Source: a virus. Taken from it: a DNA stretch of 55,457 bases. The translations under genes were made by a program, and so were the position numbers. The notes beneath the pieces were generated by a model. The model saw only the letters and a list, made by a program, of their open reading frames with translations. It was not told the origin of the DNA and did not search any database. The stretch covers positions 1 through 55,457 of the IMG/VR virus record IMGVR_UViG_3300020472_000032; one strand, given 5' to 3'. Shown here piece by piece: positions 1-55,457 of this stretch. The first letter of the stretch is position 1. Each line of letters begins with the position of its first letter.

Positions 1-607
1 GTATTCTTTCAGCCAAGTCGCTGTCGGCTGGTACAGCATAGGTAATTGTGTTTGGTTTAAATGTTAAGTATTCTTCACCAGCAATTTTTTGTGCTTTTAA
101 TGTATCAGGTGTAAACATTAAGTCACCTTGCAATACACCTTCTATTCCTAACTTAGGAAAATGTTCTAAAGCTGTTTTCAGTTTAGTACGTAGACTGCTG
201 GCATCTTTGCCCTGTTGGTCAGCATGAAAGCGTTCTATATCTTCTGGTGTTTTGTTTAGCTTTTTAGTTTTACTAAACACACCTTTTGTACCAACAAAAA
301 ACTTACCATCTTCTGGATCTGTGCCTGCAATAATAGCTGGTGCTCCGTCCCATTTAATACTTACTACTTCTGGTCCGCCACCTGCTACTCCGCTCATTGC
401 ATTTGTTAGTCCGCTGATAAGTTGTATAGCAGTTTCTGCACCTTGTTTCTGTTGTGTAAAAACTAATTCTTCGGCATGCATCAAGTGTGTATTTTTACCA
501 CCTGTTGCTTCTTTTAAATTGTGTAAGGCTTTTTGTACCAAACGATCCTGTCGTGGGCCACGCTTCTTTCTGCGTTTCCATCCGGATATAATCTCTTTAA
601 CTCGCAT
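1..607 (-). CDS. Nucleotidyltransferase (ligase-fold)-like protein, C-terminus off the window
   Basis: Partial gene. It starts at an ATG (605-607) and stays open to the left edge, giving at least 202 residues. The N-terminus is basic (MRVKEIISGWKRRKK). Around residue 70-90 it has IKWDGAPAIIAG followed by FFVGTKGVFSK. This resembles motif I (KxDG, the nucleotidyl-lysine site) and the following strand of the DNA/RNA ligase and capping-enzyme superfamily. Similar KWDGAPA proteins are common hypotheticals in marine T4-like phages. Activity as a ligase is inference from one motif; the later motifs lie outside the window. It overlaps the start-proximal end of the next minus-strand gene by 11 bp, and AGGAAG lies about 12 nt before its ATG, so it is probably co-transcribed with the 83-residue gene upstream. 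Confidence 0.6.
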   Translation of the reverse strand, partial: MRVKEIISGWKRRKKRGPRQDRLVQKALHNLKEATGGKNTHLMHAEELVFTQQKQGAETAIQLISGLTNAMSGVAGGGPEVVSIKWDGAPAIIAGTDPEDGKFFVGTKGVFSKTKKLNKTPEDIERFHADQQGKDASSLRTKLKTALEHFPKLGIEGVLQGDLMFTPDTLKAQKIAGEEYLTFKPNTITYAVPADSDLAERI

Positions 608-848
608 TTTTCTTTAACTTCCTTACACCACGTTCAAATATACCCATGTCTTTATTTTTAAGACTAAGCATAAAACGTTTACGGAGATCTGCTTGTGTAT
701 TATCTTCAAAATTACTTTCTATATATTCTAGAAGTTGAATTGCACTACCTAGTACATTTTCACTTCTATAGCTTAATATTTGTTCTTTGCTACTCTTAGG
801 AGCAATACTATTAATTTCTTCAAGAATACTACGAGTTTTCTTTTTCAT
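597..848 (-). CDS. Small conserved-type hypothetical protein (83 aa)
   Basis: Charged, mostly helical 83-residue protein (MKKKTRSILEEINSIAPKSS, C-terminus rich in Lys). I recognise no domain. The start is supported by CGGAGAC about 8 nt before the ATG. A late-promoter core (GCTAAATA) lies about 20 bp upstream, between this gene and gp41. It therefore probably begins a late transcript that continues into the ligase-like gene. Confidence 0.7.
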   Translation of the reverse strand: MKKKTRSILEEINSIAPKSSKEQILSYRSENVLGSAIQLLEYIESNFEDNTQADLRKRFMLSLKNKDMGIFERGVRKLKKNAS

Positions 849-867
849 AATTAGTCTCCGATATAGT

Positions 868-875
868 AGTATTTA
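868..875 (-). promoter_or_regulatory. T4-type late promoter core GCTAAATA
   Basis: The minus strand reads GCTAAATAC just after the gp41 stop codon and about 20 nt before the ATG of the 83-residue gene. It matches the TATAAATA-type core used by the gp55/gp33 late machinery of T4-like phages, with the variable first two bases seen elsewhere in this window. Confidence 0.55.
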
Positions 876-876
876 G

Positions 877-2262
877 CTACTCTGCCTTTTTGAGTATGCT
901 TCGTAGCCTATCACTACTATTAACTGCATTATCTGTTGTTTCTGGCTGTGGTGAATTATTAACTAATGTACTTTTCTTCTTTAATTGATCGTATATGTTA
1001 TTAAAACTGGTATCTTCTGACTCTTGTTCGTCTAAATCTGTAATACGCATACTATCAATATTAAACTCTAAGTCTATTTTTTGTCCTACACCATTACTAC
1101 TACGTGTTTTCATAAACTGTATTTGTATTCTGCCACGTTCACGCATTGCTTTACTACTAAAAATACCAATAACATTGTCTGCTGTTTGTATTTTACTTAA
1201 ACCACCTGCAATATGCGAATGATCAAACTCAATTTCTTCTACTGCACTTCTGTTTAACTGTGAAGCAGTTGCAAACAAATAATTTCCTTCGACTGCAAAG
1301 TTTCTTAGTTCCTCACTTACAAACTTATCCTTAATAAACAAGTCACTTGGTGGTACTTTCTTTTGTGCTGGCATCATTAAGTCCAAATAGTCTACTAATA
1401 TAGCATCTATTTTCTTGCCACTTTGAACCTCAAACTCTTTTATAAAACTACGCAAGTCATTTACTGTAATGCCGTTTGGTAATTGTACAATTTGTAAACC
1501 TGCATTATGTTTTGCGGCCATTTTAACTTTAAGTTCAACATCATCTGCACTTTTTAATACATTACGTGTTGTCATACCGGTTAACATTGCATCAAGTCGC
1601 ATACTACACAATTCTTCACTAAGTTCTAAACTTACATACAAAGTATTAAAACCCTGACCTGTCCAGTTTAGTGCTAAGTTCTGTAAGAAAATACTTTTAC
1701 CTGCACCCGAACCACCTGCAAAGATGTTTAGTTCGCCATTGTTAAATCCGCCATACAGTTTTTCATCTATACTTTTCCAACCTGTGCTGGTTCCACCTTT
1801 AGCATCTTTAATTGCTTGTAATCTACTTTTTGGATCTGCCCAATAGTCTGTTCCTAAATTTTTGTTTAAACTTATTGCTACTGCTTCTTTAACTAAATGC
1901 TCTACTGCACCATATTCGCTTTTGTCCAACATATCTGTACTGGCAAGTATTGCACCTTCCAATCCTTTATGTCTACAAAATGTTTCAAAATCATCTAAGA
2001 ACCAATCCTTATGTGCTGAACCAGTTTCTCCAATGTTTTGCAATTCCATATTTGTTATTGCTTTAACTTGTTCATGTGTGGGCATTGCTCCATATTCACT
2101 GGCATGCTCCTGTATAAACTCTACCGTACTACGCAACGGTCTATCAAAGTATTCAGGCTTTACAATGTTATTAACACGAACAAATAATTCGTGATCATTC
2201 ATCATAAACTCTAAATACAATTTTTGTAATTCTTGACTATATTCTTTTACTTCCATGTTCAC
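877..2262 (-). CDS. 41: DnaB-like replicative DNA helicase (T4 gp41)
   Basis: Hexameric 5'-3' helicase of the phage replisome, moving on the lagging strand with primase gp61. The 461 residues match the length of T4 gp41. The N-terminal half is the primase-interaction/hexamerisation region. The RecA-like motor follows, with Walker A GGSGAGKS at residues 183-190 and a Walker B-like strand DAILVDYLDL near residue 290, then an arginine-rich DnaB C-terminal block. The start overlaps the gp61 stop by 4 bp (ATGA arrangement), so the two replisome partners are translationally coupled, as expected for proteins that form one primosome. Confidence 0.95.
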   Translation of the reverse strand: MNMEVKEYSQELQKLYLEFMMNDHELFVRVNNIVKPEYFDRPLRSTVEFIQEHASEYGAMPTHEQVKAITNMELQNIGETGSAHKDWFLDDFETFCRHKGLEGAILASTDMLDKSEYGAVEHLVKEAVAISLNKNLGTDYWADPKSRLQAIKDAKGGTSTGWKSIDEKLYGGFNNGELNIFAGGSGAGKSIFLQNLALNWTGQGFNTLYVSLELSEELCSMRLDAMLTGMTTRNVLKSADDVELKVKMAAKHNAGLQIVQLPNGITVNDLRSFIKEFEVQSGKKIDAILVDYLDLMMPAQKKVPPSDLFIKDKFVSEELRNFAVEGNYLFATASQLNRSAVEEIEFDHSHIAGGLSKIQTADNVIGIFSSKAMRERGRIQIQFMKTRSSNGVGQKIDLEFNIDSMRITDLDEQESEDTSFNNIYDQLKKKSTLVNNSPQPETTDNAVNSSDRLRSILKKAE

Positions 2263-3254
2263 CTACAATATTGTTTCATTAGTACACGTATTTTTGTTGG
2301 GCTTGTATGTACATTATCTAATATACTTCTAACTGTAAACATTCTACCATATTGTTGCATTGCATCAACACAATCTTTACAATCTTCCCAAGGCGGAAAA
2401 CTTACTCCCCAACCTCTCTCTATAGCACGTTGTACTAGTTTTTGTCCTGGCTCGTCCCTATCTGGACAAACTATAACTTCTTTATTTAGACTATCAATGA
2501 TGTCGGCTTGACGTCTACTGCAAATATTACTTGCTATCGCAACACCACCGGTAACTAACGCATCAAATTGTCCTTCTGTTACTATAGTATAATGTCTTTC
2601 ACGTTGTGCATCTAAATTAAACACATAATCTTTTTGTTGTTGTAAAAAGTATTTTGGTGTTTCTTTATTAGGTACATCACCTATCCAACGTGCAGTATAA
2701 CCTACAACTACATTTTTATAATAGAATGGTAATATTATTCTATCTGCAAAGTGTTTAAAATCACTATAATACCAGTTTGCTAGTGTATCTAGCTTTCTGG
2801 ACGCAAGATATTGTAACGCTTCCTCTATTTTACTGTCGATTGATACTAAGTCTAGTATGCTCTTTGCGTTAGGCGGCAGTTGTACTTCTTTCCAATCTAT
2901 TTTTACAGTTTCTACTTTTTCTGTTGTTCTTTTGTGTAGACTTTGTAGTTCATCTTCACGCATTAGTTCTAAATTAACACGTTGTATGTCACTTTCGTCT
3001 GCACCAAATGTTTTTAGTAAACTGCGTAACTTACCTGTTACTTGCCTACCATTGCTCCAACCAGTTTTAAATCCACAGTTAAAACAATTATATTGAAATG
3101 TACCTTCGTCAAAGAAAAAACCGCCTCTGCTACGTGTATCAGCATTTTCGCCATTTTGTATACACATTGGGCAGTTGCCACTAATCCATCCACTAGGAGT
3201 ACTCTTCCAACCCATTGGAACAGTCTGTCTAACAAACTCTAAAACAACACTCAT
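2259..3254 (-). CDS. 61: DNA primase (T4 gp61)
   Basis: Primase that makes RNA primers for lagging-strand synthesis, working with gp41. The 331 residues are close to the T4 length. An N-terminal zinc ribbon has Cys28, Cys31, Cys57 and Cys60 (CPMC, CFNC). A TOPRIM domain follows, with the catalytic Glu in TEGQFDAL (about residue 220) and the acidic DRDEPG motif about 50 residues later. There is no Shine-Dalgarno sequence before the ATG, and a sigma70-type promoter lies almost on top of it. The early transcript should therefore start within a few bases of the start codon. Confidence 0.95.
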   Translation of the reverse strand: MSVVLEFVRQTVPMGWKSTPSGWISGNCPMCIQNGENADTRSRGGFFFDEGTFQYNCFNCGFKTGWSNGRQVTGKLRSLLKTFGADESDIQRVNLELMREDELQSLHKRTTEKVETVKIDWKEVQLPPNAKSILDLVSIDSKIEEALQYLASRKLDTLANWYYSDFKHFADRIILPFYYKNVVVGYTARWIGDVPNKETPKYFLQQQKDYVFNLDAQRERHYTIVTEGQFDALVTGGVAIASNICSRRQADIIDSLNKEVIVCPDRDEPGQKLVQRAIERGWGVSFPPWEDCKDCVDAMQQYGRMFTVRSILDNVHTSPTKIRVLMKQYCR

Positions 3255-3260
3255 ATATGT

Positions 3261-3289
3261 ATATTATACTCTAATTGTGATTTTGTCAA
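3261..3289 (-). promoter_or_regulatory. Sigma70-type early promoter for gp61-gp41
   Basis: Minus strand: TTGACA at 3284-3289. Either TATAAT at 3263-3268 (15-bp spacer) or the overlapping TAATAT at 3261-3266 (17-bp spacer) serves as -10. It lies in the last codons of the upstream late gene. Predicted transcription begins at or just before the primase ATG. Confidence 0.7.
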
Positions 3290-4088
3290 CGGTTCCGGTG
3301 TTACTAGCGTCAGCAACATAATAAAAACGAGCTTTATAAAGATTGTGTACAAAGTTTACAGCTCTAACACCTGATGTAGCTGTAGCATAATTTTCATATC
3401 CAGTTAATCCATTAGTATCTATTGTAAACCAATCAGATTCGCTAGGTGTTGCTTCAACTGATCCTTGTACATAAATTTTACCTATAAAATTAGTTGTATA
3501 AATTGCTACAGTATGCAATCCATCATTTGAACCTTTTAATACACTACCATCTGTTGCACTAGTGTATTGTGGATCTGTTGCACCTGCTCCGCCTGTAAAT
3601 GAACTTAATGCAACTACAGCCTCTACTATAGGTAATGGGCCATCTCTAACTTCAACTGTCCATTGTCCTTTATGATTTAATTGTGGGCTTAATAAAAACT
3701 CTTCGCCTTCGTTGTTTACACTTGTTATTGCCCATTCATACATACCAGAATCTAAATTTGCAATATCACCTGGTTGTAATTTAAATGTAACTCGTGCATC
3801 AGTATAACTGTCTATAATAGCATTTTTTGTGACCACTATAGATCTGTCTGATCTTTTAATTAACTTACCCTTTAGGGTAACATTATTAATATCTGCTGTA
3901 CGCCTACTTTTATCATTGATAACTATTGTTATATGGTTATCAACTCCTTTATGAAAAACGAAAGGCTGATAGGTTGTAGGAGAATTTACCGTAGTACTAC
4001 GTTTGTAGTAGCGACCATACTGAGCACTACTAGTGTCTTTGTTAAGAGTTGCTTCTCCATTGTTGGTATAAGTAAATGCTGTAACCAT
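3264..4088 (-). CDS. Putative virion/tail fibre-associated protein (274 aa)
   Basis: I do not recognise a named family. The protein is Thr/Asn/Ser-rich and beta-strand-rich, starting MVTAFTYTNNGEATLNKDTS. It has a composition typical of phage adhesin and baseplate-periphery proteins, with no transmembrane segment or signal peptide. The middle (about residues 60-150) alternates short strands like an Ig/fibronectin-type domain, and the C-terminus ends in a strand-rich block (KITIRV). It is expressed from a late promoter core placed 5 nt before the ATG without a ribosome-binding site. It is isolated from the structural block and sits between replication genes. Confidence 0.6.
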   Translation of the reverse strand: MVTAFTYTNNGEATLNKDTSSAQYGRYYKRSTTVNSPTTYQPFVFHKGVDNHITIVINDKSRRTADINNVTLKGKLIKRSDRSIVVTKNAIIDSYTDARVTFKLQPGDIANLDSGMYEWAITSVNNEGEEFLLSPQLNHKGQWTVEVRDGPLPIVEAVVALSSFTGGAGATDPQYTSATDGSVLKGSNDGLHTVAIYTTNFIGKIYVQGSVEATPSESDWFTIDTNGLTGYENYATATSGVRAVNFVHNLYKARFYYVADASNTGTVDKITIRV

Positions 4089-4093
4089 ACTAT

Positions 4094-4101
4094 TATTTAT
4101 C
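4094..4101 (-). promoter_or_regulatory. Late promoter core GATAAATA, 5 nt before ATG (leaderless arrangement)
   Basis: The minus strand reads GATAAATA, then ATAGT, then the ATG of the 274-residue gene. In T4 the core spans about -13 to -6, so transcription would begin at the A of the ATG. No Shine-Dalgarno sequence is present. Confidence 0.65.
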
Positions 4102-4108
4102 GAACATC

Positions 4109-4486
4109 ATGACAGTTATCTCATCACGCTATAAAATGTTACTTGAAAAATTTCCATTCCTTACCATGGTCCGCTATGGTAACGATGAATTCATCGGTAT
4201 TGTAGGTAATGCAGACGGTACTGTCTTTAACATGTATTGTTGGGACCTTTTAAAGAGTGACAAAGAAAAGTTAAACTTTTTAAAACTTGGAGAAGAATGG
4301 TGGTTTGAAACAAATCACACTATACCTATTAATATTTTATTATTAAGCAAATGGAATTTTCAAAGTGTATTAAGAAGTTTAAACAATAAAAATGTTGAAG
4401 TAATGTATGGTCCTGTTACTAGTTTTGGAAGTTTAGTAAAAAAGCGAAGTAAACGCAGAAATATCCAACTTCTTAAAAAATACTAG
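4109..4486 (+). CDS. Conserved hypothetical protein of marine T4-like phages (125 aa)
   Basis: Plus-strand gene inside a minus-strand region. The 125 residues contain VRYGNDEFIGIVGN, then a run on Lys/Leu, GEEWWFETNHTIPINI and a basic C-terminus (KKRSKRRN). I recall similar proteins in T4-like cyanophages; no function is known to me. The start ATG has no clear Shine-Dalgarno sequence and overlies the divergent late promoter of the neighbour. Its 3' end overlaps the convergent DnaE-like gene by 4 bp, with no terminator between them. Confidence 0.7.
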   Translation: MTVISSRYKMLLEKFPFLTMVRYGNDEFIGIVGNADGTVFNMYCWDLLKSDKEKLNFLKLGEEWWFETNHTIPINILLLSKWNFQSVLRSLNNKNVEVMYGPVTSFGSLVKKRSKRRNIQLLKKY

Positions 4487-5043
4487 CCTTCACAAAGCAA
4501 ATTCATATGTACAACTACACTTAATGCATAAGCCATTGCATGAGCCTTCTTAAAGTAATAATTATCGTTTTCTGGTTTTATCCACACTTGGCTCATTATC
4601 GTTTGCCACGTCTGTGTTGCTAGATGTCTTTTTGCTGGCCGAATTATCGCTAGTACTGCCGCTAATTGTTCTACCGATGTGGGCTTCAATTGTTTCAATA
4701 GTTTGTCGTGTCCGCTTACGTGAAAGACTTGATCTACAAAGTCTTTGTGCTCCAGTAGTTCCCATAGTGGCTCCTTATCCATTAATTCAAATAAATGTTC
4801 TTCATTTTTAACGTTTTTATAAATGCTAACATTCAAACAATCTATTTTAAAATAGCCCATATCCTCTGCTGTTTTATAATCTATTGTGCTTAATCCTGTA
4901 ATTGGATCTTGTGGCATTTCATGAAAGTATACACCTGTGTTATGCTTTTTGCCAGGTTCTATACTTGCAGTAACATAAGGAAATTGATCTAATGCTTTTT
5001 GTCTATCAGCAAAGTCAATATCGATATCTGTATTAGCAATCAT
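4483..5043 (-). CDS. Miniature DNA polymerase III alpha (DnaE)-like protein
   Basis: The 186 residues carry, in the right order, short blocks resembling the catalytic core of bacterial DnaE: DIDIDFADR (residues 6-14, like PDIDxDF), MGYFKIDCLN (62-71, like the GLLKMDFLGL block with the third catalytic Asp, here D68), QVFHVSG (105-111, like VFQLES), LAAVLAIIRPAKR (127-139, like the ALYRPGP block) and KKAHAMAYAL (165-174, like NKSHAxAYA). The PHP, most of the thumb, tau-binding and OB domains are absent; a full DnaE has over 1,000 residues. The three acidic positions look retained, but the blocks are much closer together than in a working polymerase. Polymerase activity is therefore doubtful. 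It overlaps the next upstream minus-strand gene by 4 bp. Confidence 0.65.
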   Translation of the reverse strand: MIANTDIDIDFADRQKALDQFPYVTASIEPGKKHNTGVYFHEMPQDPITGLSTIDYKTAEDMGYFKIDCLNVSIYKNVKNEEHLFELMDKEPLWELLEHKDFVDQVFHVSGHDKLLKQLKPTSVEQLAAVLAIIRPAKRHLATQTWQTIMSQVWIKPENDNYYFKKAHAMAYALSVVVHMNLLCEG

Positions 5044-5816
5044 ATTTTTAATACTTTCTCACAGTAATTAATAAACATATTATATTCTCGTTCCATAGTA
5101 TCTATGCCGTTACTATTAATATATGCACATTCTAGTTTACTACATAAATCTTTTATGTCAAGCTCAAAAAGATCTACAGTTATATCTGGTTCGTATACGT
5201 TGCTTATTGCTTCATCTAATGCAACTTGTTTTGCTTTAGCTAAATCATCATCTGTAGCACAAGTTTTCCAACCCCAATGATATGCACATTGCAATTTCCA
5301 AAATGGCACACTATCTTCTTTTAAGTAATCTACAAATGTATCGTATATATAATTTTTATACTCAGGATTATTTTGGTGATGATCTAATATATGCATATCC
5401 ATAGAACGTTTAATATCAGTAATAGGACGTTCTGCATAACATTTCCAATAGTAATCAAAAAGTCGTTGTGTTGGATTAATTAAAATACGAGTAGCAGGTG
5501 TTATCCATTTTCCACCAGGCCCCCATCCAGCATAACCAACTCCAAATACACCAGTGTCCACTGAAAATCTTTGCATCAGTTTATTAAGGGATTCAAAATC
5601 TCCAGCCTCTTGATGCTTAGTCCATTCTAGTGTCCAATGTTTTTCATCTGTTTCATCTAGTGCATGATTATCCCAAGGATCATTATGTGGATCATTTAAA
5701 TTTTCAAGTCTTCTACGAAAATTATGTGTTTTATACGAAGGAGAGTTTTCTAATATCCAACCTAATACATTAGCTTCAAAAGAGTAGTAACCAAATACAT
5801 GTACTAATCCAGCCAT
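5040..5816 (-). CDS. Hypothetical protein, 258 aa, Trp/Tyr-rich
   Basis: I do not recognise this protein. It is soluble and rich in aromatic residues, with a Gly-rich patch (GVFGVGYAGWGPGGKW, about residues 91-106) and a long acidic/helical C-terminus. The N-terminus (MAGLVHVFGYYSFEANVLGW) lacks a signal sequence. It overlaps the genes on both sides by 4-13 bp, so it belongs to a tight operon with the DnaE-like gene. Similar enzyme-like hypotheticals occur in marine phages as host-metabolism or modification genes, but no catalytic motif is visible. Confidence 0.65.
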   Translation of the reverse strand: MAGLVHVFGYYSFEANVLGWILENSPSYKTHNFRRRLENLNDPHNDPWDNHALDETDEKHWTLEWTKHQEAGDFESLNKLMQRFSVDTGVFGVGYAGWGPGGKWITPATRILINPTQRLFDYYWKCYAERPITDIKRSMDMHILDHHQNNPEYKNYIYDTFVDYLKEDSVPFWKLQCAYHWGWKTCATDDDLAKAKQVALDEAISNVYEPDITVDLFELDIKDLCSKLECAYINSNGIDTMEREYNMFINYCEKVLKI

Positions 5817-6034
5817 TCAGTAACCTGTATCATTTTATGTAGTTTTTCTTTTGCTTCAGTTTCATTTATAGCAGGAACCCAAGCAGTTCCTTCTCCATCG
5901 TTAAAATTTGTTCTTTCAATTTCTAGTGTAATATCATTGTCAGAATCTTTGTTCATTTTAAGAACCGCTGGACATTTAAACTTTAGTACATATACCTTAG
6001 TTTTTGGCTCCGGGAACTTAACTATATTACTCAT
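5804..6034 (-). CDS. Small hypothetical protein (76 aa)
   Basis: Unrecognised. Starts MSNIVKFPEPKTKVYVLKF and contains a hydrophilic beta-type stretch followed by a C-terminal helix (NETEAKEKLHKMIQ). Overlaps both neighbours by 4-13 bp, which supports translational coupling and reality of the frame. Confidence 0.6.
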   Translation of the reverse strand: MSNIVKFPEPKTKVYVLKFKCPAVLKMNKDSDNDITLEIERTNFNDGEGTAWVPAINETEAKEKLHKMIQVTEWLD

Positions 6035-6327
6035 ACCTGTGCGTCTTCACCATTACCTAATGGAAAACGCAAAGGCTCTCCTGTAACACTATCCCAACGA
6101 AAACTACGCCAGGCTTCTTTGTCCATGTCCCACACAACTTGTACTTCTTCATTTACTGCTCGTACTTTCTTTTGTGTAAGTGGATCTTTAGATGGAGGTG
6201 GTACATATCCTTCAGCAAGTGTACATCTCATTTTTCTTTTAGTACCATCTTTCTTTGTGAACTCTACTAAAAATTCACTATCAACAAGTCTATCTTTTAT
6301 CCATTGTTTGGTTGTTTCTTCAATCAT
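6031..6327 (-). CDS. DUF2693-like protein
   Basis: 98 residues from the ATG at 6325-6327. I prefer this start to one 18 nt upstream because it forms an exact ATGA overlap with the stop of the preceding gene. The pattern FLVEFTKKDGTKRKMRCTL, a proline-rich turn, then VVWDMDKEAWRSFRWD matches the small SH3-like proteins annotated as DUF2693 in T4-like phages and bacteria (VxFxKKDGxxR...VWDxxxxAWRSFR). The function of the family is unknown. Confidence 0.7.
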   Translation of the reverse strand: MIEETTKQWIKDRLVDSEFLVEFTKKDGTKRKMRCTLAEGYVPPPSKDPLTQKKVRAVNEEVQVVWDMDKEAWRSFRWDSVTGEPLRFPLGNGEDAQV

Positions 6328-6995
6328 AGTCCTGATTCCTTCCATAAATCTTCGGCCCAGCCTACACTAGCCCTGTCATGTCTTGTTTTATGTGTCCAAT
6401 ATTCTGGATCTATAAACTCTGCAATTCTGCTTATTTGTTCATCGCTTAATCTATCTATAATTGCTTGAGCTGAATCGCAAGTATATATTACCCATGGAGA
6501 TATTTTACCTGTTTGTACCATATGTACAAATCGATTACCTGACACATTTTTAAAGTAATCGCTCCATATACCATCATTTGTTTCTGCCCAATCTTGCATA
6601 TTTAATATGCTTCTTTCTACACCACGTTCTACTGTTTCACTTTTTAGAAAACGTTTAATCCATAACTCTAAAACACGATCACTATACCAGTCACTTAGTT
6701 TTACACTTTCTCTTATAAGAAATTCTACATATTTGTCTGCTGGATCTATTTTATTTTCATCTACATATCTACCAAACTTAACAAAATCTCCGTAGTATTG
6801 TGAGTCACAAAATTCACGTATAGACTTATCTTTTGTTGCACCTGTTGCCAATTTATAAAATGTTTGGAATGATCTAAAACCTAATTGCACTTGCTTATCA
6901 TCACGACATAACCACCTGCGTTTTTTCTCACAGGTATGTGCCGCCAATGTGCTTTCTCTTCTAAAACTTCTCTTACAGTATTCGCATGTAAACAT
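6324..6995 (-). CDS. C2H2 zinc-finger-containing conserved phage protein (223 aa)
   Basis: The first 23 residues form a zinc-finger-like hairpin (FTCEYCKRSFRRESTLAAH with a final Cys), so a nucleic-acid contact is plausible. The remaining 200 residues are helical and charged, with several Trp, and match no family I can name. Similar proteins occur next to replication genes in T4-like cyanophages. Ends are fused to neighbours: its start overlaps the next gene's stop (TAATG) and its stop overlaps the DUF2693-like ATG (ATGA). Confidence 0.7.
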   Translation of the reverse strand: MFTCEYCKRSFRRESTLAAHTCEKKRRWLCRDDKQVQLGFRSFQTFYKLATGATKDKSIREFCDSQYYGDFVKFGRYVDENKIDPADKYVEFLIRESVKLSDWYSDRVLELWIKRFLKSETVERGVERSILNMQDWAETNDGIWSDYFKNVSGNRFVHMVQTGKISPWVIYTCDSAQAIIDRLSDEQISRIAEFIDPEYWTHKTRHDRASVGWAEDLWKESGL

Positions 6996-7465
6996 TATTT
7001 TAATAGTGCTTTGATCTCTTTTGGCTCCATACCATGTTCTTCAAATAATACTTTCCAATCGTCTTTTGTATTATTTGCAATTAGTAATTCTACTTCAGTA
7101 TCATTATAATGTGGATACTGTTCTATAATCCATTTTGCAAGTTTACTACCTTTACCAGCACTATGTGGTCTAATCCATGCATGTTGCCTTCGTACTTTAC
7201 CAGCAGTATGTCCTACAATTTGTAATAGTCGTATTTGCATTTCTGGATGATGTCTAAGTATATTGTAATGTCTATTGCTAAACTCATTTACATATTCTAA
7301 ATAATGTTCTTGCAATGAAACATCACTACTTTGCAATGCACTCATCCAACGTTGCAATACAAATATACTAAGTTTCTTTAATTCTTCTTCTGTTAAACTA
7401 GGATACCAGCTGGTATCACGTGTATCAAGTACTCGCATTTCATTTTGAATACTCATATCTGCCAT
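6995..7465 (-). CDS. 62: Probable sliding-clamp loader small subunit (T4 gp62-like)
   Basis: 156 residues. The order of short blocks matches marine T4-like gp62: a PFMVNR-type block (FVLQRWMSAL, about residue 35), a VNEFSNR block like the ANEMN motif of that family, a helix with KVRRQHAW like the KKRFSKW block, then a C-terminal ELLIANNTKDDW/EEHGME segment like the LTxEQxxxIKxxLDxGG ending. gp62 joins four gp44 subunits to load the gp45 clamp. It is not beside gp44 here, which is unusual, so the call rests on motif order only. A diverged unknown helical protein is the alternative. Confidence 0.5.
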   Translation of the reverse strand: MADMSIQNEMRVLDTRDTSWYPSLTEEELKKLSIFVLQRWMSALQSSDVSLQEHYLEYVNEFSNRHYNILRHHPEMQIRLLQIVGHTAGKVRRQHAWIRPHSAGKGSKLAKWIIEQYPHYNDTEVELLIANNTKDDWKVLFEEHGMEPKEIKALLK

Positions 7466-7707
7466 TAGTGAAACGTTTCCCTTGTTTTAGTTTTATCCGG
7501 ATTAGTTGTTGTTTCAACCACTGAATCCATTAATGCAAGCCACTCTTCTTCGGATAATTGTTCCTGATACATACGTGAAGCAGTTGCCATTAAACAACCT
7601 GCTATTTGCATTGGAGTTGCACCATCTTCAATCTGCCGTATAGTTAAATCCATAATCTCAGTTGATATTTTTAGTAATTCTTTTTCGTCTTCTGTTATTA
7701 TTTTCAT
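7465..7707 (-). CDS. Small helical hypothetical protein (80 aa)
   Basis: 80 residues, with a central MQIAGCLMATASRMYQEQL helix typical of small conserved pelagiphage/cyanophage proteins of unknown function. Its stop codon touches the start of the gp62-like gene. The annotated ATG lies inside the -10 box of a perfect sigma70 promoter. Transcripts from that promoter cannot encode this start, so either it is read only from upstream transcripts or translation begins at the internal Met19. Confidence 0.6.
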   Translation of the reverse strand: MKIITEDEKELLKISTEIMDLTIRQIEDGATPMQIAGCLMATASRMYQEQLSEEEWLALMDSVVETTTNPDKTKTRETFH

Positions 7708-7734
7708 TATATTACACCAATTTGTTTATGTCAA
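7706..7734 (-). promoter_or_regulatory. Perfect-consensus sigma70 promoter overlapping a start codon
   Basis: Minus strand: TTGACA (7729-7734), exactly 17 bp, TATAAT (7706-7711). The -35 box lies in the last codons of the 166-residue gene, and the -10 box contains the ATG of the 80-residue gene. Transcription should start near 7699-7700 and serve the gp62-like, zinc-finger and DUF2693-like genes downstream. Confidence 0.65.
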
Positions 7735-8212
7735 GTACTTCAGGAACCTTGTTTGCATCTTTAACAAAATATGCACAACGAGGTTTTGGTACATCTTCTA
7801 TAGGTACTGCTAGTATATGTCCATATTTAAGTTTTGGAAAGTACCATTTCATATCTTGGAATACTCCTGTAAACTCTATAGGTAAGTATTCTGCCATATA
7901 ACCTGCAATAGGATTCATTGTAAATGTAGTAAAGCCTCTGTCATTAATACTAGTTAATGGCATTACTTCTGGATCTCCCATATCTGGGTCTGCTATAACA
8001 ACACTCCAATCAATTGGCATCATTAATGAACTGTTGCCAATTTTAATTGTAATAGCAGGAGCATTAAAACTTTCTAAAAATACTAAAGGAACAAAGATGT
8101 AATCTGCTTGTGCAGGATTTGTATAATCTATAACACAATAGCGAAAGTCATCAATTTGTTCGGGGATATGATCTAATTCATATCCTTCATTATCAATAGT
8201 TAAAATCTTCAT
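7712..8212 (-). CDS. Conserved T4-like phage protein of unknown function (166 aa)
   Basis: 166 residues including FLESFNAPAITIKIG, MPIDWSVVIAD, PLTSINDRGFTTF and WYFPKLKYGHILAVPI. I recall near-identical blocks in many T4-like phage genomes next to uvsW or replication genes. I know no experimental function. It looks like a compact globular beta-rich protein without membrane segments. It overlaps the uvsW stop by 4 bp, so the two are translationally coupled. Confidence 0.7.
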   Translation of the reverse strand: MKILTIDNEGYELDHIPEQIDDFRYCVIDYTNPAQADYIFVPLVFLESFNAPAITIKIGNSSLMMPIDWSVVIADPDMGDPEVMPLTSINDRGFTTFTMNPIAGYMAEYLPIEFTGVFQDMKWYFPKLKYGHILAVPIEDVPKPRCAYFVKDANKVPEVLDINKLV

Positions 8213-9660
8213 ATATAATCAACTTTCTGCACGTTAAAAGGGTAGTGTGCTTCCCTATAGAACTTCTTTCGTTGTGTAAGATGCCTTTTGCTAAACTTAC
8301 AACTAGAAGTTATATCCCAAATTTGAATGTGATCTTTGTCTTTAGCTTTACGAATACCACGCCCTATGCTTTGTATTACTCTTACAAAAGACTTACCAGG
8401 CTCAATAAGAACAAGATTGAAGATGCGAGGTATATTGATTCCCACCGAGGCGACTCCATAAGTCGCAACAACAACCATATTCGTAGATTCGTTAATTTCA
8501 GTATAAGTGTCTTTCCTGTCTGCACTTTTCATTGCTCCTTTCACAAAGGTTGCATTTGGTAGCAGTTCTTGTAGCTTTTCACCACACTTAATGCGATCAA
8601 CAAGAACTAATGTATTACCATTCTTGCTCATTTCATCTATAAGGCCACTAATATAATTTAGCCTCTTTGGATCTGTTACCAAATATGTTAGCTCACTTTG
8701 ATAGTTTGGAAAGTCGGCTGTATCTTGCATTTGTATAACATCAATATTACACTCTGCTAATACGCCTTCTTCTTGTAATTCATGTGCAGATAGTTTGTTT
8801 ATAACTTGTCCTAAACTAGCACGTATGCCAAAAAACTCGTGTTGGTCTTTAGGTATTGTACCTGTTAATCCCCAACGTAATGGAACATTGCTAAATGGTC
8901 CTGTTAGTAGTTTCTTTAATACATCTGCTTTTGCTTGGTGAACTTCGTCTACCATAACACATATTACACCTTCTAAAAACTCATTTAAACTAGTTTCGCT
9001 TAACCCATCTCTAAAACGTTTTTCCATACTGTTTAAACTCTGCCATGTGCAGATAGTATGTGTTTTATCCAGTTCTTTCTTATCGCCAAAGTATACACCA
9101 ACATCTAAACCCATGTTATCGTAATCTTCAGCAGTCTGACGCACTAAATCTTTGTTTGGTACTATTACTACAGTTCTGCCATACTGTTCTACACGTTCAC
9201 TGAGTGATGCAGTAATTAATGTTTTACCTGCACCTGTTGCAATCTCTTGTACACATTGTGGTGTATCTAAAAACTGATTTATAATATCAACTTGGTAATC
9301 ACGTAGCACAATAGGTTCTCCTTCAATAGGGTGTCCCTTTGGCCATGTTAAATTTGTATATGTATTTTCTTCTACTGCTTCTGTAGCAAAATCTACATGC
9401 TGTCTATTATCTTGTAAATCTATTTCATACCCATCTGCTTCAAGCAATGGTAATATTTCATCTAGTAGATTAATATATGTGCTACCACCCATGCTAAAGT
9501 ATTGTATAGTACCATCCCATCTTCCTAGTTTATAAGCAGGAACATGATATGCATAAGGTAAAAAGAACTTTAGCTTGTCCATACATTTACGCCTGGTACT
9601 TGTAGCTAGTCCTTCTACTTTACAATTTACTTCATCTTTAAGTACAATTTTACATTTCAT
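8209..9660 (-). CDS. uvsW: UvsW-type superfamily 2 helicase
   Basis: ATP-dependent helicase/translocase that unwinds branched DNA and R-loops and drives T4 recombination-dependent replication. The 483 residues are close to T4 UvsW (about 500). SF2 motifs are in order: the N-terminal DNA-binding region, then RDYQVDII, Walker A ATGAGKT (about residue 141), the DEVH box (VMVDEVHQAK), GLTGTIP (motif III-like) and motif VI QSIGRGIRK near residue 440. There is no Shine-Dalgarno sequence. A TTGACA-17-TAAACT promoter lies so that transcription would begin at the ATG itself. Confidence 0.93.
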   Translation of the reverse strand: MKCKIVLKDEVNCKVEGLATSTRRKCMDKLKFFLPYAYHVPAYKLGRWDGTIQYFSMGGSTYINLLDEILPLLEADGYEIDLQDNRQHVDFATEAVEENTYTNLTWPKGHPIEGEPIVLRDYQVDIINQFLDTPQCVQEIATGAGKTLITASLSERVEQYGRTVVIVPNKDLVRQTAEDYDNMGLDVGVYFGDKKELDKTHTICTWQSLNSMEKRFRDGLSETSLNEFLEGVICVMVDEVHQAKADVLKKLLTGPFSNVPLRWGLTGTIPKDQHEFFGIRASLGQVINKLSAHELQEEGVLAECNIDVIQMQDTADFPNYQSELTYLVTDPKRLNYISGLIDEMSKNGNTLVLVDRIKCGEKLQELLPNATFVKGAMKSADRKDTYTEINESTNMVVVATYGVASVGINIPRIFNLVLIEPGKSFVRVIQSIGRGIRKAKDKDHIQIWDITSSCKFSKRHLTQRKKFYREAHYPFNVQKVDYI

Positions 9661-9666
9661 AATAGT

Positions 9667-9695
9667 AGTTTACACTCTTTCTTCTAATATGTCAA
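9667..9695 (-). promoter_or_regulatory. Sigma70-type promoter for uvsW (leaderless)
   Basis: Minus strand: TTGACA at 9690-9695, a 17-bp spacer, and TAAACT at 9667-9672, followed by six bases and the uvsW ATG. The predicted +1 coincides with the A of the start codon. Confidence 0.55.
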
Positions 9696-10320
9696 GATTA
9701 CGTTGCCACCATAATTTTTTTAATTCATTGAATTGATCGTGATCAAGTTTAATAGAGAACCTACGATTTAAGTAATGAAAAAGTCGTTCACTTTCTTTAG
9801 TTGAATTCCAAAATTGAAATGGATCTAAACATTTAAAATCCTGATTAGGTAAATGTTTTAAGTGTAAATTTAATTGTTCTGGTGTTATATAAAGGTCACC
9901 TTTATTTGTTGTTAGTTTCATATCATGTAACCCTGCACAAAATTTACCTGCTTTTTTATTTGTTGCTATTAGAAAAATAAAAACACTATTCCAATCCTCA
10001 AATGATTTAATCATTTGTTGAGTATGCTTTAGATGTTTATATTTTAATATTAGTATCCAGTTTGCATGTTGCCTATGTAAGTTAATAAGTGTATCGTCGG
10101 TTGCCCAAGATGGATCTAATTCCATACTAGGAACATGACCTTTATCCTTACTCCAACTTTCATAATTTAAATTAATGTGCTGACCATAAACATTCCATTT
10201 GTTTTTGTCATGGTCATAATAAACCTTCTGTGTCACAAAAGGTGTTTGTTGGCTTAGAGCCCACGTTAAGAACTCACCTCCTGCTCCTGGTTGATATACT
10301 ATGTTTACTACTTTTTTCAT
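9670..10320 (-). CDS. Conserved phage protein with N-terminal GAGG loop (216 aa)
   Basis: Starts MKKVVNIVYQPGAGGEFL, a hydrophobic strand followed by a Gly-rich turn. This resembles the P-loop-like beginning of sulfotransferase-type and related nucleotide-binding proteins found in marine phages. The rest is basic, with many His/Lys and Trp. No complete GxxxxGK[ST] is present, so activity is unassigned. I chose the ATG at 10318-10320. A TTG 27 nt upstream has a better placed GGAG, but that sequence is buried in a strong hairpin. The intergenic region before it is highly structured. Confidence 0.6.
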   Translation of the reverse strand: MKKVVNIVYQPGAGGEFLTWALSQQTPFVTQKVYYDHDKNKWNVYGQHINLNYESWSKDKGHVPSMELDPSWATDDTLINLHRQHANWILILKYKHLKHTQQMIKSFEDWNSVFIFLIATNKKAGKFCAGLHDMKLTTNKGDLYITPEQLNLHLKHLPNQDFKCLDPFQFWNSTKESERLFHYLNRRFSIKLDHDQFNELKKLWWQRNLDILEERV

Positions 10321-10334
10321 ATTAATATAAAAGT

Positions 10335-10362
10335 GGGAAGGAGCCAATTAAGACTCCTCCCC
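10335..10362 (-). terminator. Strong hairpin after the AAA+ ATPase gene (terminator-like)
   Basis: Minus-strand stem of 11 pairs (10352-10362 with 10335-10345, two G-T wobbles), loop of six, followed by a short ACTTTTATATT stretch. It could terminate the AAA+ transcript. It could also hide the GGAG and TTG that precede the next gene. Confidence 0.5.
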
Positions 10363-10363
10363 T

Positions 10364-10402
10364 ACGGTCCATTGGAGTGAGAGAGGGCGTAGGTTGGACC
10401 GT
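10364..10402. repeat. Perfect 8-bp inverted repeat (ACGGTCCA/TGGACCGT)
   Basis: The arms at 10364-10371 and 10395-10402 flank a 23-nt loop that is pyrimidine-rich on the minus strand (CCCTCTCTCACTCC). That loop could pair with the GGGGAGGAG of the adjacent hairpin, so the two structures may be alternatives. It lies immediately after the AAA+ ATPase stop codon. Confidence 0.6.
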
Positions 10403-10407
10403 GACCC

Positions 10408-11250
10408 TTAGCTGACTACTCGCTTCATGCAAGTAACCTCAACATATCGTTTCCATGTCTTAGGTTGATGTTTCATCAAATCAGCAATCTTTGTTACCAT
10501 TCGCAAACTAACTTCTCTCAATTTTTCTTTGTTTGCGGCCATGTAATTCATTAATGCAGTTTCCTGCGACTTTTCAAATTTGTAATCCGAAAGCATACCG
10601 TCTTTAACCAACTGCTTACACCTTAGGAACTTGTCCCTCATAGTATCAAGTGTAAGATCTAAATAGTGACATCTAGACATAATAGCATCTAGGTGATCTT
10701 TAAGTTTACCTCTTGTACCTTCGAACTTTAAGTTTGTAATAAAGATAACCGAACCTTTAAATTCAAATCTATCAGGAATACCTTCACGTCTTAAAAGTGA
10801 ACTATCTGTATTCCAACTTAGGAACCTATGTTTACTACTATCTAGAGCCGCCTTAAGCAAGTTCAAACTAGTTTCATCATGTAATACTGTATCACAGTCG
10901 TCCATAACCAACACAGACCCTTTGTCTGAATTTTCATAAAGAACTTTGTACAAACCAATGGCACTAGAAGCACCTTTAATAACTTGGAAACGATCTCGTT
11001 TACCAGCCATTTTATCGAACATTCTGTTTTCGTTAAGCACTTGCTCAACACCAAATGATTTACCAACACCTGGAGGTCCAGTAACAACCATACCTCTAAC
11101 AACACCATCAACTGATGCTTGTGTCATATCATTTAAGATATCAAATCGTTCACGTAAACGTTTGATAATTTGAACATCTGTTTCTACAGGCTTTTCGGCC
11201 TTCTTAACACTTACTTTTGTATTTTTGGAAATTTTTAATTTAGTAGCCAT
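10408..11250 (-). CDS. AAA+ ATPase (280 aa)
   Basis: P-loop ATPase. Walker A is TGPPGVGKS (about residue 57) and the Walker B-type strand is VLVMDDCDTVL (about residue 112). A sensor-1-like VIFITN and an arginine-containing SRCHYLDL follow. It is not T4 gp44, whose sequence blocks differ and which lacks this C-terminal helical lid. Similar single-domain AAA+ proteins are found in many T4-like marine phages without a known role; a DNA-remodelling or loader role is inference. I use the ATG at 11248-11250 because GGAG lies 8 nt upstream; a GTG 9 nt earlier is possible. A sigma70-type promoter precedes it and hairpins follow it, so it may be a single-gene transcript. Confidence 0.8.
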   Translation of the reverse strand: MATKLKISKNTKVSVKKAEKPVETDVQIIKRLRERFDILNDMTQASVDGVVRGMVVTGPPGVGKSFGVEQVLNENRMFDKMAGKRDRFQVIKGASSAIGLYKVLYENSDKGSVLVMDDCDTVLHDETSLNLLKAALDSSKHRFLSWNTDSSLLRREGIPDRFEFKGSVIFITNLKFEGTRGKLKDHLDAIMSRCHYLDLTLDTMRDKFLRCKQLVKDGMLSDYKFEKSQETALMNYMAANKEKLREVSLRMVTKIADLMKHQPKTWKRYVEVTCMKRVVS

Positions 11251-11290
11251 GTGTCTCACTCCTTGACTTGTTTTTATTACCTACACTATT

Positions 11291-11319
11291 ATAATACGAC
11301 AGGGTGCATAAAAGGTCAA
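11291..11319 (-). promoter_or_regulatory. Sigma70-type early promoter for the AAA+ ATPase
   Basis: Minus strand: TTGACC at 11314-11319, a 17-bp spacer, and TATTAT at 11291-11296. The -35 box overlaps the stop codon of the upstream gene. A leader of about 35 nt contains AAGGAG. Confidence 0.7.
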
Positions 11320-12044
11320 CCTTTTATTTCCTCTATTTTCATATAATTTAACATTGTTTCTTTACAATTAGTGTATTTGCTAATTTCATGTCCTTTAATT
11401 CTAGCATTAATGCTTATTACTTTACCATCCATAACTTTTGTTAGATCTGGATCTTTATTCCAGAAAAACTTAACAATATGTTTATCATCATAAACTGTGG
11501 TTACAATAAAGTTACCAAAGTTTCGTAGATATTTGATATCGATTACCTTTAAATCCATTGATATTCTACCACTTACTTTACCTACATACTCACTAGTACG
11601 TTTATATTTTGACATCATATCTGAAAATTCTTCACGTTTTTGATCAACACCAAAACTTTTAGGTAAACTGGCGGCAACACTAACACCAAATTTATCTACT
11701 GTAGAATTCATTATAAATCCTGCAACTCTATCTTCAAATCCATTTAGTTGATCACTAAGTTTTTTGAAAGTCAAACTCTGTTGAAAATGTTCAGTGATTT
11801 CTTTTGCACGATCACTAATAGTTGGATCAGTTTCAACTAATTTTAAACAAGCCGAAGCATGTTTATCTTTTGCTTGATTATTGTCTAACATAAAACCAAT
11901 AACAGTTTTGTTATCGTGGTGTCTAGTTTCTTTTTCTTGATCATACCAACCATTACCACTGCTAATAAAACCTTGATAATCAGTAACTGCAACGGCATAT
12001 TGCATTACAGTAGTAATATCGTATTGTGCTTTAGGCTTAGCCAT
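11316..12044 (-). CDS. Putative nucleic-acid-binding protein with OB-like C-terminus (242 aa)
   Basis: I do not recognise a named family. The first 160 residues are helical and charged. The last 80 read as an alternation of strands (VIDIKYLRNFGNFIVTTVYD, HIVKFFWNK, GKVISINARIKGHE) that fits a small OB-fold domain as seen in phage and primase-associated proteins. This is inference from pattern only. It overlaps the 57-residue gene upstream and sits in an early, replication-type neighbourhood. Confidence 0.55.
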   Translation of the reverse strand: MAKPKAQYDITTVMQYAVAVTDYQGFISSGNGWYDQEKETRHHDNKTVIGFMLDNNQAKDKHASACLKLVETDPTISDRAKEITEHFQQSLTFKKLSDQLNGFEDRVAGFIMNSTVDKFGVSVAASLPKSFGVDQKREEFSDMMSKYKRTSEYVGKVSGRISMDLKVIDIKYLRNFGNFIVTTVYDDKHIVKFFWNKDPDLTKVMDGKVISINARIKGHEISKYTNCKETMLNYMKIEEIKG

Positions 12045-12210
12045 TTGATTCTTGCTCCATGTATTCTTCTAATTTTGCAACTTCTGCTTTTTTGTTATTA
12101 AGCATTGTTTCTAGCGAACTCATTGCCATTCGCTTTTCATCACTTGCACCTTCATCTAATGCTATTAGTGCATTTTCTAAAACATTAATATCTTCAAATA
12201 GTTCTACCAT
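12037..12210 (-). CDS. Small coiled-coil-type protein (57 aa)
   Basis: Short gene read directly from the minus strand (MVELFEDINVLENALIALDE..., ending MEQESNG). Strongly helical and acidic with heptad-like Leu/Ile spacing, so probably a small coiled coil. The reading frame fills the gap between its neighbours exactly: its stop overlaps the start of the 242-residue gene and its ATG is 1 nt from the 71-residue gene's stop. That is good evidence that it is real. Confidence 0.65.
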   Translation of the reverse strand: MVELFEDINVLENALIALDEGASDEKRMAMSSLETMLNNKKAEVAKLEEYMEQESNG

Positions 12211-12211
12211 T

Positions 12212-12427
12212 TTATATATCCCAACAATTTTTAACTTTTCTATAGTTGATTGCGTCTATACAACCCATTCTGTCCTTCATACCCAACGGACCTTTTTCCT
12301 TCATAAACATTTTCATTACTTTTTCCTTAGAAGACTTTTTAGTTTGACCTACTGTTCTAAGTGTATAAGTTTTACGTCTTCCTTGAAGTGGTGTAACGTA
12401 TGTAAATGTTAATTTTGTTTCTATCAT
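12212..12427 (-). CDS. Small basic hypothetical protein (71 aa)
   Basis: 71 residues, basic (MIETKLTFTYVTPLQGRRKT, then SSKEKVMKMFMKEKG). No family recognised. Preceded by its own sigma70-type promoter and a short A-rich leader with no strong Shine-Dalgarno sequence. Probably an early host-interaction gene, judged by size, promoter and charge. Confidence 0.6.
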   Translation of the reverse strand: MIETKLTFTYVTPLQGRRKTYTLRTVGQTKKSSKEKVMKMFMKEKGPLGMKDRMGCIDAINYRKVKNCWDI

Positions 12428-12453
12428 AATAGTCTTTCTTTTGTTATACTATT

Positions 12454-12482
12454 ATAGTAAGACATCTTGCTATAGATGTCAA
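12454..12482 (-). promoter_or_regulatory. Sigma70-type early promoter with CAAGATGTCTTA spacer
   Basis: Minus strand: TTGACA at 12477-12482, a 17-bp spacer, and TACTAT at 12454-12459. The last part of the spacer, CAAGATGTCTTA, is identical in sequence and position to that of the promoter at 13179-13207. Confidence 0.75.
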
Positions 12483-12649
12483 CCTTTTTTTGGAAAAACC
12501 CATTTTACAATAGTAAATGTTGGGTCATTGGTTTTAAAAATTGCGATTGGACCAACTGTTTTGGCCGCTTTTTTTGCTTGTTTCTCTGCATCAGCTAGAG
12601 TTAAACCACTGCGGATAGTTCCTATTTTATCAGAAAACACATCAAACAT
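12479..12649 (-). CDS. Small hypothetical protein (56 aa)
   Basis: Short gene read from the minus strand: MFDVFSDKIGTIRSG..., a Lys/Ala-rich helix (AEKQAKKAAKT) and a beta-type ending (FTIVKWVFPKKG). GGAGAC lies about 9 nt before the ATG (12647-12649), which also touches the stop of the upstream 51-residue gene. Its stop codon overlaps the -35 box of the next promoter. Function unknown. Confidence 0.65.
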   Translation of the reverse strand: MFDVFSDKIGTIRSGLTLADAEKQAKKAAKTVGPIAIFKTNDPTFTIVKWVFPKKG

Positions 12650-12804
12650 TATCTTGTCTCCTTATTATATACATTGTATGCATCAATTGTACTACATTTT
12701 ACTGCATACGGATTACGAACTATAAAAATTAATAATTCTTCAAAAGTCATACCTAAAAATTCTGCTTCTTTTTTAAGAACAGTTGTTGCACCTTTTAATC
12801 TCAT
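12649..12804 (-). CDS. Small hypothetical protein (51 aa)
   Basis: MRLKGATTVLKKEAEFLGMT..., a short two-helix-type protein. The ATG at 12802-12804 forms a TAATG overlap with the stop of the 114-residue gene and has AAGGAAG 7-8 nt upstream, inside that gene. A longer reading frame begins 33 nt earlier but lacks such signals. It belongs to a run of tiny early genes under the promoter at 13179-13207. Confidence 0.6.
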   Translation of the reverse strand: MRLKGATTVLKKEAEFLGMTFEELLIFIVRNPYAVKCSTIDAYNVYNKETR

Positions 12805-13148
12805 TATGCTACTTCCTTCCAACCAACACTGGCACAAACAAACTGGTTCCCAGTTTCATCTTCAATAATATCAGCAACACTTACTGAATGCATTGGAGCC
12901 AATCTCTCAATGTTTTCTTCAGGACCAATGTTACCTACTTCAAACACTTTTTCTAAACCGTCAGCAGTAATGTTAGATACGTGTGTATACCAACCATTAT
13001 CCATTGCAGTTTTTGCTAATGAACCTACATCTTCAGCAAAAGACATATCCAACTTGGCCATATGCTTAGGAACACTATCATGTCCTTCTGCATTTACTTT
13101 ATTGTATTCAGCTTCAGTTAGATGTATTTGGAAAACTTTAAATTTCAT
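12804..13148 (-). CDS. YodL-like conserved protein (114 aa)
   Basis: Ends with APMHSVSVADIIEDETGNQFVCASVGWKEV. This matches the small domain seen at the end of YodL-type and phage hypothetical proteins (hSvSvGDii...GxxyxvaxxGWxxi). The N-terminal part contains an FQIHLTEAEYNKVN strand-helix. AGAGG lies 7 nt before the ATG. It is the first gene after a strong early promoter. The function of the family is not known to me. Confidence 0.65.
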   Translation of the reverse strand: MKFKVFQIHLTEAEYNKVNAEGHDSVPKHMAKLDMSFAEDVGSLAKTAMDNGWYTHVSNITADGLEKVFEVGNIGPEENIERLAPMHSVSVADIIEDETGNQFVCASVGWKEVA

Positions 13149-13178
13149 TACGACCTCTTTTTGTTAACTTATACTAAT

Positions 13179-13207
13179 AGTATAAGACATCTTGGTGTAA
13201 TGGTCAA
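13179..13207 (-). promoter_or_regulatory. Sigma70-type early promoter with CAAGATGTCTTA spacer
   Basis: Minus strand: TTGACC at 13202-13207, a 17-bp spacer, and TATACT at 13179-13184. It shares the near-palindromic 12-mer with the promoter at 12454-12482 and drives the YodL-like gene and the small genes after it. Confidence 0.75.
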
Positions 13208-13216
13208 CCTCTTTTT

Positions 13217-13675
13217 TTAAAGAGTTACGTCTTCTAAGCCAGCCGCTCTAATTTTTGTGATATTATTAAGTTGAAATTGTTTAGCATCTAATGCTTTTAT
13301 TAAACCTAGATACTTGTTACGAACTAATGCAAATTCATTTACTAAATGTTGTAAATCTATTACATCAGAATCCCCTTCTGCAAACTTTTCAGCATCTCTG
13401 CTACTTAATGCACGGTTGTAACTTTCTATATATGTACGGAATTTTTTACTTTTGAGCTTACGTAACTCAATATTAAGAAACTCCAGTATTGCTTCAACTT
13501 CTTGTAGTTGATTGAATCTATGTTCAACAATGCCTGGGATTTCTCTACTATTTTTTTCTAAGTTACCTTTAAGACTGCATTCAGGCCTAGCTTGATCTAG
13601 TTCAGTATTATAACTATCTATTGCTTCGGGTAACTTACTTAGGTCTTTTGTGAGTGTATTAAACCAACTACTCAT
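13217..13675 (-). CDS. uvsY: UvsY-like recombination mediator
   Basis: 152 residues from the ATG at 13673-13675. This start begins next to the stop of the acidic gene; a longer frame would overlap that gene by 56 bp. UvsY loads UvsX recombinase on gp32-coated ssDNA. The order fits: IPGIVEHRF (like the P-LHxKY block), a helical region with KFRTYIESYNRAL (like the Y-Y-G block) and a C-terminal FQLNNITKIRAAGLE (like FxIKNIIDWxxFxxG). It is near uvsX, one gene away. No exact motif defines the family, so the call combines pattern and position. Confidence 0.7.
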   Translation of the reverse strand: MSSWFNTLTKDLSKLPEAIDSYNTELDQARPECSLKGNLEKNSREIPGIVEHRFNQLQEVEAILEFLNIELRKLKSKKFRTYIESYNRALSSRDAEKFAEGDSDVIDLQHLVNEFALVRNKYLGLIKALDAKQFQLNNITKIRAAGLEDVTL

Positions 13676-13928
13676 CCCATTCTTCTTCGAGCCATTCGTC
13701 CTCGTCGTCCTCTGTTTCCTCAAACTCTGCTACTAAATTTAAAGCACGATCAAGGTAATTGTCAAGTCCATAAAACTCTTCATAGATATTATCTATATCA
13801 AGTCCGCTACCGAGAAGGGTTTGTACAAACCCTTCGGCGGCGTCATTTTTATCTTTAGTGGCTATATGTTGTTTAAGTGAACTCCATACTTCAACTAAAA
13901 TTTCACTCTCGTTCGTCGATAATCTCAT
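13668..13928 (-). CDS. Acidic conserved phage protein between uvsX and uvsY (86 aa)
   Basis: MRLSTNESEILVEVWSSLK..., followed by KDKNDAAEGFVQTL and a Glu/Asp/Trp-rich tail (EDDEDEWLEEEWDE). I recall the same arrangement (MxLSxxExEILxEIWxxLK...AAExFV) in T4-like cyanophages; its role is unknown. The acidic tail suggests DNA mimicry or a partner-binding tail. It overlaps the 3' end of uvsX by 26 bp. Confidence 0.7.
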   Translation of the reverse strand: MRLSTNESEILVEVWSSLKQHIATKDKNDAAEGFVQTLLGSGLDIDNIYEEFYGLDNYLDRALNLVAEFEETEDDEDEWLEEEWDE

Positions 13929-15003
13929 CTACTGGTATCTCCTGTAATGGCTGTTCGCTTGATTCAGGTTCAGGTAAGTCCTTTGTGCCCCATTCGTCCA
14001 TTATTAACTGTAATTTATCTCCTGTCCATTGTTTTCTGAAATAACTATGAACTTCGCCAGTTGCAGGACTTGTGTATGCCAATTTATTACCAGTTTTAGT
14101 AAGAATTCCAATGGATTCACATAACTCAACAAAACCACTGTATGGATTCATACCAGTTTCATATGGAATCTTAATTTGCACACTTTCAAAAGGTTTAGCA
14201 AAACGAGTTTTCATTACCTTACAGGCGGCTCTAATACCTTGTACTGTAGATACTTTGTTACCATCTAAATCTTCTTTAAGTTTAAGTTTTCGCATTGCAA
14301 CAACAATACTACTTGCATAGATAAAGCCTTGTCCACCTGATATTTTATCATCTGGATCAAACATATCCTGTGATGCATAAGTGTGGTTTGTTGCTACTAA
14401 TCCAATGTTATAATCACCAAACATGTTTACACAATTTCTAACTAAGGCTGTTAGTGCTTTAGGTTTACGACCCATATCACCTTTCATATCGCCTTTAGTA
14501 AACTGATCAACATCTGTAGGTGTTAACATCATACCTAAACTATCTACTACAAATAATACTTTAGGTCGATCTGCTTCATCTTTATCAGCATAATCTGCTT
14601 TATACTCTTTAGTAAAATCACTAATAACTTTAGCAACATCATCAATCATTGCTACGTTTAGTTTCATTAGTTTATCTTCACTAGTATCTACGTTTAAAGC
14701 AGTTAGCCATTTTTCGTCTAATGCATTTTCACTATCAATTAGAATACAAAAAATATCTTGTTTTTGTGCTTCTCTTATTAAGTTACCACTGCATATAAAA
14801 CTTTTACCAGCACCCGATTCTCCAGCGAATACTGTTACTTTACCTAGTGGTACACCTTTATGAAAGTCACCACTTATAAGTTTGTTTAGTGTATAATTAC
14901 CTGTTGAAATCCATGTATCAGGATCTCTAAATCCACTACTGAGTCCAGGCACACTCTTTGTAATACTTTTGCGGAATTTGCTTACGTCAAAAGGTTTTGC
15001 CAT
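13903..15003 (-). CDS. uvsX: UvsX RecA-like recombinase
   Basis: Strand-exchange protein for recombination-dependent replication and repair. 366 residues, near the T4 length. Walker A GESGAGKS at residues 61-68, Walker B strand VLFVVDSLGMML (about 150), the L1/L2 region with THTYASQ-type sequence (GLVATNHTYASQD) and ISGGQGFIYASS. The start has AGGAGA 8 nt upstream. The acidic C-terminal tail (DLPEPESSEQPLQ) resembles that of recombinases that bind a mediator. It follows gp32 after a hairpin and precedes uvsY, so gp32, UvsX and UvsY form one recombination operon. Confidence 0.95.
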   Translation of the reverse strand: MAKPFDVSKFRKSITKSVPGLSSGFRDPDTWISTGNYTLNKLISGDFHKGVPLGKVTVFAGESGAGKSFICSGNLIREAQKQDIFCILIDSENALDEKWLTALNVDTSEDKLMKLNVAMIDDVAKVISDFTKEYKADYADKDEADRPKVLFVVDSLGMMLTPTDVDQFTKGDMKGDMGRKPKALTALVRNCVNMFGDYNIGLVATNHTYASQDMFDPDDKISGGQGFIYASSIVVAMRKLKLKEDLDGNKVSTVQGIRAACKVMKTRFAKPFESVQIKIPYETGMNPYSGFVELCESIGILTKTGNKLAYTSPATGEVHSYFRKQWTGDKLQLIMDEWGTKDLPEPESSEQPLQEIPVDEIIDERE

Positions 15004-15022
15004 ATTTGTCTCCTCTAATAAG

Positions 15023-15046
15023 GCAAAGGGACTTTCGCCCCTCTGC
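15023..15046 (-). other. GNRA-type hairpin between gp32 and uvsX
   Basis: Minus strand: 10-pair stem (15037-15046 with 15023-15032, two G-T wobbles) capped by GAAA. It is not followed by a T-run, so it is more likely an mRNA processing or stability element, or a weak attenuator, than a full terminator. Confidence 0.6.
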
Positions 15047-15060
15047 TATTGTTTATCAAA

Positions 15061-16068
15061 TTAATCGCTTTTTCTAGCTCTTATTTTAGCTAAGATATCC
15101 TGAGCACTTGGCTTATCGCCATCAGCAGTTGCTGGTGCAGGCTCTGGAGCAGGTGCCGGTGTTACTGCTTCTGCTACTGGTTCCGGTGTTGGTGCCGGTG
15201 TAGCTTCTGGTTGAGGAGTCGGTGCAGGTGCAGGTGTTGCACTTACTGGGGTTGCCGTTGTTCCACCTTTTGGTGCTGGCATTCCCATAGGACGATAAAA
15301 TTGTCCAAACTCTTCTGGATCATAAAGTTGACCGTCAACTGATGCTTCAAACATACGTTTGATGCCATCAATTTGCTCAGCACTTGGCCTTGCAGGCATA
15401 AAGTCATTTAGATTATGCAAACCATTTGCTTCAATAGCATCTAGTTCGTTTTGATCTAAACTACGTTCACGTCTGGACCAGTTACTGGTACTATAGTCAG
15501 CATATTGACCTTTTGTAGTTTTATGAATTTTAAAGTCTGTGCCTTCGTTAGCATCTGTTGGTAGAGCCGGGAAGTCCGGATCCATCAATGCTTGTTTAAT
15601 AATATTAAAGATTTGCGGACCCATAATAAACCTTCGAATTGGATTCTCTGGTGATGCGTCTTCTTGCAGATCACTGTTAACTACAAAGCCTTGAAAAATA
15701 TAAGAACGTTTCTTCCAATACTTCCTACCCATGTCTTCAAGACTTGGATCTTTAAACCATGCACGTACTTCTTGCAGTACTGGACAAGAACCAGTTGGTT
15801 CCCACATTTCCATGCAAGGTACATTTACTGTAACTCGTTTGCTATCAGCTTGACCTTTAATGCCAGCAAAATCCAAACGAATCATTTGACGTTCACGCCA
15901 AAAGAAATCGTTGGTAGTATCACCATCGTTTAAAAATCTAACTGTTGCGGAAGTATTTTCTGCTAAGTTCCAGAAAGGAAATATTGCGTTATCTCCACCT
16001 GAGGATCTGGAATTTCCTGTATTTTCTTGTGCAAGTAGCTTTGCACGAATTTCTGCCAATGTTGCCAT
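15061..16068 (-). CDS. 32: Single-stranded DNA-binding protein (T4 gp32)
   Basis: Coats ssDNA at forks and recombination sites and organises the replisome. 335 residues. The basic N-terminus (MATLAEIRAKLLAQEN) and central OB-type core are present. The zinc-binding region looks reduced, with CMEMWEPTGSC in place of the T4 set of three Cys and one His. The C-terminal 80 residues are a long Pro/Ala/Glu linker (PAPTPEPVAEA-type repeats) ending in an Ile-Arg-Ala-Lys tail (DILAKIRARK). That tail is unusual, since T4 ends acidic. A strong sigma70-type promoter and an AGGAGA ribosome-binding site precede it. Confidence 0.92.
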   Translation of the reverse strand: MATLAEIRAKLLAQENTGNSRSSGGDNAIFPFWNLAENTSATVRFLNDGDTTNDFFWRERQMIRLDFAGIKGQADSKRVTVNVPCMEMWEPTGSCPVLQEVRAWFKDPSLEDMGRKYWKKRSYIFQGFVVNSDLQEDASPENPIRRFIMGPQIFNIIKQALMDPDFPALPTDANEGTDFKIHKTTKGQYADYSTSNWSRRERSLDQNELDAIEANGLHNLNDFMPARPSAEQIDGIKRMFEASVDGQLYDPEEFGQFYRPMGMPAPKGGTTATPVSATPAPAPTPQPEATPAPTPEPVAEAVTPAPAPEPAPATADGDKPSAQDILAKIRARKSD

Positions 16069-16125
16069 AATGTTTTCTCCTATATGTGCCTAATGTATTG
16101 CCAATTTGTTTGACTATAATTACTC

Positions 16126-16154
16126 AGTATACAGCCAAACAACAAATAAGTCAA
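16126..16154 (-). promoter_or_regulatory. Sigma70-type early promoter for gp32-uvsX-uvsY
   Basis: Minus strand: TTGACT at 16149-16154, a 17-bp spacer, and TATACT at 16126-16131. The leader to gp32 is about 50 nt. Confidence 0.75.
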
Positions 16155-16161
16155 GTAAAAT

Positions 16162-17484
16162 TTAAAACTTTGGTATAAAAATCTCAAATGACTCTTCAAG
16201 TGATTCAACTGCTTGTTCCTGCATACCTGGACCAGTCTCAACTGATACTGATTCCATTGTAGCACTTTTATACAAATAGTCAAGTACTTTCTTTACACCC
16301 ATAATAAGTTTTGGATGCATATTGTGAACATCATCGCTTATTCTAGCAAGATGGTTGCTCACTTTATCGTCTGTAGTACGTTGGGCTAGGTAACCTGCCA
16401 TTGCACTAATCTTTGCGACGATACCATTTGCTCCTCCCCATTTAGATGGGTCTTGAGCTTCTGGATTAGCTGGATCATCAACTTCAACGCCGTTGAATCC
16501 AATGTTCTTCTTGTCTTGTATATATCTAGCTAAAGCGATAGCATTCTCTCTTGCTTCAGCTTTTATATCTCCTTCTTTCATCAAACGTGTAACTACACCT
16601 AATGCATCATTAAGACCTTCGTCAAAATGTTTTGCTGTAAAACGTTCACGCATCTTATTAACTTTAGCAGGTGATATTGTTTCTTTTTTGTTTTGATATT
16701 CACAGGAACATGCTTCGTAATATGCACTTGATTGTAACTTTTTCATATGTTCACGAATTTTGTTTTTCTGTTCTTTTACTGATTCTATTATATCATCATT
16801 GCCTTCTAGTAATCCGTTTTTATTAACCCAACGTTCAAACTTATATAAATCTCCAAGTTCTTTACTTTGTTCAATTATGTGTTGACCAAAGTCATCATAT
16901 GGATTTCCGCCTTCTTTAACATGTCGTAGCATTGCTCTAGCACCAGCTAAATGATTATGTGGATATTGAAATCTTTCACCCGCACTATTCTCAAGGTAAA
17001 TTGCATGGATGTTTCTACTTCTACTGCCACGTACTTCTTCATCTACGGGTTTTTTATGTTTAATAATAATCTTACTGTCTTGAAGATTTTGATAACTTGT
17101 TTTGGTATATCCGTATGGCTTACCATAACTTTCCATTGTGTTTTGTTGCATAGCTACTGTTCCTTGATAAGCGAAGTCCTTGGGTTCTATTTGTTTACTA
17201 AACTTTTGTAGGCTAAACTCAATTAAGTTTTTATGTGCTATCGCTTTTAAGCCTGCAAATAGTTTTCTAAATTCTTGTATAGGACGTTCTCCACCATAGC
17301 TAACACGGATTTCTGACTTGGATTCATTAGTATCGAAGTGAACCATTACTTTACTATCTTTAAGATAAAAACGCTTTGCTTGTGCAGAATCTAATGTACT
17401 TTCGCCCTCTTGAGTGAATAGTACAACATCTTCACCAAATGCTTTTATAAAATCAAAAATCTTATCTGCTATAATGTTTTCCAT
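16162..17484 (-). CDS. Conserved late protein of marine T4-like phages, probable virion component (440 aa)
   Basis: No named family. Predominantly helical, with a conserved-looking KFERWVNKNGLLEG, a CSC pair (YEACSCEYQNKK) and a long C-terminal helical region ending ESLEESFEIFIPKF. It lies between gp32 and gp17 and is transcribed from a perfect late-promoter core (TATAAATA) 5 nt before its ATG without a Shine-Dalgarno sequence. This places it with late, structural or packaging proteins. Confidence 0.65.
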   Translation of the reverse strand: MENIIADKIFDFIKAFGEDVVLFTQEGESTLDSAQAKRFYLKDSKVMVHFDTNESKSEIRVSYGGERPIQEFRKLFAGLKAIAHKNLIEFSLQKFSKQIEPKDFAYQGTVAMQQNTMESYGKPYGYTKTSYQNLQDSKIIIKHKKPVDEEVRGSRSRNIHAIYLENSAGERFQYPHNHLAGARAMLRHVKEGGNPYDDFGQHIIEQSKELGDLYKFERWVNKNGLLEGNDDIIESVKEQKNKIREHMKKLQSSAYYEACSCEYQNKKETISPAKVNKMRERFTAKHFDEGLNDALGVVTRLMKEGDIKAEARENAIALARYIQDKKNIGFNGVEVDDPANPEAQDPSKWGGANGIVAKISAMAGYLAQRTTDDKVSNHLARISDDVHNMHPKLIMGVKKVLDYLYKSATMESVSVETGPGMQEQAVESLEESFEIFIPKF

Positions 17485-17489
17485 AATAG

Positions 17490-17497
17490 TATTTATA
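17490..17497 (-). promoter_or_regulatory. Perfect late promoter TATAAATA, 5 nt before ATG
   Basis: The minus strand reads TATAAATA, CTATT, ATG. This is the exact T4 late core, with the predicted +1 on the A of the start codon. Confidence 0.8.
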
Positions 17498-17501
17498 CTC
17501 T

Positions 17502-19061
17502 TTAGATCATTCCTATAGGCATTGGCATCCTAACATCTTCGTTTTCTTCACTTGGGCCAATATCATTTAGCATGTTGAATGCATTTTCATCAAATTTAAC
17601 TGCACTCTGTATCATACGTGTACACAGTATCGTTGCCATTACCAAATCATCAGTTTCGCCATCTTTGGCCGCATAAGTGTTGCCACGTGCTACAAATACT
17701 TTTATTTCACGTATTAGGTTTTTACTGCGAACTTTCATATGATCTGTTTCAATCCATTGTTTAAATTTAGCACATGAGCTTAGTTTTGTCCTGTGTGTTG
17801 TTGTAAACCCTTTTCTAAACCTACGCACATTGCCTGCCTTTTTAGGTTCGCTTAAAAATGTGCCAGGAAATTTGTCTTCACCAAATTCGTTTATAGCCAC
17901 AAGAGCGGCCTCTCCAAGTGTATTATTTTCAACTGACCAATATATTTCTCCAACACCTTGATCATTGATGTAATTTATAATATCAAACATTATACGAATT
18001 TGTTTTTGTACAGGTGTTTTATTATGTTGCCATTCTGCTACTTGCTCTAAGCCAGGCAATGAAAAAACCTGTATGGCGGCATTGTCACCGCCTGTACCTA
18101 AACTAGGATCTAACCCAACAATATATGTATGTCCTTTATTTGGAGTACTGTACCAACGTACTTGTCCTTGTCTTAGTTTTGGTTCTACACCTTCCAGATC
18201 AGGTAATTTTAAACTGTTTATGAGTGTTTCATCCCATGCAATAAATTCACATTCGTGTTCACGTCTAAAACGTTCCTCACCTATTTTTGCACGTTCACTG
18301 AGAGCCCATGCATCATCACGTTCAGGATGTTCACTCCAATGCACTTGAAAACTTTTAAATCCATTTTTTCCAAGTTCTTGTTCTTCCCCAAATTCATCTA
18401 GTGTTTTGTTTGCATCTTTCCATATACGAGCAAACTGATCATCATCTTGGTTTGGCGTACTAGTAATAAAACATTTACCACCTGTACTTAATGTTGGTGA
18501 TAATGATGTCCAGAATTCTTGTGCAACCCTAGGAGGCACAAATGCAAACTCGTCTAAATATACTAATGTAAGCGACAAACCACGACCTGTATTTTCTGTA
18601 GTTGCTTGTGCAATAATACGTGAACCATTATCAAATTCTAAACTACCCTTGTTATATGCTGTAACACCAGCACGTATGTGATCAGGGCAGGTTTCATACA
18701 TGTATCTGATACGTTGCATAATTTCTTGGGCACCAGAATATTTGTGAGCCGCAATTAGTATTGTACTGTCTGGTTTAAACATTGCATACCATAACAAATA
18801 TGCGGCCGCACATGTGGATTTGCCTGTTTGTCTAGGTAACATTGCTATACTGTATCTGTGACTGTGATATACATCTATTAAGCCTACCTGATAATCATAC
18901 AGGTCAAACTTCATGCGACCTCGTGTAGGGTGTTGAATATAGCAATGATTAAGAGCAAAATACGTTGGATCGGCCATGCATTGTGCTAATTCCATCATTG
19001 CATCTTTTGAAAAACTTTGTGATTTGTGAGGGCGTTTGATGAGCCCGGTATCTACTGACAT
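17502..19061 (-). CDS. 17: Terminase large subunit (T4 gp17)
   Basis: DNA-packaging motor and headful nuclease. 519 residues. The ATPase domain has Walker A PRQTGKS (76-82), Walker B TLVYLDEFAF (about 168) and a following coupling motif. The C-terminal RNase H-type nuclease domain has the catalytic Asp in VGLDPSLGTGGD (about residue 315), further acids in EIYWSVENN and a final TDDLVMA block. Compared with T4 gp17 (610 residues) the N- and C-terminal extensions are shorter. It lies 15 bp after the nuclease-like gene; gp16 is four genes upstream. Confidence 0.95.
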   Translation of the reverse strand: MSVDTGLIKRPHKSQSFSKDAMMELAQCMADPTYFALNHCYIQHPTRGRMKFDLYDYQVGLIDVYHSHRYSIAMLPRQTGKSTCAAAYLLWYAMFKPDSTILIAAHKYSGAQEIMQRIRYMYETCPDHIRAGVTAYNKGSLEFDNGSRIIAQATTENTGRGLSLTLVYLDEFAFVPPRVAQEFWTSLSPTLSTGGKCFITSTPNQDDDQFARIWKDANKTLDEFGEEQELGKNGFKSFQVHWSEHPERDDAWALSERAKIGEERFRREHECEFIAWDETLINSLKLPDLEGVEPKLRQGQVRWYSTPNKGHTYIVGLDPSLGTGGDNAAIQVFSLPGLEQVAEWQHNKTPVQKQIRIMFDIINYINDQGVGEIYWSVENNTLGEAALVAINEFGEDKFPGTFLSEPKKAGNVRRFRKGFTTTHRTKLSSCAKFKQWIETDHMKVRSKNLIREIKVFVARGNTYAAKDGETDDLVMATILCTRMIQSAVKFDENAFNMLNDIGPSEENEDVRMPMPIGMI

Positions 19062-19076
19062 TTAATATCCCATATA

Positions 19077-20123
19077 TTATTTGGTTTTTGGATTAGGCTG
19101 ATAAAAAATATCTGGTCCTTGTGAAGGCCAAATGTAAGGTATATTACTTGCTAATACGCCTGATTTACGTAATGCATTTAATCCTTTACCGCTTGTAGCA
19201 GTAACCATTGACATAGAACCAACTGCCATACTTGACATAACTTGCCACTGGCCACCCATGTCTGGATTTGCTTTATACCAATCAAAGTTAGATTCAATGT
19301 ATGCATCTAATACTGCGTCAGCTGATGCATTAGGTTGTTTAAATACATTTGTAATTGAATCTCCAAACTGTTGGAAACGTTGTTGGAATACTGCTTTACC
19401 TATTTGAGTTCTTCTGCCAGCATCTAAGTCAAGTGAATTAACAAGATCTACAAATAAATTTAGATTCATAGTTTTTTTACCACCTGCAAAGTATGACTCA
19501 ATAGGTTGCACAAGTTCTTCAAACTGTTCTAATGTTTGTTTTACTCTTTCAGCTGATACACCACCTTCGCCTAATCTGCCACTGCCTTTAGTTGAAGCAA
19601 CTTTAAGTTCTACTGCAACTCCTTTAACATCAATATCACCTGTGCCTTTTTGTGAAATATCTTGACTGAGTATTGCAAGTGCATGTTCGCCTTTACCTGC
19701 ACGTTGTAGTCCTGCACCAAAATCTAAAAATTCTAAGAACATTTGAATGTTTACAGCGTCGTTGTTGAATATTTCATCAAAACTATAATGTCCGTCTTTT
19801 AAAAATACGTTTGGATTTACACATTGATTTTTTTCAAAGTTATCAAGAAATTTATTTTTTTGTGCTAGGTTTAATCTATCTGATGCAACAATTCTTTCAG
19901 CAATACTTTTCATTGCTTCGTCGCCATATTCTCCTGCTAGTTTACTATTAACCATTGGAAGAAATCTATCAACAACACCAGTTTTATTTACAAGGGAATA
20001 TACACGATCTAATAACTTGGCTTGTGCTTCGTCGTTAGGATCAATGCCTTGTATTCTTTGCATTATCTCACGTTTTGCCTCATCGGCATCTTGATATTCG
20101 TATAGTACTTCTCTTGCTCTCAT
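19077..20123 (-). CDS. PD-(D/E)xK nuclease-like late protein, possible internal head protein
   Basis: 348 residues from the ATG at 20121-20123. A start five codons earlier would lie within the late promoter and has no ribosome-binding site. Residues 143-175 read GKGEHALAILS, then GDIDVKG and VELKV, followed by GRLGEGG. That is the E...D...ExK arrangement of PD-(D/E)xK endonucleases (candidates E146, D163/D165, E172, K174). The N-terminus MRAREVLYEYQ resembles the capsid-targeting peptides of T4-like internal proteins. The late promoter and position beside gp17 fit a packaging-linked or injected nuclease. Activity is untested, and a purely structural role is possible. Confidence 0.6.
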   Translation of the reverse strand: MRAREVLYEYQDADEAKREIMQRIQGIDPNDEAQAKLLDRVYSLVNKTGVVDRFLPMVNSKLAGEYGDEAMKSIAERIVASDRLNLAQKNKFLDNFEKNQCVNPNVFLKDGHYSFDEIFNNDAVNIQMFLEFLDFGAGLQRAGKGEHALAILSQDISQKGTGDIDVKGVAVELKVASTKGSGRLGEGGVSAERVKQTLEQFEELVQPIESYFAGGKKTMNLNLFVDLVNSLDLDAGRRTQIGKAVFQQRFQQFGDSITNVFKQPNASADAVLDAYIESNFDWYKANPDMGGQWQVMSSMAVGSMSMVTATSGKGLNALRKSGVLASNIPYIWPSQGPDIFYQPNPKTK

Positions 20124-20128
20124 ACTAG

Positions 20129-20136
20129 TATTTACC
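20129..20136 (-). promoter_or_regulatory. Late promoter core GGTAAATA, 5 nt before ATG
   Basis: The minus strand reads GGTAAATA, CTAGT, ATG. The leaderless arrangement sets the start of the nuclease-like gene at 20123. Confidence 0.65.
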
Positions 20137-20142
20137 ATGTCA

Positions 20143-20170
20143 GAAAAAAAGGCGACAATAAATTGCCGCC
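20143..20170 (-). terminator. Rho-independent terminator after the Cys-cluster gene
   Basis: Minus strand: stem GGCGGCAA/TTGTCGCC (20163-20170 with 20151-20158), 4-nt loop, then seven Ts. It separates the head-protein operon upstream from the leaderless nuclease-like gene. Confidence 0.8.
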
Positions 20171-20180
20171 CAAGTTTCTA

Positions 20181-21026
20181 TTAAACTCCAGCTAGTTTTC
20201 TTAGCCGGTTTATATCGTCTCTAACGGGTGTATTTTTATCTTTTGTACCTGTAATTCTGGCTATTCTATCTCTATAAGCCTGTGCTTTAGGAGGAACTCT
20301 TTCACCATCTTTTCTTGGTTGTGAGTGATCTCTACCTTCACCTTCTACAGTAGACTCGCTGAGTCCTGCTAGTTCTAGTGCTTGATCAATTATTTCATGT
20401 GCATCGCCTGAGTTTGCAAATCCTTCTTCGTCAGCAAAGTCAACATCACTACTATGTGCCATTCTATCCTGATTGCTAACGCCGTGATCTGCCATTGCTT
20501 GTGCAATATCTTTTGGATCTGCACTATGTACAACTACTCGGTTGTCCACCTGCATTTTGACTTTGCCATCTTCTGCATTGAAGTAAACAAATTTTGGTTC
20601 ACCTTGTTTTGGTCCATAAAGATCGCCTAGTTTCTTTTGCAGAGCGTCATTGTCTTCAGTTTGTTCCATTGGTACAATAGCACTAGATCTATCAAGTACC
20701 TTGTACAATGCTTCTATGTGCTTACGCATTGTTGTAAGTTGGTCTGTTAAATCTCCAGCACCAGTTGAATCATAATTCATATCCATTGTTGCTAGTTCAT
20801 CGTATTCGCCATTTAATCTTTCTAATGCTTGAAAAATATCATTGAGTTTATCACGCTTCATTGAATCTGTTTTATCTTCTTGAACACTTTCATTTACTGG
20901 TTCACAATTTGGTTTACAGTTACAGTTAGATCCACAGTTACCACCACATGAGCAGTTGCTATCACAACCACATGATGCTTCATTTAATGTACCTAGGTAA
21001 TTAGAGATTTTTTCCTGTAATTCCAT
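20181..21026 (-). CDS. Prohead-associated protein with metallothionein-like Cys cluster and LRKLAG tail
   Basis: 281 residues. The N-terminus MELQEKISNYLGTLNE precedes a canonical gp21-type cleavage sequence (LNE then AS). Directly after it come eight Cys in 23 residues (CGCDSNCSCGGNC-type CxC/CxxxC spacing), like a metallothionein. A helical middle, a strand-rich segment (KFVYFNAEDGKVKMQVDNR) and a C-terminal LRKLAGV follow. The same LRKLAG motif ends the scaffold gp22 and occurs three times in the gene upstream. The inference is an internal head or core protein that binds metal. Its start overlaps the stop of that upstream gene (TAATG), and a terminator follows. Confidence 0.6.
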   Translation of the reverse strand: MELQEKISNYLGTLNEASCGCDSNCSCGGNCGSNCNCKPNCEPVNESVQEDKTDSMKRDKLNDIFQALERLNGEYDELATMDMNYDSTGAGDLTDQLTTMRKHIEALYKVLDRSSAIVPMEQTEDNDALQKKLGDLYGPKQGEPKFVYFNAEDGKVKMQVDNRVVVHSADPKDIAQAMADHGVSNQDRMAHSSDVDFADEEGFANSGDAHEIIDQALELAGLSESTVEGEGRDHSQPRKDGERVPPKAQAYRDRIARITGTKDKNTPVRDDINRLRKLAGV

Positions 21027-21658
21027 TAGATACCTGCCAATTTCTTCAGTGCTGAGACATCTGCTGATACTGTTTTATCTGTGGTTGTTTCGCCAATGCC
21101 TGCAAGTTTTCTAAGATCTGCAATGTCTTGATTTTCTTCAATTGACTCATCTGTTTCTTCTTTGTCATCTGACTCAGATTTTTTGCCTTTTTTCTTATCC
21201 TGATATGCTTGTAATCCAGGAGGAAGTTTGCCTTCTTCAACTGCTTCTTCTTCAACTGATTCATCAGCTTTTTCTTTTTTATCTTTGGCGGCTTTTTTCA
21301 TTGGCTCTTTTTTGTCGCCATCGCCATCGATGTCAATATAATCTGGTTTTGCTTTTTCTTCAACTGCCTGCTCAACAACTTCCTCTTGAGCTTGTTCCTC
21401 AACTGCTTCATCCTCGCTGAGGTATTCCTTAAATTTTGCCATCATGTCTTCTACTTCATGATCTTCAAATACTTTATCTTCGCCTTCTACAACTTTTACT
21501 GGTTGTGGATCTGCATTCAAGTATTGTCTAAGACTTTGATTTACATCTGCTTCGGGTGCCTGTACCTCTTCAGGATCAGGATGCGCCGTTGTTGCTGGAC
21601 TGTTGGCCCACTCAGTTTGTGGCATTCCAGCTAGTTTTCTTAATTCATCTATGTTCAT
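21026..21658 (-). CDS. Acidic prohead core-like protein with three LRKLAG/LKKLAG motifs
   Basis: 210 residues, Glu/Lys-rich and low complexity. LRKLAGM lies at residues 6-12, LRKLAGI near 187 and LKKLAGI at the extreme C-terminus. The centre has an EF-hand-like IDIDGDGDKKEPMKKAAKD segment that I recall from virion proteins of marine T4-like phages. Composition and motif sharing with gp22 suggest a scaffold or core component. Calcium binding is possible but not shown. It overlaps both neighbours by 1-4 bp. Confidence 0.6.
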   Translation of the reverse strand: MNIDELRKLAGMPQTEWANSPATTAHPDPEEVQAPEADVNQSLRQYLNADPQPVKVVEGEDKVFEDHEVEDMMAKFKEYLSEDEAVEEQAQEEVVEQAVEEKAKPDYIDIDGDGDKKEPMKKAAKDKKEKADESVEEEAVEEGKLPPGLQAYQDKKKGKKSESDDKEETDESIEENQDIADLRKLAGIGETTTDKTVSADVSALKKLAGI

Positions 21659-22191
21659 GCCTTTTCTCCTTCGTAGCCAACACCTTCTGGCATTTGCTCT
21701 CTTCTAAGTTTCATCATTTCGTCTACGAATTTTGTTTTGAAATCTTCGCCATAGTATTCTGCATGATCTACTTTTTCTACGTCATCTGCACTATAGTCTT
21801 CTGATTCTAATTTAACTTTGTATTCTTCGTCTTTTTTTGCTTTTTCTTCTGCAAGTTCTCTAGCCATTGCTGGTTCATTGTGTGCTCTTACTTTAATTTT
21901 GTTTTCGCCAATGTTCCATATTCTTACTATTTCTGTCATCAAGCCAAATTGGCTTGCTGGTTGGTCACTATCAAAATCAATAGTTGTTACATTAATACCT
22001 CTTTCACCTGGAAAATCAATTGGAGCACTTTGTAAAATTCCTCGCTTGGGTGAATTTACACTTTTTACTTCATACTTTTTAAGATGTTCTTCAAGTGCGT
22101 CCATCATTTCGTCCGAAACTTCTTCAGAGGTTTTGATTCTGTAACTATAACTAGATTTTGATTCTGTCAAATATGCTTTTAAATAATTCAT
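21655..22191 (-). CDS. Late head-associated protein with CTS-like N-terminus (178 aa)
   Basis: N-terminus MNYLKAYLTESKSS resembles the capsid-targeting peptides of T4 internal proteins, with LTE as a potential gp21 cleavage site (gp23 has the same LTE before TAS). The central region (YRIKTSEEVSDEMMDALEEHL, then GINVTTIDFDSD) looks like an alpha/beta ferredoxin-type domain, and the C-terminus is acidic and helical. No enzyme motif is visible. It has its own late promoter and CGGAG. Confidence 0.6.
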   Translation of the reverse strand: MNYLKAYLTESKSSYSYRIKTSEEVSDEMMDALEEHLKKYEVKSVNSPKRGILQSAPIDFPGERGINVTTIDFDSDQPASQFGLMTEIVRIWNIGENKIKVRAHNEPAMARELAEEKAKKDEEYKVKLESEDYSADDVEKVDHAEYYGEDFKTKFVDEMMKLRREQMPEGVGYEGEKA

Positions 22192-22209
22192 GTTATTGCT
22201 CCGTTAAAG

Positions 22210-22704
22210 TTATTTATCTTTCTTTAAGCTGTCTGCTATGGTTTTAAGACTTTCAATCATACTGTTTCTATCACTAGTGATCTGTTCACTGTCATGGTGA
22301 ATTACAGTACCATTGGCGCCGTTGCCATCTTTATCTAACCTTGCTTTTTTAAGCTGTAGGTCTATCATTTTTAGTTTTTTGTTCATTTTTTCTGTTTTAG
22401 CTGTAATTGCATTGTTCATCATTTTACTTGCCACATCAAAAATCAAGGCCGCATGACGATCTTCTACGTTGTTGCCTAATGCTACTAGATCATCAAATGT
22501 ATCCATAGCCTTTTGTGCATAAGTATCCATATCTGTATCAAGTGAATTAAGTCCTGTTACTTGTGGTAATGCTGAATCTATTTTGTCTGCTGTTGCTATA
22601 ACCTGCTGTATTTCGTCAGGTGCCATTGTGAGTTCAGTTTTAACTTCTTCTTTTTCTTTTTCTATAGGAGGTAAGTTAAACTCTTCTTCTAATTTTTTGG
22701 TCAA
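22210..22704 (-). CDS. 16: Terminase small subunit-like protein (T4 gp16)
   Basis: 164 residues, the same length as T4 gp16. A disordered acidic N-terminus precedes a helical core (TDMDTYAQKAMDTFDDLVAL, then DRHAALIFDVASKMM) and a coiled-coil-like stretch (KMNKKLKMIDLQLKKARL), in the order of the gp16 ring subunit. gp16 regulates gp17 and recognises the packaging start. It is four genes upstream of gp17 and overlaps gp4 by 4 bp. The family is poorly conserved, so the call leans on length, architecture and context. Confidence 0.65.
   Translation of the reverse strand: MTKKLEEEFNLPPIEKEKEEVKTELTMAPDEIQQVIATADKIDSALPQVTGLNSLDTDMDTYAQKAMDTFDDLVALGNNVEDRHAALIFDVASKMMNNAITAKTEKMNKKLKMIDLQLKKARLDKDGNGANGTVIHHDSEQITSDRNSMIESLKTIADSLKKDK
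22211..22218 (-). promoter_or_regulatory. Late promoter core GATAAATA
   Basis: Minus strand GATAAATAAC overlaps the gp16 stop codon and lies about 20 nt before the ATG of the 178-residue gene. The leader contains CGGAG. Confidence 0.6.
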
Positions 22705-23156
22705 CGTTTTTTCCTTCTGTTAGGCTTATTACTTTTTGGCTTATTGAACATTTCGTTTTCTGTTATAACTCGAAAACCCATTCCTTGTTGATTTGCCCAT
22801 TGTCGTGCCATTTTCCATTTAGCTTCATTAACTGCGGCATGCATTTTATCATGTGTGCTACGAGCATTACCCATTACTTGACTATTGGGTTTTACTTCTA
22901 CAATCTCTGCATGTTTCTTTCCATTTTTATCTGCATATATCATAAAAAAGTCTGGTACATACGAAGTCTTTTTACCAGTAACTGGATTGATATATGGTAT
23001 TCTATGTGCTTCACTTGCCCAAGCTAATATGTTTGGGTGATTATCACACATACGCATAAAAGCTAATTCCCAACCACTTCTATAACGTGGTGTATGCTTA
23101 CCTATATACTTAGTTGGGTTTTGTGGCTGAAAAGCACCTTGGATATATTTTGCCAT
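22701..23156 (-). CDS. 4: Head completion protein (T4 gp4/gp50)
   Basis: 151 residues, matching T4 gp4. The first block, TKYIGKHTPRYRSGWELAFMRMCD, corresponds to the family's Y.G..P.YRS.WE....C signature. It is followed by a beta-strand pair with VPDFFM and EIVEVKP, an ExK-type nuclease-like core, and EAKWKMARQWANQQGMGFRV. The protein is added to packaged heads before tail joining. The basic tail (KSNKPNRRKKR) may contact DNA. Confidence 0.85.
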   Translation of the reverse strand: MAKYIQGAFQPQNPTKYIGKHTPRYRSGWELAFMRMCDNHPNILAWASEAHRIPYINPVTGKKTSYVPDFFMIYADKNGKKHAEIVEVKPNSQVMGNARSTHDKMHAAVNEAKWKMARQWANQQGMGFRVITENEMFNKPKSNKPNRRKKR

Positions 23157-23169
23157 AATAGGCTACCTT

Positions 23170-23835
23170 TTATTGGCCGGGTACAAATTCAACATCATAA
23201 TACTCATATTCAAACGTTATATTAGTTTGTACCAACCCAGAATCTGTATAGTTTAATGTATCTCTTGTAAGGTTTGAAATTACCGGTCTATATAAAGTAT
23301 ATACATCTGCGCCATGGCCTTCAGTGTCAGATGCTCCACTACTATCAGCAGGAGCATAACCAGAAAAGTTATATATTTTGAGAACTAAAATAGGATCTTT
23401 TGATTTAGCTACCTTTAAGTTTTCACCATGGCTAGTTACAAAAGAATGATTCCTTAAATCCGTACCTCTATAAAATGATGTTGACCGACCATGCGGACCT
23501 TCATCTGCAGGTGGACTACTAAAATAATGTTTATCATAGCTTGTTAAAAATTTATTAATGTTACCTGCCCTATCATCATATATTGCCATTGTAACCGGAT
23601 TATATGTCTTACCTAATATACTAATAACTTTTCGATTATAAGAATTATTTGTTTGTGTATTATAAGTGGTGGAAGGCAAAGTGATGTTTGAAACATCAAA
23701 TCGCTTTCCACTCATGTCAATTGGAAAATCACCTCTGGTCAAAAATTCTACAGCATACTGGTATTTTTGCTTTGGGAGTTTAATGCTTCCGGAATTTGCA
23801 CCGTAAACATCAACTGCATAATTTTTGAATCCCAT
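23170..23835 (-). CDS. Tail tube protein, second gp19 paralogue
   Basis: 221 residues, beta-rich. It shares the layout of the next upstream gene: a QYAVEFLTRGDF-type first strand, an LPSTTYN loop, a KVISILGKTYNPVTMAIYDD strand and a C-terminal TNITFEYEYYDVEF strand. This is the gp19/tube fold. It has no insertion of the Ser/Gly loop seen in its partner. Likely a second tube or tube-terminator-like protein; T4 has only one gp19 but uses the related gp54/gp3 at the ends. Confidence 0.65.
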   Translation of the reverse strand: MGFKNYAVDVYGANSGSIKLPKQKYQYAVEFLTRGDFPIDMSGKRFDVSNITLPSTTYNTQTNNSYNRKVISILGKTYNPVTMAIYDDRAGNINKFLTSYDKHYFSSPPADEGPHGRSTSFYRGTDLRNHSFVTSHGENLKVAKSKDPILVLKIYNFSGYAPADSSGASDTEGHGADVYTLYRPVISNLTRDTLNYTDSGLVQTNITFEYEYYDVEFVPGQ

Positions 23836-23849
23836 AACATTACCTTACC

Positions 23850-24494
23850 TTAGCCAGTTGCTCTGCTTGTACCTGGTGTATTTGAACTACCACCTTGTTC
23901 AGGTGCTAGTGTATTAGTTCCGCCTTGATCAAGTGTATGTTCACAATTATCATAACGTATTGTCATTGATATTTGTACTTGTTCACTTGCCGCATAAGTT
24001 ACATCACCAAAACTAACGTTTGTTAGCATTGCACCTTTTAATATAAAAGATTCTGTAGGATCAATACTTGTTTCTTGTCCGCCTGGACCTGATGCTGAAC
24101 CATGAGAACCATCTAGCATATCAATTGCACATTCAAACTTATAATTTGATGCGGCTTCTTGTGTTGCTTGATTTTCATGATCTGTTTGTTTGCTTAATTG
24201 TGAGTTTACTGCTGAAACTACATCACCTGCAATATCATCTCGTACTACTAATGTAATAGGATCCCATGTGTGTTTTCCAAGCATATAAATTCTAGAATTG
24301 TAAACATCTAATGTTGTTTCATCGTATGTAATTCCTGGTCTGGTAACGCTAACTACGTTTTCTGTTATAGAAACAGTATTACCTACTGAATTTCCAAATC
24401 CTGTTAATAGGACTCTAAAACGAAATTGTAGTTTAGGCATCGCGGCTGGTCCGCTTCCACCACTTACAGGAACTGTAAATTTGTTTAGTGCCAT
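23850..24494 (-). CDS. 19: Tail tube protein (T4 gp19)
   Basis: 214 residues against 163 in T4. Strands FRFRVLLTGFG, PGITYDETTLDVYNSRIYMLG and DPITLVVRDD form the first sheet, and MTIRYDNCEHTL forms the last strand. Between them is a Gly/Ser-rich insertion (DGSHGSASGPGGQE) probably exposed in the tube lumen or surface. It forms hexameric rings stacked inside the gp18 sheath. It lies directly after gp18, as in T4, and has a late promoter and GGGAG. Confidence 0.8.
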   Translation of the reverse strand: MALNKFTVPVSGGSGPAAMPKLQFRFRVLLTGFGNSVGNTVSITENVVSVTRPGITYDETTLDVYNSRIYMLGKHTWDPITLVVRDDIAGDVVSAVNSQLSKQTDHENQATQEAASNYKFECAIDMLDGSHGSASGPGGQETSIDPTESFILKGAMLTNVSFGDVTYAASEQVQISMTIRYDNCEHTLDQGGTNTLAPEQGGSSNTPGTSRATG

Positions 24495-24543
24495 TTTTTA
24501 TAACTCCCAATAGTTAAATTTATCTTCTTACTGAAGCTAATTG

Positions 24544-24551
24544 TATTTATG
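24544..24551 (-). promoter_or_regulatory. Late promoter core CATAAATA for gp19
   Basis: Minus strand CATAAATAC lies about 50 nt before the gp19 ATG. The leader contains GGGAG. Confidence 0.6.
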
Positions 24552-24582
24552 AAAAACTCCTTGAAAATTTTCTGGGGTCAGA

Positions 24583-24608
24583 AGAATAGGCCCAAACGGG
24601 CCTATTCT
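24583..24608 (-). terminator. Perfect 11-bp inverted repeat between gp18 and gp19
   Basis: The arms at 24583-24593 and 24598-24608 (AGAATAGGCCC and its complement) enclose a 4-nt loop just after the gp18 stop codon. There is no long T-run, so it may terminate partially or stabilise the abundant sheath mRNA. Confidence 0.6.
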
Positions 24609-24619
24609 AAGTAGATTAA

Positions 24620-27097
24620 TTAACCAAGTTGTCCGGTATTAACAATTCTTACTGGAATATAGATGAATTCTATACTCTTAGCAGGAGCAATAGCAACATC
24701 AATGTATAATTCATTTTTGTCTATTCTCGCTGGTGTATTGTTAGACCTATCACAAACTACTGCAAAGTCACTTAAACCTCTTTTAGCTTCAATATCTAAA
24801 AGGAAGTTTGTAAACATTAACTGAGCTCTAGATCTTGTTGTTTCATCATTAGGTTCAAACAAGAACGGTCTAGCTAATACATCAAATCTTTCACGCAAAT
24901 ATGCTACTAAACGTGCAACATTTACACGATCTAATGCACTAGTAGTGCTATGTAGCGATTTCTGTCCAAATATTGTTATACCACTATCTGGAAAGTTTGC
25001 AATCGGATTCATTTTTGCTATATACAAACTATCTCTTTGACTGTTTGTTAATGCAGTTGCTTTAAATTCGTTTTCGCCGTCAACATAACCAACACCAGAT
25101 GCGTTAGAAATAACACCTCTGTTTAGTCCTGCTGGAGCAAACCACTGATAAGACACAGCATCACTTGTTGCAATCTGATATAATACTGAATGTGATGGAT
25201 ATGTAACTACTGTAGCTCCTTCTGTAGGCTCAGTTGCCTTCAATGCAGGATAGTATGTTGCACTATAGGTGCTTTTAGTTACTAGAGCATCTTCGCCGTT
25301 TTCTGTTGCTCCTGCTCCGCCGATCCATGTAACAATGTCAGTTGGTGACTTACGTAAAGGTGAGTCAATAATAACAAATGCAGTATTGCCTCTGTTATTG
25401 TTCATTGTAATCATTTCATCTGCTAATTCAGGATAACCAGGTGCGGCAATTAATGAATAATTTAGATTTGCATCTAAGTTATCTGTATCAGAGGCACATG
25501 ACTGCATTGCAGTTGCAACAACTTTACGTTGAGCATATCTTCCAAATGCACCTGAACCATCTGCATGATTAGAAGCACCATTTCTCCAAGCTGTACCATT
25601 CCATGTACGAACTGTGTTTTTACTTTGTGCCATGTTAATCACAACCATTCCAGTTGGATAAATCGCGGCATTTGGTGCTCCAGTAATTTCTGTTGCGTTA
25701 CCGCCATCTGATGCATCTGCGGCTGTGTCTGTAATATCAGCAAATAGAACACCATTTGATGTACTTTGATCTGCATTACTATGAAGTACCCATGCACTAT
25801 TACCAGCATTTCTCTGATAAATTTTTGGATAATCACGCTCATTTGCTAAACCATATCCACAACTAGTTGTATCTATCCAAAGATCTCCTGCACTTGGTCC
25901 TGTTGGAGCCGTTGTAGCATAAGTTGGAGTAATAGTTGTATAGTTACTACCATTTACTTTGTAAACGTCTAATGCAGTAAGTGAATTATCAAACCAATAT
26001 GTACCAGTTGCGGCGGTACCAGTTGGTTCTGCGTTTTGTGCTTTTTTAGCAGTTATAGCATCAAGATTTGCAACTCCACCTGCGTCAGAAACTTGTTGCA
26101 AAATAATTAATGCTTTAGTATTTGCATCAACGTCAGCTAAAAAGTTACCTGCTACAGCAGTTGTAGATGTTAATGCAGTTGCACTTGAACCATCTTGTGG
26201 TATAAAGTCGCCAATAGTAGCTGACATACCAGCACCTAATGCACTTGTTACACCCTGAAGTGAAGTAAGTGTCCAGCTACCTGTACCAGAATGCTTATAA
26301 ATTTTTAAGTCTAAGCCGTTACCTGGTGAAGTAGTTTTAATCCAAACATCTCCTGCTCCTGGTGATGCTGGTGCACTATAGTGAGCGGCCCAAGTTACAG
26401 TTTCTCCTGAACTAAGATTGCCGTCGCTGTCTAGTTCTTCCCATGCTCCACCTACTCCATAAAAGTATTCAAGTGATGCATTACCGTCTTGGTCTAAGTG
26501 TACAACAACTAGGAAGTTTCCGTTAACTATAGATGTAGTTATTGAATATCCACTAGCACCCAATGAATGAGCATCAGTTGCTGTAGCATTTACTTCGATA
26601 GTTGGAGTTTGCTTTTCCCAAGCACTAGAAGTTGCATTCCATTTATTAATACCATATTCGCTGGCATCTGTGTCAATCCACATACTATTAGCAGTTGCGT
26701 ATGTTGCTGTTGGTGTTGTGGTTGTGGGGATAAGTTGTGTAGTGTTTATGTTTGCTCTTGAAATATACGCACTACCACCTTGTCCCAAAAAGCTGTAAGC
26801 GGCCAACAATCCGTATTCGCTAGTTTCGTCGCCAACGATTGGTGTTGTTCCACTCTTTCTGAAGAAAACGTCTCCAAAATTTTGTGTTAATTCTCTCTGA
26901 GATGTTACCAGTAGCGGTGTGTTTGCTTTTGCACTTTTTGTATATGGTGCAATAGAGTCAGAAGCACTACCTGTAGGATCAGTTTTATCCTGTCCTGTTG
27001 CAACCATTATAAACGGTATAGTACCGGCGCCTGGTCCGGCGTATGCTGATTCGTCTGAAACACTAACTGAAACACCTGGTGATGTTAATGTAGCCAT
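24620..27097 (-). CDS. 18: Contractile tail sheath protein (T4 gp18) with large modular insertion
   Basis: 825 residues against 659 in T4. The N-terminal domain (TSPGVSVSVSDESAYAGPGAG) and C-terminal domain (from about residue 640: FPDSGITIFGQKSL, DRVNVARLVAYLRERF, FEPNDETTRSRAQ, FIYIPVRIVNTGQ) are typical of gp18 and carry the inter-subunit contacts. The middle, about residues 120-510, is an array of about five modules of the form PxxPxxGDxWxDTxxxxxLxxYxxxxxxW, rich in Thr, Ser and Gly. The array probably projects from the sheath surface. A late promoter and AAGGGG precede the gene. Confidence 0.92.
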   Translation of the reverse strand: MATLTSPGVSVSVSDESAYAGPGAGTIPFIMVATGQDKTDPTGSASDSIAPYTKSAKANTPLLVTSQRELTQNFGDVFFRKSGTTPIVGDETSEYGLLAAYSFLGQGGSAYISRANINTTQLIPTTTTPTATYATANSMWIDTDASEYGINKWNATSSAWEKQTPTIEVNATATDAHSLGASGYSITTSIVNGNFLVVVHLDQDGNASLEYFYGVGGAWEELDSDGNLSSGETVTWAAHYSAPASPGAGDVWIKTTSPGNGLDLKIYKHSGTGSWTLTSLQGVTSALGAGMSATIGDFIPQDGSSATALTSTTAVAGNFLADVDANTKALIILQQVSDAGGVANLDAITAKKAQNAEPTGTAATGTYWFDNSLTALDVYKVNGSNYTTITPTYATTAPTGPSAGDLWIDTTSCGYGLANERDYPKIYQRNAGNSAWVLHSNADQSTSNGVLFADITDTAADASDGGNATEITGAPNAAIYPTGMVVINMAQSKNTVRTWNGTAWRNGASNHADGSGAFGRYAQRKVVATAMQSCASDTDNLDANLNYSLIAAPGYPELADEMITMNNNRGNTAFVIIDSPLRKSPTDIVTWIGGAGATENGEDALVTKSTYSATYYPALKATEPTEGATVVTYPSHSVLYQIATSDAVSYQWFAPAGLNRGVISNASGVGYVDGENEFKATALTNSQRDSLYIAKMNPIANFPDSGITIFGQKSLHSTTSALDRVNVARLVAYLRERFDVLARPFLFEPNDETTRSRAQLMFTNFLLDIEAKRGLSDFAVVCDRSNNTPARIDKNELYIDVAIAPAKSIEFIYIPVRIVNTGQLG

Positions 27098-27128
27098 TTA
27101 ATTTCCCCTTCTCTTAAAGTGATATATG

Positions 27129-27136
27129 TATTTACC
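27129..27136 (-). promoter_or_regulatory. Late promoter core GGTAAATA for gp18
   Basis: Minus strand GGTAAATAC lies about 30 nt before the gp18 ATG. Confidence 0.65.
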
Positions 27137-27187
27137 GTACCCTTGTTAAAACCATTGTTTTAAGCCGTTAAATACGTACTTAATGAC

Positions 27188-27216
27188 TTGACAAACCGAA
27201 GTTTTTTCCATATAAT
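27188..27216 (+). promoter_or_regulatory. Perfect-consensus sigma70 early promoter (plus strand)
   Basis: TTGACA (27188-27193), 17 bp, TATAAT (27211-27216), with a leader of about 20 nt ending in GAGAGG. It drives the DUF3310-like gene against the direction of the surrounding late genes. Confidence 0.85.
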
Positions 27217-27241
27217 AGTAAAATATAACGAGAGGATATCC

Positions 27242-27514
27242 ATGGCTATTGATTACAAATTTAATGAAGCAGAATTAATAAAAGAACTACAACAATATGT
27301 TGATTCAACTTATGATCAACATTACAGTAAAAATAAATTTCAGGCTACTGAATTTATTATAGACGCTGGACATGGCGAAGGATTTTGTATTGGTAATATT
27401 ATGAAGTATGCTCAACGATATGGTAAAAAGGATGGATATAATAGGAAAGACTTACAAAAAGTTTTACACTATGCATTAATTGCCTTGAGTGTACACGATC
27501 TTAACCAATCGTAA
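27242..27514 (+). CDS. DUF3310-like nucleotide-kinase-associated small protein
   Basis: 90 residues from the ATG at 27242, chosen because GAGAGG is 8 nt upstream and the promoter lies just before; the frame extends further left into the promoter. The core FCIGNIMKYAQRYGKKDG, then RKDLQKVLHYALIAL, matches DUF3310 (FCLGNAxKYxxRxGKK...DLxKAxxYL), short phage proteins of unknown role sometimes labelled nucleotide kinase. It is an early gene on the opposite strand within the late tail block. Its end overlaps gp13 by 14 bp in convergent orientation. Confidence 0.75.
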   Translation: MAIDYKFNEAELIKELQQYVDSTYDQHYSKNKFQATEFIIDAGHGEGFCIGNIMKYAQRYGKKDGYNRKDLQKVLHYALIALSVHDLNQS

Positions 27515-28241
27515 CGTAACCAATACTACTTTCACCAGAAACAAATAATCTTAAATCTTGTTCTAGTTTTTCAATACTAGCTTGTGCATCAGCCCTTAAT
27601 GTTTCTGCATTAAGGCTGGTTCCACCTTGTGGGCCAGCAATAGTATTAAACTTGCCACGTGCTTCACTTAACATTAATTTACTGTGTGCTAATGCATATT
27701 CTTTCAACCATGGTCCTGCATAGATATCTGTCAACAAACTTTCATCATCTACATGTTTGTATACCCAAAGCACAACAGATGTATTTGCTTTTGGTTTTCT
27801 ATGTACAGTAAGTTTACTATTTCTAACATTCCATGTAAAAAGATATTCACTGCCAAACAATTTGCCTAGTGTTTCTCGGTGTTGTTGTAATGCATCAAAC
27901 GTTGCTAGTCCGCCTGCTCTACCACCAGCTAACAAATATGTGTTTAAATATGCCGCCTCAAATGGTTCAAAGTCGTTACCACTACTAGCATTTGTACCAC
28001 TTGTTCTTGTTAAAATATCACGTACTTCTACAATTTCAGTAGGTAATGTGTACTCTTGTATATCTTCTTTAAGTTCTAAAAATACATAGGCTTCTTCAAC
28101 TGAGTTTTCACTGCGTTGTCTGTATTTTTCAAAACTTTTATTAATAGCCAAGTCATAATGTTCAGGATCGAGTTCAACATCGACCATCTGTCCACCAAGT
28201 CGTAGCTCTATTTCTTTTGTTAAATCTTCTTTTAGTGCCAT
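27501..28241 (-). CDS. 13: Neck protein (T4 gp13)
   Basis: 246 residues against 309 in T4. The N-terminus LTKEIELRLGGQMVDVELDPEHYDLAINKSFEKYRQ matches the T4 gp13 beginning (LKDVILRRLGAPxINVELTPDQIYDCIxRALELY), followed by YVFLELKEDIQEYTLP. The C-terminal helical region has AHSKLMLSEARGKF. gp13 and gp14 complete the filled head so that tails join. A leaderless late promoter precedes it. Confidence 0.8.
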   Translation of the reverse strand: MALKEDLTKEIELRLGGQMVDVELDPEHYDLAINKSFEKYRQRSENSVEEAYVFLELKEDIQEYTLPTEIVEVRDILTRTSGTNASSGNDFEPFEAAYLNTYLLAGGRAGGLATFDALQQHRETLGKLFGSEYLFTWNVRNSKLTVHRKPKANTSVVLWVYKHVDDESLLTDIYAGPWLKEYALAHSKLMLSEARGKFNTIAGPQGGTSLNAETLRADAQASIEKLEQDLRLFVSGESSIGYVTIG

Positions 28242-28245
28242 ACTA

Positions 28246-28944
28246 CTATTTACCTTGTTTGAAGTAGTCTGCCGTATACTTTAGCAGTTGCTTCATTTGT
28301 TTTGCATCAGCAGGAAACGTATCTCTAAAACGTTGCCAAACAGGTAGTTGTGCTTTATATGCTTCAGGATTACGTAAAGCACCTTCTGGATTATCTGTAT
28401 CTCTCATTTCATCTGCTAAATCACTTGCATAAGCCATAAGTTCATGTGGATCTCTAAGGTAACTACGCATTAAATCTGCATCAGTACCACCTGCTTTTTT
28501 CTTTTCAATGCCACGTTGAAACCCGCTCTTATATGTGTTTAATACATCACCGCCCATTTTATCATATTGATTCCAATGAATAGTTTCATGTTGTAGCATT
28601 CGCATTAATATTTTTTTGAAAGTTTTAGGACCGTACACGCCTTCTAAATTTTTAGAATGTAGAAATACTGTAATAAATTTGCCTTCTTTTTCAGACCAAT
28701 CTGCCGACGCACTTATCCATTCATCTGGATCCTTACGATCATTATAATCTGTTATAAATTCAATAGGAAAGTCTTCTGTTTCAAAATTAAGAAGTTCTTC
28801 TAGTTCGTTGATATCGTCTTTGTCATTATTATTACTTAAATGTTCTTGATAATCAGCCAAAGCACTATCAATAGCAGGCTCTAGGTCTGCTAAGAATTCC
28901 CAATCGGGTTCAACTTTTGCTTCAGTAAATTCCCAAAATTTCAT
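28246..28944 (-). CDS. HExxH metallopeptidase-like late protein, possible internal head protein
   Basis: 232 residues. LQHETIHWNQY at 117-127 contains HExxH (residues 119-123), and a downstream DPHELMAYASDL supplies a second Glu (E168). That gives the HExxH...E arrangement of gluzincin zinc metallopeptidases. The first residues, MKFWEFTEAKVEP, closely resemble the capsid-targeting peptide of T4 internal proteins (MKTYQEFIAEA type), with a possible gp21 cleavage after E8. It is transcribed from a leaderless late promoter between gp13 and an early gene. The inference is a protease packaged in the head and delivered with DNA; a role in particle maturation is the alternative. Confidence 0.6.
   Translation of the reverse strand: MKFWEFTEAKVEPDWEFLADLEPAIDSALADYQEHLSNNNDKDDINELEELLNFETEDFPIEFITDYNDRKDPDEWISASADWSEKEGKFITVFLHSKNLEGVYGPKTFKKILMRMLQHETIHWNQYDKMGGDVLNTYKSGFQRGIEKKKAGGTDADLMRSYLRDPHELMAYASDLADEMRDTDNPEGALRNPEAYKAQLPVWQRFRDTFPADAKQMKQLLKYTADYFKQGK
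28247..28254 (-). promoter_or_regulatory. Late promoter core GGTAAATA, 5 nt before gp13 ATG
   Basis: The minus strand reads GGTAAATA, GTAGT, ATG. The core overlaps the 3' end of the metallopeptidase-like gene, and there is no Shine-Dalgarno sequence. Confidence 0.65.
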
Positions 28945-28949
28945 ACAAG

Positions 28950-28957
28950 TATTTATT
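28950..28957 (-). promoter_or_regulatory. Late promoter core AATAAATA, 5 nt before ATG
   Basis: The minus strand reads AATAAATA, CTTGT, ATG. The core overlaps the 3' end of the 412-residue gene. Confidence 0.6.
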
Positions 28958-30191
28958 TGAATACTTGCAGTATTATTGTTTCAGGATTAAATCTACCGTT
29001 AAGTTTAGTTTCAGTTGTTTTGAGGATTTCAAATTGTTTAGGTACTTTGTGCTTTGTAATCTTTTTCCACTGAGCTAATACCTCTTGTGGCTTACGTATA
29101 GTTTTTTGCACACTACGTTCTGGATCAAAGAACTGTATAGTTGTACCTTTTACTTTAAGAGTTGCATGTGCCTCTGGATAGTAAATACCAATTTTTCGTG
29201 TTTTGCAGTTAAACACAACTAACATTGTTGAGTCAATAATTTCAGCTGGTTCTTTACTGGTAATACCAAAGTCACTATCATATACTTTGTACTTTAGTTT
29301 TTTTACTTGTTCGGCCGCAGTTTTTTGTTTTGGCTTTCTAACAATTCTTGTGTGTTTATTTTCAGCTAACATAATATCAAATGCTTGAAACATACGTTCA
29401 TAAAATGCTAATGCATCTTTACGTTGTGCTTTGTTTAGATGATCATAGCCTTCTTCTAATTGCTTTTGCATTTCATCACGTTTAGCAGGTGGTGGAAGAT
29501 TATCTAGTTCACGATATTCTTCTAATGGACCTGTGTACCATTTACGCATGAATCTAACATGTCCTAAGTTAGTGCCTACACGTTTGAGAGTTTGCAGAAT
29601 GTTTTTGTCTTTGAGTTTGTTCTTCTGTGGATCAATTAAAAACTCATCAATCCAAGTTTCTATGTCTTCAATTTTTTCTTCGGCGGCTTCTTCTAAACGT
29701 TCTTGTATTGTAGGAACATAACCTTTTTTAGTTTTCTTCTCTTCTTCTTTCTTTTCTTCAATCATAGTAGAACCAGTTTCAATTAATTCTGCTATACGTT
29801 TAGTAATCCATTCTGTCATTGGTTTAATATCACCAGATGTGCCTGGGCATGACTGCCAATACTCTTGTTCTTTTTCATTGTAATCAGGACAACCGTCTAA
29901 CAATAACTTACAATTAATACCTAGCACTATTTGAAACTTGCCGGCTTTTCTTACACTAGCAATATCATCTTTAGTATAGCCGTTTTGCTTCATCCATGTA
30001 AATGTGTGTTCTACATTGTCACTATATTTAAAATTCATATAGTAAAAATCATGTACTGAAGATTTTAATCTAGAATACTTTGCACCATCAAGGTTTTCCC
30101 AACCTTCAAAACTAGGTGCTTGTAAACCTCTAGTACCTCGTCTAGGTGCTGATGATTTCTTCTTTTTTCTAATTTTAACTCCACTAGCCAT
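28953..30191 (-). CDS. Conserved T4-like marine phage protein, basic N-terminus (412 aa)
   Basis: The N-terminus is strongly basic (KIRKKKKSSAPRRGTRG), then FEGWENLDGAKYSRLKSSVHDFYYMNFK and WMKQNGYTKDDIASVRKAG. These blocks are shared, as I recall, with long hypotheticals of T4-like cyanophages, as is the C-terminal KTRKIGIYYPEAHATLKVKG...SVQKTIRKP. No enzyme motif is seen; the Lys-rich N-terminus suggests nucleic-acid binding. Unlike its late neighbours it has a sigma70-type promoter and a strong AGGAGG, so it is probably an early gene. Confidence 0.7.
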   Translation of the reverse strand: MASGVKIRKKKKSSAPRRGTRGLQAPSFEGWENLDGAKYSRLKSSVHDFYYMNFKYSDNVEHTFTWMKQNGYTKDDIASVRKAGKFQIVLGINCKLLLDGCPDYNEKEQEYWQSCPGTSGDIKPMTEWITKRIAELIETGSTMIEEKKEEEKKTKKGYVPTIQERLEEAAEEKIEDIETWIDEFLIDPQKNKLKDKNILQTLKRVGTNLGHVRFMRKWYTGPLEEYRELDNLPPPAKRDEMQKQLEEGYDHLNKAQRKDALAFYERMFQAFDIMLAENKHTRIVRKPKQKTAAEQVKKLKYKVYDSDFGITSKEPAEIIDSTMLVVFNCKTRKIGIYYPEAHATLKVKGTTIQFFDPERSVQKTIRKPQEVLAQWKKITKHKVPKQFEILKTTETKLNGRFNPETIILQVFK

Positions 30192-30217
30192 AGATGCCTC
30201 CTGTTAATATTTCTATA

Positions 30218-30246
30218 AGTATAACAATACTAGTTAGTTTTGTCAA
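30218..30246 (-). promoter_or_regulatory. Sigma70-type early promoter for the 412-residue gene
   Basis: Minus strand: TTGACA at 30241-30246, a 17-bp spacer, and TATACT at 30218-30223. It is back-to-back with the plus-strand late promoter at 30249-30256. Confidence 0.75.
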
Positions 30247-30248
30247 TC

Positions 30249-30256
30249 GGTAAATA
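30249..30256 (+). promoter_or_regulatory. Late promoter core GGTAAATA for the neck operon
   Basis: Plus-strand GGTAAATAC, six nt before an ATG that opens a five-codon frame whose TGA overlaps the real start at 30277. The short leader contains GGAG. Confidence 0.6.
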
Positions 30257-30276
30257 CAGTATATGGAGAATTCTAC

Positions 30277-31104
30277 ATGAAATTAGGTGCTATTATTTGG
30301 GGATTACCAGAAAATTATAACGTTACAGTATATAATAAATTAGGTAAAATCTTAAAAACAATAACAGAAAGCCAATTAACTAAAATAGGCATTCATAAAG
30401 AACATACTTTATGGTTAGGCTCTTGTTATGAAACAGAATTAACATTACTACGTGAAAGTGATACTGTTTCTATGGAGTTATCAGCTAACGGAAGTAAAGC
30501 ATATGGTAGTAAAGATCCTCGAGATTATCTTAAACATTTTAAAGCAGAAGGCTTTACACATATTATGTTACTACAAATGCCAGTCCTAATAGGATTGCCT
30601 GGGCAAATGAATTTTTCTAGGTCTATTGTAAAGGATTTAAATCTAGATAAGTTAGAAGAATATATTGCACCTACAGGAGAAGCTGTTCCTGCCAATATTG
30701 AGGCAATAACAAACTTATTAAATTTAATAGATAACAAGGAAAGTATACATTTTATAGCACAACCAAATCATATGACAGCTATTGCTGATGATTGGGACTT
30801 ATCTCCTATAATAGTAGATTTAAGATATGCTACACATGAATTTATGTTATTCAATAAACCCTTAGCTAATATTAATGAAGATAACATTAAATCATATGAT
30901 TTTGGTAGTGTTGGTATGCATACAGGTGATAGAGGGTGGGTGTCAGATGTAAAAGCATCAGCATTTTTACGTGTATTAGAAGCCACTACACCAAACAAAG
31001 ATGATATAGAAGAAGTATTAACAGGTAGCTTAGAACTTAATATTTACAATGAAGATATTTTATTAGGGTTATGTAAATCTATAAAGGAAATAAACGATGC
31101 CTAG
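30277..31104 (+). CDS. Hypothetical protein heading the neck operon (275 aa)
   Basis: Unrecognised. Soluble alpha/beta-type protein beginning MKLGAIIWGLPENYNVTVYN, with a possible active-site-like LWLGSCYETEL (about residue 45) and a later HFIAQPNHMTAIADDWDL and GMHTGDRGWVS. The hydrophobic strand followed by GSCYE and His/Asp-containing segments is loosely like SGNH-type hydrolases, but this is weak. First gene of the plus-strand operon; GGAG lies 9 nt before the ATG and the end overlaps gp14 by 8 bp. Confidence 0.6.
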   Translation: MKLGAIIWGLPENYNVTVYNKLGKILKTITESQLTKIGIHKEHTLWLGSCYETELTLLRESDTVSMELSANGSKAYGSKDPRDYLKHFKAEGFTHIMLLQMPVLIGLPGQMNFSRSIVKDLNLDKLEEYIAPTGEAVPANIEAITNLLNLIDNKESIHFIAQPNHMTAIADDWDLSPIIVDLRYATHEFMLFNKPLANINEDNIKSYDFGSVGMHTGDRGWVSDVKASAFLRVLEATTPNKDDIEEVLTGSLELNIYNEDILLGLCKSIKEINDA

Positions 31105-32167
31105 ACTAACACTTTACAAACCTACAAAGACTAATGATTATTATTTTATGGATCGACAAATTCGTGAACAATTTGATATAGGTGGCGTGGGTGTCATTGT
31201 ACACAAATATATCGGACCACAAGATGTAGTAGATCAGAACGACAAAACCCAGCCTAAGTATACTGATACTAGTACCACAGATGCTAATGGTAACCTTACT
31301 AACTTAGAACCAGACCTAAGTGAATTAGATGTACAGGATATACTATTTTTAGAAAACAGAGATCGTGTGTATGATCCAGACATATATGAATTACGTGGTG
31401 TATACAATGTATCGGATACAGACTTTGATTTATCACAGTTTGGTTTATTTTTAACTAATGATACTCTGTTTATGACATTCCACATGAATGATATGGTAAC
31501 AAAACTAGGCAGAAGACTTATGTCTGGTGATGTTATAGAATTACCACATCTATTAGATGAACTAGCACTTGATCAAAGCAAAGCACCAATACCAAAATTT
31601 TATAATGTAACAGATGCCGCTCGTGGTAGTGAAGGATTTTCACAAACATGGTATCCACACATTTGGAGAGTTAAACTAGCACCGCTAAATGATGCACAAG
31701 AATACACAAATTTACTTGGTAGCAACGAAGATGAAAACAGTCTAGCAAGTCTTGTAAGCACATACAATGCAGAAATGGATATTAACAAAAAGATAGTTGA
31801 AGAAGCTGAAGCATCTGGTGGAGGTAATTACAATACTGATCATTTATATACTACAGAAGAAAATGCAAATCCAAGTGCAGAGTGGAAATATGGAGAAACA
31901 CTTGCAAGTGGATTAAGTTTTCCTGCTAGTCCAAATCAAGGCGATTATTTCTTACGTACTGACTTTGATCCAAATAGATTATTTGTTAGACGTGGTGCAA
32001 AATGGGTTAGATTATATGATAATGTTGCACCACAATCATGGGATAGAAACACATTTGGTTCTGTTGAAGAATTTGTAAATCAACTAGGAAAAGATAGTGT
32101 AGACAATGAAGATTTTGATGTAAGACAATCCTTACACAATATAGCAAAAACTAAGAAGACAACGTAA
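31097..32167 (+). CDS. 14: Neck protein (T4 gp14)
   Basis: 356 residues. Pattern of marine T4-like gp14: LTLYKPTKTNDYYFMDRQIREQFDIGG, ILFLENRDRVYDPDIYELRGVY, LSQFGLFLTNDTLFMTFHMND and a GDVIELPHL block. The C-terminal part is longer than usual and carries one GDYFLRTDFDPNRLFVRR module similar to those in the sheath insertion. gp14 works with gp13 in the neck between head and tail. It is followed directly by gp15. Confidence 0.75.
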   Translation: MPRLTLYKPTKTNDYYFMDRQIREQFDIGGVGVIVHKYIGPQDVVDQNDKTQPKYTDTSTTDANGNLTNLEPDLSELDVQDILFLENRDRVYDPDIYELRGVYNVSDTDFDLSQFGLFLTNDTLFMTFHMNDMVTKLGRRLMSGDVIELPHLLDELALDQSKAPIPKFYNVTDAARGSEGFSQTWYPHIWRVKLAPLNDAQEYTNLLGSNEDENSLASLVSTYNAEMDINKKIVEEAEASGGGNYNTDHLYTTEENANPSAEWKYGETLASGLSFPASPNQGDYFLRTDFDPNRLFVRRGAKWVRLYDNVAPQSWDRNTFGSVEEFVNQLGKDSVDNEDFDVRQSLHNIAKTKKTT

Positions 32168-33528
32168 TGCAATACTTTTATGACAAACAAATGAGAAGAC
32201 ACTTAATTCAATTCGTACGAATGTTTAGTAACTTTAGTGTACAAATTGGAGAGAATGATGACGGTGATCCTATTTACAGAACTGTTCCTGCAAAATATGG
32301 AGATCCTACACGCATGGCGGCGGCAATAATGCGAGATAATTCAGAAAACAAAATGCTTAGTGTGCCACAAATTACATGTTACATTACTGGAATGCAACAG
32401 GATCCAACTAGAAGAATGCATGGCGGATTTCAAAAGAAAGAAACAATATACGAAAAAGACTTTAATTCAGCAACAGGTGACTATACAACCGATCCTGGAA
32501 ATACATACCAAATTACTAAGTATGCACCTATTCCATATACATTAGATATAAATGTAGATATATGGACAAGTAATACAGATCAAAAACTACAATTAATAGA
32601 ACAGTTGCTTATTTTATTTGATCCTACTATAGATTTACATAGTAGTCAGAATCCATTTGATTGGACAGCTCTAAGTTATAATGAATTAACAAACATACAA
32701 TTTACAAGCAGACAACAACCTGTTGGTGGAGAAGACATTATAGATATGGCAACATTAACTTTTAGAAGTATGATTTATTTAACTGCTCCTGCTAAATTTA
32801 ATAGAAGTAAACTTATTCATACAATTCTTACAAAACTATATACTATGGATTCAGATCAAGTTGATTTATTTGAAGCAAAGAAGAGTTTTACATATGATAG
32901 TTTATCATATACAGTAATAACTCCTAGTCAATATTGGATAGAAATTACTGATGCTACTACTGTTAAAATTACTAATCAAGACGGAACTACTGTAGATAGT
33001 AATGCTGAAACATTAAGTTGGGAAACAATATTAGCACCTATAGGCAGAATAAACAGTGGTTATAGTCAACTCAGATTACGTTTAGCAGGTACACCAGATG
33101 ATGACGATAGTGATGTAATTGGTATTATTGCATATGATGCTGGTAATGTTAATCACTTAACATTTACAATAGATGATAGTACACTTCCTGCTACCACACA
33201 AACAGCCGTAGATAAAATTGTAAATCCACGATTAAACTATCCTGGAGATGGTACTTTACCTGCCGCGGCCGCTGGACAAAGATATATAATAACAGAAAAA
33301 ACAACTAATGATCATTCATCAGTTTGGTCAAGTATTGCCGGTGCAGGCGATATTATTCAAAATAATGGATTTGGTTGGGAAAGATCTTTTATTGCCAGTG
33401 AAAATGGATCTACTGCACAATATGTAACTAATACAGATGATAATCAGTTGTATTATTTCAATGGTGAAGATTGGGTACATGCTTGGCAGGCAAAACATAA
33501 ACCAGGGTTTTGGAGAATATTCATTTGA
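32167..33528 (+). CDS. 15: Tail sheath stabiliser (T4 gp15) with C-terminal extension
   Basis: 453 residues against 272 in T4. The first 230 residues match gp15: MQYFYDKQMRRHLIQFVRMF, VPAKYGDPTRMAA, LPRI-like SVPQITCYI and YTLDINVDIWTSNTDQKLQLIEQLL. The extra 200 residues after the gp15 core are beta-rich (VTITNQDG-type strands), with a final LYYFNGEDWVHAW, and are probably a surface decoration of the tail terminator ring. The ATG overlaps the gp14 stop by 1 nt. Confidence 0.8.
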   Translation: MQYFYDKQMRRHLIQFVRMFSNFSVQIGENDDGDPIYRTVPAKYGDPTRMAAAIMRDNSENKMLSVPQITCYITGMQQDPTRRMHGGFQKKETIYEKDFNSATGDYTTDPGNTYQITKYAPIPYTLDINVDIWTSNTDQKLQLIEQLLILFDPTIDLHSSQNPFDWTALSYNELTNIQFTSRQQPVGGEDIIDMATLTFRSMIYLTAPAKFNRSKLIHTILTKLYTMDSDQVDLFEAKKSFTYDSLSYTVITPSQYWIEITDATTVKITNQDGTTVDSNAETLSWETILAPIGRINSGYSQLRLRLAGTPDDDDSDVIGIIAYDAGNVNHLTFTIDDSTLPATTQTAVDKIVNPRLNYPGDGTLPAAAAGQRYIITEKTTNDHSSVWSSIAGAGDIIQNNGFGWERSFIASENGSTAQYVTNTDDNQLYYFNGEDWVHAWQAKHKPGFWRIFI

Positions 33529-33986
33529 TACAAGCAAGTGGTTGTTTGCTTCTTGCACTTGATACAGGTAGAGTTTGCTTACAACAAAGAAGCCAAAATA
33601 ATACACATCCTAGAACATGGGCCTTTTGGGGAGGCAAAGCAGAAGCCAATGAACGACCTATTGAAACATTACTACGTGAATTAGAAGAAGAAATAGGTAT
33701 TCTACCCGACGTACAAAAGGTACATCCATTACATATTTTTACTAGCAAAAATAGTGAGTTTACTTATAATAGTTTTGTTGTTGCTGTGTATGAAGAATTT
33801 ATACCGTTGCTTAATAATGAAAGCGATGGTTACTGTTGGGTTAAACTAGGTAATTGGCCTAGGCCATTGCACCCTGGTAGTAAAAATATATTGTATGATA
33901 AAACTATGGTCAAAAAAATTGGGACCATTCATAAAAGAAATTCTAATACAAATGGCCCCGATTGGATAGCTAGTTTAAACAGTTAA
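33525..33986 (+). CDS. Nudix hydrolase
   Basis: 153 residues, starting at TTG (33525), which forms a TTGA overlap with the gp15 stop and has GGAG about 9 nt upstream. The Nudix box is complete at residues 37-59 (GKAEANE, then RELEEEIGI: GX5EX7REUXEEXGU). The N-terminal strand CLLLALDTGRVCLQQRS and the WAFWGGK loop fit pyrophosphohydrolases of modified or noncanonical nucleotides or of RNA caps. The substrate cannot be read from the sequence. Its place in a late neck operon is unusual for an enzyme. Confidence 0.85.
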   Translation: MIQASGCLLLALDTGRVCLQQRSQNNTHPRTWAFWGGKAEANERPIETLLRELEEEIGILPDVQKVHPLHIFTSKNSEFTYNSFVVAVYEEFIPLLNNESDGYCWVKLGNWPRPLHPGSKNILYDKTMVKKIGTIHKRNSNTNGPDWIASLNS

Positions 33987-35111
33987 TTTCTTTTTCATTG
34001 CACCTAAAAATTCCTTCTTAAGCCAATCAAAGTCGTTGATCATTGCGAGTTGGTCTGGACTTCCTGCATGTTTTTTTCCATAAGCGGCACCATCTTTTGC
34101 TCCACGAATTGCGTATCTGCCAAATCGGGCACCATTATCGATGTTCATCCAAGCATCTAAACGTTCAGTATTTTCGTCAACCTTACTGTTTGAGATAATG
34201 TTACTAGATAGTTTAGTACATTCTCTAAAAGCGGCTCTCCAAGTTCGGTATGGATCTTTATTAAAGGCAGTTATATTACTAACCTGATCAACTGGTTGAA
34301 AGAACGATACATTGGTACTAAAATCGGGCATTTTATTACCTAGTTCCATCAACTGTTTACGAGGGAATAATTTTACTGCACCAAAACCGTATTCCAGTCC
34401 ATTTATCGGATTACGGGCTCGCCAGCAATAAGTTGTGTTCTTTCGTTTGCTTTTAGGAGGCACAAAATCAAATCGAAAGTGGTCTAAAATTATTGCATCT
34501 GCATCTATTATCCACACCATTTCACTTTGGCTGGTTCGTCCAGCTTCTTTGTATGCATTTCCAATACCTTTAACGTTTTTAACATGCCGGGCTTCCGGAT
34601 ATTTTTCTACAAGGCGTTGAAAATTTCTGTCTGCTTCAGCTTCGTGATAGCTAATGAAGCAAATATCAAATTCTGTATCAACATAGCCAGCAATAATTCT
34701 ACTGCGAATAACATTATTAGGGTTACCGCTAGTAGGCACTAAACGTACTACGTCCCAACCTAAGGGCCGTTTGCTTCTATGACTAACTACAGGAAATTCA
34801 TATATGTAATTTCTATCTGTGTCACCAGGTCTCCAATGCCACGGAAAATTTTCTGCTATTGGATAGTTTTCATTTACTACCCATACATGACTAGTTTCTT
34901 CTGCATAAGTTAAAACCATTGCATTAATAGTTTCCATATCATTAATATCTTCTAAGAAGATTTTTGGAAACGGTTGAATAATATGTTTTAACACACTATT
35001 CCATGGTGATACTTGTGTTTCTACTTGTACTTTCCTAAAGTAATTAGGATCAAATTGATCTTTCCAATTTGATTTCCACATTAATTGTTCTGTGTTTACT
35101 TTATGATTCAT
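33975..35111 (-). CDS. Glycosyltransferase-like protein (GT-A type)
   Basis: 378 residues. The central segment FDICFISYHEAEADRNF, then VWIIDADAIILDHF, has a hydrophobic strand followed by a DxD (DAD) metal/nucleotide-sugar motif, as in GT-A glycosyltransferases. The flanks are Trp- and Pro-rich. It overlaps the second glycosyltransferase by 4 bp. It probably modifies a virion protein, fibre or host glycan; the target is unknown. Confidence 0.65.
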   Translation of the reverse strand: MNHKVNTEQLMWKSNWKDQFDPNYFRKVQVETQVSPWNSVLKHIIQPFPKIFLEDINDMETINAMVLTYAEETSHVWVVNENYPIAENFPWHWRPGDTDRNYIYEFPVVSHRSKRPLGWDVVRLVPTSGNPNNVIRSRIIAGYVDTEFDICFISYHEAEADRNFQRLVEKYPEARHVKNVKGIGNAYKEAGRTSQSEMVWIIDADAIILDHFRFDFVPPKSKRKNTTYCWRARNPINGLEYGFGAVKLFPRKQLMELGNKMPDFSTNVSFFQPVDQVSNITAFNKDPYRTWRAAFRECTKLSSNIISNSKVDENTERLDAWMNIDNGARFGRYAIRGAKDGAAYGKKHAGSPDQLAMINDFDWLKKEFLGAMKKKLTV

Positions 35112-35818
35112 TCTTCAATGTCCTCTAAAGTATATACTTTGCTACCTACATGAGCAACATTTTTTGCAAGTTCAAAATCTGCATAAGGTTGAAATCCTGC
35201 ATCAGAGGCTTTTTCAAAAAAGTAAATATCTTCTCCTAATACAGATTTAGATTCATCATCATATTTTACACCAAACCATGGTGGTTCTTTTTTATCCATA
35301 ACTACTGCATTAACAACATCAAATTTACTTTTGTATTCTTTTGCTTCCATTGTTTCAAATACTTCTCTATGTACTAGTACACAACCAAAACCTAGTGCGG
35401 CCACTTTTTCTAAACCGCCATCAACTGATTTGTTAAGCCTAGCATCATAATCCATTGTACTTTTAAATGCAGTACTTCTAATAGGCCTAACTCTAGTTGC
35501 ATAAGGTACGCCAACTAGTTTAGCTTTTCTATTTAATAATCTATCGATAGTATCGCTAGGAAAATGCATATCACTATCAAACCACATTAAAAAATCTGCT
35601 GGAGTGGCTAATGCTTCTCTTGCAAGAGAATCTCTTTGTGATATAACATTACTGCCATAACTCATATGTAATGTAACAGGCTTTTTATCTTGGCCACATT
35701 TATGCATAAGATTAGCTAAACTTCTAGTAAACAATGTACTACATTGATCCATTACAGGAACACATATAGCAATCCTATAACCGTCGTTGTTTATATAAGC
35801 TGAAGGAACACTTACCAT
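35108..35818 (-). CDS. Glycosyltransferase family 2-like protein
   Basis: 236 residues. IAICVPVMDQCSTLF is the first strand of a GT-A fold, NVISQRDSLAREAL the acceptor-type helix, and DFLMWFDSDMHFP contains the DxD motif. GLEKVAALGFGCVLVHREVF and a later GEDIYFF (like the ED general-base motif) support a working GT2. No membrane segments. It forms a pair with the neighbouring glycosyltransferase and sits beside the tail fibre genes. Confidence 0.75.
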   Translation of the reverse strand: MVSVPSAYINNDGYRIAICVPVMDQCSTLFTRSLANLMHKCGQDKKPVTLHMSYGSNVISQRDSLAREALATPADFLMWFDSDMHFPSDTIDRLLNRKAKLVGVPYATRVRPIRSTAFKSTMDYDARLNKSVDGGLEKVAALGFGCVLVHREVFETMEAKEYKSKFDVVNAVVMDKKEPPWFGVKYDDESKSVLGEDIYFFEKASDAGFQPYADFELAKNVAHVGSKVYTLEDIEE

Positions 35819-35828
35819 TAGTTCCTCC

Positions 35829-36329
35829 CTACATCATTTCCTGTGGAACCATATCCTGAGAAAGTTGGCGTTCTGCTTGTACAACACCATCATTTAACAG
35901 TTTGGCTAGGCTTGCAGTTGTTTTAACACAATTAGCAAATGCAGTATCGTTTAATGCCGCGATACGATTCATATGATCTGGTTGTATTTTACCAATAGTT
36001 AAAATATCAATTGCCGCAATTCGTGCTAGTCTATCTACCCAATATTGCTCTTCATAAGTTTCAATATTTTCTAGTAATGCTGTTACATCATGCTTTTCGC
36101 CCATATCTGCAAGAATGTCATTTAAAATTTTAAATTCAGCATCTAGTGTTGCTTTAACGTGAGCTGGGGAGTGTTCACTGTTTTCTATTTGTTCTGCTAC
36201 TGTTCTAATTTCAGTTATTAACAGTTGTGCCTGTCTTGCTGGATGAGGATGTTCTCCTAATACGAAATTTTCTATCTCGTATCTAGTACGGTGAATTACC
36301 GCTGTATCTACTATAGATTTCTCTGCCAT
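35829..36329 (-). CDS. Hypothetical helical protein near tail fibres (166 aa)
   Basis: All-helical, acidic and Ala/Ile-rich (MAEKSIVDTAVIHRTRYEIE, then ILNDILADMGEKHDVTALLE). Ends ERQLSQDMVPQEMM. Strong AGGAGG before the ATG. Not recognised; position suggests a fibre-assembly or structural accessory. Confidence 0.6.
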   Translation of the reverse strand: MAEKSIVDTAVIHRTRYEIENFVLGEHPHPARQAQLLITEIRTVAEQIENSEHSPAHVKATLDAEFKILNDILADMGEKHDVTALLENIETYEEQYWVDRLARIAAIDILTIGKIQPDHMNRIAALNDTAFANCVKTTASLAKLLNDGVVQAERQLSQDMVPQEMM

Positions 36330-36401
36330 GTTTTACCTCCTAATGGTTTTACAATGTGCTAAAAAGTATATATCTTTGTATACCTTTAAGTAAGATGTTT
36401 A

Positions 36402-36611
36402 TTATGGACTTGCGCCTGTTGCGTTACCATTTTGCCAACCACCAAATGTAGCACTAAGTTTTGTATTAGCTGTTACACTAGGATTAATAAATGCACCAAA
36501 CGTTCCACTCAATAATAAGTTAAGATTCGAGCCAGGAATACCTGATTGTCCGTTAAAAAATGTACGAACTGTACTCATTGATATCTGGGCGCCTGTTGCT
36601 GGTAATGCCAT
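36402..36611 (-). CDS. Small Gly/Ser/Asn-rich tail protein (69 aa)
   Basis: MALPATGAQISMSTVRTFFN... matches the start of small phage tail-tip/baseplate proteins (MALPxxGxISMSxI...). The rest is a low-complexity Ala/Asn/Thr-rich stretch ending NGNATGASP. It is 3 bp after the large fibre gene and is probably co-expressed with it. Confidence 0.6.
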   Translation of the reverse strand: MALPATGAQISMSTVRTFFNGQSGIPGSNLNLLLSGTFGAFINPSVTANTKLSATFGGWQNGNATGASP

Positions 36612-36614
36612 ATT

Positions 36615-39600
36615 TTATTTCTCGCTACTATTAGTTATAAGAGAACTTACTTGTTCTGTCAAGCGATTTATTTGTTCTTGTTGTTCTTTCATACCCTCTA
36701 TTAATAATGCTGTTAACTTTTGGTAATCAACTGCTTTAGTTCCATCTGTTCTATCTTTTACAACTTCTGGTAATACTGCTTCTACTTCCTGAGCAATAAC
36801 ACCAATGTCATGTTTTTGCACAAAGTAACCATCTTCACCACCACGCTTTGCAATATGTTCATCAGTCCAATCAAACATTACACCACGTATAGCATTAATT
36901 TTTCCTAGTGGATCTGCAATTACTTCTATGTTTTCTTTTAAATTTCTATCAGATGAATAAAATGCTGTAACATCACCTTCTGCTCTAACTTCATTATCAG
37001 CTATTGCACCAGTAAGAGAACCAATGTATATACCTTTAGTTATGTTCATACCATAATGGTCCATTCTAACAGTTTCTGCATTGTTGCCTGAAGCGTCATC
37101 AGTAAAGAAACAATGTCGTCCGCTGTTTTCTTGGTTATTATAATAAAAATGTCCATCTTCCCAATATGCAATAAATCCACCATCGCCTGCGGTGTGTCCC
37201 ATATCTTCGTTTGTAAACTTAATTTGTGAACCGTCACCAGCAGTAGGTTGATATAAATGCAATGTAGCAAGACTATAGTTTGGATCTGAAGGAACAGGAG
37301 TTCCGCCTATTCCAACATTACCTGCACTATCTATTCGCATACGTTCAGTTCCAGCAGTTGAAAATGCTATAGTATCTGCGACACCAGAAGGTTGAAACAT
37401 TCCAGTATTTAAATCACCATTAAAGGTATACCCTGGACTTCCTGCTGTTCGCCCATCATTTGTTGTACCTTGAATTACAGGAGCGTGGCTATTTCCATTA
37501 CCTACTCGTAAATCACCATTTGTCTGAAGCCTCATACATGAAGTTAAAGTACCACTGGTATTTGCAGTTTGAAAATCTATATAACCGCCATGGGCTGAAT
37601 TTGTAGTTTGAGAAAGATCAAGCCTGGCCATGTCGCCTTGACTGCTTGTACCTGTAATTCTACCTCCTGCTGAAACCTGATTTAACTTTTGATGACTTGT
37701 AATATGACCATTAGCGTCGAGTGTTGTTGTGCCACCGGCTTGATCTGAGATTATAATTCCAGAAACAGTAACACCAGTAGATTTAGTTGCTAATTTCTGT
37801 GTACCATAATGAGATAATACAACTTCACCAGTTGAGCCGTCAGCCACAACATAGTTTGCAGTACCACCACTGCCATCGTCTGATTGAAGAGTTACATCTT
37901 TATCATCGGCTGTGTTAATTATATGAAGATTACCTGTGCCCTCAGTAATAGTAGCATCGGTACCAGTATGTTTAATTTCTAGATCAGCATCTGAACCAAA
38001 TGTTGCTTTAGCATTATCGCCCCACTCCATTGCGTCATCTGATTTGTCCCAAACTACATTATAGTTGTCGCCTGTAAATGTTACATCACCTGAGAATGAA
38101 CCTCCAGTATCGCTAACAAAGTTACCAAGTTGACTGGTAAGTGCCACAGTACCTGTTGAGTCTGGTAATGTAATTGTGTTGTTTGCTGTTGGATCTGTTG
38201 CTGTTAACAGCGTGTCATTACCATTGTCGGTTGAACCTTCAAAGTAAACACCAGTTGATCCTGATACTTGAAATGAAGATGCTATTGCTTGTCCTGACAC
38301 AGTAAGATTATTACTGCTTGGATTGTATGCCAATCCAGCGTCTGTGTACACTTGGTTAACTGCCATCGATGAATCATCACTGTCAACAATGCTTACATAA
38401 TGAGCGGCATCTATGGCGCCTCTTTGTATTGTGTGTATAGTTTGTGCTTCTGCGGCCGTTGATGCTGAACCTGTTACGTTACCTGTAAGAGCACCTTCAA
38501 ACGTTGTAGCAACTAATGTACCTAAACTAAAACTTCCATCTGATGTGTTAACATTTCCTGTTAATGCAGGATCATATTCATCAAATACTTTCCATTTTTG
38601 ATCTGTAACATCAAAGAATAAACCAACTTGTGTAAATCCTACACCAGACGCACCTGTGTTTCTAAATCCAACTACACCTACGTCTATGTTAGCTGGTGCG
38701 GCAACACCGTTCCATATATCATTGCTTGTATGTCCTGATGTTGCATTAAATTTAACTTTGATACCACTATCTAGTGTTTGTTCATTTCCAGTAATGCTTA
38801 CACCAGTTGCTTCTGTAGATGAAAAGTTATCTTTACTCCAACTAAATGTATCTGGAGAACCTGTACCATCAATTTTTACATAATATGTTGTACTTGCTGT
38901 GCCTTCAAACAATCCATGGAATGTTACGTCATTTAGTCCACTGCCTGAAAAGTTAACTGTACCAATACTATCTCCTGATCCTAGGAAAATATAAGGATCT
39001 TCAACGTTCAACGAGTTAACATCTGTACTAGCACTAGTACCCAAAATAGTTAAATTACCACCAATAACAACATCACCATCAAATCGTGCATCGCCTGTTG
39101 TTCTAAAACTCGCCGCCATATTGTTGATCATATCAACATATACAACACCTGTACTTGCATGTGATTTAGTTGTTTTACAAACTTCAACACTAAAGTTAGG
39201 ATATGTTGGTGAAGTTGCTGTCAAACTACCTGCACTATCAACATACAACGGAGCACCAACACTAAATGAACTGGTATCTAAGTTAAAATACAAACCTTGT
39301 ATCATAACATAACCATAACCTGTGTTAGCAATACTACCAAATGTTAAACCTATTGTGTGTTGTACATCAGTTGAACTTTTATCAGAAAGTGAAACTTTCA
39401 TACCACCAGCTGTGAGTCCACCACTGTATCGCACAGCCTTACCGGCACCAATTGTTGCACCTGTATCGTTATAAACATATTGGAATGTGTTCTGTCCAAT
39501 TCTAATAATCTGTGATTGATCGCCTGTGTAGTATGCTAGAGCATCAAAGTTATTTTCGTAAAATATTCTGCCTTCGGCGGCACTACCAGGAGTGCCTGCA

Positions 39601-41018
39601 CCGGTGTCAATATCCATATAATCAACACCATCTATGTAACCCTGTGCCTTAATATTATCTGTATGTGTGTTTAACCAACGCAATGAAGCTGAACCAAGTT
39701 CCCTTGTGCCGTCATTGTCGGGTAAAATACTACTATCAACCTTAGCTGTTATAGTAAGTGTATCTGTGTTTGCATCACCAATGTCTATATTACCATTAAG
39801 TGTACTTGCACCAGCTACAGTTAGTCCACCACCTATATGAACATTTTCAGCAATACCTACACCACCATCTACAATAAGAGCACCTGTAGTTGTACTAGAA
39901 CTTGTAGTTGTAGCATTTAGGTTTACTGCACTTGTAACATCAAGTGTACCTGCAATAACTGTATTACCAGTTGAGGCCGCTATAGTTACTTTGTTTAAAC
40001 TATCACCATATGTGATATCACCAGTAGCACCTATTGTCATTCTTACTGTACCAGCAGTTTTAAAATCTAATTCATCATTGTCTGCACCTGCACTATCTTC
40101 TGCTAAAATAGTTGTGTCGCCATCTCCGTCTTTAACTCCGCCTAATGAGCCCCATGCTGATCCATCATAACCTTCAAATGAACTATCATCTGTGTTATAA
40201 CGTAATTGTCCTTGAACGGCAGTTGGTCTTTGTGCAGTACTACCAACTGGAATTTGCACAGAACCAGTTGTTGCAATAGTCATGTTAGTGCCATCAAATG
40301 TAAAATTTGCATCATCTTCTAATAAACCAGATGTGCCTGCAATCGTGATTCTATTATCTGTTAAATCAGACAATGTCATATTTTTAAATTTAGCACCACC
40401 TAATGTACCTGATATTACTTCACTAGTATTAGATGCTTGAGGGATATAAGCAAATTTACTATCAGTATCGTCCATTCCAAAGAAGCCAATTCTAGCACTA
40501 CTACCATCATGCCAACGATATTCAACACCTCTATCTTTGTTGTCATCAGATCCCGGTGCAGTATCACCACCTAATGTAATAATAGGATCATCTACTGTCA
40601 TTGTAGTACTATTAACAGTACTAGTTGTTCCATTAACTGTTAAGTTACCTGTAATAGTAACATCATTTGGCAAACCTACTGTAAGAGTACCACTTGATTC
40701 TCCTACTTCTACTTCGTTTGCAGTACCTTGTACTGTAAGTGTTCCTCCACCTGCTATAGCAGATGAATTAGAACCATCAGTTACTGTAAATGCTGTTGGT
40801 AAATTTGTAATAGTTTGTCCACCAAAGTCGACTGCTTTGTTAAAAACAATTTTTTCTGCACTATTACTTGTGTCAAATGTAAGATAGGCTGTACTGCCTT
40901 CTTTAATTACTAAAGCTGTTGCCGAAGCATCCTTTAGTACTATCTCACTATCATTACCTGCTGAATTTTCTACTGTAAGGCCATTTTTGACCTTAAAATT
41001 ATGTTGATAAGTTGCCAT
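36615..41018 (-). CDS. Large tail fibre protein with C-terminal S74 chaperone domain
   Basis: 1,467 residues, Thr/Ser/Gly-rich. N-terminal repeats of NGLTVENSAG, VTITGNLTVNG and LIVDGGVGIAENVHIG form a beta-helical shaft, with several RPTxxQGxLRYNTxxxxFEGYxGSxW modules. The last 113 residues (from about 1355) are the intramolecular chaperone: SSDRNLKENI with the catalytic Ser-Lys pair, FDWTDEHIAKRG, DIGVIAQEVEAVLPEVV and KAVDYQKLTALLIEGMKEQ. In known fibres this domain trimerises the fibre and is cut off autocatalytically. It recognises the host receptor at the tail tip. A late promoter and GGAGAGGG precede it. Confidence 0.88.
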   Translation of the reverse strand: MATYQHNFKVKNGLTVENSAGNDSEIVLKDASATALVIKEGSTAYLTFDTSNSAEKIVFNKAVDFGGQTITNLPTAFTVTDGSNSSAIAGGGTLTVQGTANEVEVGESSGTLTVGLPNDVTITGNLTVNGTTSTVNSTTMTVDDPIITLGGDTAPGSDDNKDRGVEYRWHDGSSARIGFFGMDDTDSKFAYIPQASNTSEVISGTLGGAKFKNMTLSDLTDNRITIAGTSGLLEDDANFTFDGTNMTIATTGSVQIPVGSTAQRPTAVQGQLRYNTDDSSFEGYDGSAWGSLGGVKDGDGDTTILAEDSAGADNDELDFKTAGTVRMTIGATGDITYGDSLNKVTIAASTGNTVIAGTLDVTSAVNLNATTTSSSTTTGALIVDGGVGIAENVHIGGGLTVAGASTLNGNIDIGDANTDTLTITAKVDSSILPDNDGTRELGSASLRWLNTHTDNIKAQGYIDGVDYMDIDTGAGTPGSAAEGRIFYENNFDALAYYTGDQSQIIRIGQNTFQYVYNDTGATIGAGKAVRYSGGLTAGGMKVSLSDKSSTDVQHTIGLTFGSIANTGYGYVMIQGLYFNLDTSSFSVGAPLYVDSAGSLTATSPTYPNFSVEVCKTTKSHASTGVVYVDMINNMAASFRTTGDARFDGDVVIGGNLTILGTSASTDVNSLNVEDPYIFLGSGDSIGTVNFSGSGLNDVTFHGLFEGTASTTYYVKIDGTGSPDTFSWSKDNFSSTEATGVSITGNEQTLDSGIKVKFNATSGHTSNDIWNGVAAPANIDVGVVGFRNTGASGVGFTQVGLFFDVTDQKWKVFDEYDPALTGNVNTSDGSFSLGTLVATTFEGALTGNVTGSASTAAEAQTIHTIQRGAIDAAHYVSIVDSDDSSMAVNQVYTDAGLAYNPSSNNLTVSGQAIASSFQVSGSTGVYFEGSTDNGNDTLLTATDPTANNTITLPDSTGTVALTSQLGNFVSDTGGSFSGDVTFTGDNYNVVWDKSDDAMEWGDNAKATFGSDADLEIKHTGTDATITEGTGNLHIINTADDKDVTLQSDDGSGGTANYVVADGSTGEVVLSHYGTQKLATKSTGVTVSGIIISDQAGGTTTLDANGHITSHQKLNQVSAGGRITGTSSQGDMARLDLSQTTNSAHGGYIDFQTANTSGTLTSCMRLQTNGDLRVGNGNSHAPVIQGTTNDGRTAGSPGYTFNGDLNTGMFQPSGVADTIAFSTAGTERMRIDSAGNVGIGGTPVPSDPNYSLATLHLYQPTAGDGSQIKFTNEDMGHTAGDGGFIAYWEDGHFYYNNQENSGRHCFFTDDASGNNAETVRMDHYGMNITKGIYIGSLTGAIADNEVRAEGDVTAFYSSDRNLKENIEVIADPLGKINAIRGVMFDWTDEHIAKRGGEDGYFVQKHDIGVIAQEVEAVLPEVVKDRTDGTKAVDYQKLTALLIEGMKEQQEQINRLTEQVSSLITNSSEK

Positions 41019-41065
41019 ATCGTTTCCCTCTCCACGGTTAAGGCTACACTATTGTATATTGTTAT

Positions 41066-41073
41066 TATTTACC
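41066..41073 (-). promoter_or_regulatory. Late promoter core GGTAAATA for the large fibre gene
   Basis: Minus strand GGTAAATAA, about 48 nt before the ATG. The leader carries GGAGAGGG. Confidence 0.6.
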
Positions 41074-41077
41074 TATT

Positions 41078-43264
41078 TTAGATTAAGTGTTTCTCAGCTA
41101 TGAATCTGTAATTCATATTGTTAGATGTTGCAGGAGTTAGACGTAATCTAACATTTCCACCATTAATATCAGCTGATACTGTGAACTGAACTTCGTCACT
41201 TTGAAGAGATCCGTATGTTGTTTGATAAACATCAGTTCCGTTATGTAATACTAAAATTTGTGTTATGTGAAATTTAGTTGCAGTAGTATTTTCACATGAT
41301 ATAAAATACTTTGCACTTCTATATGTTGCTATAGGCCAACTATCTACAGAAAATTGAGCTGTTGATGAACTAGTTGCTGTACTTGCATGACTATGATATG
41401 CATTATGCATGTGTATATTGTTTGTAAAAACAGTACCAAGTTGATCGCTTGATGATCCTAAATCAATTCCGCCTTGACCGCTAACAACTAATGTACCAGT
41501 TGCATCAGGAAATGATATAGTTCTATCTGCTGTAGGTGTTGTTGGCTGAACTACTAAACTATGAGAACCACCCCAAGTATCATAACGTAATACTTGATCT
41601 GCAGAAAGTGTAAAATTATGATTATCAAATACATATGATAAAGTTTCTGATCCACCTTTTTGTAAATGTATTTCGACTCTACCATCTTCACTACTGTCAG
41701 AGTCATCTATAATCCTACCAACTATTTTACCATAATTTTTATTAGCAGAAGCATCATTTTTTCCTCTAAAAGTTATATGACCTAAATAATCTAATCCAGC
41801 CGGACTAGCAGAATCTCTAGCTAATACTATACTAGGCCCCGCAGTAGAACCAGCATCAGCAGAAGTTAATGTAATATCTCCTGTAACCTGAATATTACCA
41901 GGACCATTAATATTATTACTATTGAGATCTAAGTTACCGCCCAATTGAGGAGTTGAATCATTTACTACTTCAGCAACTACTACTGACCATTCTAATGCAT
42001 TTCCAGCACTATTTGACCTTAAATATTTAAGAGGATCAAAATCACCTGGACCATCTGTTAATTCTACAAATGTAGTTGTAGTAAAGTTAGTCCATGCACT
42101 ACCAATATAACCTTCAAATTCATTGCTGTTTGTATTATAACGGATCATGCCTACTTCTGGCGAACCAGGTCTTTGTGCATTACTACCACCTGGTAGTTTT
42201 AAAGTACCAGTAGTATCTATTGTCATGTTAGTGCCATCAAACCCAAATGATGAATTAGTAGTTAACCTACCACTTGAACCAGCATAAACAATTTTATTAT
42301 TAGCTAAATCACCTACTTCTAATTCAGTAAATGTACCTCTGCCTTGTGATGTTAAATTACCAGTAAGCGAAGTAATACCTTTAACAGTTAAATTATCTTC
42401 TGCTTCTAATTCACCTAGGTGTACTTTGATATAATCTACAATGTTTACATTACCAGAAGTTTGTCCATCTTCTGTAGGACATGAAATAAAAGCAACTTCA
42501 TCTTCGCTTTCGTCATATATGGCACCTACGTTATTTGTGTTTGTAGATGTGCCATCACCTCTAGTAACAATAAACCCTTGGTCGACTGTTTGTGTTGTAG
42601 TGCCTTCGCCTAATTTAATGAGTGCTTGGTTAATAGATGTACTAACAAGTTGTGTTTGAGTACCACTTACTTGAAAGTTTCCTGTCATAGTAACTGTACC
42701 ACCAACGTTCATGTCTCCACCAACGTTTAATGCACCGCCAACACCAGCACCTCCAGATACAACCAATGCACCTGTAGAAGTACTAGAACTTGCAGTACTG
42801 TCATTGATATCAACTCTTGCATCAAAATCTGCAATACCACCTACCAGCACAGTAGAATCAAGTGTTACTGCACCTGATGCTTTTAAAGTTCCGCCTATAT
42901 CTAATAATTTTGTTGGAACAGCTAAACCAATTCCAACATTACCATCAGAATGGATAATCATACGTTGAGTATTAGCAGTATAAAAATCTATTTGATCGTT
43001 GTCTGCTCCGTCAGCGTCTTCAACTTGAATATATGTATCTAAATCTATATCTTGTACTAAGGTAGTAAATGTTTTCCAATTGGAACCATTGTGTCCTTCA
43101 AATCTAGATGTTGTTGAATTAAATCTTATATCACCAGCACTAGGTGAGCCTGGTCTGTTAGCTGTAGTTCCTGAAGGAAGATTTAACGAACCGGTTATAT
43201 CTAGCTTCAATTCATTTGATTGAGTTAATATCAGATTTTGTTGGTGATCTAATTTAATTGCCAT
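41078..43264 (-). CDS. Tail fibre protein, modular (728 aa)
   Basis: Same modules as the large fibre: ANRPGSPSAGDIRFN and ALVVSGGAGVGGALNVGG repeats, TMTIDTTGTLKLPGG and FEGYIGSAWTNFT. It lacks the S74 domain. Instead it ends in a beta-rich domain of about 90 residues (YRSAKYFISCEN, HITQILVLHNGTDVYQTTYG, VQFTVSADINGGNVRLRL) that is repeated in the next gene. This terminal domain may be an alternative receptor-binding or trimerisation tip. A perfect TATAAATA late promoter precedes it. Confidence 0.82.
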   Translation of the reverse strand: MAIKLDHQQNLILTQSNELKLDITGSLNLPSGTTANRPGSPSAGDIRFNSTTSRFEGHNGSNWKTFTTLVQDIDLDTYIQVEDADGADNDQIDFYTANTQRMIIHSDGNVGIGLAVPTKLLDIGGTLKASGAVTLDSTVLVGGIADFDARVDINDSTASSSTSTGALVVSGGAGVGGALNVGGDMNVGGTVTMTGNFQVSGTQTQLVSTSINQALIKLGEGTTTQTVDQGFIVTRGDGTSTNTNNVGAIYDESEDEVAFISCPTEDGQTSGNVNIVDYIKVHLGELEAEDNLTVKGITSLTGNLTSQGRGTFTELEVGDLANNKIVYAGSSGRLTTNSSFGFDGTNMTIDTTGTLKLPGGSNAQRPGSPEVGMIRYNTNSNEFEGYIGSAWTNFTTTTFVELTDGPGDFDPLKYLRSNSAGNALEWSVVVAEVVNDSTPQLGGNLDLNSNNINGPGNIQVTGDITLTSADAGSTAGPSIVLARDSASPAGLDYLGHITFRGKNDASANKNYGKIVGRIIDDSDSSEDGRVEIHLQKGGSETLSYVFDNHNFTLSADQVLRYDTWGGSHSLVVQPTTPTADRTISFPDATGTLVVSGQGGIDLGSSSDQLGTVFTNNIHMHNAYHSHASTATSSSTAQFSVDSWPIATYRSAKYFISCENTTATKFHITQILVLHNGTDVYQTTYGSLQSDEVQFTVSADINGGNVRLRLTPATSNNMNYRFIAEKHLI

Positions 43265-43288
43265 ACCTACACTCTTTCACTGTGCAAG

Positions 43289-43296
43289 TATTTATA
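43289..43296 (-). promoter_or_regulatory. Perfect late promoter TATAAATA for the 728-residue fibre
   Basis: Minus strand TATAAATAC lies about 24 nt before the ATG and overlaps the last codons of the upstream fibre gene. The leader contains TAGGT near the ATG. Confidence 0.7.
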
Positions 43297-44206
43297 CGTT
43301 TACTGTCTGGCGAATGATCTTCAGTGTAGCACTAGTGGCCGCGGCCATTGTAACTTTAAGTTCAACGTTTGCTCCATTAACAGCGGCAGTAAATGTACCT
43401 AGTGTACCGCCACTAACCAATGTACCGTATTGTGTAATATAGGAATTTGTACCATCATGTCCTACCATTACTTTACTACTTTGAAAGTCTGTACCTTGTG
43501 AAATAGATATAAAATATTCACTAGCTCTAAAACTTGCTTTAGCAAATGTATCTAGTACAGTTAATGATGTAGAGGCTATGGTTGCTCCAGCACTTGTAAT
43601 ATGACTATCATTAGCACCACTACCACTTATTTTATAAGTTGGTGTAATTAATGATGTAGTAACTGTAACATCAGCTGGTAAACCAACTGTTACTGTATCT
43701 GTTGCACCTACAACAACTTCAACTTCATTAGTAGTTCCATTAAATGTTAACGAATCAGTTGCTAATGCTACAGCTTGTGTATTAGAAGCACCGTCAACAA
43801 TATTTAATGTAGAAGAGGAGCCAGTATCAACATAATTTTTAGTTGCGGCATCTTGAGCCGCAGTAGGATCGCCTAAGTTTTCTATTTTGCCTGTGCCTAG
43901 GTCTGCACTTTTTAACCATGCTTTGCTCCAAGTTGCACCTGTTGTTCCCAATGAATATGTGTTATCACCATTTGGTCTAATATTAGAACCTATGTCCGCG
44001 GCAAGATTAAGTGTGTCTGTGTCAGCATCACCTAAACTAAGTGTACCACCGTCTGCTGTAATATTACCTTTAACATATAATGCTTTTTCTACTAGAACTC
44101 CACCTTTGAGTTGTAAAGCACCTGTAGACACAGTTGAATCTGTTGTATCTTCGACTACTGTAATTGTTGCTCCACTACCTGAAGCTGTTTTTCTGAAACT
44201 TGGCAT
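43292..44206 (-). CDS. Short tail fibre protein, paralogue of the 728-residue fibre (304 aa)
   Basis: A shortened version: one ALQLKGGVLVEKALYVKGN repeat, a shaft with KIENLGDPTAAQDAATKNYV (a common fibre attachment motif) and the C-terminal domain shared with the previous entry (FRASEYFISISQG, SKVMVGHDGTNSYITQYGTL). Suggests local duplication of a fibre tip. AGGAG precedes the ATG, and the late promoter core lies next to a terminator. Confidence 0.78.
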   Translation of the reverse strand: MPSFRKTASGSGATITVVEDTTDSTVSTGALQLKGGVLVEKALYVKGNITADGGTLSLGDADTDTLNLAADIGSNIRPNGDNTYSLGTTGATWSKAWLKSADLGTGKIENLGDPTAAQDAATKNYVDTGSSSTLNIVDGASNTQAVALATDSLTFNGTTNEVEVVVGATDTVTVGLPADVTVTTSLITPTYKISGSGANDSHITSAGATIASTSLTVLDTFAKASFRASEYFISISQGTDFQSSKVMVGHDGTNSYITQYGTLVSGGTLGTFTAAVNGANVELKVTMAAATSATLKIIRQTVNV

Positions 44207-44224
44207 TGCATTCTCCTACTAAGA

Positions 44225-44232
44225 GTATTTAG
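44225..44232 (-). promoter_or_regulatory. Late promoter core GCTAAATA for the short fibre
   Basis: Minus strand GCTAAATAC lies immediately after the T-run of the terminator at 44235-44261. The leader has AGGAG 6-7 nt before the ATG. Confidence 0.6.
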
Positions 44233-44234
44233 CC

Positions 44235-44261
44235 AAAAAGGAAGACGCCAAAGGCGCCTTC
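44235..44261 (-). terminator. Rho-independent terminator of the candidate RNA
   Basis: Minus strand: GAAGGCGCC (44253-44261), loop TTT, GGCGTCTTC (44241-44249), then a T-rich run at 44235-44239. Confidence 0.85.
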
Positions 44262-44494
44262 GCAAATTTAATAATTGGAGTTATTAAGTGAGTAGGGAGG
44301 ATTCGGGTATACCTCCAAACCGTCGACCGAGATACCATTCTCAAAGCCAGGTAGCCTAGTTCCGCTCGGGAGAGCGATGTGATACAACGCATTTCTGCAA
44401 CCATACCTGGGTACCACCCCTAACTAGCCAAGTTACACACTCTGGTAAATGTGCGTTTCCTTGCACTACTCTAACAAGACCGTCGCCTTATTAA
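44235..44494 (-). ncRNA. Candidate structured non-coding RNA with own promoter and terminator
   Basis: About 260 nt between a sigma70-type promoter and a rho-independent terminator in the minus direction, with no convincing ORF. Its ends can close by GAGTAG/CTACTC (44466-44471 with 44290-44295). A 5-bp arm GGAGG/CCTCC (44312-44316 with 44296-44300, loop of 11) directly abuts that closing helix, as the T arm does in tRNA or tmRNA. Two helices cross: 44422-44427 with 44356-44361, and 44404-44410 with 44347-44353 (7 bp), which is pseudoknot geometry. A CGCTC/GAGCG hairpin sits at 44363-44376. It does not match canonical tRNA (no TTCRA loop) or tmRNA. Identity unknown. Confidence 0.6.
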
Positions 44495-44499
44495 TACTT

Positions 44500-44528
44500 A
44501 ATATAATACTTCTTTCCCCAGAAGTCAA
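44500..44528 (-). promoter_or_regulatory. Sigma70-type promoter of the candidate RNA
   Basis: Minus strand: TTGACT at 44523-44528, a 17-bp spacer, and TATATT at 44500-44505. It lies directly after the T-run of the gp23 terminator. Confidence 0.7.
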
Positions 44529-44548
44529 CCTTTTTTTGCATCTTTTTC

Positions 44549-44580
44549 AAAAAAAAATGGGCCACCAAAGTGACCCATTT
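44549..44580 (-). terminator. Rho-independent terminator of the capsid operon (after gp23)
   Basis: Minus strand: AAATGGGTCAC / GTGGCCCATTT stem (44570-44580 with 44555-44565, one G-T), TTTG loop, followed by a run of Ts. It ends the gp20-gp23 transcript about 20 bp after the gp23 stop. Confidence 0.88.
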
Positions 44581-44601
44581 TGTATATCGTATAACCGAAA
44601 C

Positions 44602-45768
44602 TTATGTAAAGCTAAGGTTACCGCTGTTGATTGTAATACCTTCAACATAGTCTGCCGCATTACCGAGCGATGAAGCTTGGTTGGACAATTCAGTGTAACC
44701 GTATCGTGTCATAAATGAAACTACTGGTTCGAATGTTGATGGATCCATAACAACGCCACTGCTCATTAATGGAATATATGGGCAGTAGTAAGCTGGTGCG
44801 TCCATTTCGCCTGAGCCTTTGTAGCCTACCAATGCAACAGTACCGTCTGATGCATACTGGTCTGCGTACACTCTCATTGTACCATTCAATGTACCAACAA
44901 ATTTAGTGTTAGTTGGTGCTTCGAAAGGTCCTTCAGTTGTTCTTGCGAAGGCTGAAGTTGTAGCTGACTGAAGAACAGTAAGCATTGCTGGTGATACTAC
45001 CAAGTAGTTACCTGCGCCTCTTCTTGTTCTTGCGGCGATCAAGTTAGCGGCTCTATTTACTAGAACTGCAAATGCGGCATGCTCGTCACCAACAAATGTA
45101 GCAGTACCGGATACGCCGGCCTGGTTATATGTTAATGAAGGTGTACCTGCCAAGCTTCTAAGAGAAGCAAGGATTTCTTGGTCGATTTCAGCAGTAATTT
45201 CTTGGGCTAGTGCCGCCATAACTTCTGCTTCTACGTCGAGGCCGTGCATAGAATTTGCATCTTGAGCGGCTTCAAAAGTCCATCGAGCTGATAGCTTTCT
45301 GGTTTTTGCTTCGACTGTTTGCTTTAGTACCTGGATGCTTAACTTTTTACCAGCAGTAGCTTCAAGAGTTGAAGTTGCGTCTGCGGCGTTAGTTGTTGCA
45401 TTACCAGAATATCCAGTAGCAATTGAGAATGGGCTTAGTGCCTCATCACCTGAAGTAGCTGAGTCAAATGTTTCAGCATATCTTACTCTAAGTGTGTGGA
45501 TTTGACCCACTGGGCCTGTCATAGGCTGAACACCAACTAGCTCGTTAGCGATAACTGTTGGCATAACACGTCTGATGACTGGAAGGATAACTTTATTTAA
45601 AGTTGCAATGTTACCGGCCATTGTAGTGCCAGCAGATGCAGTCTCTGTCAAATAGCTTTTAGTATTCTCTAGAGTTTGCTCCATAACAACTTTTTTGTTA
45701 CCTTCAAGTCCGTCGGTCAGTGCAGTTTTGGTTTCATTCCAATTTTCTGTTAGGTTCATTGGATTCAC
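44602..45768 (-). CDS. 23: Major capsid protein (T4 gp23)
   Basis: 388 residues, shorter than T4 (521) because the chitin-binding-like insertion is absent, as in other marine T4-likes. The N-terminal targeting peptide (MNPMNLTENWNETK...) ends in SYLTE at residues 38-42, the likely gp21 cleavage site (LxE). The HK97-fold body follows with VLPVIRRVMPTVIANELVGVQPM, RKLSARWTFEAAQD (E-loop/spine region) and the C-terminal SSGVVMDPSTFEPVVSFMTRYGY. AGGAG is close to the ATG. A strong terminator follows. Confidence 0.96.
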   Translation of the reverse strand: MNPMNLTENWNETKTALTDGLEGNKKVVMEQTLENTKSYLTETASAGTTMAGNIATLNKVILPVIRRVMPTVIANELVGVQPMTGPVGQIHTLRVRYAETFDSATSGDEALSPFSIATGYSGNATTNAADATSTLEATAGKKLSIQVLKQTVEAKTRKLSARWTFEAAQDANSMHGLDVEAEVMAALAQEITAEIDQEILASLRSLAGTPSLTYNQAGVSGTATFVGDEHAAFAVLVNRAANLIAARTRRGAGNYLVVSPAMLTVLQSATTSAFARTTEGPFEAPTNTKFVGTLNGTMRVYADQYASDGTVALVGYKGSGEMDAPAYYCPYIPLMSSGVVMDPSTFEPVVSFMTRYGYTELSNQASSLGNAADYVEGITINSGNLSFT

Positions 45769-45774
45769 TCCTAA

Positions 45775-46881
45775 TTAATTGCGGATACCCGCTAGTTTGC
45801 GAAGGTTGATAATTTCAGCCTGTGTTCCGCTATTATTAGAGTCACTTGAGGCTTTGTTACCTGTAAACTCAGTCTTCTGAGTTTCGTTAATCATATTATT
45901 TTTAGTTGGCGTAGCATCTTCCTTTATAACGCTAGGCAAATACTTCTTAAACTGTCGTTGTAGTCTGTCAGTTTGTACACTTTCGAGTAGATCTGACATA
46001 ATTTCACGTTTGTCTTTAGCCAACGGAGCCATAAGCTCGTCGAGGATTTGCTTTCTTTCTGTTGATTGTTCCATTACTTTAACAGCCTTCTTGCCTTCTG
46101 CTATCATAACGTCTTTTTCATTCAGCTTATCTTCAGCTTCTTTCAACAGACCCGACATATCCTCTATTTTCTTAGAAAGTTTTTTAACTTCAGTACCTTC
46201 TGCTAGGTAACTTGTCATAAACTCACCTGCAAATGTTTCGAATATTTTACGTCCGAATTCATTTTCACGTGCTGACTTAATATCTTCCTTCAGTGTTGCC
46301 AATTCCTTGACAAAACCTTCTGATACGATGCCATGCACTTTTTCAGATGCTTGTTTAACAAACTTAGCTCTGGTATCTTCGATTACTTTCTTTCCTTCTT
46401 TAATCATTTTGACTTTTTGCTCAACTAGTGAACGCTTGTCATCATGAAATTCATTTAACTCCTTAGTGAGTTGCTGGATTGCAAAGCCTTCTAGCTTAGA
46501 TATTTTATCTTCGCCAGCTTTACGATCCGCTCTCAATTCGGAAATTTCCTTCTTGAGAGTTTCCATAATGAAATTGTTTAGAACTTCAGCATGTTCGGCA
46601 ATCGCTTTTTTGTACGTTACACGTTCTTCTGCTACTTTTTTCTTGTCTTCATTAAACTCAGTGAGTTCTTTGACTACAACATCACGTAGCATTTTATCCG
46701 CGGCTTCAATGATCTGAGATTTATCATGATCATATCGCTGTGCAAATTCTTCTCTAAGTTCGCTAGTAATATTTTTCTTAGCTTCTTCGAGTTTTGCTTC
46801 AAATGCTTCATTTATAGATGCTCTAACATCTTCGGAAAGCACCTCGGAGCCTAGAAGTTCTTCAATCGCTGTAAGAGCCAT
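45775..46881 (-). CDS. 22: Prohead scaffold protein (T4 gp22)
   Basis: 368 residues, almost all helical and charged with long coiled-coil stretches (EELRADRKAGEDKISKLEG, LKEAEDKLNEKDVMIAEGKK). Forms the core on which gp23 assembles and is degraded by gp21. INE before AF near residue 30 and LxE sites elsewhere fit cleavage. The C-terminus is LRKLAGIRN, the motif shared with two proteins at 20-21.7 kb. Position between gp21 and gp23 is exactly as in T4. Confidence 0.88.
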   Translation of the reverse strand: MALTAIEELLGSEVLSEDVRASINEAFEAKLEEAKKNITSELREEFAQRYDHDKSQIIEAADKMLRDVVVKELTEFNEDKKKVAEERVTYKKAIAEHAEVLNNFIMETLKKEISELRADRKAGEDKISKLEGFAIQQLTKELNEFHDDKRSLVEQKVKMIKEGKKVIEDTRAKFVKQASEKVHGIVSEGFVKELATLKEDIKSARENEFGRKIFETFAGEFMTSYLAEGTEVKKLSKKIEDMSGLLKEAEDKLNEKDVMIAEGKKAVKVMEQSTERKQILDELMAPLAKDKREIMSDLLESVQTDRLQRQFKKYLPSVIKEDATPTKNNMINETQKTEFTGNKASSDSNNSGTQAEIINLRKLAGIRN

Positions 46882-46883
46882 TT

Positions 46884-47516
46884 TTATCTCCTATATCCAA
46901 GGTCGTTAATGAACCGTAGGATCTCTTCCTTGAGATACTTTTGGGCTTTCTTGTCGTGTTCAGTAGCTCTAGCAACATCCATAAGCACATTTCCCTTACG
47001 ACCATGGTTCATTAGCTGTTCGTAAATGGGATCTGGATACGCCTGCGGAGCACTCGGATTAGCAACGATATCGACTGTGACTATTTCAAAGTCGCTAACT
47101 TTACCATCTTCTGTAACGTTACCGCTACCTCGACTAGATACGCCTAGTTTTACACCACTCTCTATTAGGGTTGTACAAATGTTTCCCATTGGAGTAGGCA
47201 ATAATTTTAGCTTACCAATCCCATCTGATCCTTGCATTTGAATATTTTGAATCACATGACTCACTCTATCCAAGTTAATGTTTAGATCATCTGGATGATC
47301 GGCTTCGCCTAATACACTATATCCACCTTCAATTTTTTCTTGCAATGATTTAACTGCATTATTAATCTCATTTAGTGGATAAACTCGTCCGTTATGATTC
47401 TGCTGTTCACCCTGTATGAAAATGCCTTTCATATACAGGTCTTTGCCCTCGCTGTCTTTTTCAGCAACGAGAGCGGCCTGTGTAGGTGACATTGTTTCAA
47501 TTAAAGTTTGCATCAT
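46884..47516 (-). CDS. 21: Prohead maturation protease (T4 gp21)
   Basis: Serine protease that trims scaffold, capsid and internal proteins. 210 residues, as in T4. The catalytic His is in GEADHPDD (H74) and the nucleophile Ser in LGVSSRGSG (S127 or S128). A strand with VDIVANPSAPQA matches the family's last conserved block. It lies 2 bp after gp22's start side and 5 bp from the acidic core gene. Confidence 0.93.
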   Translation of the reverse strand: MMQTLIETMSPTQAALVAEKDSEGKDLYMKGIFIQGEQQNHNGRVYPLNEINNAVKSLQEKIEGGYSVLGEADHPDDLNINLDRVSHVIQNIQMQGSDGIGKLKLLPTPMGNICTTLIESGVKLGVSSRGSGNVTEDGKVSDFEIVTVDIVANPSAPQAYPDPIYEQLMNHGRKGNVLMDVARATEHDKKAQKYLKEEILRFINDLGYRR

Positions 47517-47521
47517 CTAAC

Positions 47522-48382
47522 TTACTTCTTTGCTCGTTTTGTTTCAGTCATCTTAGGTTTAGGTGCTGAACTCAATTTAGCATCTTGATTGTCTGTGCCC
47601 ATGCTACCAGATGATGGAGCAGATCGGCCTTTTTCTTCGCCGCCTTTTGTCATATCAACTGTTTGACCACTGCCAAGGTTTTTATCGCCAGGTCCTACAG
47701 GACTAGCTTTGTTATCAGCATGATCGGCATTGTCTGCACTTTTCTTTTCAGTATATTCACGTAGATCTTCATCTAGATCTTCTGTCTTAGCTTCTTCTTT
47801 AGCATCGTCCTTAGCTTCTTCTACAGCTTCGTCTTTTGCTTCTTCAACAGCTTCGTCAGTTTCTTCAGTCTTTTCAGCAACTGGTTGTTCAACACTTTCT
47901 TCTGGCATTTCTGGCATTTCCATGTCCATATCCATGTCAGCTTCAGCTTCGTCACCGGCTTCGTCACCCATGATTTCTGCAAATGTTGCTTTAAGTTCTG
48001 CTAGAGCGTCTTCTACGTTCATAATAGCATCTTCGGCTTTTTCAGCATCGCCTGATGGTGCTTCTTCGTCGCCCATTTCAGCTTCGCCTTCTTCATCTTC
48101 GCCGTCTTCACCAAAGTATTCTTCGGCTTCGATTTCTTGTTTGTCTGTCTCGACATCGTCAAGGAAGTCAGCTTCGTCGTCTTCACTACCGAAGTCTTCA
48201 TCAAGTTCTTCCTCGTTAGCTTCGTCTACGATTTTCTCTTCTTCAATCTCATCCGATTCAACAAGGTCTGACCATACTTGACGGGCAAGTCCAACATAAT
48301 ATTCATGCAGAAGTTCTTCTGCCTGCTCTTTGTCCTCATTAATGAGGTGTTCCAGAGCTTTTTCTAGTTTTTCTCGACTCAT
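47522..48382 (-). CDS. Acidic prohead core protein (gp68-position)
   Basis: 286 residues dominated by Glu, Asp and Ala. N-terminal helical part (SREKLEKALEHLINEDKEQA) and acidic repeats (EEAKDEAVEEAKDDAKEEAK; MDMDMEMPEMPEE). It occupies the place of T4 gp67/gp68 between portal and protease. Such proteins fill the core and are proteolysed. The C-terminus is basic and ends KRAKK. GGGAG precedes the ATG. Homology to gp68 cannot be shown by eye because of the low complexity. Confidence 0.7.
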   Translation of the reverse strand: MSREKLEKALEHLINEDKEQAEELLHEYYVGLARQVWSDLVESDEIEEEKIVDEANEEELDEDFGSEDDEADFLDDVETDKQEIEAEEYFGEDGEDEEGEAEMGDEEAPSGDAEKAEDAIMNVEDALAELKATFAEIMGDEAGDEAEADMDMDMEMPEMPEESVEQPVAEKTEETDEAVEEAKDEAVEEAKDDAKEEAKTEDLDEDLREYTEKKSADNADHADNKASPVGPGDKNLGSGQTVDMTKGGEEKGRSAPSSGSMGTDNQDAKLSSAPKPKMTETKRAKK

Positions 48383-48416
48383 AATAAATCTCCCGTTAGT
48401 AGAGTTAATACGTTTT

Positions 48417-48424
48417 TATTTAAG
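48417..48424 (-). promoter_or_regulatory. Late promoter core CTTAAATA
   Basis: Minus strand CTTAAATAA about 35 nt before the ATG of the acidic core gene. It is preceded directly by the perfect palindrome AAGACGTCTT, which is the near-repeat of the early-promoter 12-mer. A TTGACA at 48455-48460 with TATTAC 16 bp away could add a sigma70-type start. Confidence 0.5.
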
Positions 48425-48449
48425 ACGTCTTGGTAATACGTCTTGGTAA
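48425..48449. repeat. Two 12-bp direct repeats (ACGTCTTGGTAA) with 13-bp period
   Basis: Copies at 48425-48436 and 48438-48449, in the non-coding stretch before the acidic core gene. Spacing of about one helix turn plus is compatible with a protein-binding site. Confidence 0.6.
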
Positions 48450-48453
48450 ACAC

Positions 48454-48477
48454 CTGTCAAAACCGTCTTTTTGACAG
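48454..48477. repeat. Inverted repeat CTGTCAAAA/TTTTGACAG
   Basis: Perfect 9-bp arms (48454-48462 and 48469-48477). In RNA form it gives a hairpin between the 66-residue gene and the acidic core gene, without a T-run in the minus direction. It also supplies the TTGACA of a possible promoter. Confidence 0.55.
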
Positions 48478-48514
48478 AAAATGCCTGTAGAGTGCCATAA
48501 ATGCCTGGATTAGT

Positions 48515-48715
48515 TTAAGCCTGTTCCCCTTGGAACCGTGTGCCGTAAATTTGTTTATATAACTTAATACGTTCAAGTTCTTCTAGTTTTTTACTAGCAT
48601 TGAAACTTTTAAGTTTATTAAGGTGCCTTAATGTTAGCCTAGGGCGTCTAGCTTGATCAATATCAATTTTACTAAAATCGTCTCTTGAACTGTCTTTAAA
48701 TTCTACTAAACGCAT
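48515..48715 (-). CDS. Small basic prohead-type protein at the gp67 position (66 aa)
   Basis: Ends with RRPRLTLRHLNKLKSFN, then ELERIKLYKQIYG. Small proteins with the same RPRLTLRHLNKLR...MYG layout follow the portal gene in marine T4-likes and are sometimes called gp67, although T4 gp67 is acidic. The role is probably in the prohead core or portal assembly. AGGA is about 7 nt before the ATG. Confidence 0.65.
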   Translation of the reverse strand: MRLVEFKDSSRDDFSKIDIDQARRPRLTLRHLNKLKSFNASKKLEELERIKLYKQIYGTRFQGEQA

Positions 48716-48750
48716 GTTTTAATTCCTAATTGTAGTATATATGCCTAGAT

Positions 48751-48770
48751 GTCTTACTTCTACGTAAGAC
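48751..48770 (-). other. Hairpin overlapping the portal stop codon
   Basis: GTCTTAC/GTAAGAC arms (48751-48757 and 48764-48770) with a 6-nt loop. The stop codon (48760-48762) lies in the loop. No T-run, so more likely mRNA stabilisation or processing than termination. Confidence 0.5.
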
Positions 48771-50439
48771 CGGTGTCAGAATCGGGGTTTTCGCCACCAC
48801 CTAGTGGTGAATCGTCTCCAGTTCCTACATCATCTATGTCTGCATCTGGTGCTATATCTACTGCGGTATCTGTATTAAGCTCTTCTGGTCGCATACCAAC
48901 TGCACTTAATCCACTACTTGTATTACTGCTTTGATTAAGTTCATCAATAGTACCCATTTCTTCTTTCCACATTCTTTCGTTTTCAATGATCTCGTCTTCA
49001 TTGAGTCCAAGATACTTGCTTAATATAAAACGTCTACTTAGATAAGGAACACCTTCAAGATTGTTAAACAATCCAGAACGTTGTGTATCTAGTTCAATGC
49101 TTCTATAATCACTGAAGCTCTGTGGTTCTAAGAAACGCACTTCAAATGTTTGTGCTGGTACTTCAATGCCTTTATGTTTACAGTACATTTTAAATTCTTT
49201 GTCAAATACATCCTGCATGATGTTTTGTAATCGTAAACAATACCTATTGAATCTGTATTCCTGAATAAATGCTGTACCAACTCTGCCATCATTGTATGAG
49301 GAAGTTCCATCATCTGGTCCTGTTGGTAGATAACTGCTAGGCACACGCAATGCTCTAAGCATTTTGTTTGTAAAGTATTTTAAATCATCAATTTGACCTA
49401 GGTTTTCACCGCCTGGTAACACTTCAACTTTAGAACCTCTACCTTCGGCAGTTTGTGCAAAGAAGTAGTCTTCCATAATGGATAATGGATTATAACTGCT
49501 ATCCATAATGTTAGCACCACCACCTGTTTTAGAAGGAATACGTCTTTGATGAATTTCGTTTTTAACTCGCTCAACAAAACTGATTGCTTTGTGTGTTGGC
49601 ATGTCGCCAACGTCTACATAAAACACTCTGCGTTCTGGAGCTCTTTGTACTCTGTATATAATAATAGAATCTTCAAGTAATTCTTTTTGCTTGTATGTTT
49701 TAAAGATAGGATCTAGTATACTGTTACCAAAAGGAAAGTTTGTGTCCATTCCTTCGCTTAATGCAACATGCACAATATGTTCGGCATCAACTGCAAACTC
49801 TTGTATCTGTCCTGAATTGTTTTGAAACACACCACTAGGACCACTCATGCCAGGTGTTTGTCCGCCTTTAGCTAAGTTGTCTATTGTGTTGTAGCTATCT
49901 TTATGTTGTTTAATTTCTGTTGCTACAAGTGTTTGTAAGTTCAAGTCTATATTTTTAAGTATGTACTGCTCAGGTTCCTTGCCCTTACTATCATTTAAAA
50001 TAACTTTAGATACGTCAACTGGATTAGCCCATATAAGTTTATATGTTTCTGGATCACGTATAAAGATTTGATCTCCGTACTTAATAGTGTTTCTGAATAT
50101 TCTAAACAAACGTCTATCAAATTCATTTATATTACACCATTGCCGTAATGCTGTGTTAAGTACGTCTACTTCACTTTCTGTGCTATCTTCTTTATAATTG
50201 ATTTCAAAAGGAAGATTATCATCATCTGTAACTTGTGTACTAAACTCACTAATTGTATCTAATGCGGCATTTATTTCACTATCCATATCCATTGCGTCAT
50301 ATTGCATATAACGCTCAACACGATTAGGGTGGCCGCTGTATAACTCAGGTAGGTAACTTTGCCATCTATTTGCACTAGGAGATGCTTTATCGCTTCCTTT
50401 ACCACCTTGATATACTGTAAAATGTTTTTTCCAACTCAT
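48760..50439 (-). CDS. 20: Portal protein (T4 gp20)
   Basis: 559 residues, near T4 (524). Dodecameric portal at the packaging vertex. Family blocks seen: YMQYDAMDMDSEINAALDTISEFST, RLFRIFRNTIKYGDQIFI, YKQKELLEDSIIIYRVQRAPERRVFYVD, GRGSKVEVLPGGENLGQIDDLKYF and LRVPSSYL, followed by QEYRFNRYCLRLQN. The acidic, Gly-rich C-terminal tail is disordered. Promoters of both types lie upstream. It starts the capsid operon. Confidence 0.95.
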   Translation of the reverse strand: MSWKKHFTVYQGGKGSDKASPSANRWQSYLPELYSGHPNRVERYMQYDAMDMDSEINAALDTISEFSTQVTDDDNLPFEINYKEDSTESEVDVLNTALRQWCNINEFDRRLFRIFRNTIKYGDQIFIRDPETYKLIWANPVDVSKVILNDSKGKEPEQYILKNIDLNLQTLVATEIKQHKDSYNTIDNLAKGGQTPGMSGPSGVFQNNSGQIQEFAVDAEHIVHVALSEGMDTNFPFGNSILDPIFKTYKQKELLEDSIIIYRVQRAPERRVFYVDVGDMPTHKAISFVERVKNEIHQRRIPSKTGGGANIMDSSYNPLSIMEDYFFAQTAEGRGSKVEVLPGGENLGQIDDLKYFTNKMLRALRVPSSYLPTGPDDGTSSYNDGRVGTAFIQEYRFNRYCLRLQNIMQDVFDKEFKMYCKHKGIEVPAQTFEVRFLEPQSFSDYRSIELDTQRSGLFNNLEGVPYLSRRFILSKYLGLNEDEIIENERMWKEEMGTIDELNQSSNTSSGLSAVGMRPEELNTDTAVDIAPDADIDDVGTGDDSPLGGGENPDSDTGLT

Positions 50440-50467
50440 ATGATTTTTTCCATAACTGTATCGTTCT

Positions 50468-50496
50468 ATTGTATGTTATTTATGGTAACATGTCAA
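50468..50496 (-). promoter_or_regulatory. Sigma70-type promoter for the capsid operon
   Basis: Minus strand: TTGACA at 50491-50496, a 17-bp spacer, and TACAAT at 50468-50473. A late core (50477-50484) lies inside its spacer. Confidence 0.65.
50477..50484 (-). promoter_or_regulatory. Late promoter core CATAAATA for the capsid operon
   Basis: Minus strand CATAAATAAC, about 38 nt before the gp20 ATG, nested within the sigma70-type promoter. Confidence 0.65.
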
Positions 50497-50497
50497 C

Positions 50498-52774
50498 CTA
50501 AGAATCAAATCCCCTATTTCTCATTTCTGCTTCTTTTACATTTAGATGATTAAATGCATGTATTCTAGATTCATCTACATCATCTCGTATTTCTTTAAGT
50601 AAGGCTATTTGTTCTGTATGTCCTTTTTCACTAATTACACCTATTCTAGTTAATAGATCTGCTTCACTAGTTTTTTCAATATCTAAACCAGCCATAATAT
50701 CACCTAAGTTAGCTTTTCTAATATTATTAACAGCGGTGGTAATTTCATTATTCATATTAGTATTGTCAGCTGGTGTAGTATCATTGTCGCTTCTAGATTG
50801 GTTCCATTTATAAATTCCATAGCCAGCGGCCCCTGCGGCCGCTAATCCAGCTATAGCTAAAAGAACTGGACCAGATATAGTACCTACTAAAGCAGTACCG
50901 GCCGCTATTGTTAAACCTGCACCCACTCTAGCTATTTTTAATCCATTGCGTTTTATACCATTAAAAAGATTTTTCCAAAAATTACCGCCACCAGATTTTG
51001 GTTTACCGCCTGGCTTTGATGATCGATCACCTCCGCCGCCTAATATTACATCCGGGTCTAAAGATCCTCCGCCGCCGTCTCCTCCGCCTTCGGCTTGTTG
51101 CAACATACTCCTTGCACCAAATATAGATGCAATAGTTGCTAATTGAGTAGCAGTAAGACCACCACTAACATCTTCAGAACCTGTCATTGTTTTAATCATT
51201 TCAACAGTTGAATTACCTAAACTTGCAATGCCGGCGGCATCACCTATTTGTAATTTAACATTAGTTCCAGGTATTGTAAATCCTGTAGCGGCAACCTTAG
51301 CCATTGTTCTATTCCACTCAGTTTCAAAATTTCTATATACAGTACCTAATTGTCTAGCACTATCTGTATTTCCTTGAAATATGTCAAGTGCTTCACCTGC
51401 TTGATTGCCGGATCTCTGTAATAGATCTTGCAACATACTTAAACCCGTCATGGCTCCGCCACTAGCTGTTCCTTGATTTAAAGCAATAGCAGACATATCT
51501 CCTCTTTGCATATTGTTCACAATAGAATCTGCAATTCCTGCAAATGCTCCTATATCTCTTTGATTATATGCTTGTATTGCACCAACTATCTGATTACCAC
51601 CTAGAAGTTGATTTAACTCTAGTAATTGTTGTCCGCCATCCATTTTTCTAAGTACAGTTTCTATGTCAAAACCAGTTTGGTTAGCTATATTACCAGCTCT
51701 AGTCAACATTTTGCCTTGTTCACCAAATGTAGCTTCTAACGCATTTGCCGCCGCCCGTTGTGCAGATCTTTCATCGGGAGATAATCCAGCCAAGTAAAAA
51801 CTGGACATAGGATCTAAGTTTTCTGCCATTCGACTTCGTAATAACTCTCTTCTATCTGCACCTGTTATATTTGCCATAGCTGTAGTTTCATATAATAAAG
51901 CATTTAAACCAGTTGATGTACTCTGTAATGCATTATTAATAGTTTCTGTTGATTTCCCCATTTTTTGTTGAGAATCAATATAGTCTAACATAAGAGCATT
52001 AATATCATTAACATTCATACCAAAGTGTCCAAATTGGTCTGTAACCTCTTTAAAACGTCCACTCATACCTGCAAATTCTTTCATGCCTTCATCTACATTA
52101 TCACCTAACATGCCCAGGGCGATACTATTTTGTTCTAGACCAGATGATAAGTGAGATAATCTTAATCCTGCTTCACCGGCGGCAATTCTTAAATCTAGCA
52201 TATTAGTGTATAATCCGCCACCTGCTATAGTTGACATTTTTTGTGCTTCTTGTATAAATGTATCAGCAACACCTAACGCAAAACCTGTTGTGGCCGCGGC
52301 CATGTCAGTAGCACCACCTATTAATGCTTTAGCAACTGAGCCAAACTTATTAGATTTGAAGAAACCCGTCATTCCGGTTATCTGAGATGCTAAGCCACCT
52401 ACACCCATAACTATTGGTAATAGTGTACCTTTTAAAGATGTATTGCCATCTTGCAATGATTTAAAACCAGCCGCCAGCTGTTTAGAATTGGCTTCAAAAT
52501 TCTTTTTTGCTGTAGCTAGTTGTTGAGCTCTATCTCTATCTGCTTTTTTATTGTCTTTTCTATCGTTTGTATTTGCAACCTCATCTTGTTTGTTTGCTAC
52601 CTTTAGATGCTCTTCCATCTTCTTTAAGCCAGCAGACGAGATTTTATTGCCTCGCATTATAGATTTTAATACACCTAGAGATAAACCTGTATGAGTTGCA
52701 ATCTCACGAGCAGTAGCGTCTAACGCAAAATCTGGAATATCTGCCATTCCGTTGTCAAATGTAACTGTTGCCAT
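50498..52774 (-). CDS. Tape-measure-like virion protein with hydrophobic segment (758 aa)
   Basis: Start at the ATG 52772-52774; an upstream TTG frame begins within the promoter region. The first 60 residues look like a helix-turn-helix (LDATAREIATHTGLSLGVLKSIM). A long helical region follows with Gly/Ala-rich stretches and repeated Leu/Met/Gln patterns typical of tape-measure or phage-ejection proteins. Then comes a Gly-rich linker (GGGDGGGGS) and a hydrophobic pair of segments (GLTIAAGTALVGTISGPVLL, IAGLAAAGAAGYGIY, about residues 650-690) that could cross the host inner membrane. T4 gp29 is shorter (590). Call by architecture; not confirmed. Confidence 0.6.
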   Translation of the reverse strand: MATVTFDNGMADIPDFALDATAREIATHTGLSLGVLKSIMRGNKISSAGLKKMEEHLKVANKQDEVANTNDRKDNKKADRDRAQQLATAKKNFEANSKQLAAGFKSLQDGNTSLKGTLLPIVMGVGGLASQITGMTGFFKSNKFGSVAKALIGGATDMAAATTGFALGVADTFIQEAQKMSTIAGGGLYTNMLDLRIAAGEAGLRLSHLSSGLEQNSIALGMLGDNVDEGMKEFAGMSGRFKEVTDQFGHFGMNVNDINALMLDYIDSQQKMGKSTETINNALQSTSTGLNALLYETTAMANITGADRRELLRSRMAENLDPMSSFYLAGLSPDERSAQRAAANALEATFGEQGKMLTRAGNIANQTGFDIETVLRKMDGGQQLLELNQLLGGNQIVGAIQAYNQRDIGAFAGIADSIVNNMQRGDMSAIALNQGTASGGAMTGLSMLQDLLQRSGNQAGEALDIFQGNTDSARQLGTVYRNFETEWNRTMAKVAATGFTIPGTNVKLQIGDAAGIASLGNSTVEMIKTMTGSEDVSGGLTATQLATIASIFGARSMLQQAEGGGDGGGGSLDPDVILGGGGDRSSKPGGKPKSGGGNFWKNLFNGIKRNGLKIARVGAGLTIAAGTALVGTISGPVLLAIAGLAAAGAAGYGIYKWNQSRSDNDTTPADNTNMNNEITTAVNNIRKANLGDIMAGLDIEKTSEADLLTRIGVISEKGHTEQIALLKEIRDDVDESRIHAFNHLNVKEAEMRNRGFDS

Positions 52775-52784
52775 TAAATACCTA

Positions 52785-52792
52785 CATAAATA
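52785..52792 (+). promoter_or_regulatory. Late promoter core CATAAATA for gp26
   Basis: Plus-strand CATAAATAAC, about 45 nt before the gp26 ATG. The leader ends in AAAGGA. It lies between the gp26 start and the tape-measure start, divergent to the promoter at 52819-52826. Confidence 0.6.
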
Positions 52793-52818
52793 ACTGTGTG
52801 TAATAAAGATACACAATG

Positions 52819-52826
52819 TATTTATT
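52819..52826 (-). promoter_or_regulatory. Late promoter core AATAAATA for the tape-measure-like gene
   Basis: Minus strand AATAAATAC, about 44 nt before the ATG. The leader crosses the divergent gp26 promoter, so the two leaders are complementary over about 30 nt. Confidence 0.55.
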
Positions 52827-52837
52827 AAAGGAAAATC

Positions 52838-53668
52838 ATGTCAGATAACCCATTACTGTCTCATATGAGGCAAGAAACTGTTTTTGTTAGATTACCTAGT
52901 AAAGGAAACTTTTATAAGGATCCGCCAGACTTAACTAGTGACGGCGAAATAGGTGTACGAGCAATGACTAGTGCAGATGAACTTGCACTTAAAGTACCTG
53001 ATGCACTTTTTAATAGTGAAGCAACATATAGAGTATTACAAAGTTGTTGTCCTCGTATTAAAGATCCTAAGCAAATGCCATACAATGATGTTGATGTTGT
53101 ATTAATGGCTATACGTAGAGCTACATATGGTAATGAACTTACAGTACCAGTAGAATGTAAAAATGAGAAATGTAAACATCAACAAGATTATATAAAAGAA
53201 ATAGATCCAATTCTTGCACAAATTCCTACTCTCGAAGATCAATATACTGTAACAGTAGGAGATCTTACAGTCTATATTAGACCTATTGATTTGCATAGTA
53301 CAACAGAGTTACAACTACAAGCAGTAGAACAACTTAAGATTAATGATACTTTAACTGATTTCGAAGGTAAGCAGGAAGATATAAAAAAATTCCAGGATAG
53401 TATGAGAAATATAGCGGATAGCAATTCTAAAATTATCAGTCGATGTGTTTACATTGTAGAAATGCCAGATAAACAAAGGGTTGAAGATCCTAATCAAATA
53501 CAAGACTGGATTAATAATATCGATGTTTCTGCATATAATGACATTATGAAAAAGTTACTTGAAATACAAACTGTAGTAATTCAAGTACACGTAGAAGGCG
53601 AATGCATTAAATGTAAAGAACCATTTAAACAACCAATCGTAGTGGATCAATCACATTTTTTCGCATGA
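52838..53668 (+). CDS. 26: Baseplate hub subunit/assembly protein (T4 gp26-like)
   Basis: 276 residues. Marine gp26 pattern: ETVFVRLPSKGNFY, GEIGVRAMTSADELALKVPDAL, a SCCPRIKDP block, DVVLMAIRRATYGNELTVPVEC. Two Cys pairs (CKNEKCKH near residue 105; CIKCKEPF near 260) suggest zinc ribbons. It takes part in baseplate central-hub assembly. It has AAAGGA before the ATG and overlaps the next gene by 4 bp. Confidence 0.78.
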   Translation: MSDNPLLSHMRQETVFVRLPSKGNFYKDPPDLTSDGEIGVRAMTSADELALKVPDALFNSEATYRVLQSCCPRIKDPKQMPYNDVDVVLMAIRRATYGNELTVPVECKNEKCKHQQDYIKEIDPILAQIPTLEDQYTVTVGDLTVYIRPIDLHSTTELQLQAVEQLKINDTLTDFEGKQEDIKKFQDSMRNIADSNSKIISRCVYIVEMPDKQRVEDPNQIQDWINNIDVSAYNDIMKKLLEIQTVVIQVHVEGECIKCKEPFKQPIVVDQSHFFA

Positions 53669-53913
53669 GCGTCGCACGTAATGACTACCAGCAAGTCAGG
53701 GCGGCGCAGGAACAAATGGATGCTGAAAGAAAAGATGGAATAGCTCAACTTATGGATACAGTATTGTATACCAATGGTGCATTTTCTTATCATGACTTAT
53801 TAAAAATGGAACCATTGGAAATAGAAATTCTAGTAAATAAATTTACTGAAAAAGTAGAAAAAGAAACTGCGGTGACTCAACAACGAGCTGGAAAGAAATC
53901 TGTAAAGTTATAA
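53665..53913 (+). CDS. Small gp51-like baseplate hub assembly protein (82 aa)
   Basis: Helical and charged, with GAFSYHDLLKMEPLEIEILVNKFTEKV, resembling the YxxLLxMPxxELExLV segment of the small proteins following gp26 in marine T4-likes, where T4 has gp51. Much shorter than T4 gp51 (249), so the name is tentative. It overlaps gp26 (ATGA type) and its end overlaps the convergent minus-strand gene by 6 bp. Confidence 0.5.
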   Translation: MSVARNDYQQVRAAQEQMDAERKDGIAQLMDTVLYTNGAFSYHDLLKMEPLEIEILVNKFTEKVEKETAVTQQRAGKKSVKL

Positions 53914-54378
53914 ACTGTTTCGCCTACGAACAAATTCCTTGTCATCATCACTCCAACTTCCATAATACCCTTGTTTATCTAGCGTCTTACTTGCACTAAC
54001 CAATGTACTAAATCGTTGTAGCAATAACAAACCTGCTAAACCAAAATTCATTTCAACACCACTTACTAATTCATATTTCTCAGGATGGTCCATTAATAAC
54101 CAAAAGTCATGTGGTTTCCACACAACATTGAATTGTAACTTTGTTTTAAGCATACTTTCAAATGGTCTATCATTATGAAACCACCATATAGCAACATCTA
54201 AACTGTCGTCCCAATCTGCCGCGACATGACTAAGCTCGTCCCAGTTTTTAAATTTTTGTATACTAACTCGTTCATCTAAAATTGCTTTTTTAGCAAACGG
54301 ACATGGTGGAAAATTGTTTAGTAACGGATTTGGTCGACTTACAAAATTATATACCCAATTCTGGATTTCTTCATCCAT
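53908..54378 (-). CDS. Hypothetical protein paired with the ATP-grasp-like gene (156 aa)
   Basis: Start at the ATG 54376-54378, overlapping the upstream stop by 8 bp; a start 45 nt earlier would overlap by 53 bp. NNFPPCPFAKKAIL has a CPFA motif near residue 25. The rest has aromatic-rich segments (VAIWWFHNDRPFE, VVWKPHDFWLLMDHPEKYE). No family recognised. The gene order suggests that it works with the ATP-grasp-like enzyme. Confidence 0.6.
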   Translation of the reverse strand: MDEEIQNWVYNFVSRPNPLLNNFPPCPFAKKAILDERVSIQKFKNWDELSHVAADWDDSLDVAIWWFHNDRPFESMLKTKLQFNVVWKPHDFWLLMDHPEKYELVSGVEMNFGLAGLLLLQRFSTLVSASKTLDKQGYYGSWSDDDKEFVRRRNSL

Positions 54379-55270
54379 TGAAGTAATTGTTAAGTTCCTC
54401 GGCTGTTTGTTTACACTTGTCATAACTACTGCCTGCTACAAATGCTAGGCGTTGTCCTCCTGGTGGATTAGCTTCTTCGTTATTGTCTATATCATAGTAC
54501 ACGAAGTTTATTCCTTCTGCAACCGAAAACTTTACTCGGTCTGCTAGTTTCATCTTATATGTTTTATTTAACTTGCCCCAAATTGGTATAGTACAGCCTC
54601 CTATATCGTCAGTTATAGGTCGCCATGTTCCTTCATTATAAAAGTATTTGATTTGTTTTATATACTTAGGTCCCCAAGCATACATCATTTCTACATTTGG
54701 TCTTAAATGAACTTCTATACATTTTCCATCTATAAACTCAAAATTAACTGCACCCTTATATCCTATTAGATGAGCTTCTATAAAGTTTAATACAAACTTT
54801 CTGCGATCTAATGTTGTTAGTTCTTGCTTTTCATTTAAATCTATAGTTTCCCAATAGCTAAATTTGCCTTCGCCTAAACTATGTCCTACTGTAATACGCC
54901 AATCTAAAAACTTACCTTCATTAACTACAACATCAACAGTTGAATGTTCTCCAGCTAGTACTTCCATACAAATATGAGCAGGTGTATAGTTTTTAATGTA
55001 ATCTTCAACATCTTCACATAAATTAGTTCCTATACCCATACCCCAAAGGTTTTCAATTGGTTTACTAAAGCATGGGATAAAGTCAGGTTTAGACTTTCCG
55101 TGTCTAAACCATTTCATGTTTTGATAATCTAGAATCTTACGTTTATCATATATCCAAGCATATTGCGGATACATTTCAATACTACTAGTATCCCACAAAG
55201 GAATATCTGCATCAGATAGTAGATCATGTTCCTCACAGTATTGTGAGAACTGTTCATCATCTAACCACAT
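54371..55270 (-). CDS. ATP-grasp-like ligase
   Basis: 299 residues. CMEVLAGEHSTVDVVVNEGK resembles the central ATP-grasp strand pair (E...G.E.SvD...), and YKGAVNFEFIDGKCIEVHLRPN resembles the metal-binding GxxNxxF....IEvNxRx motif near the end of the fold. The N-terminal 80 residues are Trp/Tyr-rich and not typical of known families. Such enzymes join a carboxylate to an amine or thiol with ATP; the substrate is unknown. AAGGAGG lies about 9 nt before the ATG, preceded by a hairpin. Confidence 0.6.
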   Translation of the reverse strand: MWLDDEQFSQYCEEHDLLSDADIPLWDTSSIEMYPQYAWIYDKRKILDYQNMKWFRHGKSKPDFIPCFSKPIENLWGMGIGTNLCEDVEDYIKNYTPAHICMEVLAGEHSTVDVVVNEGKFLDWRITVGHSLGEGKFSYWETIDLNEKQELTTLDRRKFVLNFIEAHLIGYKGAVNFEFIDGKCIEVHLRPNVEMMYAWGPKYIKQIKYFYNEGTWRPITDDIGGCTIPIWGKLNKTYKMKLADRVKFSVAEGINFVYYDIDNNEEANPPGGQRLAFVAGSSYDKCKQTAEELNNYFNG

Positions 55271-55457
55271 TTACTAATTCCTCCTTAACGATGAACAAGT
55301 TCATCGGATTCATCGTCTTTCGACTCGAATCATTTACTATACTTAGTCTATTTGGCTTTGGTTCAGTCGCACTTAGCCTGTTTACGGCAAAGCACAACTG
55401 GTCCATTTGTCTCGGAACCGACGCAACATCATTGTACAACCTTACGGCAGAGGCGGT
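55271..55457 (-). promoter_or_regulatory. Structured leader-like region upstream of the ATP-grasp-like gene
   Basis: 187 bp to the window edge without a convincing gene. In the minus direction it contains TCGG-TT-CCGA, a GATTC/GAATC stem enclosing GTC-GAAA-GAC, and a GATGAA/TTCATC hairpin just before AAGGAGG. A 60-residue minus frame starting at TTG and a hydrophobic plus-strand frame running off the edge (from 55291) both lack ribosome-binding sites. Could be a regulatory leader or the end of an RNA gene. Confidence 0.4.

Follow-up and report, generated by a model that had tools for sequence, protein, structure and literature searches.

We describe here a small gene of an uncultivated marine phage whose 186-residue product is, judging from sequence comparison, probably one of the two subunits, the C-terminal one, of a minimal C-family (Pol III alpha-like) polymerase. 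Such a minimal Pol III alpha, specific to phages and encoded by two genes far apart, was described from sequence by Iyer et al. 2021 (PMC7824862), and the gene is a marine addition to this polymerase type, in print since that year. The window, by which we mean the whole 55,457-nucleotide stretch analysed (IMG/VR record IMGVR_UViG_3300020472_000032), encodes this protein, the C-half, on the complement of positions 4483-5043. The original prediction placed the ORF correctly and gave no strand; it lies on the minus strand, has an ATG start, and is joined by an ATGA overlap to a 258-residue ORF upstream of it. The features are as follows.

4483..5043, minus strand: C-half coding sequence, 186 residues; predicted Mg2+-binding palm strands and reduced fingers of a split minimal Pol III alpha
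5011..5028, minus strand: DIDIDF motif, residues 6-11; D6 and D8 equivalent to E. coli DnaE D401 and D403 (hhalign); invariant, n=114
4930..4947, minus strand: KHNTGV, residues 33-38, equivalent to the DnaE KHAGGV block (hhalign); H34 and G37 invariant, n=114
4831..4851, minus strand: FKIDCLN, residues 65-71; K66 and D68 equivalent to E. coli K553 and D555 (hhalign); both invariant
4630..4725, minus strand: finger block, residues 107-138, FHVSGH..LLKQLKPTS..LAAVLAIIRPAK (also written FHVSGH..LKPTSVEQLAAVLAIIRPAK); PF17657 match and hhalign
4528..4554, minus strand: FKKAHAMAY, residues 164-172, equivalent to DnaE FNKSHSAAY, with H168 corresponding to H760 (hhalign and conservation)
4109..4486, plus strand: convergent 125-residue ORF, phrog_11637; a putative member of the system only, listed for its conserved tail-to-tail position

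Homology and predicted fold of the C-half

The window protein matches phrog_11778, a 'DNA polymerase' family, end to end (E=1.6e-66), and phrog_405, the full-length phage DnaE family, at E=1.6e-7. The Pfam model DNA_pol3_finger (PF17657) matches it at E=0.0018, which is below the model cut-off, and matches 26 of 66 C-half relatives at E<=0.01. A profile built from 66 relatives and aligned to E. coli DnaE by profile-profile comparison (hhalign) gives three colinear pieces, with residues 2-20 aligned to 397-417, residues 32-137 to 509-641 (P=2.7e-5), and residues 161-176 to 753-768, such that D6, D8, K66, D68 and H168 correspond to D401, D403, K553, D555 and H760. The five DnaE signature blocks that had been read from the sequence alone are present in DnaE order, and the three acidic catalytic positions said to be kept are the equivalents of D401, D403 and D555, invariant in 114 sequences. 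On the sequence evidence the likeness to DnaE is well beyond chance.

The protein is also as small as had been claimed, at 186 of 1160 residues (16% of E. coli DnaE, less than one fifth), and a Pfam search of it gives no PHP, OB or tau-binding domain, in agreement with the parts described as missing. The profile alignment shows that the thumb region is deleted as well, with short links standing for about 90 thumb residues and about 110 finger residues of DnaE.

The original prediction had proposed a profile match to DnaE, a structure prediction and dN/dS in relatives as checks, and the latter two gave the following results. The AlphaFold model of the C-half has a pLDDT of 85.7 and a pTM of 0.77, and a Foldseek search of it against 350,542 PDB chains returns Pol III alpha or PolC as all of the top 16 matches, with probabilities of up to 0.99 and the first unrelated match at 0.04. 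The figures themselves are modest (best E 0.017, TM 0.33-0.42), and the match of the predicted fold to Pol III alpha/PolC is specific, but by itself not strong. Across 114 aligned sequences with identities down to about 30%, 21 of the 186 positions are invariant, including D6, D8, D10, H34, G37, K66, D68, R135, P136, F164, K165 and H168, which are the signature residues of DnaE. The C-type ORFs are of uniform length (185-232 residues, stop to stop), and strong purifying selection acts on the C-half, with a dN/dS of 0.05-0.15 for most of the close pairs that are not saturated.

The missing half of the palm

In C-family polymerases the Gly-Ser motif sits in the palm, just upstream of the PDIDIDF strand. 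The C-half begins MIANTDIDIDF, exactly at that strand, and the nucleotide-binding Gly-Ser motif (GRGS) was not found in the 186-residue ORF. The window protein therefore does not have the complete palm with a Gly-Ser motif in one chain that is a DnaE trait, and is instead a stand-alone protein of about 190 residues with a DnaE-type Asp triad and finger motifs.

A search with PF07733 locates the missing palm piece, the N-half, as a separate ORF in all four cultured relatives RaK2, Phosso, PA5oct and Atu_ph07. These ORFs are about 170-180 residues long and end in ..GVGRGSSVASY..LIG.H.V.S..Y.L...EFLK followed by a stop, just before the PDIDIDF point. The N-half profile aligns with residues 322-395 of E. 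coli DnaE (P=7e-9), so that its end is where the C-half begins, and it has PDB matches at 1.8e-7. PF07733 is matched by all 65 aligned N-half sequences (best 4.7e-13), and GxGRG[S/A/C][S/C] is kept in 92 of 92 true N-halves, whose ORFs stop at about E-F-L/F-x. The AlphaFold model of the N-half has a pLDDT of 90.9, and its top 17 Foldseek matches among the same 350,542 PDB chains are all Pol III alpha or PolC; over both half models the best E-values are 0.011-0.017 and the TM scores a modest 0.33-0.44. The description of the window protein as a miniature catalytic core consequently holds for its DnaE catalytic homology, but not for self-sufficiency, since the Gly-Ser half of the palm lies in a second, distant gene of its relatives.

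The N-half was not found in the 55-kb window by either PF07733 or N-half profile searches, and reading by eye the small ORFs of the 11.9-13.9 kb stretch and of the left end revealed no Gly-Ser motif. However, the contig ends 4.5 kb downstream of the C-half, which makes this absence uninformative, and we infer that the window phage itself carries an N-half outside its contig. A marine N-half (L087) matches phrog_11127 at 1.3e-48, and the architecture of the two 'DNA polymerase' families phrog_11778 (C-half) and phrog_11127 (N-half) is the same as that of the window and marine halves.

Co-occurrence of the two halves

Both halves are present in at least 61 of the 63 cultured phage records that have a C-half; for 60 of these the match is to the RaK2 N-half, and for Alishewanella phage Slicko01 it is to the Phosso N-half. 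The remaining two, among the matches listed, are Slickus01, a sister phage, and PP728206, a record of 109 kb from a phage type whose genomes are about 350 kb. Of 23 large metagenomic contigs, 11 contain the two halves, which are separated by about 39 kb or more. The distance between the genes is mostly 30-120 kb, and in RaK2, CBB, GAP32, 121Q and PA5oct the N-half has the same orientation as the C-half and follows it 31-44 kb downstream. We sought N+C fusions, as Rosetta-stone evidence, among the 117 N-type and 135 C-type ORFs of the loci analysed and found none, the long N-type matches being an intact DnaE-like protein, a full-length DnaE that is split in phage Larrie, and one N-half preceded by a long open frame. 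Scans of IMG/VR give at least 587 places for the N-half query, a count that may include intact DnaE relatives (the best 80 are all N-half-type ORFs), and at least 593 for the C-half query. The co-occurrence of the halves partly reflects shared ancestry.

Gene neighborhood and the family-B polymerase

The window, RaK2 and PA5oct share a gene order of C-half, convergent ORF of about 120 residues, virion-type protein, gp61 primase and gp41 helicase, which Phosso and Atu_ph07 keep with small differences; the Alishewanella phages keep the convergent ORF and the helicase. The phrog_11637 ORF is also tail-to-tail with the C-half in RaK2, Phosso, PA5oct, Atu_ph07 and the Alishewanella phages.

The phage had been credited with its own T4-type polymerase. 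No family-B polymerase gene was found in the 55-kb window, although one is present in all eight cultured relatives tested and in 15 of 25 metagenomic contigs searched.

Other genes of the neighborhood include, in RaK2, an exonuclease annotated as a DNA polymerase exonuclease subunit (L033:730-1551), which precedes the C-half by a few kb, and epsilon-like genes are reported too in the Atu_ph07 and CBB papers. The replication cluster of the window contains a 242-residue ORF (11316-12044) with no PHROG or Pfam match, which lies upstream of an AAA+ protein gene (10408-11259, phrog_1250).

A proposed two-chain active site

We propose that the N- and C-half chains associate in trans, and that the Gly-Ser motif of the former and the Asp triad of the latter would together form one pol-beta-type nucleotidyltransferase site. 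The predicted activity of such a complex is to extend DNA beside the phage family-B replicase, and its most likely role would be short, low-processivity synthesis, as in gap filling, repair or primer extension. The low-processivity role is proposed because the thumb and the known clamp contacts are missing, and the complex alone is unlikely to be processive. The earlier suggestion of a minimal nucleotidyltransferase is accordingly a probable one for the predicted two-protein assembly only.

If the halves do form an active enzyme, it would have a very small C-family active site, of about 360 residues in two chains as compared with about 1160 in E. coli, with a catalytic pocket assembled in trans and a second DNA-synthesis system beside the T4-type replicase. 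The cultured phages RaK2, PA5oct, 121Q and Atu_ph07 carry the split type, which makes it readily testable; our literature search found no experimental test of a split minimal Pol III alpha.

Comparison with known systems

The closest known system is that of Iyer et al. (PMC7824862), who report the split enzyme in group 2.2 jumbo phages and propose that split forms are ancestral. In that system the C-terminal Mg2+- and template-binding unit is encoded apart from the N-terminal NTP-binding unit, and the phages, jumbo phages of T4-like type that also have a family-B polymerase, are of the RaK2/Atu_ph07 type, like the cultured relatives compared here. In sequence the window protein has the traits of the C-terminal unit. 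Unlike those phages, the window comes from an uncultivated marine lineage with about 53% identity to its nearest cultured relative, and its N-half would lie outside the contig.

The C-half resembles bacterial DnaE (E. coli, Taq and M. tuberculosis DnaE1) in having the Asp triad, K553, KHAGGV, the finger RP and FNKSH in the same order, but differs in being 16% of the length and lacking the PHP domain, the Gly-Ser palm half, the thumb, the C-terminal finger part, and the beta-binding, OB and tau-binding regions. Before Iyer et al., phage CBB was reported to encode a truncated Pol III alpha-like protein, CBB_328, of 172 residues (PMC5259590). It shares its phage group and size class with the window protein and could be either half; the split partner was not recognised there.

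Alternative explanations

There are several other readings to consider. It is improbable that the halves assemble into a non-catalytic complex, acting either as an accessory or structural part of the replisome or as a regulator of the family-B polymerase. This would accord with the lack of a thumb, OB domain or known clamp-binding motif, with the family-B polymerase already in these phages, and with the position of the genes in the replication cluster. However, there is no variation in any of the catalytic carboxylates, in K66 or in the Gly-Ser motif of the N-half, and a scaffold would not need them.

A marine sub-clade presents a different arrangement, in which an intact, compact, PHP-less DnaE-like protein of about 547-580 residues (e.g. 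L041:1426-3117, 563 residues; also L259-L325) is encoded directly after gp41, with matches to PF07733 at 7.7e-42 and to PF17657 at 1.3e-13. Like the C-half, the L041 protein has a C-family palm and fingers, and it is found in the same phage type and a few kb from the C-half; unlike it, the protein is a separate gene product with both palm halves in a single chain and a longer thumb region. The C-half is carried by 14 of 16 longer marine contigs with the intact form, and the C-halves of this clade (e.g. L013 and L030) retain the catalytic residues. No N-half was seen in these contigs, which are 108 kb or less, such that an N-half may lie outside them; nor was the intact protein seen in contigs holding an N-half, and the record of one uncultured phage, 484 kb long, contains the intact form and neither half. 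Since most of the intact-DnaE contigs carry a C-half with no visible N-half, pairing of the two halves may not be obligate in this sub-clade.

It is unlikely, though conceivable, that the C-half of this sub-clade does without an N-half and serves as an asymmetric second subunit that works with the intact compact DnaE or in parallel to it, which, if true, would make a Pol III-type polymerase of one and a half cores beside the family-B replicase. Also unlikely is the broader proposal that the C-half acts without the N-half, either alone or with the intact protein, in at least some marine phages. The 14 of 16 contigs and the retained catalytic residues would both fit with it, but contigs of 108 kb or less are short relative to the usual N-half distance of 30-120 kb, and cultured phages with a C-half almost always have an N-half.

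The original prediction also raised the possibilities of a decoy and a relic. That the C-half is a decoy titrating host clamp, tau or DNA is very improbable; it does resemble part of the host replicase, but we reject this candidate since the beta- (clamp-) and tau-binding regions of DnaE are missing from it, and the active site is invariant across phages of many different hosts, which a decoy would not need. The least credible reading, a relic of a horizontally acquired DnaE, draws on the short length and on the description of the phage CBB protein as truncated, and is rejected on dN/dS, the C-half being neither a relic nor a chance similarity because its catalytic residues are fully (100%) invariant and most close pairs have a dN/dS of about 0.05-0.15, with invariant motifs and uniform length besides.

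Other split forms of DnaE

The two-gene polymerase that we favor for the window phage, if it does form an active enzyme, would bear on the origin of split forms, which may be ancestral, in line with the proposal of Iyer et al., or may have arisen later by a break at a conserved catalytic motif. We note two further arrangements in other phages. In Tenacibaculum phage Larrie (L055:1146-4522) two neighbouring ORFs together encode a full-length DnaE that is divided at the same point (..ERFLN / LPDIDSDF..), and the pieces have extra tails on both sides of the split that resemble split-intein pieces. In Thomasclavelia phage TR-TP2 (L258:3044-7669) the break in DnaE immediately follows the third catalytic motif (KLDILG), and the two parts are separated by an HNH endonuclease gene, an arrangement that suggests fracture of DnaE by homing elements at catalytic motifs.
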